Shown here one piece after another: positions 1 to 64,000 of a stretch of 64,000 nucleotides of DNA. Each line of letters starts with the position of its first letter. Position 1 is the first letter of the stretch. The stretch is taken from assembly GCF_032854445.1 (NCBI RefSeq), contig NC_088295.1, positions 25,161,385-25,225,384 on the forward strand. The letters run 5' to 3'. The translations under genes and the position numbers were made by a program. The stretch comes from Liolophura sinensis (taxonomy: Eukaryota; Mollusca; Polyplacophora; Chitonida; Chitonidae). The notes under the pieces are model-generated. The model made no database searches and was not told the origin of the DNA. It saw only the letters and a program-made list of their open reading frames with translations.

Positions 1-73
1 CAGACACCATAACCGCGAGCAACTTCTCGACCATTGAAATCCAGTCCATAGCAGTGAACAATTAGCTGAGGCC
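1..73 (-). CDS. B9D1: B9D1 exon 4 (cut by window edge)
   Basis: The acceptor TTTTTCTTAG precedes GGCCTCAG. With the T carried from exon 3 the exon reads [20 protein letters not shown], then GYGV. This is the core of the B9 domain. The exon continues beyond position 1. Confidence 0.92.
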
Positions 74-3000
74 CTAAGAAAAACACAAAAATTGCAGATT
101 ATCATCAGTTACAAAAACATAGTGTCAGTATCAAGTTTGTGTTAAAGCCACATTAAGTCATAATCCTGGTAACAGGTTATGAGAGCCTTGAGTCTCAAGG
201 GCATATTTAATTCAACAAACTGTTGACAATCTGACTATAAACCCACAAGACAAATCATCATGAACTAGTTCTTAACAGTCTGACAATGCACATAACACCA
301 GTCTGATATTAGAGCTCACTACATGATAGTTTACCATGATTTAGTTCGTAACAGTCTGACACACATGTACATAACAGCAATATGATAATAGAGCCCACTA
401 CATGTTAGTTTACCATGATTTAGTTTGTAACAGTCTGACACACTTGTACATAACACCATTCTGATACTAGAGCCCATTGCATGTTAGTTTAACATGATTT
501 GGTTCGTAACAGTCTGACACACATGTACATAACACCTGTATGATATTAGAACCCATTGCATGTTAGTTTACCATGATTTAGTTTGTAACAGTCTCACATA
601 CCTGTACATAACACCAGTATGATATCAGAACCCATTGCATGTTAGTTTACCATGATTTAGTTCGCAACAGTCTCACATACCTGTACATAACGCCTGTATG
701 ATATTAGAACCCATTGCATGTTAGTTTACCATGATTTAGTTCGTAAGTCTCACATACATGTACATAACACCAGTATGATATTAGAACCCATTGCATGTTA
801 GTTTAACATATATATATAATATAATGTACATGATAATGAATTAGCTTTCCTCAGTTTGATAATAGTACACGACATGTCACCTTCATTTAGTTTGTAAGTC
901 ATACATGTACATCTAGTACACATGACACATGATATCATAATGAATTAATTTCAAGCAGTTTGATAACTTAACCCATGGCATACATCTTTTACCATGATTT
1001 AGTGCATGTGATTTGTGATAATGAATTAACTAGTTTTCTGCAAACTGATTGATCCAGAACACATACGACTAGTCATCACGATTTGTAATAATGTGAGTGA
1101 ATGAGTGCTTAAGGGTTTAATGCCATACTTAGCAATTTTTCAGTCATATAACGATGAAGGAATCCTTAGAGTGCATATAATGTGCCTTCTTGTTGCAGGA
1201 CGCGTTTCCATCGCTCTTTTATCCAGTGCTACTTCACTGAGACATTTTACCGAAGGCAAGTAAGTCGCCCTGCCCAGTGTATTTACTTATGCAGGTCAAC
1301 CAGTCGTTGCACTATCCCCTTCATGCTGAATGCCAAGCGAGGAAGTTACAACTTCCTCTTTTATGTTCTTTGGTGTAACTTAACCCAGGATTGATCCTGG
1401 ATCTATGCTCTACCAACTGTGCTATCAGGGCCAGCCGTAATGATTAGACACACATGCATTAAACATGATGGGTACACCATGAGAGTAATTACTGCCTTTT
1501 TCTGCCAACACATGAGGAGTCATAATGAATTATGTTTCAAGTGTGAATTATTTTAGTACAAATGAATCATAATAGATCTATATTAATTTTTAGCAATCTA
1601 GCATGTTACACATATGATGCAGAATAAAGAATGAATGTTTTGTAAACTATACTTTTACCTACAATGTAGTACACATCACTGCATATACGATGAGTACTTA
1701 ATAAGTGATAATACTATGTAAGTCACCATGTAATACTAAACACAATGTAATAAATCAACTGCATGTGTACATGTACACGTACGTTAGGCAAGCCAAACAC
1801 CATCATTAACAATAACATCTAATAAATTGTAACAGGTACCATGCATAATTACCCACATAATTACTGTATATATTGTGTGGAAATTTTTACAAATGTGAAA
1901 AGATATCAGTTCCATATCTCTATCCTTTTCCATATGCTCTTTAGAATGTAATACAATTTTCCTGCTCTGTGGACAAGGCATGACATGACTATTGTACAGA
2001 ATCTTTCCCTGGAACAAGGACATTAAACCACTAAAGCAACATCAATTATCTTTACACAACTACAACATATCAGATGAGGTTAATGTGTATGAAGGCCTTT
2101 GTAACATAATCATGCCTACTGGGTATATATTCACACTGGCCTCAAGGTTAGACACAAGAGGGTGATTTATTCAAATGGCAATGAATCTTTCACGCTCTAA
2201 AAACCCAATCAGCATTTTGTGATAGAAATCAATACTTGAACGATCTCTTTGAAGAACCAAAAACTATCAATTTACAGCCTTTGCCAAAAATGTTAGATTT
2301 ACAATGCTGTCATACATGGAAAGATATTCCCCTAGGTAATATCTACATTGCATGGATCAGCAATGATATATTTACAAGGCTTGCATTCCAATAATAAAAT
2401 TTATTCACATTAGATTATTTATGATGTACAGCTAAAGCATACTTTTCAACAATCTACAGAAAACAATTCTTTGCATATATTATTTTAAGTTTTGACAACA
2501 TCAGTGGTACAGTCAACTGTTTTCATGTGTATCGCAAAAATATACAGTCCATAACATAATATTTATCTATTTATTGAATTAGTCTTCAGTGTGACACTCA
2601 GGAATATCCATAAGTCGAAAGAAGGAAGTCATCAATGTTGTGTTTACAACTATCAATGTTGTGTTTACATGGTGCAAGAGCCATCAATCTGTGAAGTTTA
2701 ACATGCAATTAAGTGTTACTCCAATAAATACTGATATAACTGACAACATTCCTCTACAGCTCCATGGCATTATTAAGGTGATTTACTGTGAAACAAAAAT
2801 CTCACATATAACATATTCATTAAAAGTCACAAATTAAAACTAAATCCCATCAAAATGAACGAAACTTTAATAATGTTACTCGATTAAATGACACCATTTT
2901 GATATAAATAATAACAATTATTACTGTGTTGTCGTATGTAATTTCCCAAAAGGTAAAAATGCATAAACATCATACATCTAAAAAATTTCTATTGATTCTC

Positions 3001-6000
3001 TTTGCATATATATGTATGTACGTCTACACAAGAAAACATGAAGATATGTTAACCAAAAACCCTGGGGGGCGTGTCCAAAGGGGCTTGATGAATAATCTCA
3101 AAACATGGCAATACTGCAGCAGCCAAGGGGTTTGTTGGCAAGTAAGAGATGACCAAGGTTCAACCCCAGCTTCAGCCGTACCTTCAGTAGACTTCAGATT
3201 CTCAACATTCCTGGTGAGATTCCTGCTGAACATTCCTGGTGAACATTCCTGGTAAGAGCTACCTTTTTTCAGAGATCACGATCAGGAGGATGTACTTGCT
3301 GATCTAATAGTAAAACTGCAATTCTTCAACCTTTTCACCAGTTTGCAAAGTGTTTATTCAAGTATATTCAGAAAACATCGATAAAATTATACTTTTTTGT
3401 GATGCCCTGAAACTGGCCAATCCAACCTATGTAGTTTTGTCTCCAAACTGCATCCAGCTTGCTACAGGCAGACAATGCATGTGATGATCTGATGGTAATG
3501 ATGGTGATGAAAGGGACATTAAACTCCCAAGCAAAATTGTAAGCTTGCCAAGCATAAAGTTCTAATTTTGTCACCATGAACATGTAAGTGCACCTCCAAT
3601 GAACAACCAAAGCCTCTTTCAACGAGATAAGACCAAAAGTATTGCTGACTTGTATTGAGAGCAGAAACAGCAAAATCCTATCAATGTGGTCACATCTTAG
3701 TATTATAATATACAGTTTGAAAAAATAAAAATATTTAGTTTTGAGATCTCGTTCAAATAATATGGTCAACATAAGATATTTTTTAAGTAACAGGGAGATA
3801 GGTGGAGAAACATCTAACTGATAGGTCAGTTTAGGCCAAAATTTAAATGCGTTCCCACTGGGTAGGACACGAACTGCATGCATGATTGTAAAGCTTGTCC
3901 CATTATCACATTCTGTACTCACAGCCTGAGGGGTTTGTACTCTTGAAGGACACATCTATGGGGAAATTCCAAACAAATTGTTGTCTTTCATCAGAACTCT
4001 TCTTTGTCATTTGAGACATCCCTTCTTCTAAACCCTTCAAGTGAAAGTAATGATATGTTACATGTATGGGAAATCATGACAAAAAAACCAGTAAAAGCAT
4101 GTGAATGGATTATTGAAAAAAAAAACTAACAAACAAAAACACACACACACACACACAAGTGCAACACATACAAAAAAAAACAATATCAAAATCTAATCTC
4201 TACACTTCTGCATTAATGGAATCACCATCAGGAAAATTACAGTGCAGTATATCAAATTTAATAAGATGTATTTGGTCTTAGGTAGACATGCTAGACTGTG
4301 TGGTTCTTGCTTCTGTTTATCTGTCACTGTTAGTCTAATGCTTAATGCCCTAGGTTAAGATGTTACATGTCATATATGTCCTACATGTGCACTAGTACAA
4401 CACACAGCATGTTTACGGGAGGAAGGAGAAGAGAAATTAGACCTTAGACTTTGGAGGAAATAACTGCCCCTTGATGGGACATTAAACTTTCATGGTTAAA
4501 GGACATCCATGAACTACAATGTACATTATATTATTAAAATTATATGTACATTGAAACATTTCTTACAGAACCGAACTACAGGAACATGTAACATGAATAT
4601 AACTACTAATGAAGGCTGGGGTCTTGTAGGATGTACATGCACAGTGGGTCTAACTGAAGTATTTGCCTATAATAATATGTGACATCAACAGACATCTACA
4701 TGTATCCCTGATGTGCCACTGAATTCAAGCAGAAATACATGTAAAGTATTAACTGATTTTTCTGAACAAACTCCAAATTTCTAGTAACTTTTTTCATAAA
4801 TGACATCCTGGCGCCAAAAAAAACTAATTTATGAAGTTTTCTGAAAGTCGGAACTGACATCCAATCGTACTTACAGCATTTGATGAAACCTTGATAAGAA
4901 GCAAAAAAAAATTTTGGTTTCAGGCAAGTTTTAGCTTTAGCTTTAGGTTATTTTTGTTTAATGTTCATCCATATGACCGTAAATGTAATCTGGACAACAT
5001 GTATTTTGTAATAAAAAGGTGACAAATACTTCAGAGAAATTGCATAGCAACAGACACTTACAGACGTGATGACCCAGTCGGGGCCATATGTGAAGCAATA
5101 CCGACAGTAAATGTCATCAAACTCAGGAAACTGAAAACAAAACAAAAGACAGATTTTAAAACCCGAAAACAGCAGTGTTCTTAAGGATTACTGATAATGT
5201 TTACATTATAAATGCTGTTGGCAACTAAATGACTACATAGACAATTAATGCAAATGCTTATGATTGTCTTTCAATATTTTTGAGCTTATATCCCACGCAA
5301 TGTTAAAGACTTGGTGCAGTGTTACTAATTTATACTTTGTTATTTTATACATGTTCACTCCATCAGCAAATAACTGTTCATATTTACACGTCTTTATTTG
5401 TCTCATTTGATGTTTAAGAGCATACTCTGAAAGACTTTGTCAGTCATGATTTATAAATGGAGGAGTGAGTCTCACAAAGGCAGCTCCTGTACTTAAATGT
5501 ACACCAATTAATAATACAGGTTGCCAAAATGAGAAAGAAATGTGAGTGCTTGGGGTTTAACGTCGTACTTAACAATTTTTCAACCATATAACGATGAAGG
5601 AATCATTAGAGTGCATGTAATGTGCCTCCTTGTTGCAGGACGGATTTCCACCGCTCTTTTATCCAGTGCTGCTTCACTGAGTCGCTTTACCGAAGGCTAG
5701 TAAGCTGCTCCGCCCAAGGCAATATACAGATGCGGGTCAACCAATCATTGCACTATCCCCTTCATGCTGAATGCCAAGCGAGGAAGTTACAACTTGCTCT
5801 TTTATGGTCTTAGGTGTGACTCGACCCAGGATTGACCCTGGATCTACCACTCCCGAAGCAGGCGCTCTACTATCTGTCCTATCCGGGCCGGTATATAAGT
5901 GGAAGGAAACGGAGCGTGCAGAATAAACACTGCATGAAGATGATACATTGCAAATGAAATTAGTGTGATCATGTACATGTACAAGCCCATTTTATCATCG

Positions 6001-9000
6001 GTGTATTACATTGTACTCTTACATGAATATTTCACTTACATGATGCCTGCCAGCATTACGATAGGAGGAAAACAGGCAGGGCTCAGAAGAAACTAACAAC
6101 ATTCTAGAGGTTCCTAGTAGACTTTCCCACATATGACCAGATAGGAAGCCAGCATGACTAAGATGGACCGGTGGTCTGAACTGACAGTGACTGATTCGGT
6201 GAAAGGTTCCCGAGTCATTGTGCTACGTTAGCACGTTGACCACTCTGTCACAAAGGCTGTCCCTTTCATTATACATGTACAACAATTAATAATACAGGTT
6301 GTCAAAAAAGAAGACAGAAATGAAAGCACATGTATGATTATAAAATAAACAAGAGAATCTCACTCAGCCATGAGACAGATCAGGTGACAAGTTGACATTA
6401 ATCTCAGCATCTGGTATCACCAGCATGTGCAACCCTGTACTTTTTGGGAGAGCACATTTCCATAACAACATTTTCAATAGCAAGATTAAGGAAATCCAAT
6501 GTTTGATTACTGATACTGTACCACCAGGCCATAAGCATCCCTGAACAATGTTGATTAATAGACAAAGGGAGTTAATAATAAAAGCTGCATATGAAAAACT
6601 ACAGACACTGTACTCTACACGTTTATAAGAGGCATATTCTATTAGCACAGGTGTTCCTGATAGCAATCACTTATATAGTGTGTTCGACATGTCAGTGACC
6701 AGAGCAGAAACATATGCTCTCAAAACAGTTATTCAACTCTGTAATTAAATACTTTCCTTCACCGAACAGAAACTCTTCCAACTACTTGCATCCAAGTCAA
6801 ACTCCACAGATGAAATATCACTGCTAGCAACAGTGAGCTTAAATAGCAACGGTACATGTGAATGGTACATTGTAAATGTCAACAAGCGCGCTCATGTAAT
6901 GCAAAGTAGTTCCAGCGTTAATATAGTCAAATAATGTACCTGACTTTCACCAATGGCCTTTATGAAATTTCGGAAACTAACCATATCATGCAGCATGCAC
7001 ATGCATTCACATCCAAAAGACTACAACACCCACACTATGTTATCGTATACATAAATATTACCATGGCATCACAAGCCAACCTGTGACAAGTGCGCACATT
7101 ACATGTAGCAAATAGGGTCATGGTGTACATGTAAATACATCTGATAATGGGAGACAACTGTGAAAAAAGGGGAAACTTTTCAGCCAGATCAAAACCAATA
7201 AGAAAATCTACATACGTTAATTTACATGTAGTAGCACACTGTCCCAACATAAAAACTATTATAGCTATGCAATAATTGGTATTTATAATACACACAAAAT
7301 GAATACCCACTATTACAAACACAAATCAAACTGTGACAAAGAAATTATTGTGCCCTTCATAACTAAATGTTTTGTCACAATGTCTGTATCAGTAACTGAT
7401 GTTGGTATTGATAGCAGCAATGTTTACCGAGTGGCTGTGTAAGAAGAACTGCTCAGCCAAAGAGGAATATAAAGTGAAACAAGACCTATATTCTACCAGC
7501 ATCATGAGCCCGCTTTCCAGCTGCTGCTGTGTTGCACGAGTTCTTACATTATGTGAAACAATTTACTTCAAATCAAGAATCAGTCAAACAGGGTGGCAAA
7601 ACTTGAAAGTAAATTATATACCATATTCTGTACAAAAGAACAGAAGTTGGCTGAATGCCGATGCTAGATTTAAGTCAACTTTATGCAACTGGAAGGAGTT
7701 AATATGAAAGAATGTCCCTTTAACAGGACTAGACCTGTCTTATGATAAACATATACGTGTTCATGTATGTAATAGACAATTATGTCTATGTTCCATAAAA
7801 TTAGGCACACAATGTTATGATATCATTGCATTCATTGCTTCTATTGCTGAAACCATTTTCCTCATTTTCTCATCTTTATTCAAACAATTTCAATCTCTTT
7901 ATCCATTGAATTTACTGTAAATGTGTCACGTTTCTTCCTTTTATATCTTAATTGTTCGCACTATGTAAAACAGGTGAGTTTTACAATTAACTTCCTAAAA
8001 TTTGTATTGATTTGTCTTCCTTGTTATATCCCAAAACATCCTGCACACAGAAATATATGATGTCTTCAGGCTGTCACAAGGTATGTGTACACATGGCAGC
8101 TTGGTGTGGTAAAAAGAGACTGAATTCCTATAGGGCATTTCAGTAAATGCCAGTAGATATGGAAAGTCTTAACTGCCTTTCAGAGAAAAAGAAATTGTTC
8201 AATACAGATTCACCAAAACTTTAGGGTAGCCTATCATGTTATCACATATCAAGCAGTGATTTGCCTAAAGGGAGGTTGAAACTAAATGTAAATGAACATG
8301 GGTCTGCAGATTATTCATATTTCCACATTACTGTGTCTAAATTGGTTGCAAATTGCCTATATCTGCTATACATGTAAATCATACAGCAGCCATGCCTGGA
8401 AGAGAAACCAATGCATTCTACATTACAGCCACATGAAGCCACTGAGTTAAAATGCTACATGGTGAATATAACTGTACATATATGATACCATGATTTTGTT
8501 TGGGAAATGACAAGTTATCAAAGAGCAGTTATTGGCACCTGTATTTCAATTTACTGTCTGCCATGAATACGCTGTCCAGCTCAATAAAATATGTTGCTTA
8601 AGTGGATGTGCTCTCTCACACAGGTCGTCAAGTACAAATCATGTATTTTGTTGAGATTACAGTTTAGTTTGCTTTTTGTTTTGTTTTGCAAAAACTGAAT
8701 TTTAATTCGCTTTATACAGTACATGTAGATGTTTTCAAGATGTTAGCAGGATATATACAGACTGAGTCATAACATTTGGGAAGACAGACTTTCAAGGTTC
8801 TGAAAGATCCAAAATCTTTTTGATTGTGACCATTAACCCTGTTTACATGTTGCATGAAGCAGATCAGCTATTCAGTGCAAATGATGTTTTTCCTGATATT
8901 CACACGAGGACTGGACCATTACAAAATATGACAAAGATTTCTACCATATACATGTACATGTATGCACATCATTTATGTCCTGTATATACTACATGCATGT

Positions 9001-12000
9001 ACAAATGGCCATTTTTGTCCTCAAGTTCTAATCAGATGACTGAAATCTCAGAGAATGCTGCCTAAATACACAGGTATGCAAATTTCTGCAAACTTTTTGC
9101 AAGATCTGAAATCATGGGCTTTAAATTTTTATTTAAGTGTTAATCAAGCTTTCTTCTTCATGTGGTATTTTGGCTACAGATTATAGTAAGAGATTAAGCA
9201 TTTTAGTACAAAAATCTTAAATTTTCAAAACCACACATCACCTTTAAAGACAGCTATAAATGAAGTTTATAAACACTGCTTCCTGAATCTGGTACTAATA
9301 TATCTCAAACATTTTACTTCCGTCGATAAAAATATAATTATAAACTTATCATGGAAGCAGTTTGAAATCTTACAGTCTTAAAGACGACCCTGGCAAATTA
9401 TCTTCTTTCATAAAGAAAACAAATTATTTGTCAAAAACAGATTTAGCATGTGAAGCCAATCTGTTACAAACAAAACCAAGTAATATGCTTCTACTAAATA
9501 ACAATGCTCTGATGGTTGTCTTTATCATGAGAGGTGAACTATGAGGCCATCAGTATAAATATGCTTGTTGGGGGTAACCCCAGGGACAATGCAAAGAACA
9601 GCCCTACTCTACAGTTTTTATTAGGCTTTCGGTGGATTATCTTTTTTTTTGTGAGTCAATGCTACTTTATTTAAAATCTCTATCGTTTCCAGTAGCCAAG
9701 ATAAAAAAAAAAAATTTCTACCAACCTACCCTATTTTTTCTGATAGGGTTCGCCCACCTACAACGTAGAATTTCTTAAGGATGGCCAGGAAAGCTAGCAC
9801 CAGCTGAGTTATGACACAATTACTGTTCTACCATAACATGAAATTTACAGGTTAAGCACACAGAAAGATCATGTCAAAGCAGTGAATGTCAGGAGTTAGC
9901 GGGCTTATGCAGGCACACACACATCTGACGACTTTACTATTAAGGTATCCCTTAAGAAACCAGACCTGGGAATTATCACGGTTCGTTCACCAAGGGCTTA
10001 CAAAGGCTTCTTGTCTGTCACCAAAATGACCAGAAGCCCGGCATTTTTGTTTGGCTGGAAGACTTATGGGGGACAAAAATAGAACAGGTGTCCTCTGCAA
10101 GAAGCAATTATTCCAGACTGTCTGACTGTATTTGTACCATGTTCATAGCCAGTGCTTATAGGTACACAAGGTCAAGGCATTAATAATCCAGAAAACCATG
10201 GTACATGTAGCTCAGTTGACATTCCTCTCTCTGGTCTGTCTCTGGTGTTTCAACCAAAGACCAGTGCGGAACCAATGACGTGAATGAAGAGCAAAGTTCA
10301 AATGTAGCTCAGGCACTTCTGGTAATAAAGCCTTCCATAGCCCTGCCTTACACTTGACAAAGTTCCTAATTGTTCTGTATGCTTTATGCTGCTCTTAGGA
10401 TTCAGGACAACCTGAGCCATGTACTTGCACATGTAAAGTCACTTAATATACACCCACACACCTACAGCTGGACAATGCATACTCAAATAATACCAGAGGA
10501 ATACTACCAGAGGTTTTACACTTTACAATGATGTCATAACTGTCACCAATTTAGTCCTCTTTACTTCATACAGGTTACTGATATAAGAGTCCCATTGTCG
10601 CACCAAAGGTGCATTAAACATGTTAAAAGGTAATTAAGCCAGACTTAACTCTTAATACCAACATCCAGCTAAGACAAAAGGAATCAGGCTTATCAATCCA
10701 GAGAAAACTTTATATCAGGTTTTTAATCTATAGACTATAATTATTGACTAACTGGGCAATGAAGGTCACTATATAAACACTAGCCTCACCAGGCTTGCAC
10801 CCACACGCAAAGAATACATTTAAATAAACAGGTGGCTCCTAAAAAACAGGCACTCACAACTCCATATACTGGGAAGCCTTTCCTTCCTAAAGTAAGTTAG
10901 ACTAAATCTTTGTTGTCCATTGTTTGTTCCTGCCTTTGCAATCAGTACTTGCTGGTAAACTGGTTACATACTGGTAGTACTCATATACATGTATTACAAG
11001 AAAGTAAACAAGGTCAAATCCCACTGGTCAACCTGTGGTGTATTTTTAAAACAACAAATGCAATTGTCACATGTATACAATCTGCATCTGAAATTTCGGG
11101 CTTGGTATGGATGACACAACAAACACAAGTATGGTTCACTGAGGTTTATTCTGCAATTGTTTTGAGCCAGATGAGGTTAAAAAAAACAGCATTTACAACT
11201 CTAATGTCATCATAATGCGTTTCTAATGTCATCGAAAATCTCTCAAAAATGATGCTAGAAACAAGAGGATCTGGGAAACTTGGGTGTAACTCAGGAATGG
11301 TTCTTTGGTAATTGTGAACTTCATAATTCCATATACTTACAGTGTAAATTTTAAGTTTGACAAGTTTTTCTAAAGAACTATATTCCTAAATTATGCGCAT
11401 CCAAAACAAAATCTGTTGAATTGAGAACATGTGATTATGGCCATCTTTCAACATCTTTCAAACAGTGAAATTTTGTCAGCACGACACACTGTCATCAAAT
11501 TTAAGTTTCATTCTTTAGCTTTCCGTTTACAAATATACCATTAAAATAAATAAATGCTTCACATAAATATCCCAGTTCTGGCGATTTTGTTCTCCTGGTA
11601 GAGCTAAAATTTTGTGTGGTCCATGCTATAAACATTTAATTCCAAAAACACTGGACTGGTCTGTCAATAATCACCATGTTCTGAGGAAAAAAGCACTTTA
11701 TTTTAACTATCAAACATCTGAGAAAGACACAATTTTCTTCTACAGCCTGCCATGCACATACATTCTATGTGTTTGTACACGATGTTTAGTACCATGTACA
11801 ATGTAGGCCTTTAATTACATACATGTATTATAGACAGGTATGTACTTTTTCAATTTCATTATAAGGTTCTTTGCTTATATGGTGCTGATATGCTGTCCCA
11901 AGTTAACAGCTCTAACACTTCAGTGTATGACGTGTGTGGCTGATGGTTGTTGTCACATGTTATTACCTCTGGCAGGTGTAGCACCATGTAAATGGCCTAG

Positions 12001-15000
12001 CCCAGGGTGTGGAGGGCCAGTGGTGTGGGCTGTCACATAACAAAGTGGAAGCCAGGCCTACGATAATCTAATAGCCATTAGCCGCAGGCTTTTTAGACTG
12101 TGCTGTATTAACGTATCCGTGTCTCATCCCAAGCTTTATACAATTAGCCCAGGAAGTCACCTCTTTGGTATTAAAGCCTGTCACGTTGAGGAAGCATGGA
12201 CAAGAGTAAATGGCTTGGCATAAACTCCTACCTTCCCAAATTATTCCCCGGCCTAAGTTAATATGGGTATTATTCTACCAGCCATCACATTTCATTTGGA
12301 AAGGTAGTAGCCAACACCTCATCTGGGACACTGGACAGGCCTTTCACGCACATGTAATTATTACCCCGCCTTAAGTCCTCCTCCCCAACCCCCTTCCCTG
12401 GATAGTGTGTTAGCAGCAACTAGGTTTCCATCTAGACAGATGAGCCCTCTAATCGCAATGATACCCTAAATCCAGCCAGTCTTTGTCTGCCCTGATTTGT
12501 AAATTATGCATGGGATTGGACAATGTGTGCACAAGTGGGCTGCTCCAGATTTTTATGATTAAGCATATGTGCATGTGCACAAACATACAAGTACATGCTG
12601 TACACATGTTTGTTAATTATATCATGATGATTTTGCACATGTATTGATGTATAGCTGACAAATGATGCATGTATATGCTATAATTAAGAAAACATTTAGG
12701 GAGCAAGACTGCATTATAAACATGCACATGTCAGAAAACACACACCCACTCTGACAAACACACTATGGCACTGTACTAAACACATGTAAGAAAACAGTCT
12801 GCATGGTCACAACAAGTTGACAGTGAAAATTTGGCATGCACATACGCATGTGCTGATGATCAATGTACCAGACGTATTGCATGTTAAACTTAATTTGGGG
12901 GTTAAAAGTTAAAAATTGCATGTTCATGTTGTCCAACCCAAGCAGTGGTGCATGGGGTTTATATTTATTTTTCATTTTTGTTTTACTTTTTCAGTTTAAA
13001 CAAAATGGCAAACAGTACTGAAAATAAAAAATGACAAAGCTTCTTAATAGGGCCCTATTTGGTGGATGTATATAAGTGGCGATACAATTAAGAAAAAAAA
13101 AGATATTACATACCCGCTGGATCTTCTGCTTTACAATTTAAACATCAATATCTGCTTGAAAACGATCACATGTACCTGTATACATAAGGTACGATTTTTT
13201 ACTTTTATTAATTTTTTTTTTTCAAGAATTGTTCCCTTTTAAATACAAAGCATATCATGGGTGGAGGAAACCACTGGCATTTGGCAAATTATATGCATAC
13301 ATGTACAATGTAGTGGTTACCTTTTCCACACGTGACATATGTGATGTTGATGGAAGGCAAACTTGTATCTGACAATCTTCATGTAAGCTTAGCTACAAGA
13401 GGGTGAGAGCATGTACTGGTAAACGCTTATTGTCACCTGAGAACAACAGAAACAGAACAGTACATATGTATCTAAGCTTCATGTATTTATTAATTTGACT
13501 GGTGTTTTGAGTCACATACTCAAGAGTATTTCACTAATACAACAGCAGCCAGCATTATGATCGGAGGAAACCAAGCATAGCCTGCAGGAAAAACCAAGAC
13601 CATCTGCCAACCTTGAGAGTTGCAGAAATTAATGTTGAGAGATCTTAAATGAATTCGATGTTTTTCCGCATAAAGAGTTCCATTAGACATTTTCTGAAGT
13701 CCCACCTTCCCTAATTCCTCAAAGTTTTTGCCTATGAATGAGTGCAACTTTCAGTGCAATTTATGCACCTTTTTAATTTGAGTTTGAAAAACATTGAGTT
13801 GGCCAGCTTCAATGCTTCATAAAAAGTATGATTGTATAAGTCGGTGCAGAATAATGCCTTGAAACTATGTTTAAATAAACACATTACAATCATGCGAAAA
13901 GACTGAATTACAATAACCACATGTATGGGCATGTACATGTATGCAAGAGTATTACACGTATGTACACAAATCCAATTCCTATTCAGGGTTTTGTTTGTTT
14001 TTAACGATGACTGCCAATGATAAGCTACATGTACATGTAATGTTTCAATCCATCGGGACCCTCAGATTCTAATCTTCTTTTGTCAGTTACATTTACACAC
14101 AATGTGCCAAGCCTTCAGATCTCTTCACAGCCAGCTCTCAGGGTTAAAACAATGTCGGAAAGATTGTCATAACTTACATGTTGCTTCAAACTCAGTGTGT
14201 TCCTTTCCTCCGAAAACATGAAATGTTAATATAACTGTCTGAGAAGACGTTTTGATCTCCTTCTAATCACTACAGGCTGCCAGTGAAAACAGCCATATTT
14301 CTCAAAGCTCTTTTTTACAGGACACATCTTAATGCGTCCTTTTCAGATTATAGAAAATGTATGAGATGGGATGACAGAGTAAACAAAGCCGTTTAAGTTT
14401 TAAAATGTCTGTAAAAGCTGTAAAATACACTTCTCTGTCTGCATGTGGATAAAATTATTTATGATACAGGTATCAATACTTAATAGTCTGTGAATTAGAG
14501 AAATTGTATAGAGAAATGTATGAGCAAGACATTTCGCAAGGACTTCTGTAGCGTAGGGTGGCTGGCTTACAAAGCTGAATACATGTACAGATGTACTGTA
14601 AGTCCATGAACAAGCCAGAAACAATGGTAATATACTCCATGTGAGTTATTTTCAAAAAAAAATGATGAACCATAAAAGACAACATGTTCCGGAATTTTAT
14701 AGATCAGGACTACTGGGTCATATTTTAGTCACTAATTAAGCAGTGCGTGTTAGTTTTGTTCAAAATATTCATTATTTAAAGGTCAATCAAAATTCAAATA
14801 TTTAAAACCATACACCTGTACATTAACTTATAATGTTAGAAAATGTAATGCAATGACATATCCATATGTCTACTGACACATATCTGATTTTGCGTGAACA
14901 AAGGAACGTTCAGTTTTATACAAGATTTCCTTTCTACCATCAACTCACTCAAGTGGCTGCATTTAGAAAGCCTGATTTTCTTAAGTCACACAAGTCATTG

Positions 15001-18000
15001 TAATTATGCGGTCTACCATATAAATTTACCAACACATGTACTTAACAAAACATCATTAATAGAAAGACAGATCTAATTTGGTTTACTATCCGTATAATTC
15101 GCTTTCAGTCTATCGTACTGTTTATATGTGTGATCTTCAAGTTAATTGCATTGTGGGAATCTTTGAGCTGCCTCATTTGCATGTTATCTTGTCTGGCAGA
15201 CAGTTTAGACCAGTAACGAATTTCCCCTTATAATTCTCTTAATTGACATTTTTCAGAAAATGTAGGTCCAGAAGGATAGGAGTCAAATGCGACTCATTTT
15301 TGTATTTACATGTTGCTGAACCAACCCAAAAGTTCTGAATTTCTCTTGGCGACCTGTCCCTTTAACCCCTTAGGCTCTGTCCAGTTGATTTTGTATTTTT
15401 TGTCATTTGCTCTCTGAGGTTAAGGCAGGTGTTTATCTACCACACAATTTTGTACACAAATAAATTGCAGACATACATGTACAAAAGTGCATATATATAG
15501 AAATCCACAAAACTGAAATACAAGACAAATTGTAACTTAGTAACAGCTACATGTATTTTCATTATCCTGCAGGATTATGTATGCACAAGTGCTGGAAACA
15601 AGAAGTGCAAGATCAACGGAATATGGCCTTATCATGCTTATTGTCACCAAGACCCCCAAACAGATCAAATTCTCTGTCCAAGACCAGGTTTGAACCCTTA
15701 CCTGCACATTATGTGCCCCAGACTGGGTTTGAACCCTTACCTGCACATTATGTGCCCTATCAACTGAAAGGCAATCCCCTTAACCACTCCTCTCGCTCAC
15801 TTACGTCATTAAATTCTCCAACAATCGATCCACAGTATCACTTTTAAGTTTATGCTGTTTCAAGCTCCACATTAAACTGGCTATTAAAAAACTACATTAA
15901 CTGAAAAAAGTCATGTTATCTGATTCCCAGAAAAACTGGAAAGAAAAAAAGACTGATTATTATTTATGCCCATGATGCCAGTTCTCAGACATGTGAGAGA
16001 CAGCTATGCCCTACAGGGGCATGTGTTAAGTTTGACCCATCAGTCAGTTGAAATCCTGATGAAAATGTGCTCTTGAAGTCATCCTGGCACCCTATTCCCT
16101 GTCAGCTTATTCCAATCCTTCAGTGTCATGTCTGTCTACCCAACACTTAAAAAGTCAAGATACACAGTGGTGAGTCCAACTGTGGTCAAATCTCATGGTG
16201 TTCATTGTATACTTTGATCATGAAGATGTATCACTAAAAGAGTTACATTAAGGAATCTGTAGCTTTGACTTGTTCAAAAAAAAAAATGATGTCAGCTCAC
16301 ATAACCTTGACTTTTAACCTTTTTCCTTTGACTTTAAACACAATAAATATTTTTAAAAAATACATTTATTTGATTTTATACCCATCCCCATTCAATGATA
16401 CTACCAGGTTCTGAATCACAAACTTTATACACACATTTACAACACATGCAATCACATCTTAATTAACACCTAACCTTTTAAAGTTGAATTTTTCCCCTCT
16501 CTCTACCTCTCTGCCTTATTATTTCTCATAAAAGAATTCACAGAACATTTTAATGGTAATCTGTGGCCAACTGCAATGGGAAACATCTACTAAAATAACA
16601 TTCTCATTTTCATTAAAAGTTAACAAATCCTCCAGTTGTGCAAAATTACCAGGAAACCCCTCAATCAATATCCTCTAGTCACTACTATCCACACTGAAAA
16701 GCAAGAACTCAAAAGGTTCACATGCTTTGAAGTTTTCACAACGGACAAACACAACAGCTGCTCTGCATTATTATTAAAGACAAACTGGAATACTACTTAT
16801 ATTTATGACAGTGATTGAGCACACTATACCAGCCATGTCTTGTTCCACATTAAAGCTTATCTAATCTGAACACCTCTGTACTTCAAATGCTCATACACAT
16901 CTCTGCTCTCAATTCCACATCCAAATGTGTCATCACAAATAAATTCACACAGGCCTTAAAACTGGTCGAAATTTGAAAAATTCCAAGTCCAGTGGCCATG
17001 TTGGAATGCAAACTCCTTACAATGTCAAACCTACAAAATCTGACCTTGTGACCCTGTGCAACACCCATGAGTTGTGTTTAGAATGAGTATCACTAGCTCA
17101 GCAATGACCTCAATTGTGGACCTATATAATCAATATTCAACAAAAAGATTTCTGTACAAAATATCAACAGTATCTGTGTAAAGCATGACCAGGTTCTGGC
17201 ACCTTGGTTATCTCACTTGTAAGGTACCTCGTTCAGTTAGGAGTTTGCATTCTAACACAGCGGCTAGAGAAAAAACTAATCTAGCACTATGTCACTGTCT
17301 CTTTGGATGTAACAAGGGAGGTAAGTCAGAGCAGGTCTATTGACAGCGGATAACATCGATCTACTGAAGACAACATGGGAAGTAAAGAGGTATTCAAGGT
17401 AAGCTTATGAAACAGGCTGTGACAGTATGTGCATGTGTGTAATCACAGCCCATCAGAGCTAATTCAAATACATGTTTCCAATACCATAGCGCAATCAGTA
17501 AACTCATGGACAAACAGACAACAATTTTTTTCTCTCAATGCATGTTTCATTGTTTTTGATGTCATGTTTATGTTTAAAATGTTGATACCCATTTACCCAG
17601 TGATTTCTATCATGTTTCAGACTGACAAGGGCATAACTGTAGGTCTCGCCAGATTGGGTACGGGTGGTGGGGAGCTGATAGTGTATCAGTGTCTTTGAGA
17701 CACCTTATTCTTACAAAATGTAGGAGAAAACGATACACACTAATATATAATTCAGGCTAAACCTATGTACCATGTAGCTTAGGGTCATGAATAAAGGAAT
17801 CATGCAGAATCTTGTGGGAAATACAGTGCTCAAACCAAGTCAGTCTGACAAATTTCCTGGGAAAGAAGACTGCAACAAACCCAGAAGAAGCTGTACCCCA
17901 AAAGGTAGTGAAAGTTCAGGCACTCTGTTGTCTCAGTGACTGACAACGAAGGTAGCACAGCATGTGACTATTCAACAACATGCAGTATCACTAATATATC

Positions 18001-20688
18001 TATATGCAGTTTCTGAAGCTGTTTATGCCTTGACCACCTGTTATTTCCTTCTTAGCAAGCCCTGTTTAATTTATGCATGGAGAAATTTGAGACAGTTGAA
18101 ACCGCATGCTTCATATGCATTTTACCGTAACAGTAATTGGTTAGGCACTGACCAAGTGATTTATATATAATAACACGCCAATTCAAGTAAATTAAACGTT
18201 AAGGTCTATTTCTGATGTTTACCTGCCTCAACTTTTAATCGTGGAATTCAAGAACGTGGTAGGTTCATTCCCCAAGGCACTTTGCGGAACGAAGTTGGCA
18301 GTTAAATCCATTTACCTGGAGCTCAATTATTATTACATGATGACTGAAAGTTGAGAAAATTGCCCATTTGAAATACATGGGCCTTTTTCAAAAATATCCA
18401 AAATTGGTCATATTTGAGTTCCATAAACTCACATTTTACAACTAACGATCTACAGTTTAGAAAAATACAATCGGGGAAATACTTAACTGAATGTGCATGT
18501 GGCGATTTAGAGTCCCATAAGCGGTTTCTCAACAAGTTTAATTTTTGTAAACACAACACTCCTATTCTTGTGAAACATGAATAACATAGGAACATGTGCA
18601 GTTCCTATTGGTTTTAAACATGTAACTCAATGAAGAGAATTATCTGATGTGAATATACACCTCTGCTGAATGTTTATAAGCTTCCTGCTAATGTCTGTCT
18701 ATATAACCCATGAACCACTGCTTGCGAGACATTGTGCAGAGCATTCTACAATGTACCATCATTGCAGAGGTTAGTAAACTTTGGATGGGATGGATTCCAT
18801 GTCGTCCTTGTTTAAATATCCACACTTATAATATATACATTGGCAGCATGTTTTATGATTATTTACCAAAAGTTCAGGTAAACACTACATATGCCCCAAC
18901 AAATGTATTTGTTTGAAATGTGTAGAAGAATACCAGCAGCATTGTGGTGAGCATTACCCCTGAGGGGAATGTTCTTGGGTTTTGATGATAGGTATTTGGT
19001 TACCATGACAACTGCACAAGTGGACAAATGTGTCCACCTCCAGTGGAAAGATCATACAGAACACAGTTGGCGTTGTAGCCTGGACACAAAATCATTTTTA
19101 TTTATATAGTATATATAAGAAAAATAACTACCCAGTTACCATGACAACTGCGGAAATGGACAAATGTAAGTCGTGACACATCATCCTCTGTGTAACTATG
19201 TATCCACCAAAAATTAAAGCCTTTCGTGGAAACCTGTTGGAGTTATAGCCCAGACAAAGAATCATACCTATCTGTCTATATAGTATTTATAGGGAAACTG
19301 GCAACCATGACAACCGCAGAAAAGAAGAAATGTGGGTTGCAACACATCATCATCATGTGTATATCTGTATCCACCAAATATTAAAACTCTACACAGAAAA
19401 CAGTTAGAGTTATACCCTTGACACAAAATCATATCTATTTATATAGTGTATATAGAGGAAATATGGCTATCTGGTTACCATGACAACCATGAAAATGGAC
19501 AAAGATAAGCGAAGTACCTCTTGCAATGACGATAGGCTTGTATGTACACATGTAGTACGTTCAACTGATTTATTTATTTATTTGATTGGTATTTTACGTC
19601 GTACTCAAAAACAGTTCACTGATACAATGGCGGCCAGCATTATAGTGGGAGGAAACCAGGCAGAGCCTGGGGGAAACCCATGACAGAGAGAAAGCCAGCA
19701 TGAGGTGGACTTGAACTCACAGCGACCACATTGGTGAGAGGCTCACGCTGCTAGCACGCTTACCAACTGAGGCCCCTACCTTCAATTGCTTGGAAAGGAT
19801 GTTAAAATGCAAAAATTCTGATTAAATCAGAAATTGTTGTCTTTACAAGGCATACAAACCGATGCATGTGAGGTCATTACTATTCGAATACTGGTAACAT
19901 ATTTATTTTTGAAGAAACTTATTCTCAAGGAAATTGGCAAAATGGTTTGACATCCATTCCGCTGTTCTGTATTCAATATTCCTCGCCTGAACAGTGAGCT
20001 ATGTTGTGAGCAAGCAACGCATGACTGGGTGCATTCTGAATACCTTTAACCCAGGTGTCAAAAGCTGCTATAATCTTGACAGTGCATGCGCAAAGACACT
20101 CTATTCACCCAACGCTCATGCGCGAAGACCCTGTACTGCCTGAGTTCTAACCCCAACTTCCGTTACATACACGAGCACCCCCACATGGAACTCTGCAGAA
20201 CTCTTATCTCTCCTAGGAGCTATATCTTAATGAACAGATGAACCCTTAATGTATCGTCCTAGATTGTTACTTTTAACTGCTTAAGTCCTTTAGAGCTGTA
20301 TTTCTATCAAACACCTTGTCTTAAAGCCCGTGTCCTCTCTTAACTGACTAGAAAAAGGTACTCTGACTAGAACAAGTCAAGCCGTCAGGCGGTACGTCAG
20401 TATGAAGGTAGAGTACTCTGAGTACCGTATAAGTTAAGAGGCCATTGGACCCTCATTTTCCGCGGCTGTCAACTGTCAAAACATGTGCATGCATGTCGCA
20501 CTAAAGCAGTTCTTTTGAGTGAAACATCGTCCGAAACTTTCAAAGACTTCTATTCGGGGATTCATACACGGTATGATCCCGAGTTAATGTGCTTGATTGA
20601 TGTAACAACACTTGAATCTTCTCATACATACCTCTGCAGTTTCAATCTGCCCGCCAACCATAACCAGAAACACCGAACCTGTCGACAT
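1..20688 (-). CDS. B9D1: B9 domain-containing protein 1 (5' half, four exons, runs off left edge)
   Basis: B9D1 is a C2-related B9-domain protein. With B9D2 and MKS1 it forms part of the MKS module at the ciliary transition zone, which controls entry of membrane proteins into the cilium. Joining minus-strand exons 20688-20632, 5130-5062, 4034-3923 and 73-1 gives one open frame of 103 codons plus two bases. Junction phases are 0, 0 and 1, and every intron is GT-AG. It follows animal B9D1 closely: an N-terminal VFLVMV..GQIE strand, [44 protein letters not shown], then [12 protein letters not shown]. The family is about 200 aa, so roughly the C-terminal half is outside the window. Intron 1 is about 15.5 kb and holds SINEs and an X-box-like tandem repeat. 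Assignment to B9D1 over B9D2 rests on the YC.YCF.YG.DW and FPIDV.FKSTNP segments. Confidence 0.93.
259..811. repeat. 79-bp tandem repeat, about seven copies
   Basis: The word CATGATTT recurs at 335, 414, 493, 572, 651 and 730, a strict 79-bp spacing. A first, diverged copy begins near 259. Each unit carries TAACAGTCT, a GTACATAACACC block and CCATTGCATGTTAGTTTA. Degenerate related sequence continues to about 1090. The array sits in B9D1 intron 3. No coding potential is apparent. Confidence 0.9.
1092..1437 (-). mobile_element. tRNA-derived SINE, family A, nearly full length
   Basis: The body starts with GTGAGTGAATGAGTGCTT and shares long stretches with the copy at 5541-5895. The right end, read on the minus strand, is tRNA-like: a box A-like TAGCACAGTTGG and a decayed box B GGATCAATCC. 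Transcription would therefore run on the minus strand. A 70-codon frame inside it is not a gene. It lies in B9D1 intron 3. Confidence 0.85.
1438..3922. other. rest of B9D1 intron 3
   Basis: AT-rich intronic sequence with no recognised exon. It includes a short direct duplication of TCAATGTTGTGTTTACA around 2631-2670. There is also a possible old tRNA-like fragment near 3090-3180 (GGTTCAACCCC box B-like word), too decayed to call. Confidence 0.5.
3923..4034 (-). CDS. B9D1: B9D1 exon 3
   Basis: This exon encodes 37 residues plus one base: [16 protein letters not shown], then [20 protein letters not shown] and G. The acceptor is CACTTGAAG and the donor GTGAGTAC. The trailing T joins GG of the next exon to make the Trp of the GWPQ motif. 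A 195-codon reading frame running on past the donor (3368-3955) is a chance read-through. Confidence 0.95.
5062..5130 (-). CDS. B9D1: B9D1 exon 2
   Basis: This exon encodes 23 residues: [16 protein letters not shown] followed by PDWVITS. It contains the paired-cysteine YCRYCF signature of B9D1. The acceptor is TTGTTTTCAG and the donor GTAAGTGTC; both ends are in phase 0. Confidence 0.95.
5541..5895 (-). mobile_element. tRNA-derived SINE, family A
   Basis: This is a second, better preserved copy of the 1092-1437 element. Reverse-complemented, its right end reads as a tRNA-like head: GCCCGGATAGGACAG, an anticodon-arm-like CTGCTTCGGGAG, and box B-like GGGTCAATCC. The body contains the shared CTTGTTGCAGGACGGATTTCC and GAATGCCAAGCGAGGAAG words. 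It lies in B9D1 intron 1. Confidence 0.88.
6049..6262 (-). mobile_element. SINE family B remnant (CCAGCATTA core)
   Basis: It carries the family B core CCAGCATTACGATAGGAGGAAA and the later CCAGCATGA and GGTGAAAGG words. A decayed tRNA-like end (GCTACGTTAGCACGTTGACC) is at the right. It is considerably diverged from the copies at 19563 and 24056. Confidence 0.65.
6263..13483. other. B9D1 intron 1, left part, no gene recognised
   Basis: AT-rich intronic DNA with many ACATGTA words. The open frames here are short and match nothing I know. Around 9640-9775 is a T/A homopolymer-rich stretch. No tRNA, exon or intact transposon was recognised. Confidence 0.45.
13484..13600 (-). mobile_element. SINE family B, truncated 3' half
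   Basis: It begins TTATTAATTTGACTGGTGTTTTGA, continues TACTCAAGAGTATTTCACTAA and CCAGCATTATGATCGGAGG. These are the tail-side words of family B. The tRNA-like head is missing. Confidence 0.65.
13601..18998. other. B9D1 intron 1, middle part
   Basis: Apart from the tRNA-like fragment near 15.7 kb, I recognise nothing here. It is AT-rich, and its scattered 60-90 codon frames look like chance. Confidence 0.4.
15685..15790 (-). repeat. duplicated tRNA-like fragment
   Basis: A ~38-bp segment containing GTTTGAACCCTTACCTGCAC and ATTATGTGCC occurs twice in tandem (about 15688-15722 and 15726-15760). On the minus strand it reads GAGTGGTTAAGG, ATTGCCTTTCAG and a box B-like GGTTCAAACCC, resembling a tRNA-Leu/Ser-type promoter region. 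It is probably a SINE head with an internal duplication and not a working tRNA, since no closed cloverleaf was found. Confidence 0.45.
18999..19490. repeat. ~140-170-bp tandem repeat with X-box-like core
   Basis: The word CCATGACAAC recurs at 19003, 19139, 19305 and 19478. Between these, units share TGGACAAATG, ACACATCATC, TATCCACCAAA, ACAGTTRGAGTTATA, ACACAAAATCAT and a TATATAG stretch. Three of the four cores read GTTACCATGACAAC (18999-19012, 19135-19148, 19474-19487); the fourth is GCAACCATGACAAC (19301-19314). This resembles the RFX-binding X-box. The array lies in B9D1 intron 1, about 1.1-1.7 kb downstream of exon 1. Confidence 0.8.
19563..19785 (-). mobile_element. SINE family B, nearly full length
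   Basis: It runs from a TTTATTTATTTATTTGATTGG tail through GGCGGCCAGCATTATAGTGG, GAAACCAGGCAGAGCC and CCAGCATGAGGTGGACTT. It ends in a tRNA-like head that reads GGGGCCTCAGTTGGTAAGCG on the minus strand, with box B-like GAGTTCAAGTCC. The repeated ATTT tail suggests mobilisation by a LINE with a simple-repeat tail (inference). Confidence 0.85.
20632..20688 (-). CDS. B9D1: B9D1 exon 1 (start codon exon)
   Basis: This exon encodes 19 residues, [19 protein letters not shown], matching the first beta strand of B9D1. The ATG lies at 20688-20686 and is the only methionine in frame that gives the usual N-terminus. The exon ends GAG followed by GTATGTATG, a good donor, in phase 0. Confidence 0.9.
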
Positions 20689-20830
20689 GTTGAAGTTGTA
20701 ATGCGTTCAGCGCCATCTATAAGCTGATAGTTAGAAGTTGTCTTCCCTTGACATGTAGAGACGCGTTCACTGCAAATCTCTGTGCCTGCTAGCTTGATCC
20801 ATGCTATCTTAATTAAGGTTCATGCCTGTT
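20689..20830 (-). promoter_or_regulatory. putative B9D1 promoter / 5' UTR
   Basis: This is the sequence just upstream of the B9D1 start codon on the minus strand. It contains ATAGATGGCGC (around 20710-20720), similar to a YY1-type element, and slightly more CpG than its surroundings (ACGCGTC). I see no TATA box at a set distance and no X-box here. The boundary is arbitrary. Confidence 0.35.
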
Positions 20831-21185
20831 AATAATGATGTTTAATTTCAGCCTAGATAGAAACAACATTTGTCACATTCAAGATATACATATTTCTTTT
20901 ATACAGCCACATGCACGGAGTTAAATTACAACGTTCAAAGTTTCTTTTTTTATATTCCGTATTTAATAATTTGATGTTTGCTGTTTTAAATCTGATAATA
21001 AAGTTAAAGGAAAATGTGTAGATAATAAAATTAATTTCTGAGCCGGCTAGTTCATAGTACAGTACTACTTGTATAGAATTTAAATAGTCCTCCTCAGGCT
21101 ATAGGCATCATCATGTCGATTTTGAAAATATAGGCTTATTTAATTTGGACAGAATTTTTAACTCTCTGAACAACAGGTATAGGAA

Positions 21186-21305
21186 AGAGTCAGTCATATG
21201 ACGACGAAGGAATCCTTGAGTGCATGTAATGTGCCTCCTTGCTCTTTTATCTAGTGAGGCTTCACTAATACGCCTTACTGAAGGCAAGTAAGCTGCCCTG
21301 GGAAG
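21186..21305 (-). mobile_element. SINE family A, truncated
   Basis: It contains CAGTCATATGACGACGAAGG, GTGCATGTAATGTGCCTCCT and CTTACTGAAGGCAAGTAAGC, diagnostic for family A. The tRNA-like head and an internal segment around TTGCAGGACGG are absent. It lies upstream of B9D1, between genes. Confidence 0.75.
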
Positions 21306-22019
21306 AGCTCTTCACAGGTTTTGTACAAAAGAATCGGACTCGGTTTAGGTCACACCACAACAAAATTTAATTATACAATCTGTATTATCATTTATTGTAT
21401 TATTGTATTAAATTATGTATTGTAACAATAACAACAGTATATACATTGTGATAAAAATGTGAAATATATTTGGTTTCAAATATTTTTGGTCTCAAATGCA
21501 TATTTCCCTACCATTTCCATCATGTTACATTTTCTGGAGTGAGTACTTGATAAACGATGCATGCATAGCTCACAAAATGTAGAACAAGGGGAACCACTCT
21601 TTATGATAATCACACATCACTGGGTTAACTACCCTTAGTTGAACAAGCAGTGTCCAGCGGTTAAAATATACATGCATTCATTTTTTTGTAAAACCATACA
21701 CGGGTACTTCTTTAACAGACAGAAATTTGAAGGATGCGAGTGTGTAACATTCTATCTAATAACCACAGGTCTGTTAAAACAATTCATTTTCCAAACTTAA
21801 ATTTATCAGTATTTATTTCCTTGTGTACTTTTACTATACAGTTTGTTTTGGATATATATATATATGGGAAATATCCCATATTCGGAAGAAGAATCTGTAC
21901 TATAGTAAACGTAAAATCAAAAAAAAATGAGAGAAAAAACGTTACAGGGGTTATCCGGAAGGATTAATTGACAAAGGAATTAGGACCGCTCATTGAATGA
22001 ACTGAGGGAACTCTCACAG

Positions 22020-22640
22020 AAAAAACCTGATGAGAAGATAATTCCATTTGTTTCAACACATAATCCCAATAATAACAACATCTTCCCAATCATTGTGAAT
22101 ACCTTACATTGACAGGATGAAAGATACTCTAGCCCAATCTAAGGTCATTAATAGCAAACGTCAGGCTCCAAGCCTCAAAAAAGTGTTAACTCGCGCTCAC
22201 TTTTCAGAAAATGTATGACTCCATCGGTTTCTAAATGCAACATACATAGATGTGGAGCATGCTTACACATGTTAGAAGGATCAAGCTTTCAATTTGAGAA
22301 AGAAGATTCTTTGTTTAATGTAAAATTTGACATGTGCTACACTGTAAAAAATGTTGTATATGCACTTGTTTGCATGGGGTGTGGCAAACAATATATTGGC
22401 CAGACTTCAGATCTCCGCTCCACAATGACGCTGCATTGACAACATATCAAGAACAAAGAATATTGTCATCTTCCAGTCGGTAAGCACACACGCTCATGCG
22501 CATTGTCATTGACTCCCTTGTTTAAAGTCGTTCCATCCTATAAAGTATTAGATGGAAATCAAGCCACCTTACCTGTAAAAGAAACTTTCTTCATAAATAA
22601 ATACAATCCACGTCTCAATGGTAGTGATCGGCCCTAATAT
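22020..22640 (+). pseudogene. Penelope-like retroelement, GIY-YIG endonuclease remnant
   Basis: Conceptual translation in shifting frames gives the typical C-terminal part of Penelope-like elements. It starts with SKRQAPSLKKVLTRAHFSE, followed by a CNIHRCGAC cysteine cluster. Then comes VVYALVCMGCGKQYIGQTSD with LR...MTLH, and lastly HIKNKEYCHLPVGKH and FFINKYNPRLNGS. The VYALVC..CGKQYIGQT block is the GIY-YIG nuclease motif. Frames are broken by stops (for example after MTLH) and by shifts, and no reverse-transcriptase part is visible upstream. It is a dead 5'-truncated copy. Confidence 0.8.
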
Positions 22641-22771
22641 CGTATCTCATAATATGATGATGTACCACATGCTTGTATAATTTATGTTGATTAATTTTGT
22701 CAAACAAGTTTATTTTTGTTACTTATTGTATATATCACTCATTGTATATGTACAAATATTATGTCACAGGT

Positions 22772-22834
22772 TATCCGCAGGGTCATCCATTTGATGCTCA
22801 TAAAGACGCATCGTCACTAGTCGCCCTGCGGATA
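22772..22834. repeat. inverted repeat with 11-bp perfect stem
   Basis: TATCCGCAGGG at 22772-22782 is the exact reverse complement of CCCTGCGGATA at 22824-22834; the loop is 41 bases. It sits about 130 bases after the Penelope-like fragment and could belong to its 3' terminal region. I found no hammerhead ribozyme core with it. Confidence 0.6.
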
Positions 22835-23872
22835 GACACGCTTAGGTACTGATTTTTCTAATGTTCGCCACTTAACAGCTTTATAGAGGTACGACCTTGT
22901 TCCCAGCAAAAGTTTATTTTGCCATGTAACTAAAGCACTGCCTGTTTTGACATGTACGTAGCGTGTTCCTTAGTTACTGGTAACACATATCCTATATAAA
23001 GACCTCTGTGGACACTCATTTTCATATTCCTTGAAAATAACAGGAAGTTTGAAACTGCAGTTGGAATACAACAGAATGTAGAAGGCATTAGTTGAGAAGG
23101 CATTTTTTTTTTTTCCTATGTAAATTCTCCTCACCAGGGGATTTTTCTCTGTTTCTTCATATATAAAATGGACCGTACTTTGACACTCAATATCTCCGAA
23201 ACCCACTTTCGTCAGCTTCTAAAAATTTACACACTCAAAGATGATTACGTCCTTAGTATACAGACCAAATTTCAATTCCATCCTTTAAGATTTCTTTTCG
23301 TGGGAGACCAAAATCAAAGTAGTTAAAAACGCATGTTCCGGACATTTCAAAATGATGTTCTACTTTGTTTTACTTCAAAAGGTTATCAATTCTTTGTCCG
23401 CCGTAGATAAAACCATCTTGATTCAGCGAAAGTTGTGCCTATCTGGCAAAAGGGTTTCTGACACTCGAGTCCGACAATTTTTCCTGACGACACTTGATTG
23501 ACGCGTCACACAGGTGCAGCGCGTGCTCCACTCGTGACACCTGACAGGTGATGCAATGTGGGTCACCAGAACGTGCGTTTTTGAGACAATGTTTTCAGTT
23601 GTGTACAGACTACTCAAGCTAAGACCTTGAAAATTGGTCAGTATATTAACAAAATCATGCCATTTGAATGTCAAAAGTTTGAAAGGGTTTGAACAAAGGA
23701 TAATGGAACAATGCAGCATCGAAGTACGGCCCATTTTTTATGCCGACCCGATATATGTCCATAAATCATTGAACTACCCCATCAGATTATAGTGATGCCT
23801 AACCCCATTGTCATGAACCGAAAGGATTAAAGCAAAGCGTTACCGTGCTGAGCTGTTTCCGTTCATTGATAT

Positions 23873-23875
<3 letters not shown>

Positions 23876-23921
<46 letters not shown>
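23876..23921. repeat. (TA)n microsatellite
   Basis: About 46 bases of alternating TA. It makes the adjacent minus-strand frame read as Ile-Tyr repeats, which is an artefact. Confidence 0.95.
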
Positions 23922-23924
<3 letters not shown>

Positions 23925-24055
23925 CATTTGCAATCAAATAAATGAAAAAATATGTAACTAAACTGATCACCAATGCAGGCATACCTGCAATACATCTTGT
24001 ATGTCAAGTTAAAAAACAACAAAAATATGAATAAATGTTACTTTTTAGAGCTGCA

Positions 24056-24296
24056 GATATATTTATTTCTTTAACTGATTGGTGTTTTACATCGTACTCA
24101 AGAATATTTCACTTATATGACGGCGGCCAGCATTATGGTGGGAGAAAACTGGGCAGAGCCCAGTGGAAACCCATGACCGTCGGCAGGTTGCTGACAGACC
24201 TTCCCACGTACGACCGGAGAGGAAACTAGCATAAGCTGGACTTCAACTCACACTGACCACATTGCTGAAAGGCTCCTAGATCATCACACTGCCCCA
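24056..24296 (-). mobile_element. SINE family B, nearly full length
   Basis: It shares GATTGGTGTTTTACATCGTA, CTCAAGAATATTTCACTTAT, GACGGCGGCCAGCATTATGG and TGGGAG with the other family B copies. It also has CAGACCTTCCCACGTACGAC and the decayed tRNA-like head at its right end. This is the most complete body of this family in the window. Confidence 0.85.
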
Positions 24297-26380
24297 GCTG
24301 CAGATATAAGTTTTAATTTATATAACAAATAACAGATTATAAAATTGTTGTTTGCCTACAGGGGTTTGCAAGGAGTTAAATTAGAAGCAATTGGAAGAGG
24401 TTAATTTATACCATGGATAATACATGAAAGAAGATTGAAGAGTACAGCGAACGCAATAACGAAATAATCCAGATCAATCCAATCATTTCCTTCTATATTA
24501 ATACTTTATTAAAATCCCCATTACATATGGACACCACAAGCAATAAATCTGCTATCCATTATGTAAGTTAACAATCTGACTACAAAATATACCCCAAACT
24601 TGAATATATACAAGAATTGTTTCCCCCAATATGCACGTGTATGGAATCATACCAGTAATCAGGTTATTTAGTCAAAGTGTGCATTCAACTTACAGAAGCA
24701 GGAAAACATTATTTATACAAGAACTGATTGGTGCCAGTAGTCTAAATGATCTTCCACTACACATTATTTGCTCGATGGTTTCTAAACTGCCAGGGAGACA
24801 GCAGTGGGTAACAACATATTCCCAAGGAAATACCAATATGCATAATCAATTGTCGAAAAAACGCACATCTCCTTCGTTAATTGCATGTATTATTTAGACA
24901 GTTTTCAACTTAAGACGTTGGATTGCTACAAAGATTTGAAAAGCACTACATTCCCTCAAAATCCGGCACTCCTCCTAGTCTTGCATCCACATGTATTTTC
25001 AACTGATGGAAATGGCATATATTTCATTATTCATGGCACACAAAATCATTAATAGGAATTTGGTGAAATGTAGTCACATGAATATGTGCTAAGCAAATTA
25101 ACTTATCAAGCAATCAGGGTATATCTTAACATATAAACCCAATCATTACATGCAGTAGTCATTAATCACAATGACCATAATTGTGCATGTCAGAGCTGAA
25201 CAATTACAACATTTGTAAGAAAAGAACCTTTTCAAATCTCCAAGGCACTAAACTGATGTCCCTGGTATCTCAAACATGTCAAATTGAATTTCTTCTTTGT
25301 TCACAAAAAAATTTACTACAAGATTTATCATTTTTCAGAGAGAGATTTTTATAACTAAATTCTTTGGCTTTGGTAAGAAAACAATTAAAGTGTTATCTTC
25401 ATGATTACATACATGAATAGCATCAAGTAAATTCTAACTGTTTACTGCCACAACAGATGAATACAAGCTGACAGTTAATGTGGCCAGAAATAAAAGCAGT
25501 GCTACAAAATGTATATCTTCATCGAAGTGGTGAAATGTGATAACAGGAAAGTTAACAGTGTGAAAGAGGCCGAACACAATTACTAGAATTCATGCACAAA
25601 CAACAAGGTCTGAAGTTGGTCATCATAATGTTTTCTGCTGACTGATTTTCATGATATCAACATATTAGGAATCTTTAGAACTTTCGGTAAAATATAGAAA
25701 TGGAAGATCATCCTTAAGTAAAAGATATGTCTTTTAATCAGATAATGCAAAGGCAAACTGGCTAATGCTACTGCTAATAGTCGCTAAAAATACACTAAAT
25801 ACACATCTGCTGATTTTCAGACGAAGACAAACCATTTAGCACATGGGTAATTTCTAGAACAGTTGAAATTGTATTTGATCTACAGGGAATGAGATTCAAA
25901 TTTCTTTATATTAAATACATTTCTCTGTACAAATAGGTGATCCCCAACACTGATGGAACAAAATGTAGAAATAGTTCACAGAATTGAATCTGTCCATGTA
26001 GTTAACGGCTTCTTCCAATATAATAAAAACACCGGTGGAACATTTCTGTGAGATCTCCATGGCAGATATTTTACACTATAACATCCATGTATAAACAAAG
26101 ACAGTACTGGCTTTTGCAAAGTCTCAGCTGATTTAACTGTATCTGATTTCCAAAGATACCCCACTATAGAAAGCAGTCACATCCAGTACATCTACCTTCA
26201 TATTAGCTATGATTTCAGTACGCGTACACTGTGTACAGTAATTTAATCATTGTACAAACATACTGAATGCAAAACACCATTAAAACATGTATCGCAATCG
26301 ATACTGTTTGTTTTTCTTCAAGTATAGATATACTAAACTATGTACATCAACACATGTTATTGTATTTTGCTCTGTCAGTG
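24297..26380. other. intergenic, nothing recognised
   Basis: AT-rich sequence between the SINE and the 36-bp minisatellite. No exon of the flanking genes and no recognised mobile element. Confidence 0.45.
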
Positions 26381-27275
26381 CGATGATCATCCCAACAAGA
26401 CACATGTATGAAAGTGCGATGATCATCCCAACAAGACACATGTATGAAAGTGCGATGATCATCCCAACAAGACACATCTATGAAAGTGCGATGATCATCC
26501 CAACAAGACACATCTATGAAAGTGCGATGATCATCCCAACAAGATACATGTATGAACATGCGATGATCATCCCAACAAGACACATGTATGAATATGCGAT
26601 GATCATCCCAACAAGACACATGTATGAACGTGCGATGATCATCCCAACAAGACACATGTATGAACGTGCGATGATCATCCCAACAAGACACATGTATGAA
26701 CATGCGATGATCATCCCAACAAGACACATGTATGAACATGCGATGATCATCCCAACAAGACACATGTATGAACATGCGATGATCATCCCAACAAGACACA
26801 TGTATGAACGTGCGATGATCATCCCAACAAGACACATGTATGAACGTGCGATGATCATCCAACAAGACACATGTATGAACGTGCGATGATCATCCCAACA
26901 AGACACATGTATGAATATGCGATGATCATCCCAACAAGACACATGTATGAACGTGCGATGATCATCCCAACAAGACACATGTATGAATGTGCGATGATCA
27001 TCCCAACAAGACACATGTATGAACATGCGATGATCATCCCAACAAGACACATGTATGAACATGCGATGATCATCCCAACAAGACACATGTATGAACATGC
27101 GATGATCATCCCAACAAGACACATGTATGAAAGTGCGATGATCATCCCAACAAGACACATGTATGAACATGCGATGATCATCCCAACAAGACACATGTAT
27201 GAACATGCGATGATCATCCCAACAAGACACATGTATGAACGTGCGATGATCATCCCAACAAGACACATGTATGAA
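26381..27275. repeat. 36-bp minisatellite, 25 copies
   Basis: Units start CGATGATCATCCC at 26381 and repeat every 36 bases to 27244. The register slips by one base only once, a single C deletion near 26860. The unit contains the 10-bp palindrome GATGATCATC and then AACAAGACACATGTATGAA. The main variation is a three-base site after TATGAA (AGT, CAT, CGT, TAT or TGT). Units 6-11 and 15-20 share nearly the same variant order, indicating a block duplication of about nine units. Because 36 is a multiple of 3, several frames stay open on both strands (up to 250 codons); these are not credible genes. It lies about 1.2 kb beyond the GALK1 stop codon. Confidence 0.97.
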
Positions 27276-28483
27276 CGGCTCTTACTGGGAAATGTATGTA
27301 CAAGTACTGGTAAATTCAGGAAAAGGACCAAAAATTCTGAAGGAGCTAGAGGTTCAGTAAGCATTGGCCATAAAGTAACTTCATAATTAACAAAAACATG
27401 GAAGACAGAGTGTGACAATTTTAAAATACAGTAAGTGTCACACATTTGCTTGAGATTCATAAGCACTGGACTCAATGGTTATACATGTAGTTCAATAAAC
27501 TTGTATATGTGTCTGAGTATGTAACATTTCTACAATAATTTAAAATACCAAATCCAAATATTAAAAAAGTCCATCCTATAACAACCAACGCAGAAATATA
27601 AATTAATATAGCTACGCACTCTTGATGCAACAAAATTAGAATGTAAAATAAATAAAAACATGCCAAACCCCACTCATGAGTGCTCAAGACACAAATCGGT
27701 CTACAAACTATTGTGAAAGCATGCAGTTAAGTTCCAGGTACATGTGAATTGTAACATGATAACATACAATGAAATCCACTTCCTGGATGGAATGTCTACA
27801 AACCTCAGCAAACCCACAACTTATTCAGTTAACAGAATAAATACACAATGAGATACTAGCAGACATTGCTGGCCCTCTGTTATTATCATGGATATGGGGT
27901 ATTATGTTCTACAGCTACATTATACATGTCTAGAAACTGTATCATGCCTAGCGAGAGGAGATTTTACGAGTTCATACACCTATGTATACGCACATCAAGA
28001 CTTCAGTGAAATTAATTATTATGTACTATTGTGAGAATATCCACAATGTCAAACCTGCCTGTTATGCCTGAATCTCATATGATCACATTTCTCCTAAATC
28101 ATGGTAAAGAAAATTCATAAAATACACTTTTTTCTGACAAAATATTCTCAAATTGTTGGTGCATAATACCAATAACAGATCTTTTCAGCCAGGTTTCAAA
28201 TCTTAGCAATACCTAATATCTGTAATGGTTTTCAAATCTGCTCTAAGGCCGGTAAATGTATGTATTCAACGACACATTTATGTGTTCCCTTTAACCTACC
28301 GGGGTAGTTAAGTTTTCACGGGACCTGGCACATCCAGAACTCTGGCTACATCATCAATGACTATAAACATGGTCGATCAATATCTTATCTGCAACTTACT
28401 TGGATTCAGGTTTTTTCAGAATGACCAATAGCTAAAAATTATTGAAAATATGTCTGACATTGTTCCACCTATCAGGAATCACT

Positions 28484-28555
28484 TCACAAAGCTATGATCC
28501 TAGCACCATCACTTGGGGGGCAGATGTAAAATGTCTCCTTTCCACTGTAACGATT
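28484..28555 (-). CDS. GALK1: GALK1 exon 7 (stop)
   Basis: It encodes 23 residues, [20 protein letters not shown] then IAL, followed by TGA at 28486-28484. This matches the conserved C-terminus (Y.G..TFY....DGA..L) of galactokinase. The acceptor is TGTGTTTTCAG. I saw no AATAAA in the roughly 650 bases after the stop. Confidence 0.93.
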   Translation of the reverse strand, partial: NRYSGKETFYICPPSDGARIIAL

Positions 28556-31500
28556 CTGAAAACACAGGGAAAACAGACATCAAAGATTATGAATATCAAT
28601 ATAACTACAGGTAGCACAGTCTATCTATTCCACTGCTGAATTACTAAATACAAACTCTGATACAGTTCAAGCCATATTTGGCAAAAATTAACAACTCAAA
28701 GATAAGTGCATCGATGCTGAGAAAAAGCGTGATCATGTTACACGTATATATGTACACATAGTAGACTAAGTGTAGATTTAAAGTTCACACTGAAGCAATA
28801 TAGTAAAACCACCCATCTCACAATCTTTTACTTTGCCAAAGAGTGCTTTCAGTTTAATTATCAATTAATATGGACGTTTTGTTTGTCACCAGGAGATAAG
28901 CTGTGTTTTGTGTATTTTGTACTGGCTTTCCACATGGACTTTGTTATTATAGGGATTAATATGTGTGGTTTTGTCTCTGTTATAAAACAGGACATTCAAA
29001 TGTTATAGCCAGAGCTTTTTCTCACATCATCTCCCAACTTTATATGGTGATACGAATGACGCTCATAATAATGACACTTCAGCATTTCCAGTACAACTGG
29101 AGGGCAAACATTATCATCACCCTATTCTTGGACTGTCTGTACTAGGTCCAGCTCATGCTGAAATTTAGTATTTTTGGAAAATGGTACTTGTTAGCCCACT
29201 CACATCTGATACTAATTTCCCGCCTAAAAAGTTAGGTTTAAGTGTTAGGATACTCAGTTAACACTGATAAACACAATCATTATGAGCATTATTTGCATCA
29301 CCACAAAAAGTTAGGACAATTGAATGGTGTGAGAAAACAATCCATTAAGTGTTCTGTTGTTTAATGTCAGTATTTTTATTTCAGTTGACCATTAAAGTTG
29401 GCCATGTTCACGTCCATACCTGTATATGTTTGATGGCCTTATCAACAGCTGATTTCTTCAGAAGGGTGACAGTACAGCCCCCAAACCCTCCCCCTGTCAT
29501 ACGGGAACCATAGACACCCTCCACCTCCATGGCAGCCACAACTAGCTCATCTAACTCAGAGCAGCTCACCTCATAGTCATCACTGAAAGATACAGGCAAA
29601 ACAGTTTGTTCAGGTCACTGTGCCATGTTAAACACACACTCACCTGAATCTCCCTATTCAATCATTAGGTTTCTCTATTACTTTCTGACATATGGCCTTA
29701 TGAAAGATATAGATGAGATACCAAACAACCCTTTCAAATTAGAGTGAGCAAGTGTTGGGGTTTAACAACAATACTTAACAATTTTTCAGTCATATCACAA
29801 CAAAGGCTCCTTAGTGTGTATGTAATGTGCCTACTTGTTACAGGACAGATTTCCACTGTTCTTTTATCTACTGATGCTTCACTGAGACGACTTACTGACA
29901 GCAAGTAACCCACCAAGCTAGAGCCATTATACCAGTCAACCAGTCATTGCACTATCTCCTTAATGCCAAACGCCAAGCAAGGAAGCTACAATGGATCTAC
30001 CGCCAGGGACACTTTACCAAACAAGCTATTAGGGCCAGTTTTCAAAACTATAATAATTACACCAGTGTCAAAATCTGCGTGTCTTAAAAGCCACAATGTT
30101 AAGAGAAAAGGATGAAAATTGCTTTCCTAAATCGTCTAAAAAAGAAATTACCCTTTGTTAAAACTGCCAAAATAAGTTTGAAAGGATAAAAAGTGAACAA
30201 AAGTTTTGCCTGGCATAACACCATGCAAGGCCCGTGACGCATTGCGCCAACAATCGCTAATGCATAGCCCACTAATAATGCATAATTTTCAAATGCTTCA
30301 GCAGACATTCCAACTTAACTGCCTTACTCTATGCCAGGATTCAACATCACATAATATATATAAAACAGCTGAAGATGTTCAGAAAATTAAAACCATGCCA
30401 TTATAAATTATTAATATAATTAACTTCCTACTAACCGCAATGAGTTGTGACTTTCCACCATGAGTTTCCCGAACTTGTTGTAGTCTCCAGCCTCCAAGGC
30501 ATTTGCTGCCTGCTCTGTTCTCTGAATTTCTGTTATCACATGACGAATACGCCGCAGCATTTCTTCATCAAACTCATCCTTAAACGCTGTCCAAAAACAA
30601 AATTTGCAACATGAAAAAAATGCTTTCTGAAACACTTCAACATTAATCTCCTAACCAAAATTTTTGTTCAAAAAAATTTAGTTTACCGAGGCTTAATTCT
30701 GTTTAATGGATATGAAATTCTGTGACTCTTGTACATTTCTATGAGAGCAACTAGGACCAAGAGAGTCACAACTATACAATTACTATGTTTTTAATTAATT
30801 AAGTTCATACTCACCTTCCACATCTGCCATGGTCGCCTCTCTAAGACTTTTCTTGCCCAGTATCTCTGCAGCTTTCTCACAGTGCTTCCTCCTAGATGGG
30901 TACTCACTTCCTGTCAACGTGTGACGCACATTGGAGTTGGTTACCATGACAACCACATTTGGATCCTTCAGCGGGACGAGACGGGATTCTAAAGACCTGT
31001 GAATAAATCAATCCAAAGAAGGCTAAGTTCATGTAATACTTCAAAATTAGGCAATACTTCAAAATTTGGTAATATTTCAAAATTATGTATTATTAACAAA
31101 ATACTGCATGCACACTGACTTACATTGCAACTGATAAAAGCACCGGTATAAGTCAATATTGCAAATGTTATTTCCTTGTTTTCCAATGTTTCCGAAACTT
31201 AAAAGTACTTTAATACATGGAAACAACATCCATGAGCCTCCAATGAATTTTTCACCTACATGTACATGTATCAAAAACAAGAGTTTTGTTTCAGCTCCTA
31301 ACCGATAAACATGTACCAAGATTTGCTTGGTGTTGTTGACTGTCAAGCTGAGCCCTCCAGCTTTCAACCATTACCTGCAGTCAATGAGTAGGGCGTGACC
31401 TTTCTTGCCCATCAATGAAATGAACTGGTCCATGATTCCACATGGCATGTTGGCGAAGTCATGTTCAGCTTTCTGACAGGCCAGTGCTTTCTTGGTGAGA

Positions 31501-34500
31501 GATACAGGGCCATTGGGATTCAGTTGATCTAAGAAAGTGTACGTGGCGACCTCAAGTGCTGCAGAGCTCGACACTCCCCCACCCACTGGCACTGATGAGA
31601 TGATAACAGCATCGAATGACTTGAGACTGCCTGGAAACAGACACGAGGAAAGAAAATAGTACACACTCCATAAATACAAACTGCAGGTACATACATGTAC
31701 AACTGCAATTTAATTATGTTCGAAAGAAACTTACCTATACCATCTTTTTCAATACCACCCATCACAAATCTTTTACTTCACAAAATGTTTCCAGTTCAGT
31801 CAAATCCACAGAATTACTCAGTTTCTGGCATTTGCATCAGGACTTGCAAATACCATGTTGTACTTTAAACATTCTACATGTTGTTCATGATAACCATTAC
31901 TTACTATGGTTTGCATGAAATGCATTTACTTTGTGGATATACACGTAAATCTAAATGCAACAGTTCCTTTAGTATTTTTTTTAATTAGGTGTACTTAAAA
32001 CAGAACTGTGAGACTATGGTAAAATCGTAGTTAGGTAATAAGAGAAGTAAGATGCAAAACACTTGATATATTTAGCTCACTGAAAAGACTACAAAACCAA
32101 GATACATATGTAGTCATGCAATCCTGGAGTTTTATACAGCATTTATTTTTGCCCACATGTGCTACCTGTGTGCATATCACTCCTGAGTACATCTCCTAAT
32201 TTTGAGTGCCCTGTGGTTTTGTACCAAAAGATATGTTATTGATTACCAATAAAGTTGGCCACCACCCCTTTGACGTAGTTTGCCCATGCCGGTTTGCTGG
32301 CAGTCAGTGGGTTGTCTGGGGTAGGAATGCTGAACTCCACGTACTTAGGATCCTCCACATTCTTAGCACACGTCAATACACGGCAAATCCCTGATTCCGT
32401 TGGTTTACCAACCATAACTGTAGTTTGGGGTAAAGCCTGAATACAGTGAAAAATTCATAAAACCATGTGATGGAGATGCTGGAGAAAAGAATATCACTGA
32501 TGATAAAATGTCAAAATTTATGTACTCACATATTTTTAGTTTCATGAAAATATGTTAACAATCAATAAAAATAGACTTCATAAAGATTATTATAAATGAT
32601 GAATTTTGATGGGTGTTCTGTACATGGTAGTTAATAGTAGTCCCTTTTCAAAGAAACTGATGGCTTGAGGAAACTAAACAGATTCAGGACAAAGTCATTT
32701 CATCTGACCAGGTATAGCACCTAACACACTACCACACAAATATTAGGAGCCAAGCCTGATGAGAGAGCTGGATTTGAACTCACAACCTCATTGGTGAAAG
32801 GCAAAATATACTAGCAGTTCTGCTGAACTAAACCAGGGTAATTCAGTTTAAGCCAGCCAATGCCTTCTAATCCACTAATGCATTTAAATGTAATGGGAAT
32901 AGGGAAGATGGCACTGGGTTACAATGTTTTGTTCTTCTTCCAAAAATAGACACTATCATTAGTGGTCAGAATGGTGTGTATTGAACACTTCCCAGAATGA
33001 AGGTGGCTGGGTCATATTGAACCACTTAATTATAATTTGCCCAAGCATGGACAGTATTATCAGCTTCACCTTTCAAATCTGTTCCTTCAGACACATCAAA
33101 ACAATGCCTAGGACAGATAAAATGTTCAATCTCGGCTTCCAAATCCTAGTTTCAGATAAACCACCAATTAGGAGAGGTGTCACAATTATTGAAGGTTTAT
33201 TAGAATGTGGCAAACAACTGATTCTTTATAGCATGGTTATTAGAGCCTGATACTCAATGCCCAGTCAAAGACACCAATAAAACATGGCAGAGAGATACTG
33301 TAACAAGATGTAGAATTACAGCTCATGCCCTTCAGCTTGACTGACGTCAGAGATGCTCTATTTTTTTTTATTTTGACATCAGCCTTTGGGATATTATCAG
33401 CTTTAAGCACAGCATGAGGATCAGGAAAATAATGTGTTTTTATTTCTTCAGCATTTAACCCATTTCCCTGTGGTTTCATACACAAATAGCTTGGCTTCAT
33501 GTACGTATACTGTGCATTTCAGTTCAGGTCTTTAACATTTCACTTAAGGAAATTATTAAAATAAATATTACAGAAAGTGACATTTATACATCACACACAG
33601 ACGAGAGAACTATCACTTGATACAAATAAGGCATGTCCACTACATGCAAGTTAAAGTTTTTCTTGAAGTTCATTTTTGTTATTTGTTCGGTGTTCAATGA
33701 CATACTATAGTACTCTTCGACTAAATGAAAGGCTTTAATGTCTAATACAAATGCTTCAGACTTTTCCTACCAAAGAAGTTATAGCAATATACCTACATGT
33801 AAACTATTACACATACATCACATGCCATAAATCTACATGATTTAAGGACTATGCTGCTATAAAAACCATTCATACTTTTTCCAAACACACATTAATATAA
33901 TTTATGAAATTTAAATTACAAAATAACCATGAAAATTATTCTTATTCCAGGCTACATGTATGAAAAAAACTATTCAATGACAGCTACAATTCAAGCGATA
34001 TCAATCACAATAGATATGGCATACATGTCTATTCCCTCCACATTCCATCATACCTACATGCAGTAATATGATGCAGGTATTTTTTCAGAAAATGGTGTGA
34101 TACTGATCAGGCATGAGCATGTATGTACATATAAATTCATTTACAATATAATAAAGTATATTAATTTTGCTCATTTGCCCTTTGAAAAAGCTTGTGGTAA
34201 AGATTAAAATAAAATTAAGCAGATCTAGGCAGAGCTGTGAACACTCTGCGTTCCAGCCTATTTAACAGGCACACCATAAAGCAGATATATGTAACTCCTA
34301 TAATACCTTAAAAGTACATGTGCACTTGCTATTTTTATGTACCCTGTGGTGTAGCTTTCAGCCTGTTTATGACTGTAAAGTTATCCACTTATACAACTTA
34401 ATGTACTAACTTTTTCTTCCTGTTTCAGTCACTGCTTCATAGACTGCATTTCATCTAAGGTTTGGAATACACGGAAATCTGCACCTTTCAGAAGGCCTTA

Positions 34501-37500
34501 AAATGATTCCTTTCATGCCAAAATCTAAGTTTTTCTGACAAGAAATCATCATAATTACTTCACACACAAACAAATATTGAGTTGCATGAATCAATCAGAA
34601 TAAAAGAAAATGTGTCACTTGAAAAATACACAATGCACTGTTTACCACATACATTAACCAAGGTAAATTTTACAGTATAGTATCATGTTTAACACGTGAG
34701 GTTTTTGACTTTGCAAGGTCACCTTATGTATAACATAAATTGGTCACAAAACTATTCACACCATCTGCTATTTTTTTTTTTCTGGTGGGGGAAGGTTGTG
34801 GGTGGGAAGTTTGTATTTTTGACTACCTGATTACTCCAAAAAAAAAACCCATCTTGCAGATCGAGAGAATGTATGTTTGCCAACTGTGACTGGTTTACAG
34901 AGAGAGTTTGGTAAGGATGATCTAAAATTAGCAAAAGCACAGGGCAAGATGACGTGTGAAGACGCAGATCGCTTATATGCCAAACCACACACGCTCTGCT
35001 TTTGCTACAGTGAGATTGCCCTCAAACCTTTGTGTGCCTACAGACAAATACCTGACAGATGTAGAGCAGACATCACGAATGGATGAATCTCATCAAATGT
35101 TTTAGGCCAGGAGAAAAGCCCAAGTACATATACACTCCCTCTCCAGCCTCATTTTTCAAGATGAAGCACATGATGGTTGGACTCCAATGAGTCAAAAAAA
35201 AAAGCAGTCCCATGCTAGTCCCTATAAAACATACATCTTAAGATTGCATGAAGTTTCTTGAGGGAAATGAATCTGTGATAATAACAGCTACATGTAGGAT
35301 GTAAATCTCTGACCCCAAACCTTCTATTTTTCTTCTCTGAATTATTTCATTTATCTTAATTTTCTTAAATGCAAAGAGAACACTGGGTAGAGAACCTCAA
35401 AACAAAGCCAATGAGAGCCCATAAATCAGGACATTCCAGCCAGGGCATGGTTCATAAATCCTGTTCCCAGTCACACTGGCTACTGTGCCATGGGCAGGGA
35501 TTATCAGTCCCCATGAATGGGCTTTTAGTACATATGACCTATGCCTTACAACAGCCTTTACTACAATGAAGAGGCTACCAAGGAGTAGGCCTACACCTGC
35601 AAAGATGGGCAAAACTTGACATTTTAAGTTTAGAAACAAAACTCTTAATCTCTTTTCTGCACGGTGGCTTAAACAGATGAAAATTATGAATGATAATCAT
35701 AGGGACCTTATTTAACATTTTTTCATAAATAAGAAAATGCTGTTCTTTAACTGTGTGACTTGTGCCAATGGTGTGTGTTTGTGTGTGATGTCAGAGCCTG
35801 TCTAGACAGGTGCATGACCCCATGGTTGTGTGTTCTGTGGGTGACAACCAGGTATATTTACCTTCACAGACAGAGGTGAATTAACTGATACATTTAAAAT
35901 TATAGATACATGATAAACTCAAGAACACTTCACTTATACAACCATGACCAACATTGTAGCTGGATGAAGCCGAGCTCTTATTTATTATATAAATTTATAT
36001 ATAAAATATTTATTATTCACTGGCCAACCAGATACACATTAAAAATAAGTCAGATCTACTGGTAATACTTAATATCAACCTACTTATGTAAAAGAAAAAT
36101 GTTTTAAAAATTCTACTGCTTTATGAAAACATACGTTTGTGCAGTATTTTGACAGTTTTGAGCAGAACCTGTTGAAATGTGTTTCATCTCTTCCCCAGAT
36201 GGCACCCTGACGAGGGGTGTGAGGCCTTTGTTTTTGTTTACGTGTATACAAGTCACGCACATTGACTGCATATGCAGTGGTGCACAGTTTCTAGACAAAT
36301 CTTCATACCAGCGGTATGTCTATTCACAGCAGGTAATCACACTCAGTGAGTTAATCCCACGAATCAAGGGAAACTTAAGACAAACACATCTAACTTAAAT
36401 GGGTTGGCATGAAATTATACCTTTTGCCAATTTAACGTATTTAAAATTCAGATTAGACTTTTATCTTTAAGAGAGAGGAAAGATAAGAAAATGAAGAATC
36501 AAAATAAATGTGAAATAAAAATGGCCCAAGTTTCATCCAGGGTTCTAGTATCCTTAAAACAACCTTCAGCAACCTTAGTTTATATACTAATTATTCTGCA
36601 TGATGAAATTACAAAATTGAGGTGCATTTATAAACTTGTTTCAAGTGTTTCAATAAATAAAATTTATACAAATGAATTGCTGTCAACACCCAATATTATA
36701 GGAACATAAAATCTGCTCAATGTCACTGAGACACCAGAAGGAAAGGGCAAAAAGCCTTTTCACCACCAGCCCGGCCTTGCTGACTTTTACACGCTGTTCC
36801 ACTTCATTTACACAGGAAAGGCCTTGTTCTTTTCCCAAGACACCCATCTGTTTATACTGCTTCACCATATGTCACATCTGGACTAAATTTTACTTAACCT
36901 AAATCTTCTTTTAAAAAAATAGCTAACTTCTTAATCTTCATGCAGTTGGCCTGTTTCTCTTCAAAACCATATACAATCTTATATTTATACATGAACGCAG
37001 CCATTGTCAACGTTTCACCAACATATCAATCTACAAACTTCATGTGCTTTATCTACTGACTAACTGCCTTAACTATTTTAATAAATTTAGTTCCCAGTTC
37101 ACTGAACAGTTTGTTAAATTGCCATTTTTTGAGTAGGCCCTATATAAGCCTTGGCCACAGGTGCTTAAGTCATATTGCAGGAATATCCTAAATGACACAG
37201 GTAAATGTCAGCATATAAGCTGTGTAGAGTAGGTATCAGTATCATACATTATACATGTAGTGCATTCTGTTGGGTAGGTAATCAGAAATTGTCAGCTCAA
37301 GAGAAGTGATATTCAACAAGGAGGAAGACAAGAGTTCAATATAACTTGTCAAGAACTGACAATCCCTAGTGTCCCACCCCTTAGCATGCACCATATGTTT
37401 TATTATACTGAAAAAAACAGTAGCTTTTCGAGTTGTACTTTAAATCGCCAAATTTGTATGTCGATAAGTGAGCTACATGTATAACCACCATCTGGTCGTT

Positions 37501-39935
37501 TACTTTGCGAACAGACACCAGAGGGTTCTCAAAGGGAGATAACTGCTGCCGAATAAATGCACGTGATCGTTCGATATTAGCCAAAGATCGCTGGATATGG
37601 CCTCGTGAATGTGGGACAATACTCGTGACATTGCATTCCTTCCACGCGTTATCAGTGTTTTGCGGAATATCACGTGACCGTCTCCTGACCAATGTAAGCT
37701 GAGAATTACTCTACGAGGTATAATAATGCTTATGTATCTCCCTACCAGACAAGATAAAAGACTTTCCCTAAGGTCTGTGGGTGAGGAATTAAACTCCCAG
37801 ACTGCACTGATTTATTGCTTAGCACTGGCTGAGTAAGGCCAACATACCGGTAGATGGAACTTACACCTACAATCATTTGTCTTGCACAGACTGGTATTTC
37901 GCCTGGATGAGTGAGGTACATGTATATATCCAATTTTAGCAGCGTGTGTGAGGTCAGTGTGCCATGCAGATCATATGACTTTGTACACCACCTAAAAGTG
38001 CCCAGAAACAAAACGCAATCAACACATGCTTATACAACTGGCAAAATTCCAGTTGTAAGACATTTATCCTGATGACCATGATGTAGGCCTACACATAGCA
38101 ACAAACAAGCAGTAAACAAAGACATATAGCATCACTATTAAAACTTATCTTCTGGAGAAGAAAGTATATGTTTACATCTCACAATTTCAGTCAACTTACA
38201 AATACAGGCATGTGTGTATATATATATATATATATCGTATGTAAATTCATACTTCATGGAAATTGTTTCAACTGTAGAACAATACAGTTACGGCATGAAA
38301 AACTTGTTGTGGTTTATTTTAGGATGTTTACAATAAGGCCCTACATTTGCAACGCTATAGTCTGTGTTCATTAGAGCATAAAATATATCTCCAGATGGCA
38401 TCTCGCCTGATGTTAGTTTTTTCACAGTAATATATCAAACAGCTCCAGACAGTACAAGCTCATCCCATAGGATATCCAATGTCCACTTACAAACATAACA
38501 CAGTGACAAATTGTCCCACAATGAAAGTGTCTATAACCACAAAAAGACTAGGGCTGAGACTGTCATGAATTTTTCAACTGAAAGTACATAATTAGTTTAC
38601 ATATTGCTGTCAAACAGCTGGTTCAATAAACTCTTCACAGTATCTCTCACTGCTTTGTCTACCACCATATAATTACATAATGTGAAACAGATTATATAGG
38701 GGAACAGCTTACGATCGTTTATGCACATAGTTGGGTTACGCCCTAACAGCACTTGTAACTACTGTTATATGGAAGAAACTGTATCTCAGTATTTACTCCA
38801 TTGCTTTAATTTTACCAATAATAGATTCGCTTTACAGGAACAGGTCACCGCTCTGGATGTAAAATGTCTTACTGTTGAAGGGTTACTAAGTCCTAATAAC
38901 CACCAACTGAAAATTTTCCAGGCTGTTGTGGATTGTATTATATCTACAGGGAGATTCTAATGCTTTGTACTGGTTTGAATAATTAGATATTATTTGTAAA
39001 TCTCTCAGTTTTGGTGTAAATCAGTCCTCGCTTGGGACTGGCACAAGCCAACATTTTTAATAAAAACAAAAAACACTGTTAAACACAACCCTGTAGGGGC
39101 CTATATGGTATATGTACCACTGATAAAAAAATATTGCAGCTGTGACCATTTAAGGATTTCAAACATTATCTGCTCTTCCATTTTATTGAAGATTTACCAT
39201 TCCAACCTTAAATCAAATTCGTATATTTGGGTTACTTAAATATACAAATTATACATTACATAATCCCGAAAACATCCTACACTGTATAACTGAGGACAAG
39301 CACCTCATGACCTACTGCAGGGCACTACGCCACCTTTACATATAAAGCGGAAGTATAGCATCCTCTGGTAATGAAAAAAGGGCATATTTAATGCATAAAA
39401 CTTGAAAGATGGGCCCATGTTTACCCAAAAGGCACCTCCATACATGTGTACGGTGTCTGTTGGTTCAGCACGTCAAGGTTTGAAAAGACTACATTAAAAA
39501 CAGACAGACACGCACTGGCTGACGAAATACATGATGTATCATGGATCAATGCCCGATTCCTTTAATTTACACTATCGATATCACTGTCTCTTGCCATCAA
39601 TATTTCACATCAATAGCTATATTAAGATTACCCATGTGTATACAGAATTCCGGAGCATAGATCTGGTTCGACAGAACGGGAACATTTCATTATAATAAGC
39701 ATATTCCTGGATCGATTGGGACTGCGCCCAAGCCTACAACGTTGCGTACACAGCCTCTATACAGTATACCCACCATTGGGAAAACAAATCCATCGTTGTA
39801 GTCCGTGTGTTCTCCGATCAGATTTACTCTACCGGGCCCACAGGATGCTAGAGTAGGTTTACATTTAAATTGCTTCTCAAATACTTCGCTGGCTTGGGCA
39901 ACTAGCTCTTCAACGGTTGCTGTTTTCGTGGCCAT
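28484..39935 (-). CDS. GALK1: Galactokinase, complete, seven exons
   Basis: This GHMP-family kinase phosphorylates alpha-D-galactose with ATP to galactose 1-phosphate, the first committed step of the Leloir pathway in the cytosol. Exons (minus strand) are 39935-39774, 32436-32247, 31630-31375, 30996-30815, 30586-30436, 29582-29420 and 28555-28484. All introns are GT-AG. The joined 1176 bases give 391 residues plus TGA; animal GALK1 is about 392. The galactokinase signature [15 protein letters not shown] begins near residue 35, with the sugar-contacting Arg36, Glu42, His43 and Asp45. GHMP motif 2, [11 protein letters not shown], lies at about 132-142. The catalytic base is Asp185 in MPCGIMDQF. 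Motif 3, GGGFGG, lies at about 344-349. No key residue is missing. The start is the ATG at 39935; the frame stays open upstream, but I see no in-frame ATG there. GALK1 is chosen over GALK2 on overall similarity and length. Confidence 0.97.
29420..29582 (-). CDS. GALK1: GALK1 exon 6
   Basis: It encodes [20 protein letters not shown], then [18 protein letters not shown] with the third GHMP motif, ending KHIQ in phase 0 before GTATGG. The acceptor is GTATCTTTCAG. Confidence 0.97.
29742..30035 (-). mobile_element. SINE family A in GALK1 intron 5
   Basis: It starts GAGCAAGTGTTGGGGTTTAA and carries CAATTTTTCAGTCATATCAC, CTTGTTACAGGACAGATTTC and CGCCAAGCAAGGAAG. The right end has a shortened, decayed tRNA-like head. 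It is older than the copy at 5541. Confidence 0.8.
30436..30586 (-). CDS. GALK1: GALK1 exon 5
   Basis: It encodes [20 protein letters not shown], then [19 protein letters not shown] and [11 protein letters not shown] (last codon split). The acceptor is TTTTTGGACAG and the donor GTTAGTAGG. Confidence 0.96.
30815..30996 (-). CDS. GALK1: GALK1 exon 4
   Basis: It encodes [20 protein letters not shown], then [20 protein letters not shown] and a short helix to MADVE. The acceptor is TTATTCACAG and the donor GTGAGTATG. It contains, by chance, the same 14-mer GTTACCATGACAAC (30940-30953 on plus) that recurs in the B9D1 intron repeat. Confidence 0.95.
31375..31630 (-). CDS. GALK1: GALK1 exon 3
   Basis: It encodes the ATP-binding GHMP motif [20 protein letters not shown], then [20 protein letters not shown] with the catalytic Asp. 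It ends ALLIDC plus AG before GTAATGG. The acceptor is CTGTTTCCAG. Confidence 0.97.
32247..32436 (-). CDS. GALK1: GALK1 exon 2
   Basis: The acceptor is TGTATTCAG; the first residues are [10 protein letters not shown]. It ends [13 protein letters not shown] plus one base before GTAATC. No frame longer than 60 codons marks this exon. It was found from the expected continuation after FVFPM. Confidence 0.95.
32680..32835 (-). mobile_element. decayed tRNA-like SINE remnant in GALK1 intron 1
   Basis: AAGCCTGATGAGAGAGCTGG, ATTTGAACTCACAACCTCAT and TGGTGAAAGGC parallel the CCAGCATGAGCTGGACTTGA / ACTCACAGCGACC / GGTGAGAGG part of family B. The core CCAGCATTA word is lost. Confidence 0.5.
32837..38699. 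other. GALK1 intron 1, bulk
   Basis: AT-rich sequence with no recognised exon. Near 37480-37700 there is a CpG-richer block. It carries two CACGTG E-boxes (37560-37565, 37671-37676) and an unrecognised 103-codon minus-strand frame. A short TA run lies at 38217-38235. Confidence 0.4.
35910..35975 (-). mobile_element. SINE family B short fragment
   Basis: AACTCAAGAACACTTCACTTATACAACC followed by CAACATTGTAGCTGGATGAA matches the middle of family B with several changes. It lies in GALK1 intron 1. Confidence 0.5.
38700..39075 (+). mobile_element. non-LTR retrotransposon 3' end (zinc-knuckle-like tail)
   Basis: The plus-strand frame 38721-38960 reads [35 protein letters not shown] and ends DCIISTGRF and a stop. 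The C..C....ETV...L..C..F...R pattern is the zf-RVT-like C-terminal region common in animal non-LTR retrotransposons. After the stop come GTAAATCAGTCCTCGCTTGG and an A-rich end near 39060-39075. The rest of the element is missing, as expected for 5' truncation. It sits in GALK1 intron 1 in antisense orientation. Confidence 0.7.
39774..39935 (-). CDS. GALK1: GALK1 exon 1
   Basis: 54 codons from the start [10 protein letters not shown] to FVFPM, including [12 protein letters not shown]. The exon ends in phase 0 before GTGGGTATAC. The next intron is about 7.3 kb. Confidence 0.96.
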
Positions 39936-40060
39936 CGTGTCGGGTGTATGATATGAAAGGTTGCTCGCGATCCGCAAGAATGACACGCCGGGGCCACACG
40001 TGGGTTTTCATTGGCGGGAAAATGTCATGAATATGTATTAGATGACGTCGCCCACCACAC
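39936..40060 (-). promoter_or_regulatory. putative GALK1 promoter
   Basis: Upstream of the start codon on the minus strand are, in order toward the gene: a CRE-like GACGTCAT (40042-40049), an E2F-like TTTCCCGCC (40013-40021) overlapping a CCAAT box GCCAAT (40010-40015), and an E-box CACGTG (39997-40002). The block has more CpG than its surroundings and no TATA box, as expected for a housekeeping metabolic gene. Function of each site is inferred from motif match only. Confidence 0.5.
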
Positions 40061-41687
40061 CTTCACATTCAACTAATCAAAATGTGTGCGAGAGACAGCG
40101 CCCACATTTGTCCCCTTCCGTTCCCAAACAGTAAACATTGACACACGTCTGACCTTAACTTGCTTGCCAACCAGTGGCGATGCACAGAAGTATGCGAAGC
40201 CACAGGCACACATTCAGAACTCAAGTGTCAATTGAAAAATGTCTGGATTCAAATGTCAGACCAAGCAATCCAGTGGTGTGAGGTTAGGCCTAGCCAGTAT
40301 AATTTTAATATAATTTGGGCCTATGTGCATGTTTGCAAGAAACTATAGAGGGTTATGTACACGATTTGATGCTCTGGATCAGAATGTACACATTTTCCTG
40401 TTTTGATTTGTGAAATAGGCACTCCCACAAAATGTCATGTATTGGACTTTCCCAAAGAAAGATTCGGGGCCATCAGAGTCATTATACACATGTACATATA
40501 CGTAGGTCCATCTGCGTAATACTGAGGTAAATACACTGTTTATATTTCAGATCTACATGTGCTGGTACATGTAACAGAGTGACTGTTTTCCATTATTTGT
40601 TAAACTATATGGAATTCTTCTTCCAGTAAATGGAGTGACACTCATGCATCAAGCATGATCAGAAGTCCATTACTTATGATATTATACATATTCAGGAGAG
40701 GAGGTATATAGCCTATATCAAGTATTAAATTGCATTTAATTCGAATGCACTAATTTATTTGACGACACTTGCATAAGTATAGTGCAAGATATATAATTAT
40801 ATTCTCGGTAGCGCAGTACCCATCGATATCAACACATGTCCTTAAACTTACTGCTGTTTTATAATGTAAACACGTGACATCTGTTTACATGGCGAGAACA
40901 CTATACAGTGTCACTTTAATGTCTTATGAAAGTGCTATAACCATTTCCTCCGAAACTGACAACAATAACCGTTCCCTCTGTAATTAACAATGCATGCAGG
41001 TAAGAACCAACATAAACATATCCAGTTATCAATCGAGCAAGCAGGTGTACTTAGAGAAGAAAACTAATTCGCTTCTAAGATCACTGTGCATTAACGGTGT
41101 TGTTTTGTCGCAAAGGATCAGACGTGTTTTATATATAAATCGATCTTGACAGATTATTTTTCTCCTTACCAGCTGGCGCGTGCAGATCGAGTGGGTGTGC
41201 CATGAACAGCTGCTCATATATAGGCCTAAATGTACATGTACAGGTCAGTATGGCATCAATGACAGTTCGCAACGTGGCATACATTCAGATATACATGTAC
41301 CTGAATGTATCTGTCAACACGCGACATTTATACACATGTATATACCCAATGGAAATAACTAACTTCACTTTGGCCCATAAATATACGTGTTCTATAAACA
41401 GATATTATTTAGAACCACACTTCACACAAGAAAGCAAGATTGTACTTTCATGAAATAGAACACCAACATTTACGGTACACAAGGTGTGATTGAACATGTG
41501 TATATTGCATGGTTTGTTCATGTATCATCTTGTACATCTTGTACATATATATATATATATGTGATGTATATATTTTGGAAGTTTTCATCATTTTTTGATC
41601 ATTGTTGACTGATGTATAGAAAATTCAAATGTTTTAGTATGATTTTTATTACATGTATAGTTGGTTTCGTTCTATGATGCTATAACA

Positions 41688-41740
<53 letters not shown>

Positions 41741-43770
41741 CTTACAGTGGTTTAGGGGCCGTACATTTAAGATCGGCAGTACATATTCAGCATAGTGTAA
41801 TAAAGATGTATTTATGAATGTACATATGGTAATGTCTGCATGCGATTGTTTGATCCAGCTGTAATGTAAAAGCAACAAAGAATATAGTATACCGATATAC
41901 ATGTGTCTTTGGCAATGTATCAGTTCGATGAAGACATGCGGCTGTATTAAGCCATGCAGATACACGTGTATATATGTATGTATATGCTTCACATAATGTA
42001 CAAGAACGTACATCCTGTTATGTTGGGGACATGTCACAACATCATCTGCCAAACGTAGACCACATGCAGACATTTCAGCTCCGGGACATCCGGTGCACAC
42101 TCATAGGATATATACACGTAGGCCTATTTATTCCAGGTGTAACCCTCGGCCGTTGATTGGAACATGCATAGGAAATGCCCTGACGCATATAAAGAAGGTT
42201 TGGTCAGTAATGTCCTGGTCAGTTATGTCCGTCGATCCCATGATATACTGTACTTTACAATATCCTGTATCTTCCAGAGAAACTACTAAATTGAAGAATT
42301 CGACAGACTGAAGATCACAAACACTTTCCAACAAAGAAAGAGTCTATTTATTTATGCAAAAATGCATATGAAATATAATTGGATTCTACGATCGTCTCTT
42401 CCGACATGTAGTGACATCATGATCGCAGCATGGTTTTATGACTGAATACATACAGACTGCTAAAAACTGCTTTCAAATTGTATGAATGTGGGCTACAAAC
42501 AGGGCTATGAATGCATTGACCGAATGGGTGTTGATATGAACTACTCCAAGCAAAGACTGCATGCAATGAGCAACAAAGGACCACCGCACAATTCAATGTT
42601 TTACCAGCATTTTACTCGAATGAAAAAGTTCTTTAAACAAAAAAGAAAAATAAAATGTTCAGAAATGCTTCAACACACAGGGTTTAATGCCATTTCACTT
42701 GATATATATTTGAATGTTTTCTTAGCCTTCAAAACCGTGACTGTTTCGACTGCCTTCAGTCGGACTCGAACCTGTGAAGGCCGGCTACTTTGGTCAACTT
42801 GTATAATGTGTAATTGGCACTTGTTCCGCTCTTGTCATAGGCGCTATACATTTGTACAACAATTTCCTTTTTTTGTGGCACACTGCAGATACATTATAGT
42901 TCTGACCAAAAATACATATATAAGCTAAATACATACGTTGGCATATACATGTCTAGGCCTACATGTATATGGGCCTGCTGCCCAGCAGTAGCGTGATCAA
43001 GAACACAAACGACCATACGTCACAGAAAAGTTGGCCAAGAAGACAAAAAAGTTATGATGAAGGGTAACTTTTTTTTTACGTGCTCCTGTTTACATTTACT
43101 CCTACAGTAAATGGTTAATCCGCGAGTAAGACAATATACCATAGGCCTATACTGCAGCCTGTGTGTATATATAGCGTGCATGTAGGGCTATACATTGCCG
43201 GTTCGATATAGGCCGGCTGTTTATGTACGCTGAACCAAATGCTACAGTTCAATTATCCTATAACAATGGAACAGTATACATGCTTGCTAGTATACAATAA
43301 GGTTCTAAAATATTACGAAATATCGCTGTTTTGTCGTTTGAGTTTATATTAACATATACATATGATGAAGAGACGAACGCTATATAACGGTACCATAACT
43401 TAAAACAGAAATCATAAAATTAGTTCTTGGTTATTGGAAATTATATTGCATTGCGTTTCTGCTTACGTGCAGAAAACGTGTATAAATGTGACACATTCAT
43501 AGCATGAATATCTGTTTATTAGCCAATCCATATGAATTGTAACTAAACACCACCGTAGATTTTACTTCTGGGCGTAGAACTACCCTTAAAAAGACATTGC
43601 AAAATAGAGAAAGCACTGGCATAATGTGAATTTTTTCCGTTGCGTATGTTAATATATTTATTTCCAATAATTGATCAAAATCATACTCACGCAAGAAAAC
43701 TCTAACCCTTGCGAAACGTATAGCCTGCGGATCCCTGAGGTGCATTACAGTGTATTGTTATCCTGTTCTG
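40061..43770. other. intergenic between GALK1 and satellite
   Basis: No gene recognised. A 148-codon plus-strand frame at 42482-42928 has no recognisable motif and is probably chance. A (TA)23-like run lies at 41693-41738. Short TATATA runs and ACATGTA words are frequent. Confidence 0.45.
41693..41738. repeat. (TA)n microsatellite
   Basis: About 46 bases of uninterrupted TA. Confidence 0.95.
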
Positions 43771-43774
43771 CGGA

Positions 43775-46690
43775 GCGTTTTCTGGAATCCATGCAATAGG
43801 GCACAATAAAGGTTCCAAATTCCATTCACTGGAGTATAGGTTTTCTGGAATCCCTGTATAGGGGAACAATTGAAAAGGTTCTAACTTCCATTCACCAGAG
43901 AATAGGTTTTCTGGAATCCCTGCGCACAATAAAGGTTCTAACTTTCATTCACCGGAATATACGTTTTCTGGGATTCATGCAACAGGGCACAATAAAGGTT
44001 CTAATTCCACCCACATAAGTATATGTTTTCTGGATCCCTGCACGCAGCAGGTTTTAGCTTCTTATTTAACTAAGCGTAAGTTATTAGGAATCCCTGCAGT
44101 GGGACACATTTAAGGTTCTACCATCCCATCCACATGATAGCAGGCTTCAAGAATCCATTATACAGGGCACAGTCACAGTCCTAGTTTCCCATCCACGTGA
44201 AAGCAATCAGAGGCATTCAGGAATCCTTGCAGTGTGGCACAGTTACGGTTCCTATCCACCCGAGCACATGCTTTCAGCAATCCAAAGTTCTACCTACCTA
44301 TTCTTATGACAAGCTCCCCGGAATCCAAGCACTTTGGCAAGTTCAATTAAAGTTCTAGTTTACCGTCCATGAGAAAACTGGCTCTCAGGAATAAATGCAA
44401 TATGGCACAATTAATTAGATTCCTATCAACCTGAGCGCGCACAGGTATTCAGGAATCCTAAGCTCCCTTCTACCTGATCACCTTCTACGTGAGTTCTAAA
44501 TTTTCATCTGCATGAGCACAAGCTTGCAGGAATCCACGTAATATGGCACAACTGAAGTTCTAGATTCTCACCTGCATGAGCATAGCCTTTTGGTAATGCA
44601 TGTATTAGGGCCCAATTAAGGTTTTAGCTTCCCATCCACATGAGGACAGTTTTTTCATGAATCTATGAAACAGAGCCCAATTTGAAGTTCTAGCTTCTAC
44701 CCCACCTGAGAAAAAGGCAATTAGAAATCCACCCATAGCTGAGGTTCTAAGTGAACACTGGTCCAAGCAAATGGACACAGTTAAGGTTCTAGATTCCCAT
44801 CTGCATGTGTAGAGGCATTCAGAAATCTATGAGGCCATTATGGAGCAATTATGGTTCTAGTTTCCAATCCACATGAAAACAGACTTTCAGGAATCTTTGG
44901 AATATGACACCTCTCATCCACGAGGAGCCTACTTTCAGAAATCCATTTAAGATGTCACAACTATGGTTCCAGCTTCCTATCCACCTGAGCACAGGTTTTC
45001 TGGAATAGATGCCAGTGGGTACAATTATGGTTTTAGATTCCCATCTGCACGAGGAGAGGCTTTTAGAAATCCGTGCAATATGGCGCAATTAAGATCCTAG
45101 CTTCCAGTCCCATGAAAACAAACTTTCAGGAATCGATTGAATCCGACACAATTAATTATAAGGCTCTAACTTCTCATCCACCTGAAAACAACCTCTTAGA
45201 ATTCCATGTAGCTGGGCACAACTAAGGTTCTAGTTTGCAAACTGCATGAGCACAGGCTATCGCGAATACATGCTACATGGCACAATTAAGATTCTAGCTT
45301 TTAGGAATCCATAATATATGGAACAACTAATCAATGCTCTACTCTCCATTCCACTAATGCCACCTGAGAATAGGCTATTAGAAAACCATGCTCAACTACA
45401 TTTCTAGCTTCCGGTCCACCTAGGCATACATTAAGATATCACCATCCCGTCCACATAAGAATAACGCTTTCAGAAATAGCTTCAATATTGCACAAACAGG
45501 GTTCTAATTTCTCATCCATCTGAAAACACGGTTATTCGTGTTCATGTATTGCAGGGCTCAACTGAGGTTGTAGCACATGAATACAAGGTTTCAGAAATTC
45601 ATGTGAATTAAATTAGTTCTATACCTTCTCATCCACGTGAGGAAAGGTTCTGGAATCCGGGCAGTAGGGCACAGTACAGGCTCTAGCTTTCCATCCACAT
45701 GAGGACAGTCTTTTCATGAATCCATGAAATAGGGCCCATTTCATTAAGGTTCTATCTTCCATTCCAGCTGAGAACAGGCTATACGAAATCCATCCATAGC
45801 TGAGGTTATAACTAAGACAATCTTTTCAGGAATCCATGAAATAGATCCCAAGTAATTAATGTTTGAGCTTCTATTCCACTTGAAAATAGACTATCCACTT
45901 TAGAATATGGCTTTGAGAAATCCATGCATTATGGCAAAAATAGGGTTCTACTTTCCCGTCCACATTAGAACATGGCTATTTGATAAATCCATGCAACAGG
46001 GCATAACTACATGTAAGGTTGTAGCACATGACCACAAGGGTTCAGGAATCCACGTAAATGGCACAAATACGATTCTACTTTCTCATCCATGTGAGGAAAT
46101 GCTCAGGATTGCAGGCAGTAGGGCCCAATTAAGATTCTAGCTCCCAATCCACAGGAATCCATGAGTTTGGGCTCAAATAATTAAGGTTCTGGCTTCTCAT
46201 CCACAGCTGAGGTTCTAGCTTGCCAAGGTCTTCAAGAATTCATACAGACTGGCATAGTTTGTTCTAAATTCTCATCTGCATGAGCACAGTCTTTCATAAA
46301 TCCATGCAATAAGGCACAATTAAAGTTCTAGATTCCCATCTGTATAAGTACAGCCTTTCAGGAATCCATGCATTGGTGCCCAATTAAGGTTTTAGCTTCC
46401 CATCCATCTGAGGACAGTTTTCAGGAATCCGTAAAATAGGGCCCAATTAATTAAAGGTCTAGCTTCTATTCCATCTGAGAAGAGGCTGTTAGAAATCCAT
46501 ACATAACTATTAATGGTTCTACTTTAGCTGAACACAGGCTTTCAGGAATTCATGGAATAGAGCATAACATTTGTTTCTATCCACCTGATAACAGCCTCCC
46601 AGGAATCCATGCATGCAACATGGCACAATTACGGCTTCAGCTTCCCATCTGCACTGCATGTTTCTTGGCATCCATTCAGTGGTACACTGG
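43775..46690. repeat. diverged ~60-75-bp satellite, ~2.9 kb
   Basis: A motif recurs throughout: CAGGAATCCATGCAAT, GGGCACAATTAAGGTTCTAG, then CTTCCCATCCACATGAG and CACAGGC. Early copies start TCTGGAATCC at 43781, 43844, 43910 and 43967, a 57-66 base spacing that drifts longer further right. Roughly 40 copies fit the length. Copies differ by many substitutions and indels, so the array is old and not being homogenised. Minus-strand frames at 43497-43929 and 44849-45088 are repeat translations, not genes. Confidence 0.88.
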
Positions 46691-46914
46691 TTTGCAGCAA
46701 CTTTGTGGTAACTTTGGTATCACCAGGGTATAGAGATTAAGATTTCATGTAACAGGGTATCCAGTCAAGGTAATCAGGAGTGTATAATTCCATGCACCAA
46801 GATATGAAGATAAGAAATGTAAGTGTGCAAATGGAAACAAATAGTTTCTAAGATTCCATGCACCATAATACTTGTTGGCATCTGTAGATTCCATTCACCA
46901 TGATACAGGAAGTA

Positions 46915-47070
46915 TTAATTCACTTTATTTTATTGCTGTTTTATGCCGTACTCAAGAAAATTTCATATGATGGTCAGCATTATGGTTCCATAATGGAACT
47001 GCAACTGCTTTTGTGAGAAGTTTCTTAGTCGTCACACTGCGTTGGTACGTTAATCACGTCAGCTACAAAG
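46915..47070 (-). mobile_element. SINE family B, decayed
   Basis: TTTATTGCTGTTTTATGCCG, TACTCAAGAAAATTTCATATGA and GGTCAGCATTATGGT match family B. The right end CACACTGCGTTGGTACGTTAA is a remnant of the tRNA-like head. It follows directly on the satellite. Confidence 0.65.
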
Positions 47071-49105
47071 GTTAGAGGTTTGAAGGTTTCATGCAACAGA
47101 ATATTACTTGCTGGGGTTAAAGATTCCAATGAGCATGATTCAGAATAAAAGGAATACATGCACCCGACCTAAAACTGATCAAGCAAATCAAGCTTTTCAG
47201 CATGACCTTAGCATAAAAACAGATCTTTTGAAAAAAAAATAGTGTATTTACTTCAAAGATTGTGTGAATTCAAATCACACCTCATGTATAAATGGTGATT
47301 TTGTAGCAAAGATGATTTTGAAATGAAATAATGGAATGACTTTGTTGGAGGACTTTAACATGAATCCATTCAATAAGAGCTGAATAGAATGCACAGCAAA
47401 TAAAACTGAGTCTGATCACCATTGGTATTTTTCTTACTTTTTTATTTTAGTTTAATTCTGGAAGTGTAACAAACAGTAACAGTGTTTCAGATGCCAAAAC
47501 AGCATAGAGTTCTAGTGTGACATCTCTAAGGAGGAAAAGGCCAATAAATGTTAATACCTTGTACATTGAAAATCACTACTCTGCATAGAACATTCATTGC
47601 AAAATTCTCTCTAAATTAGTTACTGCAATCTGCATCTAAAAAATCAGTATTCCTACACCTATCTGAGTAGCACATTTAACGCCTGATAAAAAAGGTGAAT
47701 TACAATGGGGAATACATTTTATTGGAATACAAATATTTGTAAAATCAGCTGAGTTCATAGTAATAAAGGACTAGAGGATTACATAGCAAAGTTAGAATAC
47801 ATTTTTAAAGATACACTTGCTTCAAAGTATAAAAACAATCAAAAGAAAGAACCGCTAAAGTTTATAATAAATTGTATCAAAATATATAGATAATGTTCTG
47901 TTTACCGTAGGAAGATAATATTAACAGTACATACACACTCACATCAGTATAGAAGATCAGTCACAAGTTCCACCCAGTAAACCTTCACCATCAACAATTT
48001 ATAACCAGCAGTAAAATCTCCATTAAAACATGTAATAAACAGTTATCAGGTGAAACACACAGAACATATTGCGATCAGTTCTAAAGACTTGTCTGGCACA
48101 GGTACAGTTCATGCAGAACCAGAAATTTGCAATCAGCTATATGCTTACTGACCCATTGAGAAGTTTGTGCTACTCAACTGTGAATGTAAAGCTTAACATC
48201 CATCCACCCAACTACTGGGGGCCTTGAACATGCCAAATGCTCATGCCAATTATCACATTTTACGGTCAATAAACCTTATATGATAGAAATCATTCTGATG
48301 TACAGATAACGAATAAGAAAGTTTTGAATATATATATATATGCGTTCATGTAGCTGAAAGGAATTCTCTAAATATTTCATTAATCTATGCATCAAGAATA
48401 AATCTTTTTGTTCAACAAACTTGACTGTTCACAATTTCCAGAGTAACCGAAATGAATCTAATTTTGAGTATCACCTTAAAGAAATACAAAGAAATCTTAC
48501 TTAGTAATCAGCCAGACAGAAACATATATGTACATGTATACATGCACGTCACAACAATCAACAGCCTTCAAACTATGCCACATAAATCTAGTCATGCTAG
48601 TATGCATGAGAAAAGAGGTGAATGGTACAAGCTCATTGAGCTTTAAGTATACACCAAGACAATTTCCATATATTTATTGCATAAAAATGTCTAAACATTC
48701 ACGCTGACACAAAATTTCCCGTCTTAAAAATTCAGTACAGGGTATCTTCTTAGTGACATTTCTATTATCAAACTGCACATAAATTAAGACAACAAAAGGT
48801 TGTTAATGCCATTCAATACTACTTTAATCAAACACAATCCAACTAACAGTATATATGTAACAACAGAAAATCTATCATTACGAAGGATCACAAACTTACA
48901 CACACATACATGCAATATGCAGTTTGTGGACATTTTCATTAAGAAGTAAATTTGTAAAAGTAATAAATGGTAAGTTTGATATACAAGCACATGTAATACC
49001 TTTCTTGCATTATAAACTTTTATAACAGTAACATGAGCGACAAAAAAAAATAATAATCACTGACTCGCAGTGAGTCAAGGGTAACCATGGTGACAAGTCG
49101 GGGAG
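47071..49105. other. downstream flank / 3' UTR region of annexin
   Basis: AT-rich, no gene recognised. On the minus strand, the annexin stop is followed by candidate poly(A) signals: ATTAAA at 48838-48833 and AATAAA at 48677-48672. These would give a 3' UTR of roughly 270-450 bases. Which one is used cannot be told from sequence. Confidence 0.4.
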
Positions 49106-49228
49106 TTAAGCCCCGATAATGGCTGACAGAAGTTTCTTGTAGTCTCCGCTTGTCTCGCTTTGTACACGGCCCATCAGGGTCTTCCCATGCTTGTGCTGGT
49201 ACACCTCCTTAATGTTCTGAAGGTCAAT
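49106..49228 (-). CDS. annexin last exon
   Basis: It encodes [20 protein letters not shown], then [20 protein letters not shown] and TAA at 49108-49106. The [11 protein letters not shown] segment is the standard C-terminal end of annexin repeat 4. The acceptor is GATTTCAG. Confidence 0.97.
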   Translation of the reverse strand: MDLQNIKEVYQHKHGKTLMGRVQSETSGDYKKLLSAIIGA

Positions 49229-52200
49229 CTGAAATCAAACCCAGGTGACTGATCACTTCATGATGAGATTGTGGGACATTAACAGTATAATGTGAAAATG
49301 GTAATCAAAATTCTATATTCGACAGTGAATGTTCCATACTGTCATAATGATTAACTGGACAAATATTATGGAATACAATGGGTCTGCCAATGCAAGAATA
49401 GAATTCTAAATATAAATAATTATACATTTTCCATAGCAAGTTATCCCAGCATCCCAGAGAGTCCATAAAAACATGGCTTTCTTCAACACCGAATATAAGT
49501 ACTTTTAATAGTCCATATGTGTACTCGAGAAAAATGTTACCACAATGGTATCAACATAAACATGTAATTTATCTTTATATGGTTTCCCTGTGTGGTCACA
49601 TGAAACACTAACACTACAGGTATAAAGAACACTGACCTATTTTAGATCTAGTCACATGAAACACTATCACAACAGGTATAAATATCTCTGACCTACCTCA
49701 GATGTGGTCAGATGAAACACTAGGTATAAAGGTATAAAGACCTATCTTAGATCTAGTCACATGAAACACTAACACTACAGGTATAAATATCTCTGCCCTA
49801 CCTCAGATGTGGTCAGATGAAACACTAACACTTCAGATATAAAGAACACTGACCTGTCTTAGATCTAGTCACATGAAACACTAATACTATAGGCATAAAG
49901 AATACTGACCTGTCTTAGATCTAGTCACATGAAACACTAACACTACAGGCAAAAAGAACACTGACCTGTCTTAGATAAAGTCACATGAAACACTAACACT
50001 ACAGGCATAAAGAACACTGACCTGTCTTAGATCTGGTAACATAAAACACTAACACTACAGGTATAAAGGACACTGACCTACCTCAGGTGTGGTCAGATGA
50101 AACACTAACACTACAGGTATAAAGAACACTGACCTGTCTTAGATCTAGTCACATGAAACACTAACAGTACAGGCATAAAGAACACTGACCTACTTCAGGT
50201 GTGGTCAGATGAAACACTAACACTACAGGTATAAAGAACACTGACCTACCTGAGATCTGGTAACATAAAACACTAACACTACAGGTATAAAAAAACTCTG
50301 ACCTACCTCAGATCTAGTTACCACAATCCTAATCAGTGCGGAATCTTTGGTGCCGAGACCCTTCATGGCATTATGCAGTTTGTCAGCAAAATACTCTGGT
50401 CTGTTCCTAGCACACTGAACTGTAAACATATAAAGGCAAATAAATAACTTAATCATTTAACGCCACCCCCCCCCCCCCCCCCACTCCCAACCCCCTCAAT
50501 CATTTGTTTTCCCTTCTGTCATTTATATACTGGATATATAAAATGACAAGTTTCAAACACAAGAGAATTAGGTCTAAAATATTGCTCTATCAAAAATAAC
50601 CAGAAAGTCCTGCAATATGAACATTTCTCAAATACACGTACCTCAACCATGTTAAGCAGAAGACTACCGCTGTGTATAAAGTAACTACTACATTCAAACA
50701 GTACCACTCACCTAAGGCCTTGAAAGCATCCTCAACACTTCCTGAGAACTCGCTACCCACTGACTGAAGGATGTCCTTTCCAGCAATCTGAACAACGAAC
50801 ATACACATATTCAAGCTACACAGTCACACGAAGCAAAATTCAAAACTGATTTGATTTCAATCCATGGAGTTGAAGTCACGGAAAAGTCATAGACAGATGA
50901 ATGAGAATTAATGTTGACCACAGTAGCCATGCTGGATCATGTAATGCAGCAGAAGACAACACCAACCAACGTATTAACGTCACTACCAGAGTTTGAAAGA
51001 AATTTTAATATATCACATTCACAGCATGGATTGGTCATACACAGGTGAATGATGTTAAGATAACTGATGGCAACCATCTAAGATTACAGAATGCAGTTAA
51101 AAACCATCCATCATCTGAGCAAGGACAAGGCAGTACTCAGGTTTGGATGCAGAGTGTCTTGAAGTGCTTTATACATATCACGTTCCCAAAGCAGGTGGAT
51201 CATGTGTTCACACAGCAGGTGGATCATGTATTCACAGAGCAGGTGGATCATGGGTTCACTAACTAAGCAGGTGGATCATGCGTTCACAAAGCAGGTTAAT
51301 CATATAGAAGGACAGACAGAAGGACAGCAGCATTTCCAAGTCTCCCTTACACTTTCATTGTGAGGGGCAATAAGCATTAGATTTTGTTTTCTCTAATAAT
51401 ATGTTTCAATCACATCAAGCAAGATTATCATTATGAAGATTAGGACACTGTTATAGGAAACAGAAGCAGAAATTTTAGAAAAAGTGAATTTCAGTTAATG
51501 AATTGCTTTAGCTTTATATATATCTTGTCTATATCCTGACTGAGGATGCTGCCTCCATCACACCCTCTCCTTGACAATGCCTACATGCATAAAATATTTT
51601 ATCACATTTGAAAGTACACTTGTCAAGGGTTTCTCCATGATATCTTGGAAGAGAAACATCAGGGCCCGGTTTCAGGAAACTTCTTAGGTTTTTTTGCTTA
51701 TAACGCAAGTCTGTTTCACTTCAGCAACATGCAGTGTTTGACTTAAGCTTTTAGAGAAATACCCTCTGTTCTACTGTCTCTAGTTTTTGCTTGTTGCTTT
51801 TCAACCCAAAAACTACAGACATTAGAAATTTCGTGTCATACAGGGCCCAGAACCAAAGATTGTAAATCTTGCTGTAATTACAACCTGCAGTAACAAAAGA
51901 CTTCATGTTCCTTTGAGTGGCTTCCTCTCCGACTTCACATGGAAGGGTCTTCCAGCAACCTGTGTGTTTCCTCTCACCATAATGCTGGCTGCCATTGTGG
52001 CATGTAAGTGAAATATTCTTGAGTATGGTGTGAAACATCAATCAAATAAATGAATAAATCATGTTCCTTTAAGTATTGGTGAAAAGGTAGCACTGGATCA
52101 CGGTCACAGTTTGCAATCATGCAATCATCCAGAATTATGATACTGAAGATAATGGTATCTTCTCACCTTGGAATACTCATCAAAGGTTGCCCTGAGCTGG

Positions 52201-55200
52201 TAGTAGTGCCTGAGGGCCATGACCTGTAGAAAGACAGACTCATCTGTGCCGATTTTCTTCTCCCCGGCCTGGTACAGCTTCTGAGCCTCTTCCTGAGCCA
52301 GCTTCCTGTCAATCACACACTCAGGCCCCTCCCTAGCAACACGCTGAATCTGGTCCAAGGTCAGCTCATTACGATTACCCTGTCACAAGAAAACACCCAA
52401 TGGTTGCAATTTACATAAACCAAACTCTACAGTGCTCCACATTCAGATTTGCAAAACAGCATTGATGGTTTGGCAACCAAGTTTAGAAAGAAATGCAAAA
52501 CAATATTTACAGAATGTTTTACAAGGATTCACTGTCAGAACAGCATTTTTATAACATGCATATATATCCATTGCTGTTGCACATTTGGCCTGATTCTGAG
52601 AGTTCTGTTAATTATAGAAAAGTGTTTTGAGGTTTGTGCGGAAAATATAACGAGATCCTACTGAAAACTTATAAATTTCAGCTCCAAAATTTATATTTCT
52701 TGACATTTACATGCTTCTAAAATAAATTGCTGGGGTGAAATTTTAGGATGTTTACTGTAGTGCAAGAAAACATGTAACAAATGGATACTTTCTAATTATT
52801 TATAAATTTTCAAAGAATTCTAGACTGGACTTGTTTTAAGTAGAATGACATGCAATTACACATGCCAGACATACCTGGAGAGCAGAAACCAGCAGTCTCT
52901 TGAAGTGACCACTAGTGTCACTCATGATGTCTTTCTCCAGGTCACGATGAAATTCTGCAAAAACACCATCATAAAACAGATTACAGCACTTTCATGAGAA
53001 AAGTATTTGCAGATTGTGAGGTTTGACAATTTGTTTTTTTTTTTTTGTTTATTTATTTTATTAATATTTTAAGCAGGAGTACTCAAGAATATTTCATGGG
53101 CAGTGTCCACGGAAACCCATGACTGTGTGCAAGCTGACAGCAAACATTCCCATGACCAGAGAAGAACCCAGCATAAGCCGGGCTTAAGTCTTGACAATTC
53201 ATAATCTGCAACTCACACTTCAGTGATATGATAACATGAAGTTAAAGTAAGGGCTTTCCCAATGGCAGCAACATCCTACAAACAAGCATGGTGTCTCATG
53301 CTCAGGCCCCATGTCAAGGGAATGGCCCATGATAAAACATCAAGAAAATGACCACCCAACTGAGTGAACTAACAGATTAAATTATAAAGCTGTCATTCTC
53401 ACCTAATAACTGACCGAGTAATGAAAGCAAAACTCTCTCCTCTGCACACAATACACAAAACATCAGAGGACAGGCACTGAGGGCTATACACAAATACTGC
53501 ATCAACATTCCCAAGTGCTCACACATAAATGAACATGCATGTGACAGAATCATACACATTATAAAGTTGATAATGTCAAAAACTTAACCTTCATCTCAAG
53601 TCTTACCTTTTTTGTAGCACTGGACAATTTCTTTAATCTCTGAGTTAGGTCTGGTGCACAGGATCTCAATCAGTACAGATTCCTTGGTGCCCACACCCTG
53701 TGTACACAGGTAAACATCAAGTAAGTCCTGCACGTGCTATACACCCATACTATACTACATCATCAACGAGGTACATGTAGCTGGCACCAGTCAAGCTTTT
53801 GTAAATATCTATTACTTTAACTTTGAAGTAAATAACCTGGCTACAGTGTGGCGAGGTACCAAATTTGTGGGTTATGGTGATGCAGGTTCAGGTGGAATCA
53901 GGCTATCTTCTCCTGCATGATAACTTATTTGATGGTACTATAAGTGCTTTTTTATTTGTGTGGTACTAACACTTGCAGATTTTGCGGCAAACACATTTCC
54001 ACAAAAATACGTGTCATCGAATATAAAACCCATGTAAGTAATTTATTAATGTAGCATGCGTTATAGTTATAAATTTGTTAACAACCACTACCGTTCTAAT
54101 ACTTTTTGAAACCCGTTAATTAGAAATACCTAATTAGAATGTATTCGGGCCTTTACAAATCCAGCTTAACTGATCATCAGTTAATCTTGCTTTTTTTTTA
54201 CGGGGGCTTAGTTCCATCTAAGTATTGCCACATTGCGACGTTGTTGTTGATTTATTGCCGCAGTTAGAGACATACAAATCGATAATTTGTACTGGGCACG
54301 TGTACGTGATACGATATACATACGATAAGAGAGGCTGTTTGACGATGATTTCTGAGAAATTTACTCACATCGGTCAAAGTTCACTCAAACTTTCACTCAC
54401 ACTGCTGACGCATGAGACTTGAACAGTGGGATTTATTTATATCACATTTAATCCTTCTCTGTCTCCCAGAGTGAGTGACACGAATATTTGCTCACACAGC
54501 AAGTAAGGGCTTCATCTTACCAGTCTTAAGATTAACAGTCTTCAAAAGATTAAAAGCTTAGGAGGATTAACTTCCTTTGTCTGACCAAGAGACTGTATTG
54601 TAATGAATTTTTGTCACATCTTACAGGTACAAACAAGTTTAAATGACAACACTGTTACCTGAATGTTTGAGTGGTTTTATTACTTGACGTTTCTGTATTG
54701 AAGTTTGATTTTCGTTTATCAGTTGTCAAAAAATGCTGCTCAGATCTGCAAAAAGTGGATTCCTGCGAATGTGTCTTCTTACTAAATCCGTGAAAGTTTA
54801 TACCCGTGAATAAAAAGGCATTTACAGTATATCACATCACACTGAAGATGACATAACTTTTTTTAATGGGTGTCTTTTTGATATTAGCAGAGATGGCTTA
54901 TTTATCACTACATCCTGCTCAGAACTTCACAAACCTGATGAAGACATTAGAATGAAAACCTACAAAAGGACTTTCACATCAAAGAGCTGTAATTTTTCAG
55001 AACTATAAAAGCTTTGGTCAAACCCAAGGGAGACTACTACAAACAAAGTTTGGACAATTCACATCCAAGGGAGGCTACTTTGTGTTACAGTCTGTGTACT
55101 GACCGATACAGCCTTGTTCAGGGACCAGGCATCATAGTATGTAGTTGGTTTAAACAGGGCAAGGATTAGCTCCTCCAAATCTCCACTCAGCTCCGACTTC

Positions 55201-55514
55201 AAGTCTTGGATAAGGTCCTGAAAGAAGAAGAAATCATGAAATTGGACCCAATGACCAGATCCAAAATTATCATGAAACGTACAGCAATGTGCACATCTAC
55301 ATGTAAATGTATGTATCACATTACACTGAACCCTCTCTCAAAAGACATTTACAAGAAAAGAGGTCTGGCAGATATATACCTTTAGAGGTTTAAAAGACAT
55401 TTACGTACAAAGATTTGATAGATATATACATATAGAGGTTTGACAGATATATATGTATAAAAGGTTGACAGATTTCTATACAGGGTTGACAGATATATAC
55501 TTAGAGGTTTGATA

Positions 55515-55546
<32 letters not shown>

Positions 55547-58279
55547 CAAGACTGACAGACATTTGCATACAGAGGTTTGATAGATGTACATGTATACAAG
55601 ACTGACAGATATATACATATAGAGATTTGACAGATATATATGTGTCGAGGCTTGAAAGATGGATATGTATACAAAACTGACAAATACATTCCAATAGAGG
55701 TTTTGACAGATGTATATGTATACAAGATTGACAGAAATACTTATGGAGGTTTGACAGATATTCATATAGAGGTCTGAGACAAGATAAAACTCTTCAGTGA
55801 CATCAACTGCCAATTTCTAGTGAAATAAATACATGTATCCATGTACTTACTTTCCCATACATTGTCTTAAACATCTGAAGAATTTGTTGACGTTGCTGGT
55901 TTGTCCTACGACTAATCACATCAATAATGGCTTTCTCATCAGTGCCTGCAATTGTAAGTATAAGACGTGAAAGCTCTACGTAGCAGAGCGTGTAACTCTC
56001 CATACACGATATTCTACACTATGTTCTAATTTCTGTAAGGAACATTCCTGTTCCAACAGCAAGAAAGTCTGATAACATAGTTAAAATGTACTCATAATAT
56101 CAACCACTTAACTTTTGACTGAAATTAACACATCGAGATACAGATGTGCATTTGTAAAAGTTAAAAGAGTATTATCTTGATAAACTGACCTAACTTTAAA
56201 CATTACGTTTTGACAAGAACATTCTCCTGATGCTCATCATCAACCCTGCCCACCAATCCACTAAATAAACTTACATGGTGCGTGCTTTAAGTACATATAA
56301 ATGCCAATTTGACACTGAATGCATCAATACAAGAAGATAACATCAGGCCAATAAGGATGGGAAGTTCTGTATAAACCCACCAAGCCCTTTCATTGCTTTG
56401 CGGAGAATTTCTGCATCTTTCTCGGGATAGAACGGTTTGGCTGGGACAATAGTTGGTTTTAAGACCTCAGCTGTGCCATAGATCTTCATCTTACTCAGGT
56501 CCTGTGTAACCCCAGCCACACCTCCAGCCCCTGGAGCACCTGCACCCTGTGGGTGACCAATGGAAAACTCCATAAAAACAAATTCACCACATTAGATTTT
56601 AATTAAAACTACTGTCCATTCAATCTCACACTGGACACTGAAAAGGTTTCATTAAGAAAAGACTTACTCCCTAACACAAGATAATCATTTTTCACATCTG
56701 TTCCATGACAATGTTCTAAGTTTCCAAATGGAGAATACATAAAATTACCAACAATACAGATCTTTGAACAACGCTACAATTCACTTCGCTGGCATCTAAA
56801 AGTATTTTACCCAAGAATGTATGTTTCACTTAAACATGTACTTTACAGAACATTATACAATATTTGCTATTTACTTCAGTGGTGTCTAATTATATTTTAC
56901 TTGAAAATATATGATTCATTTGTATGTCAGCTGTCTACATGGAAGCATCTGAGCAGACTCCCTCCTGAAGGTAGATGAAAAATGTACACAAGTAAAGTCA
57001 CAACATGTAACCTTCCTGATCTGCAGGGAACACTCTTTAATGTACTTGGCCATATTATCCTTGTAGATACTTACATGTTTTATAAGGATTTCTACAATAA
57101 CCTTCGGTACTCATCGAGCATTAAGTCCAAAAATAGTACAAAATTAATGAATACATGTTGATGGTGCCCTATGTTAGTAGCACTGACATTCACAAAAACA
57201 TGACCGGTGTCTAGAACACACTCTATGTACATATAAAACCTGTGTTTTTATTCCGCTACAATTCTGACATTCTACTCACCACAGAGGGGTATGCAGTTGG
57301 TTGAGTGCCTCCGTAACCTACAGGGTGGGACAAGAGTACATGCATTTCATAGAGGTAGCACCGTTCTCACAACCTGAAAATTTGTTAATTCTAAAATGAC
57401 AATTATACTGAAAAAGATATGAAAATTGTTTATTTTTGGCATTTAAAAAGACGTTAAAAAGTCACAGTCCGGACAGGTTCTACCTGATAACTTTATCTGG
57501 CTCTGACATACATGTCAGAAAAGTTATCTCTGGATTGGAGAATAGACTACATAAATGGAGACCTCAGAGCTGAAACAGTTCCACAAAGTTCCCACAAGTA
57601 AAAACGATGTTATGTTTACATTCATCTCAGCATAATCCATGCCACGCTAATTTTAACTCTTTTTTTTTAATAAAATAATGATCAGAAAGCCTAAGATGAA
57701 AACAAGGAACATCATACTTTATGACATAAAATGTCCAGACAGGACAAAATAAAAAGATGGTTCGCCTGTTTAACACAAAATAAAATTGGTGTCACGTCAC
57801 AAGCCTCTGACAGACAAAATCAATAGTCTCTTTTTTTTTTACACCAGGATCTTAGAATATTAGTTCAGTCTTATCAGACAAAATGATCAAGACCTGGTTC
57901 ACCAAAACCAGAGTCTAAGATTACTGCAACTATCACTGCAAAAATATCTACAGATATATGTGTCTTTGTGGAACAGATCCAAGCTTAATTCATAGACACA
58001 GCCAGGTCTATGCAACCAATGTGTGGTTGAACATGTTCAAGTTTCATGTAAACAAGAGATTACCTGCTTGTTGCTGACCATACGCTGGTTGCTGTCCATA
58101 ACCAGGTGCCCCTGCTGTAGGTCCATACCCTGGCTGTCCAGGAGGTGCCCCATAGCCAGGCTGTGTGGGTGGTACCCCATAGCCAGGCTGGGCAGGGTAA
58201 CCAGGAGTCCCTGCTTCGGGACCATACGGCTGAGGAGCATAGGTAGCAGGGGCATTAGCTGAGTAGGCTGCTCCACCTG
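49106..58279 (-). CDS. Annexin, ANXA7/ANXA11-like, eleven exons (first exon not found)
   Basis: Annexins bind acidic phospholipid membranes in a Ca2+-dependent way. Long-tailed ANXA7/11 types act in vesicle traffic and condensate/RNA-granule tethering. Exons (minus) are 58279-58064, 57317-57280, 56546-56381, 55945-55851, 55217-55104, 53697-53607, 52954-52875, 52379-52167, 50787-50712, 50419-50307 and 49228-49106. Together they give 440 residues and TAA. All phases agree and every intron is GT-AG. About 100 residues rich in G, Y, P and Q (PGYG units) precede four annexin repeats. Type II Ca2+ loops are visible in repeat 1 (MKGLGTDE), repeat 3 (KKIGTDES) and repeat 4 (MKGLGTKD). Repeat 2 has SGVGTKES, with Ser in place of the usual Lys. 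The start-codon exon lies upstream of 58279 and I could not identify it. Confidence 0.95.
49590..50306. repeat. 56-bp intronic tandem array containing copies of the exon 3' end and splice donor
   Basis: Twelve units are marked by GACCT/GCCCT at 49634, 49690, 49739, 49795, 49851, 49907, 49963, 50019, 50075, 50131, 50187 and 50243; spacing is 56 bases except one shortened unit. The next step (57 bases) lands on the real exon donor at 50300-50306. On the transcript strand, units read like the exon end AGATCTGAG then GTAGGTCAG. GT is kept at the equivalent donor site in the units at 49690, 49795, 50075, 50187 and 50243. The others read AAG-ACAGGTC or AAG-ATAGGTC. Two unit subtypes partly alternate. 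Confidence 0.92.
50307..50419 (-). CDS. annexin exon, repeat 4
   Basis: It encodes [20 protein letters not shown], then [18 protein letters not shown], ending in phase 0 before GTAGGTCAG. Its last ~16 bases and the donor recur in a 56-bp intronic tandem array immediately downstream. A run of 17 G (transcript strand) lies about 47-63 bases upstream of the acceptor. Confidence 0.96.
50466..50482. repeat. C17 homopolymer (G17 in the annexin pre-mRNA)
   Basis: Seventeen C in a row on plus, flanked by more C-rich sequence (ACTCCCAACCCCC). In the annexin transcript this is a long G run lying 47-63 bases upstream of the repeat-4 exon acceptor. Confidence 0.95.
50712..50787 (-). CDS. annexin exon, repeat 3 end
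   Basis: It encodes [20 protein letters not shown], then AFKAL plus one base. The acceptor is GTTGTTCAG and the donor GTGAGTGG. Confidence 0.96.
51191..51305. repeat. 24-bp tandem repeat, five copies
   Basis: GCAGGTGGATCATG starts at 51191, 51215, 51239 and 51267, with a variant at 51291. The period is 24 bases with one 4-base insertion. It lies in an annexin intron; the plus-strand octapeptide frame QVDHVFT. is an artefact of a multiple-of-3 period. Confidence 0.9.
51918..52060 (+). mobile_element. SINE family B, opposite orientation
   Basis: This is the reverse complement of the other family B copies: CTTCCTCTCCGACTTCACATGG, CATAATGCTGGCTGCCATTG, AAGTGAAATATTCTTGAGTA, ending ATCAATCAAATAAATGAATAAA. 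The tail is at the right, so transcription would run on plus. The tRNA-like head is missing. It lies in an annexin intron, antisense to the gene. Confidence 0.8.
52167..52379 (-). CDS. annexin exon, repeat 3
   Basis: It encodes 71 residues: the inter-repeat linker [17 protein letters not shown], then [19 protein letters not shown] and a helix ending FDEYSK. The acceptor is CTTGTGACAG and the donor GTGAGAAG. Confidence 0.97.
52875..52954 (-). CDS. annexin exon, repeat 2 end
   Basis: It encodes [18 protein letters not shown], then KRLLVSALQ. The DTSGHF segment is the usual acidic-cap loop. The acceptor is TTTTTGCAG and the donor GTATGTC. Confidence 0.96.
53045..53200 (-). mobile_element. SINE family B with internal deletion
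   Basis: TTTATTTATTTTATTAATATTTTA, then GTACTCAAGAATATTTCATG, jumping to CCACGGAAACCCATGACTGT and CCAGCATAAGCCGGGCTT. The GGCGGCCAGCATTATGG core is deleted. It lies in an annexin intron. Confidence 0.75.
53607..53697 (-). CDS. annexin exon, repeat 2
   Basis: It encodes [20 protein letters not shown], then [10 protein letters not shown] plus one base. The acceptor is TGTACACAG and the donor GTAAGAC. Confidence 0.96.
55104..55217 (-). CDS. annexin exon, repeat 1 end / repeat 2 start
   Basis: It encodes [20 protein letters not shown], then [18 protein letters not shown]. The SGDLEE acidic residue completes Ca2+ site 1. The donor is GTCAGT. Confidence 0.95.
55366..55775. repeat. AT-rich ~30-bp degenerate tandem repeat
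   Basis: Irregular units of AGAGGTTTGACAGATATATA followed by a variable TATA-rich spacer, about 13 copies, with a pure TA run near 55521-55546. It lies in an annexin intron; overlapping minus-strand frames rich in Ile/Tyr/Ser are repeat artefacts. Confidence 0.8.
55851..55945 (-). CDS. annexin exon, repeat 1
   Basis: It encodes [20 protein letters not shown], then [12 protein letters not shown]. This completes the KGLGT Ca2+-loop motif and helices B-C of repeat 1. The donor is GTAAGTAC. Confidence 0.96.
56381..56546 (-). CDS. annexin exon, tail-core junction
   Basis: It encodes [20 protein letters not shown], a linker, and the start of repeat 1, [17 protein letters not shown] (plus G). The donor is GTGGGT. 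Confidence 0.95.
57280..57317 (-). CDS. annexin small tail exon
   Basis: A 38-base exon completing Gly and encoding [12 protein letters not shown]. The acceptor is CACCCTGTAG and the donor GTGAGTAG. It keeps phase on both sides and continues the tail composition. Confidence 0.88.
58064..58279 (-). CDS. annexin exon: Gly/Tyr/Pro-rich tail
   Basis: It encodes 71 codons of low-complexity sequence: [17 protein letters not shown], then [19 protein letters not shown] and further [12 protein letters not shown] units. The upstream end has a CAGCAG double acceptor (exon start 58279 or 58276), which would add or drop one residue. The donor is GTAATC. Confidence 0.9.
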
Positions 58280-61100
58280 CTGTGAAACAGCAAAAGATGA
58301 AAAGGACACAGATCAATACACTTTAAGGCCAAGGGAATTATCTTAAATAGATTTTCCATCTGGTGGTAAAGAAAAAAGTGAACTAGTTTTAAAACTGAGG
58401 CTGCGAGTTGGCCACACTGCCAAAAAATTTATGGACTCACGGAGAGACTGATGAACATTGCCCAACCATGAACACACAAGTTAACAATTCTGCTTTTAAT
58501 TTCTACAGAATACTCTTAAAACATGCAAGAACTTGGTTCAAAATGCACTAATCTTAATACATCTGCTTAAATTGTGCATTGTGTCCATCAAAGCTGTCTC
58601 AGACTACTCTGAAAGACAGTAACTTCCTTACTTCACTTCTTAGCAGGCAGCTTTACTGCTACAGGAAATATTTTCAGATAGAACATGCATAAAACGTCAT
58701 CTTTATATGTAGAGGTACATGCGCATGAAATTGATTGACTAACCATACACAAGAATATTTCACTTATATTATGGCAGCCAGTCTTCACAAGATGGTGTGA
58801 ACGAATCTATGAATGCCATCGAGTGCTTATTATCACTAGAGTCCGTACAAACAGAGATATCGCCAAAGAAACCGCGTGTCTATATGAACTTACACTAGTT
58901 TCATGTTATGAGTCATCTAATCAGTTATCTTCTGAGTTTCCTTAAAAATTCAATTTTACTTTGTAGATTTGCAAAACTATGCAAACACTGTCATTATTCA
59001 AATGGCTACAGAAATTTTACTATATGTATTGCAACAAACTCATAAACCCATGGCTTCCATCTGGTAAACTAAGCATGGTAATACCTCACTTCAAAACAGC
59101 TTACATGTAGATGTTTATGAAATACACTGCTTTACAAACATCTTTCAAAACATGTCTGTGACCAACTCATGAATGTCTTCATAGAAAAGTAAATACGGTA
59201 CAAGAAAGATAGAGGACCCATAATGTTTTTCAAAGCTTCATAAAATTTATTGATTATAAAATATATTGGTAATAATTCAACAATCAAAATTCAGGTGAGC
59301 AAAAATAAATTCGATTTTTAGAAGATGCCATCAATATGTCCCTAGAAACAACAAAAATATTTTTACCTGTACATGCCTGTACCTGTGTACACGTTAACAA
59401 ATGGGTCAAGTGAAGAGTCAGTCATAGTATAGATTTGGCAAGCCATAGACTTCCCATGAAATAACCAATACAATAATCACAGTATATTCCCAAATGTAAA
59501 TTAAACAAAAACAATCCTTCCCAACACATAATTTCTAAAAAAAACCCTTGGATTAAAGGCACTATTGATTTCCATAAAACCACAGTGTATTATTTAATCT
59601 GTTGTTTTTTTTTCTCTCACAAAGGACTTTTGACTCTACACATAGTGCTGGAGTCCATGAGGGCTTCGTTTTTACCCTTTCACTTTATCCGTCATTAGAT
59701 ACCCTGAATTTTTACCTGTCTTGTGAATAATGTATTTTTAAATGTCTTATGTTAAACAAGACATCTAGTCAACATAAGTTGCTCTATTTTGTCTTTACTG
59801 GAAAAGAACAATCCACTCTGTTCATTGTTGATTATTAAAAGGAACTGTTTAAAAATGGATAGGCCTACATGTTCATATGGAATAACCTTTCAACAAAAAT
59901 AATAAACATCTACTGTATATTTGTAATAGCATGTGTTGATATAAGATACAGTTTTCATAGTACAAACATGTAGTCGGCTACATACCATTTGCCACTACAT
60001 ATTTCAATGTCCCAAACCCTTGAACCAATTTCCACATATACTTTTATATACATATACATAAAAGTCTTGAATACCACAAATTTAATCAAAAAGGTTTTAA
60101 TCCTAACAGTTTTTTTTTAATAAAATTTTATTCTTCGAGCTCAGTATACGTCAAAAGGCCTGTTTTGATACTATGCAACACGCCTTTTCAAAATTTAGTG
60201 TTGGAATCAAATTTCCATATTCTCAACATATGGAATATCCACCTGAAAACAATCTCTGAACAACAGAATAACACACAAGTATCTTATCACAGAAGATTTG
60301 GGTACATTCAGGAGACATCACAGCTTACTTATCCAAAGTATTAATGGTGAACTATTATGTAATCATAAACACAAGATTTGCACAGAAAATCCAGTCTTGT
60401 CAGCCCCTGTAATTCATTATACATGCCTTGTCACCCCAAAGGGTATAGGAAAATTTAACTTCATGTACATCTATATCCATGATCAACAGCTGGTGTACAC
60501 AAAACATGCAGATGCATGCGCAAGCATCTGCTCAAGGACAATATGAAAACAAATGTCACCCAAAACAAACAGAAGTACTTCAAACCCAACAAAGACTGTA
60601 TAAATCTGACAGAAATTAGCACCTATTGTAGATAAAGCCGCATTAGTAACATACATGTACATGTGCACATAGGTAATGATGGATCTTGAACAAAAACCTC
60701 TAAAGCAACCATACTGTTATTAAACACATATATATGTGTATATATTTATATAAAGATTTCAGTAATTTTCAGTAATCACCTCTGAACTGACCAATAAAAA
60801 GAAAACTGGCTAACATGAATACTGCTACTGAGCAACATACACAAACACTGAGCAAAATTAGATTGATTTATCTTTTTCTATTTTTTTTTAATACTTTTAA
60901 TGCGAATGCAAATGACTGGTATCATGTGAAATTTGGATTCATAGCCACTGTGGATGTAATTTAGTGTGCTGCATTGGGGTTCTACAGGACAAAATATTGC
61001 TTTATAATATAGCACCTTCTAGGGATGTATATTATTATATAAACTGGCAAACTATTAACTTGGTATGTTAGTATGTATCCAGGGGGTGTGGTCACATGTG
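58280..61100. other. upstream flank / first intron of annexin, no exon found
   Basis: The annexin start-codon exon must lie upstream of 58279 and end one base into a codon. I searched for a short ATG exon with a GT donor here and found none convincing. A small family B SINE trace (ACACAAGAATATTTCACTTA, then GGCAGCCAG) lies at 58748-58785. Confidence 0.4.
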
Positions 61101-61101
61101 G

Positions 61102-61133
61102 CTATCGGTGGTAGTAAGGTGCGCCCCCAGGAT
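61102..61133 (-). CDS. possible terminal exon (PGGAPYYHR-stop)
   Basis: An acceptor-like TATATTTCCAG precedes ATCCTGGGGGCGCACC. With one carried base the frame reads PGGAPYYHR and then TAG. The stretch is locally GC- and CpG-rich against an AT-rich background. Composition resembles annexin-tail sequence but the stop ends it. It could be an alternative terminal exon, the end of another gene, or chance. No known protein recognised. Confidence 0.2.
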
Positions 61134-61627
61134 CTGGAAATATACAAGCAGAGACCAGATTTCTCTGTTAGAAATGTTGACATGAAACGCTGTGAATAAA
61201 TTAACATATTGCATGTGTCGGCACAATTTTGACATAGGAAATGGTCATTAGTAAATCAAAACTATATTTACTTGTAGATTAAACTTTGATGCTTCAAAAG
61301 TTCTTCATGTGAACGCAAGTGATCAAACTAAAAATATTCATAACCGCATTGATCATATTGCTCAAATATTGTACATTTTCTCAAATGCTAAAATGTATCT
61401 TAACTAGTTGCCAAATACCTGGAAAAAAGTTGTTGAAGGTTAAATACCATCCTTTTTTATATTTTTTGATCCCAAAATTTGGATATGACAGAAGAACTTC
61501 ATGTATTCTAAAATTACTGGAAAATTTTAAATATCTAGTAATTTCTCTAATGTCAAATGATTACATGTACAGATTTGTGTGAAAATATGAGCTACATGTA
61601 AGAATTAACCAATGGGAGTGCTGTACC

Positions 61628-61673
61628 CAAGCTGATACAGGATCACTGTACCTAAGCTGATACAGAAAGTGCA
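61628..61673. repeat. short tandem duplication
   Basis: GCTGTACCCAAGCTGATACAG and CACTGTACCTAAGCTGATACAG lie side by side, a roughly 25-base direct duplication with two changes. Confidence 0.7.
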
Positions 61674-62211
61674 CATACATGTACAGTTAACTTGCAGCCA
61701 GGCAGATCAAGTGTTATTGTATACACATGTATTTAGACAGCACCCAAAGTCACAAGCTCCACAGGTTCAGAACCTGTGACAAAACCTTAATCACACTTTC
61801 AAACCCAGCTGATGCCAGCCCACAGTACCCTTTATACAATCACATGTGCAATCCAGCTAAGCTATGCTATCTCAACCCAAATCTGAACTACTGACGCCAA
61901 CAGCACCAACACACTACAATAATGATGGGATATGATAGACTTACTGCATGTACCATGTCCAATATGTCCTCAATTACCAGTCCATGCACATTCTGTCCTT
62001 GTCCACCACCCAAAAATGTGAATACTGAAGTATATGATCTCTACTGATATAGCAATTTTATAATGTGCATACAATATAGATCCTCCAACTACCTTTTGTC
62101 TCATTTTTTCAAACAAATTCTATATACAAATATACAACAAAATGTAACTACTGCTCTTGACTTCAATATACATCACTCTTCTTGCCTTACACATTACGCT
62201 GTCAATTGCAT

Positions 62212-62706
62212 TTAAAGGAGAAGAAAACTTTAAAAAATGACACTACAGGCTGAAAAGTGCACATTTTTTTTCTATCTGGTGGTGCATGCGGCATAATTTT
62301 GCAATTTTTCTTCACCATGCACATAAAGCCTGAAAATGGCAAAGCTGGCATGATTGCCGAGTTCATCGAGTTCGCTATCCGTAACTCTCTGTAATTTATG
62401 CTCGAGGAGGTTGCCTCTCAGCCTATGAGAGTTGTTAAAACTGCCGGCTTGTTCGTGTAAAAACGAAAACGGAACTGTACTGTTCGCTACCTTCTGGGAA
62501 GAAGAGTTCTACTGGAAATGTGCAAACTGCACTTTGGCGGTTTCTGATGACAATTCTCCATCTAACACACAAAACTTCAGTACTACTTTTGTAAACGGAT
62601 TTTGGCACTGACTTTATTTATAATTTATCAACTTGAGGTACATATTAGAATTTGTTTATAGCATGCACTGGTATTTGCTTGATATTTAAATTTTCTTCTC
62701 CTTTAA
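62212..62706. mobile_element. non-autonomous DNA transposon (MITE) with TTAA ends
   Basis: The left end TTAAAGGAGAAGAAAACTTT (62212-62231) and the right end AAATTTTCTTCTCCTTTAA (62688-62706) are inverted copies. They match across TTAAAGGAGAAGAAAA with one indel after it. TTAA at both outer edges (62212-62215, 62703-62706) fits a TTAA target-site duplication, as with piggyBac-type elements. The 495-bp interior has no open frame of note and a base composition richer in CpG than its surroundings. Confidence 0.75.
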
Positions 62707-63748
62707 AGTCTTCACAATTCAATAATAATTGTAGATGGCCCTATTAAAGTAGTCACTGGTTCAGAAGCTACATTTGTAAGCACATGTTAAGGATATTTCA
62801 GGACAAAAACTTCATGTACATAGTATTGTTGTACATGTGTCCATATACAGAGTACAGTGCACAAGAAAACATACATGTATATACATGTATAAATATACAT
62901 CTGGTTTTGGACATGGTGTAACATAGCATTCTGTATTCTGTGTTGTATCCATATTTCCATATTTATTTTACTGCAGTTTAATGCCAGACGAAAGTTTTAC
63001 AAGCATAGTCTCATGCTTTTGTTAGGCTATAATGACATTAAATATCAGTTATATGACGAAGTCCACATGTGTTTGTACATACATTATGTATATGCTTGTA
63101 TACTGTCAACACACATTCAATAGAAACTGCTCCCAACAGAATGGTTTTTGTTTACATGCTATAAATACATCTCTTGTGCCTAAAGGGAAGTGCTGTCTAG
63201 TGCACATATAGAATAAATCAAACTGATCAGACTGAACTGCATGTATCAGTGTTCATACCTACACAAAAACTGTCTATGTACAACCCAAATATGACACTAA
63301 TTAGTTAGATTATTAATAATGGCATGTTTTATGTACATTTACATGTGTGAAATCATGGCATTTTTAAAACCAATCTTGTAACCAACAGCAATAGATGTAT
63401 TAAACTCTCAGCTTTATACTGGTCTGCTGGCTTGATTCATGCCATTCATACTAACATAGTATTACATACTTATACATCTATTTATGAGGAAATGTCTAAT
63501 ACATCTTAACAGCAAACTCTAAAAATCAGATTAATAGTAAGCCTAAAAATGTGTGGTCTTAAATCTTTACATGCAGTAAGTCAGCACTCACATGTATGCA
63601 TACTGTTATTGTTAATTGTCATGAAATGTACATGTACAAACAAAGCAAGAAAAATGTGCAAAAGTACAAGCATTCCTGAGTAGATGAACCAAAAGAGTGT
63701 GCCTTTCTAATAGTATCTTTGTACACACCATCAAAGCAAGCCAATGTT
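62707..63748. other. AT-rich flank, nothing recognised
   Basis: Many ACATGTA/TACATGTA words (for example 62869-62891). No exon, RNA gene or mobile element recognised. Confidence 0.45.
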
Positions 63749-63789
63749 TCATTTGCTTTTTTTCTTTTTCTTGTCTTTATTCTTTCCAA
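63749..63789 (-). CDS. possible Lys-rich C-terminal exon
   Basis: After an acceptor-like GATTCTTTGCAG, the frame needing one carried base reads GKNKDKKKKKSK and then TGA. Lysine-rich C-termini like this are common in real proteins, but A-rich DNA produces the same by chance. Its phase does not fit a splice from the donor-like GTAAGTGTC at 63968. I do not recognise the protein. Confidence 0.2.
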
Positions 63790-63920
63790 CTGCAAAGAAT
63801 CAAGTACATGTAACTACAACTAATAACGTCCTTCAAAGGTCTATCACATCTATCTTGCAAAAAACTAGAGCCCTCCATCAACAAATTAACATAACATAAT
63901 TACAACTGTGCCATAAGGTG

Positions 63921-64000
63921 CTACATCTTCCAGAATGCTCTCTGGACGGCTTTGATACTGACACTTACAGGTTTCCATGTATCTTCATCAAACTTCATCT
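63921..64000 (-). CDS. possible 3' end of a gene entering from the right
   Basis: A minus-strand frame open at the window edge reads MKFDEDTWKPVSVSIKAVQR, then AFWKM and TAG (63923-63921). Alternatively an exon ends at 63969 (AAACCT before GTAAGTGTC, a good donor). The sequence looks protein-like but is too short to identify. It would be a fourth minus-strand gene upstream of the annexin. Confidence 0.3.
   Translation of the reverse strand, partial: MKFDEDTWKPVSVSIKAVQRAFWKM

Follow-up and report, generated by a model that had tools for sequence, protein, structure and literature searches.

How does an intron come to open with a dozen copies of the exon edge that precedes it, donor included, and what, if anything, do the extra donors do? 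The question is raised by an annexin gene on the minus strand of a 64,000-nt stretch of a chiton genome (C1:25161385-25225384; this whole stretch is "the window", and positions below are those of the window unless another interval is named). The gene has an N-terminal exon rich in glycine, tyrosine and proline, followed by four annexin repeats: the protein joined from its exon translations matches PF00191 (Pfam) in four stretches with an E value of 3.6e-95. The first exon of repeat 4 (50307-50419, minus strand; 113 nt) ends in ...VVTRSE, in phase 0, at the donor GAG/GTAGGT (50305-50306, minus). An intron of 1078 nt separates it (donor at 50306) from the last coding exon (49106-49228, minus), which begins with IDL at 49228 and encodes 40 residues before the stop. 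Across the 3' end of the repeat-4 exon and into this intron runs a tandem array (49595-50318, minus; TRF: period 56, 13 copies, 81% matches).

The array, its register and its origin

The original prediction held that the intron had copied the end of the exon, with its donor, about twelve times. The copying is real, and the array crosses the exon end at 50307 without a break in register; the copied part of the exon is its last 15 nt, coding V-T-R-S-E (50307-50321, minus), rather than the approximately 16 first proposed. Identity between exon and units stays high over positions -1 to -15, with -13 and -3 as exceptions, and is 0 at -16 to -18. Counted from the authentic donor, wrap-around alignment places the unit starts at +0, +57, +113, +169, +225, +281, +337, +393, +449, +505, approximately +560, +610 and +666; by the same alignment nine of the twelve later units are 56 nt long, one is 55, one is 50, and the last, partial unit is 46 nt. 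The first unit (50250-50306, minus) owes its length of 57 nt, instead of 56, to a single additional T in a T7 run (50289-50295, minus; by direct reading). Ten of the units have a mean identity of 85%, and the units fall into sub-types: GT at the donor position is kept in 4/4 of the LTT type, 1/2 of the TTACC type and 0/6 of the TGACT type, so that its retention tracks sub-type and therefore reflects the descent of the units. The predicted RNA structure of 50190-50340 is nothing special (z -0.43).

Could the likeness of exon and array be a matter of chance, or could a dispersed repeat have landed beside the exon? Intronic tandem arrays are common here, and the best single match between the exon end and a unit, 13 of 16, is equalled by 5 of 126,389 other 16-mers of the window. 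The mean match to all twelve units, 11.67 of 16, is however reached by none of these 126,389 (both strands). A genome search with two units, covering 609,464,459 bases in 632 contigs by a method that passes over the commonest words and scores the top candidates only, gave seven matches, all of them inside 49595-50318; this single candidate region, and a register that agrees exactly with the donor, argue against a dispersed repeat or transposable element. Contradicted by the 16-mer control and by the single-locus search, chance and a dispersed repeat alike deserve next to no credence.

Which, then, is the original and which the copy? Six annexin paralogs of the same genome have a phase-0 intron at the same codon (two further annexins, L012 and L017, have no intron at the repeat-4 position). 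The repeat-4 exon ends in Ser-Glu in all six, and the final Glu is common to all seven exons, that of the window included; in the array its codon has been lost from 8 of the 12 units (7 Lys, 1 Gln). A Glu that is conserved among the paralogs and lost from so many units marks the exon state as ancestral and the array as the copy. No similar array was found in the same-position introns of the six paralogs, one of which, 1798 nt in full length, was compared in part; one of the six bears an unrelated 34-bp repeat. An intron born inside a tandem array was considered and rejected, the shared phase-0 intron being present in paralogs that have no such array. These comparisons, and the single locus in the genome, bear out the suggestion of an exon-edge duplication that expanded.

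The array is thus probably a minisatellite seeded by tandem duplication of an exon edge, and tolerated since the first donor stayed intact. It would have begun when about 56 bp were duplicated in tandem, 15 nt from the end of the repeat-4 exon and roughly 41 nt from the start of the intron, and would have gone on to expand to approximately 13 units and to diversify into sub-types. Intronic minisatellites are common, and occasionally a duplicated stretch would include a donor and some 10 to 20 exon bases. Such a duplication would be tolerable because the upstream original retains an entire exon with a functional donor. The authentic first donor would then do most of the splicing; use of the "decoys" would give mostly truncated or frame-shifted products, and use of the one at +57 a minor isoform longer by 19 residues.

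An 11-mer (ATTGTGGTAAC; 49536-49546, minus) lies past the array and is identical to exon bases 50317-50327. It may be the relic of an earlier event, or a coincidence, since 28 of 5000 introns, when shuffled, have an 11-mer in common with the exon. Three more arrays lie within the same gene, at 55359-55777, 51181-51303 and 58123-58190; two are intronic and one is in an exon coding Gly/Tyr/Pro repeats. Elsewhere in the window (26378-27277) is a long and highly homogeneous array with a 36-bp unit (TRF: 25 copies, 97% matches).

A ladder of donor-like sites

The array's donors were scored with a PWM built from 41 annexin-gene donors, the window junction excluded. (A technical note: 9 of 50 annexin junctions were dropped in building the matrix, and two more at a rebuild; the edge test described below kept all 50.) The authentic donor scores 10.61, above 78% of the 41. 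Alignment agrees with the original prediction that five of the twelve later units keep GT (all on the minus strand): at +57 (50248-50249, CAG/GTAGGT, 10.05), +113 (50192-50193, GAA/GTAGGT, 6.94), +225 (50080-50081, GAG/GTAGGT, 10.61), +505 (49800-49801, GAG/GTAGGG, 9.02) and +610 (49695-49696, GAG/GTAGGT, 10.61). The nearest of these would lengthen the exon by 57, just as had been claimed, with its GT at 50249 and not at 50243. Since +225 and +610 equal the real donor, and +57 is lower by 0.56 bits, some decoys are predicted from their PWM scores to match the real donor in strength. The earlier note missed a second donor register, AG/GTCAGT or AG/GTCAGA, which lies 4 bases into the units (49635-50302, minus): 11 sites, from 50302 to 49636, scoring 7.73-8.69. 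Setting the cut-off at 5.93, the lower quartile of real annexin donor scores, the array has 16 donor-like sites in 716 nt; the remainder of the intron has 0.

Is the ladder there for a purpose? It might have been retained for gene regulation, by offering extra U1-binding sites, by unproductive splicing and nonsense-mediated decay, or by shielding the intron from early polyadenylation. In favor are the crowding of the sites (the next-highest donor-like count is 8, among 178 stretches of 716 nt on both strands) and the outcome of their use: joined to the last exon, 13 of the 16 would give an extension that contains a stop, and in 11 of the 13 this stop would precede the last junction by 89 nt or more. 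Against regulation is the distribution of GT, which goes by unit sub-type and shows no graded pattern; other loci, described below, also bear on the matter, and on balance we hold retention for regulation to be very unlikely. Copied acceptors as a source of mini-exons were rejected as well: none of the 81 intron AGs scored beats the real acceptor (7.62), and the best AG within the array reaches 6.0.

Strong decoys are otherwise nearly absent from the neighborhood of strong donors. The window intron has 3 decoys within 1 bit of its real donor, as against a mean of 0.04 and a maximum of 1 in 47 other introns with donors of at least 9.6 (compared over their first 700 nt, or whole if shorter). A nearly silent ladder accordingly needs an explanation, for which exon definition, transcription order and silencing are the candidates.

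What proteins could the ladder specify? Read on from the exon into the array, the frame meets its first stop at 50223-50225 (minus), ending at intron nt 84. Use of +57 would precede it: as originally predicted, the extension adds 19 residues without a stop, keeps frame and phase, and ends in TRSQ much as the exon ends in TRSE, and the open frame then continues into the last exon to the normal C-terminus. Use of +113 would shift the frame, again as foreseen, with a stop 29 nt before the junction. An extension of 225 would likewise be divisible by 3; its donor, however, is downstream of the stop ending at 50223, which would lie 141 nt before the junction; +505 and +610 likewise would carry a stop in the extension. 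Joined to the last exon, 1 of the 16 donor-like sites (+57) would be productive and 2 (+4 and +61) would shift the frame. The suggestion of a repeat 4 of variable length is consequently not supported: with units of 56, which is not divisible by 3, gain or loss of copies would not tune protein length. What the sequence would allow is at most one alternative annexin, longer by 19 residues. For the first decoy to keep the frame and also leave it open takes a little luck (roughly, 1 in 8).

Is +57 nevertheless a genuine alternative donor, the gene specifying two annexins, one of them with a 19-residue hydrophobic insert in repeat 4 and possibly tissue-specific? Its open frame and exon-like end, a donor score close to that of the real one, and the fact that Pfam still detects the annexin repeat with the insert in place, in two stretches, are all in keeping with such use; the score is nevertheless 82.6 bits with the insert vs 89.0 without it. 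The insert would sit between the conserved TRSE and IDL, presumably at the turn that joins helix B to helix C in repeat 4. In the calcium site of that repeat it would stretch the distance between GxGT and the acidic residue from 38 to 57 residues (our count). The six paralogs with the same intron have stop-free exon ends and no such insert. The openness of the longer form, moreover, hangs on one T of the T7 run: with six Ts instead of seven at 50289-50295 the frame meets TAG at the ninth codon (by direct reading). The genome paper describes the Liolophura japonica assembly as built from 14X HiFi data, with heterozygosity of 1.24% (PMC11068029). Weighing these points, we regard regular use of +57 as unlikely, and continue to favor a tolerated minisatellite whose first donor does most of the splicing.

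Exon-edge arrays elsewhere in the genome

Is this intron one of a kind? For a donor-edge array the 20 nt about the donor (10 of exon, 10 of intron) had to recur in the same intron three times or more, with at least 14 of 20 matching; such arrays were sought in 136 introns, 50 of annexin genes and 86 of housekeeping genes. The housekeeping genes were found with human proteins and picked before anything was known of their introns; the copies of HSP70 and HSP90 among them are interrelated. Donor edges in such arrays number 4 of 136, counting that of the window, and acceptor edges 0 of 136, a difference that is suggestive and not significant (Fisher test: one-sided 0.061, two-sided 0.12; leaving out the window, 3 vs 0 of 135, one-sided 0.12). 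These counts are to be read with the design in mind: thresholds were chosen after the window case was known, shuffles preserve base composition only, the annexin set includes the window as its seed, one annexin locus (L008, on C6) was excluded, and junctions were placed by protein alignment, some by small margins, with the introns of each gene partly recovered. The same rule applied at random intron positions is satisfied at 90 of 1632, and at 15 of 330 positions near donors and 8 of 330 near acceptors; intronic arrays are therefore ordinary in this genome. The donor-edge count is no higher than that of the surrounding intron; the one contrast, and a weak one, is that the acceptor edges have none.

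The three other arrays are in an EEF2-like gene (48 copies of 37 bp), in PKM (25 copies of 23 bp) and in an annexin paralog, L011 (reverse complement 3325-5072 of G000:C1:512401-518500; 42 to 49 copies by two tests). In the L011 intron the exon end AACAGAGCTATGAAG with its donor AAG/GTAAGC recurs dozens of times at a spacing of 33 bp; 24 sites score at least 8, the real donor included, and 23 of the 24 score above the real donor. In the EEF2-like intron GT is kept in 48 of 48 copies, none of which scores 8 or more, the real donor itself reaching only 5.46. Read on from the exon, the frame is closed by a first stop that ends at nt 9 of the intron in L011, 18 in PKM and 45 in the EEF2-like gene, and extensions there would therefore end soon. 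The annexin +57 site is the only decoy found that is predicted to give an intact longer protein, the outcome of every decoy having been computed for the window alone.

Further cases came from other searches. A locus in the same gene as L011 (L010) is positive in a test with the exon 15-mer (60 matches) and negative in the donor-spanning test; it is not among the four. A looser, first edge test of the annexins placed 6 of 100 edges above every shuffle. Three of these belong to the window, L010 and L011; the other three, two at donors with 2 matches and one at an acceptor with 1 match, are not counted as arrays. Seven arrays outside the annexin loci were picked by a search biased toward donor motifs, and all seven are excluded from the 136-intron counts: one starts at a verified exon end, that of raptor (RPTOR; L023:1227-1340, in G000:C1:2110300-2112300), where further copies of the exon end, whose donors score equally, lie at +52 and +104; two are at candidate exons (L022, L024) and four at no recognisable exon (L018-L021). 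Genome-wide, AGGTAAG triplets number 3086 at match level, vs 1452 for a backward control, a difference not taken as proof because single large arrays dominate both counts and because the AGGTAAG matches listed are plus-strand rows only.

An annexin array of another kind bears on what these structures need. In L013 (reverse complement 8817-9294 of G000:C1:46063500-46073000) a 59-bp unit covers the last coding bases and the stop codon; about eight units, the coding original included, run on past the stop. Capture of an exon edge therefore needs no splicing. That a like array should exist where splicing has nothing to gain, and that none of the 48 EEF2-like copies is a good donor by score, further weigh against the notion that the window's ladder is kept for regulation. 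Donor-edge minisatellites, on these observations, are a recurrent class in the chiton genome.

Two observations stand apart from these counts. The VCP gene (L025) has a partial upstream duplicate of one exon, with 111 of 126 bases identical (exon and duplicate: G000:C7:27392698-27392823, 27392923-27393117); the duplicate, which has TTTTTTAA in place of TTTTTTAG at its acceptor, looks dead. An HSP70-like match (G000:C1:28756494-28757423) was assigned to an open frame 42,745 aa long, which may be a run of N or masked sequence.

Significance and known systems

One may tentatively entertain a broader proposition, which we think somewhat doubtful as it stands: that a few percent of donor edges are captured by minisatellites while acceptors are spared, a copied donor leaving the first one usable where a copied acceptor would not. 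If so, the genome would offer many natural tests of how the spliceosome chooses the first in a series of many like donors spaced at 23-57 nt; the annexin would be the case in which the second donor gives a viable longer protein. The choice of a donor among equally good neighbors is an old question, and these loci are ready-made tandem donor series. Donor use at them could be read from the RNA-seq of digestive gland, foot, gill, gonad and heart described in the genome paper (PMC11068029). Should the asymmetry of donors and acceptors hold genome-wide, it would provide a measure of differing tolerance to splice-site duplication. For the annexins, one possible isoform longer by 19 residues is flagged, and a decoy-rich intron of this kind may mislead gene annotation.

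A limited literature search with few terms turned up neither recurrent donor-edge arrays nor the window annexin; related systems are known. In human segmental-duplication genes, internal tandem repeats at exon-intron boundaries are described as generating alternative splicing patterns; coding exons hold half of the repeats, and those at boundaries act via novel intron formation (PMC2812944). The annexin array is like these repeats in being minisatellite-sized and unlike them in that the donor edge of an old intron has been copied into the intron. Introns are also said to arise from tandem arrays (Zhuo et al., PNAS, 2007, to go by the title, which would seem to imply copies of splice sites). 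The annexin differs in that its intron is older than the array, as its presence in six paralogs indicates.

The closest known case is the minisatellite at an exon's donor in human IFI6 (G1P3, 6-16), reportedly the subject of Turri, Cuin and Porter (Nucleic Acids Res 23:1854, 1995), if the title is a guide. In IFI6, as in the annexin, a tandem array overlaps the 3' end of an exon and repeats its donor. The IFI6 repeat is 12 bp long; the 56-bp units of the annexin, in contrast, break the frame and leave one productive decoy only. Two downstream repeat units of IFI6 act as donor sites, and three mRNA species result, according to one account (PMC4526556). For IFI6, then, donor use is reported; the annexin decoys are donor-like sites predicted from sequence and score. 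That a minisatellite can supply multiple donors is thus already known from IFI6; the recurrence of such arrays at donor edges in the chiton genome is the more novel lead.
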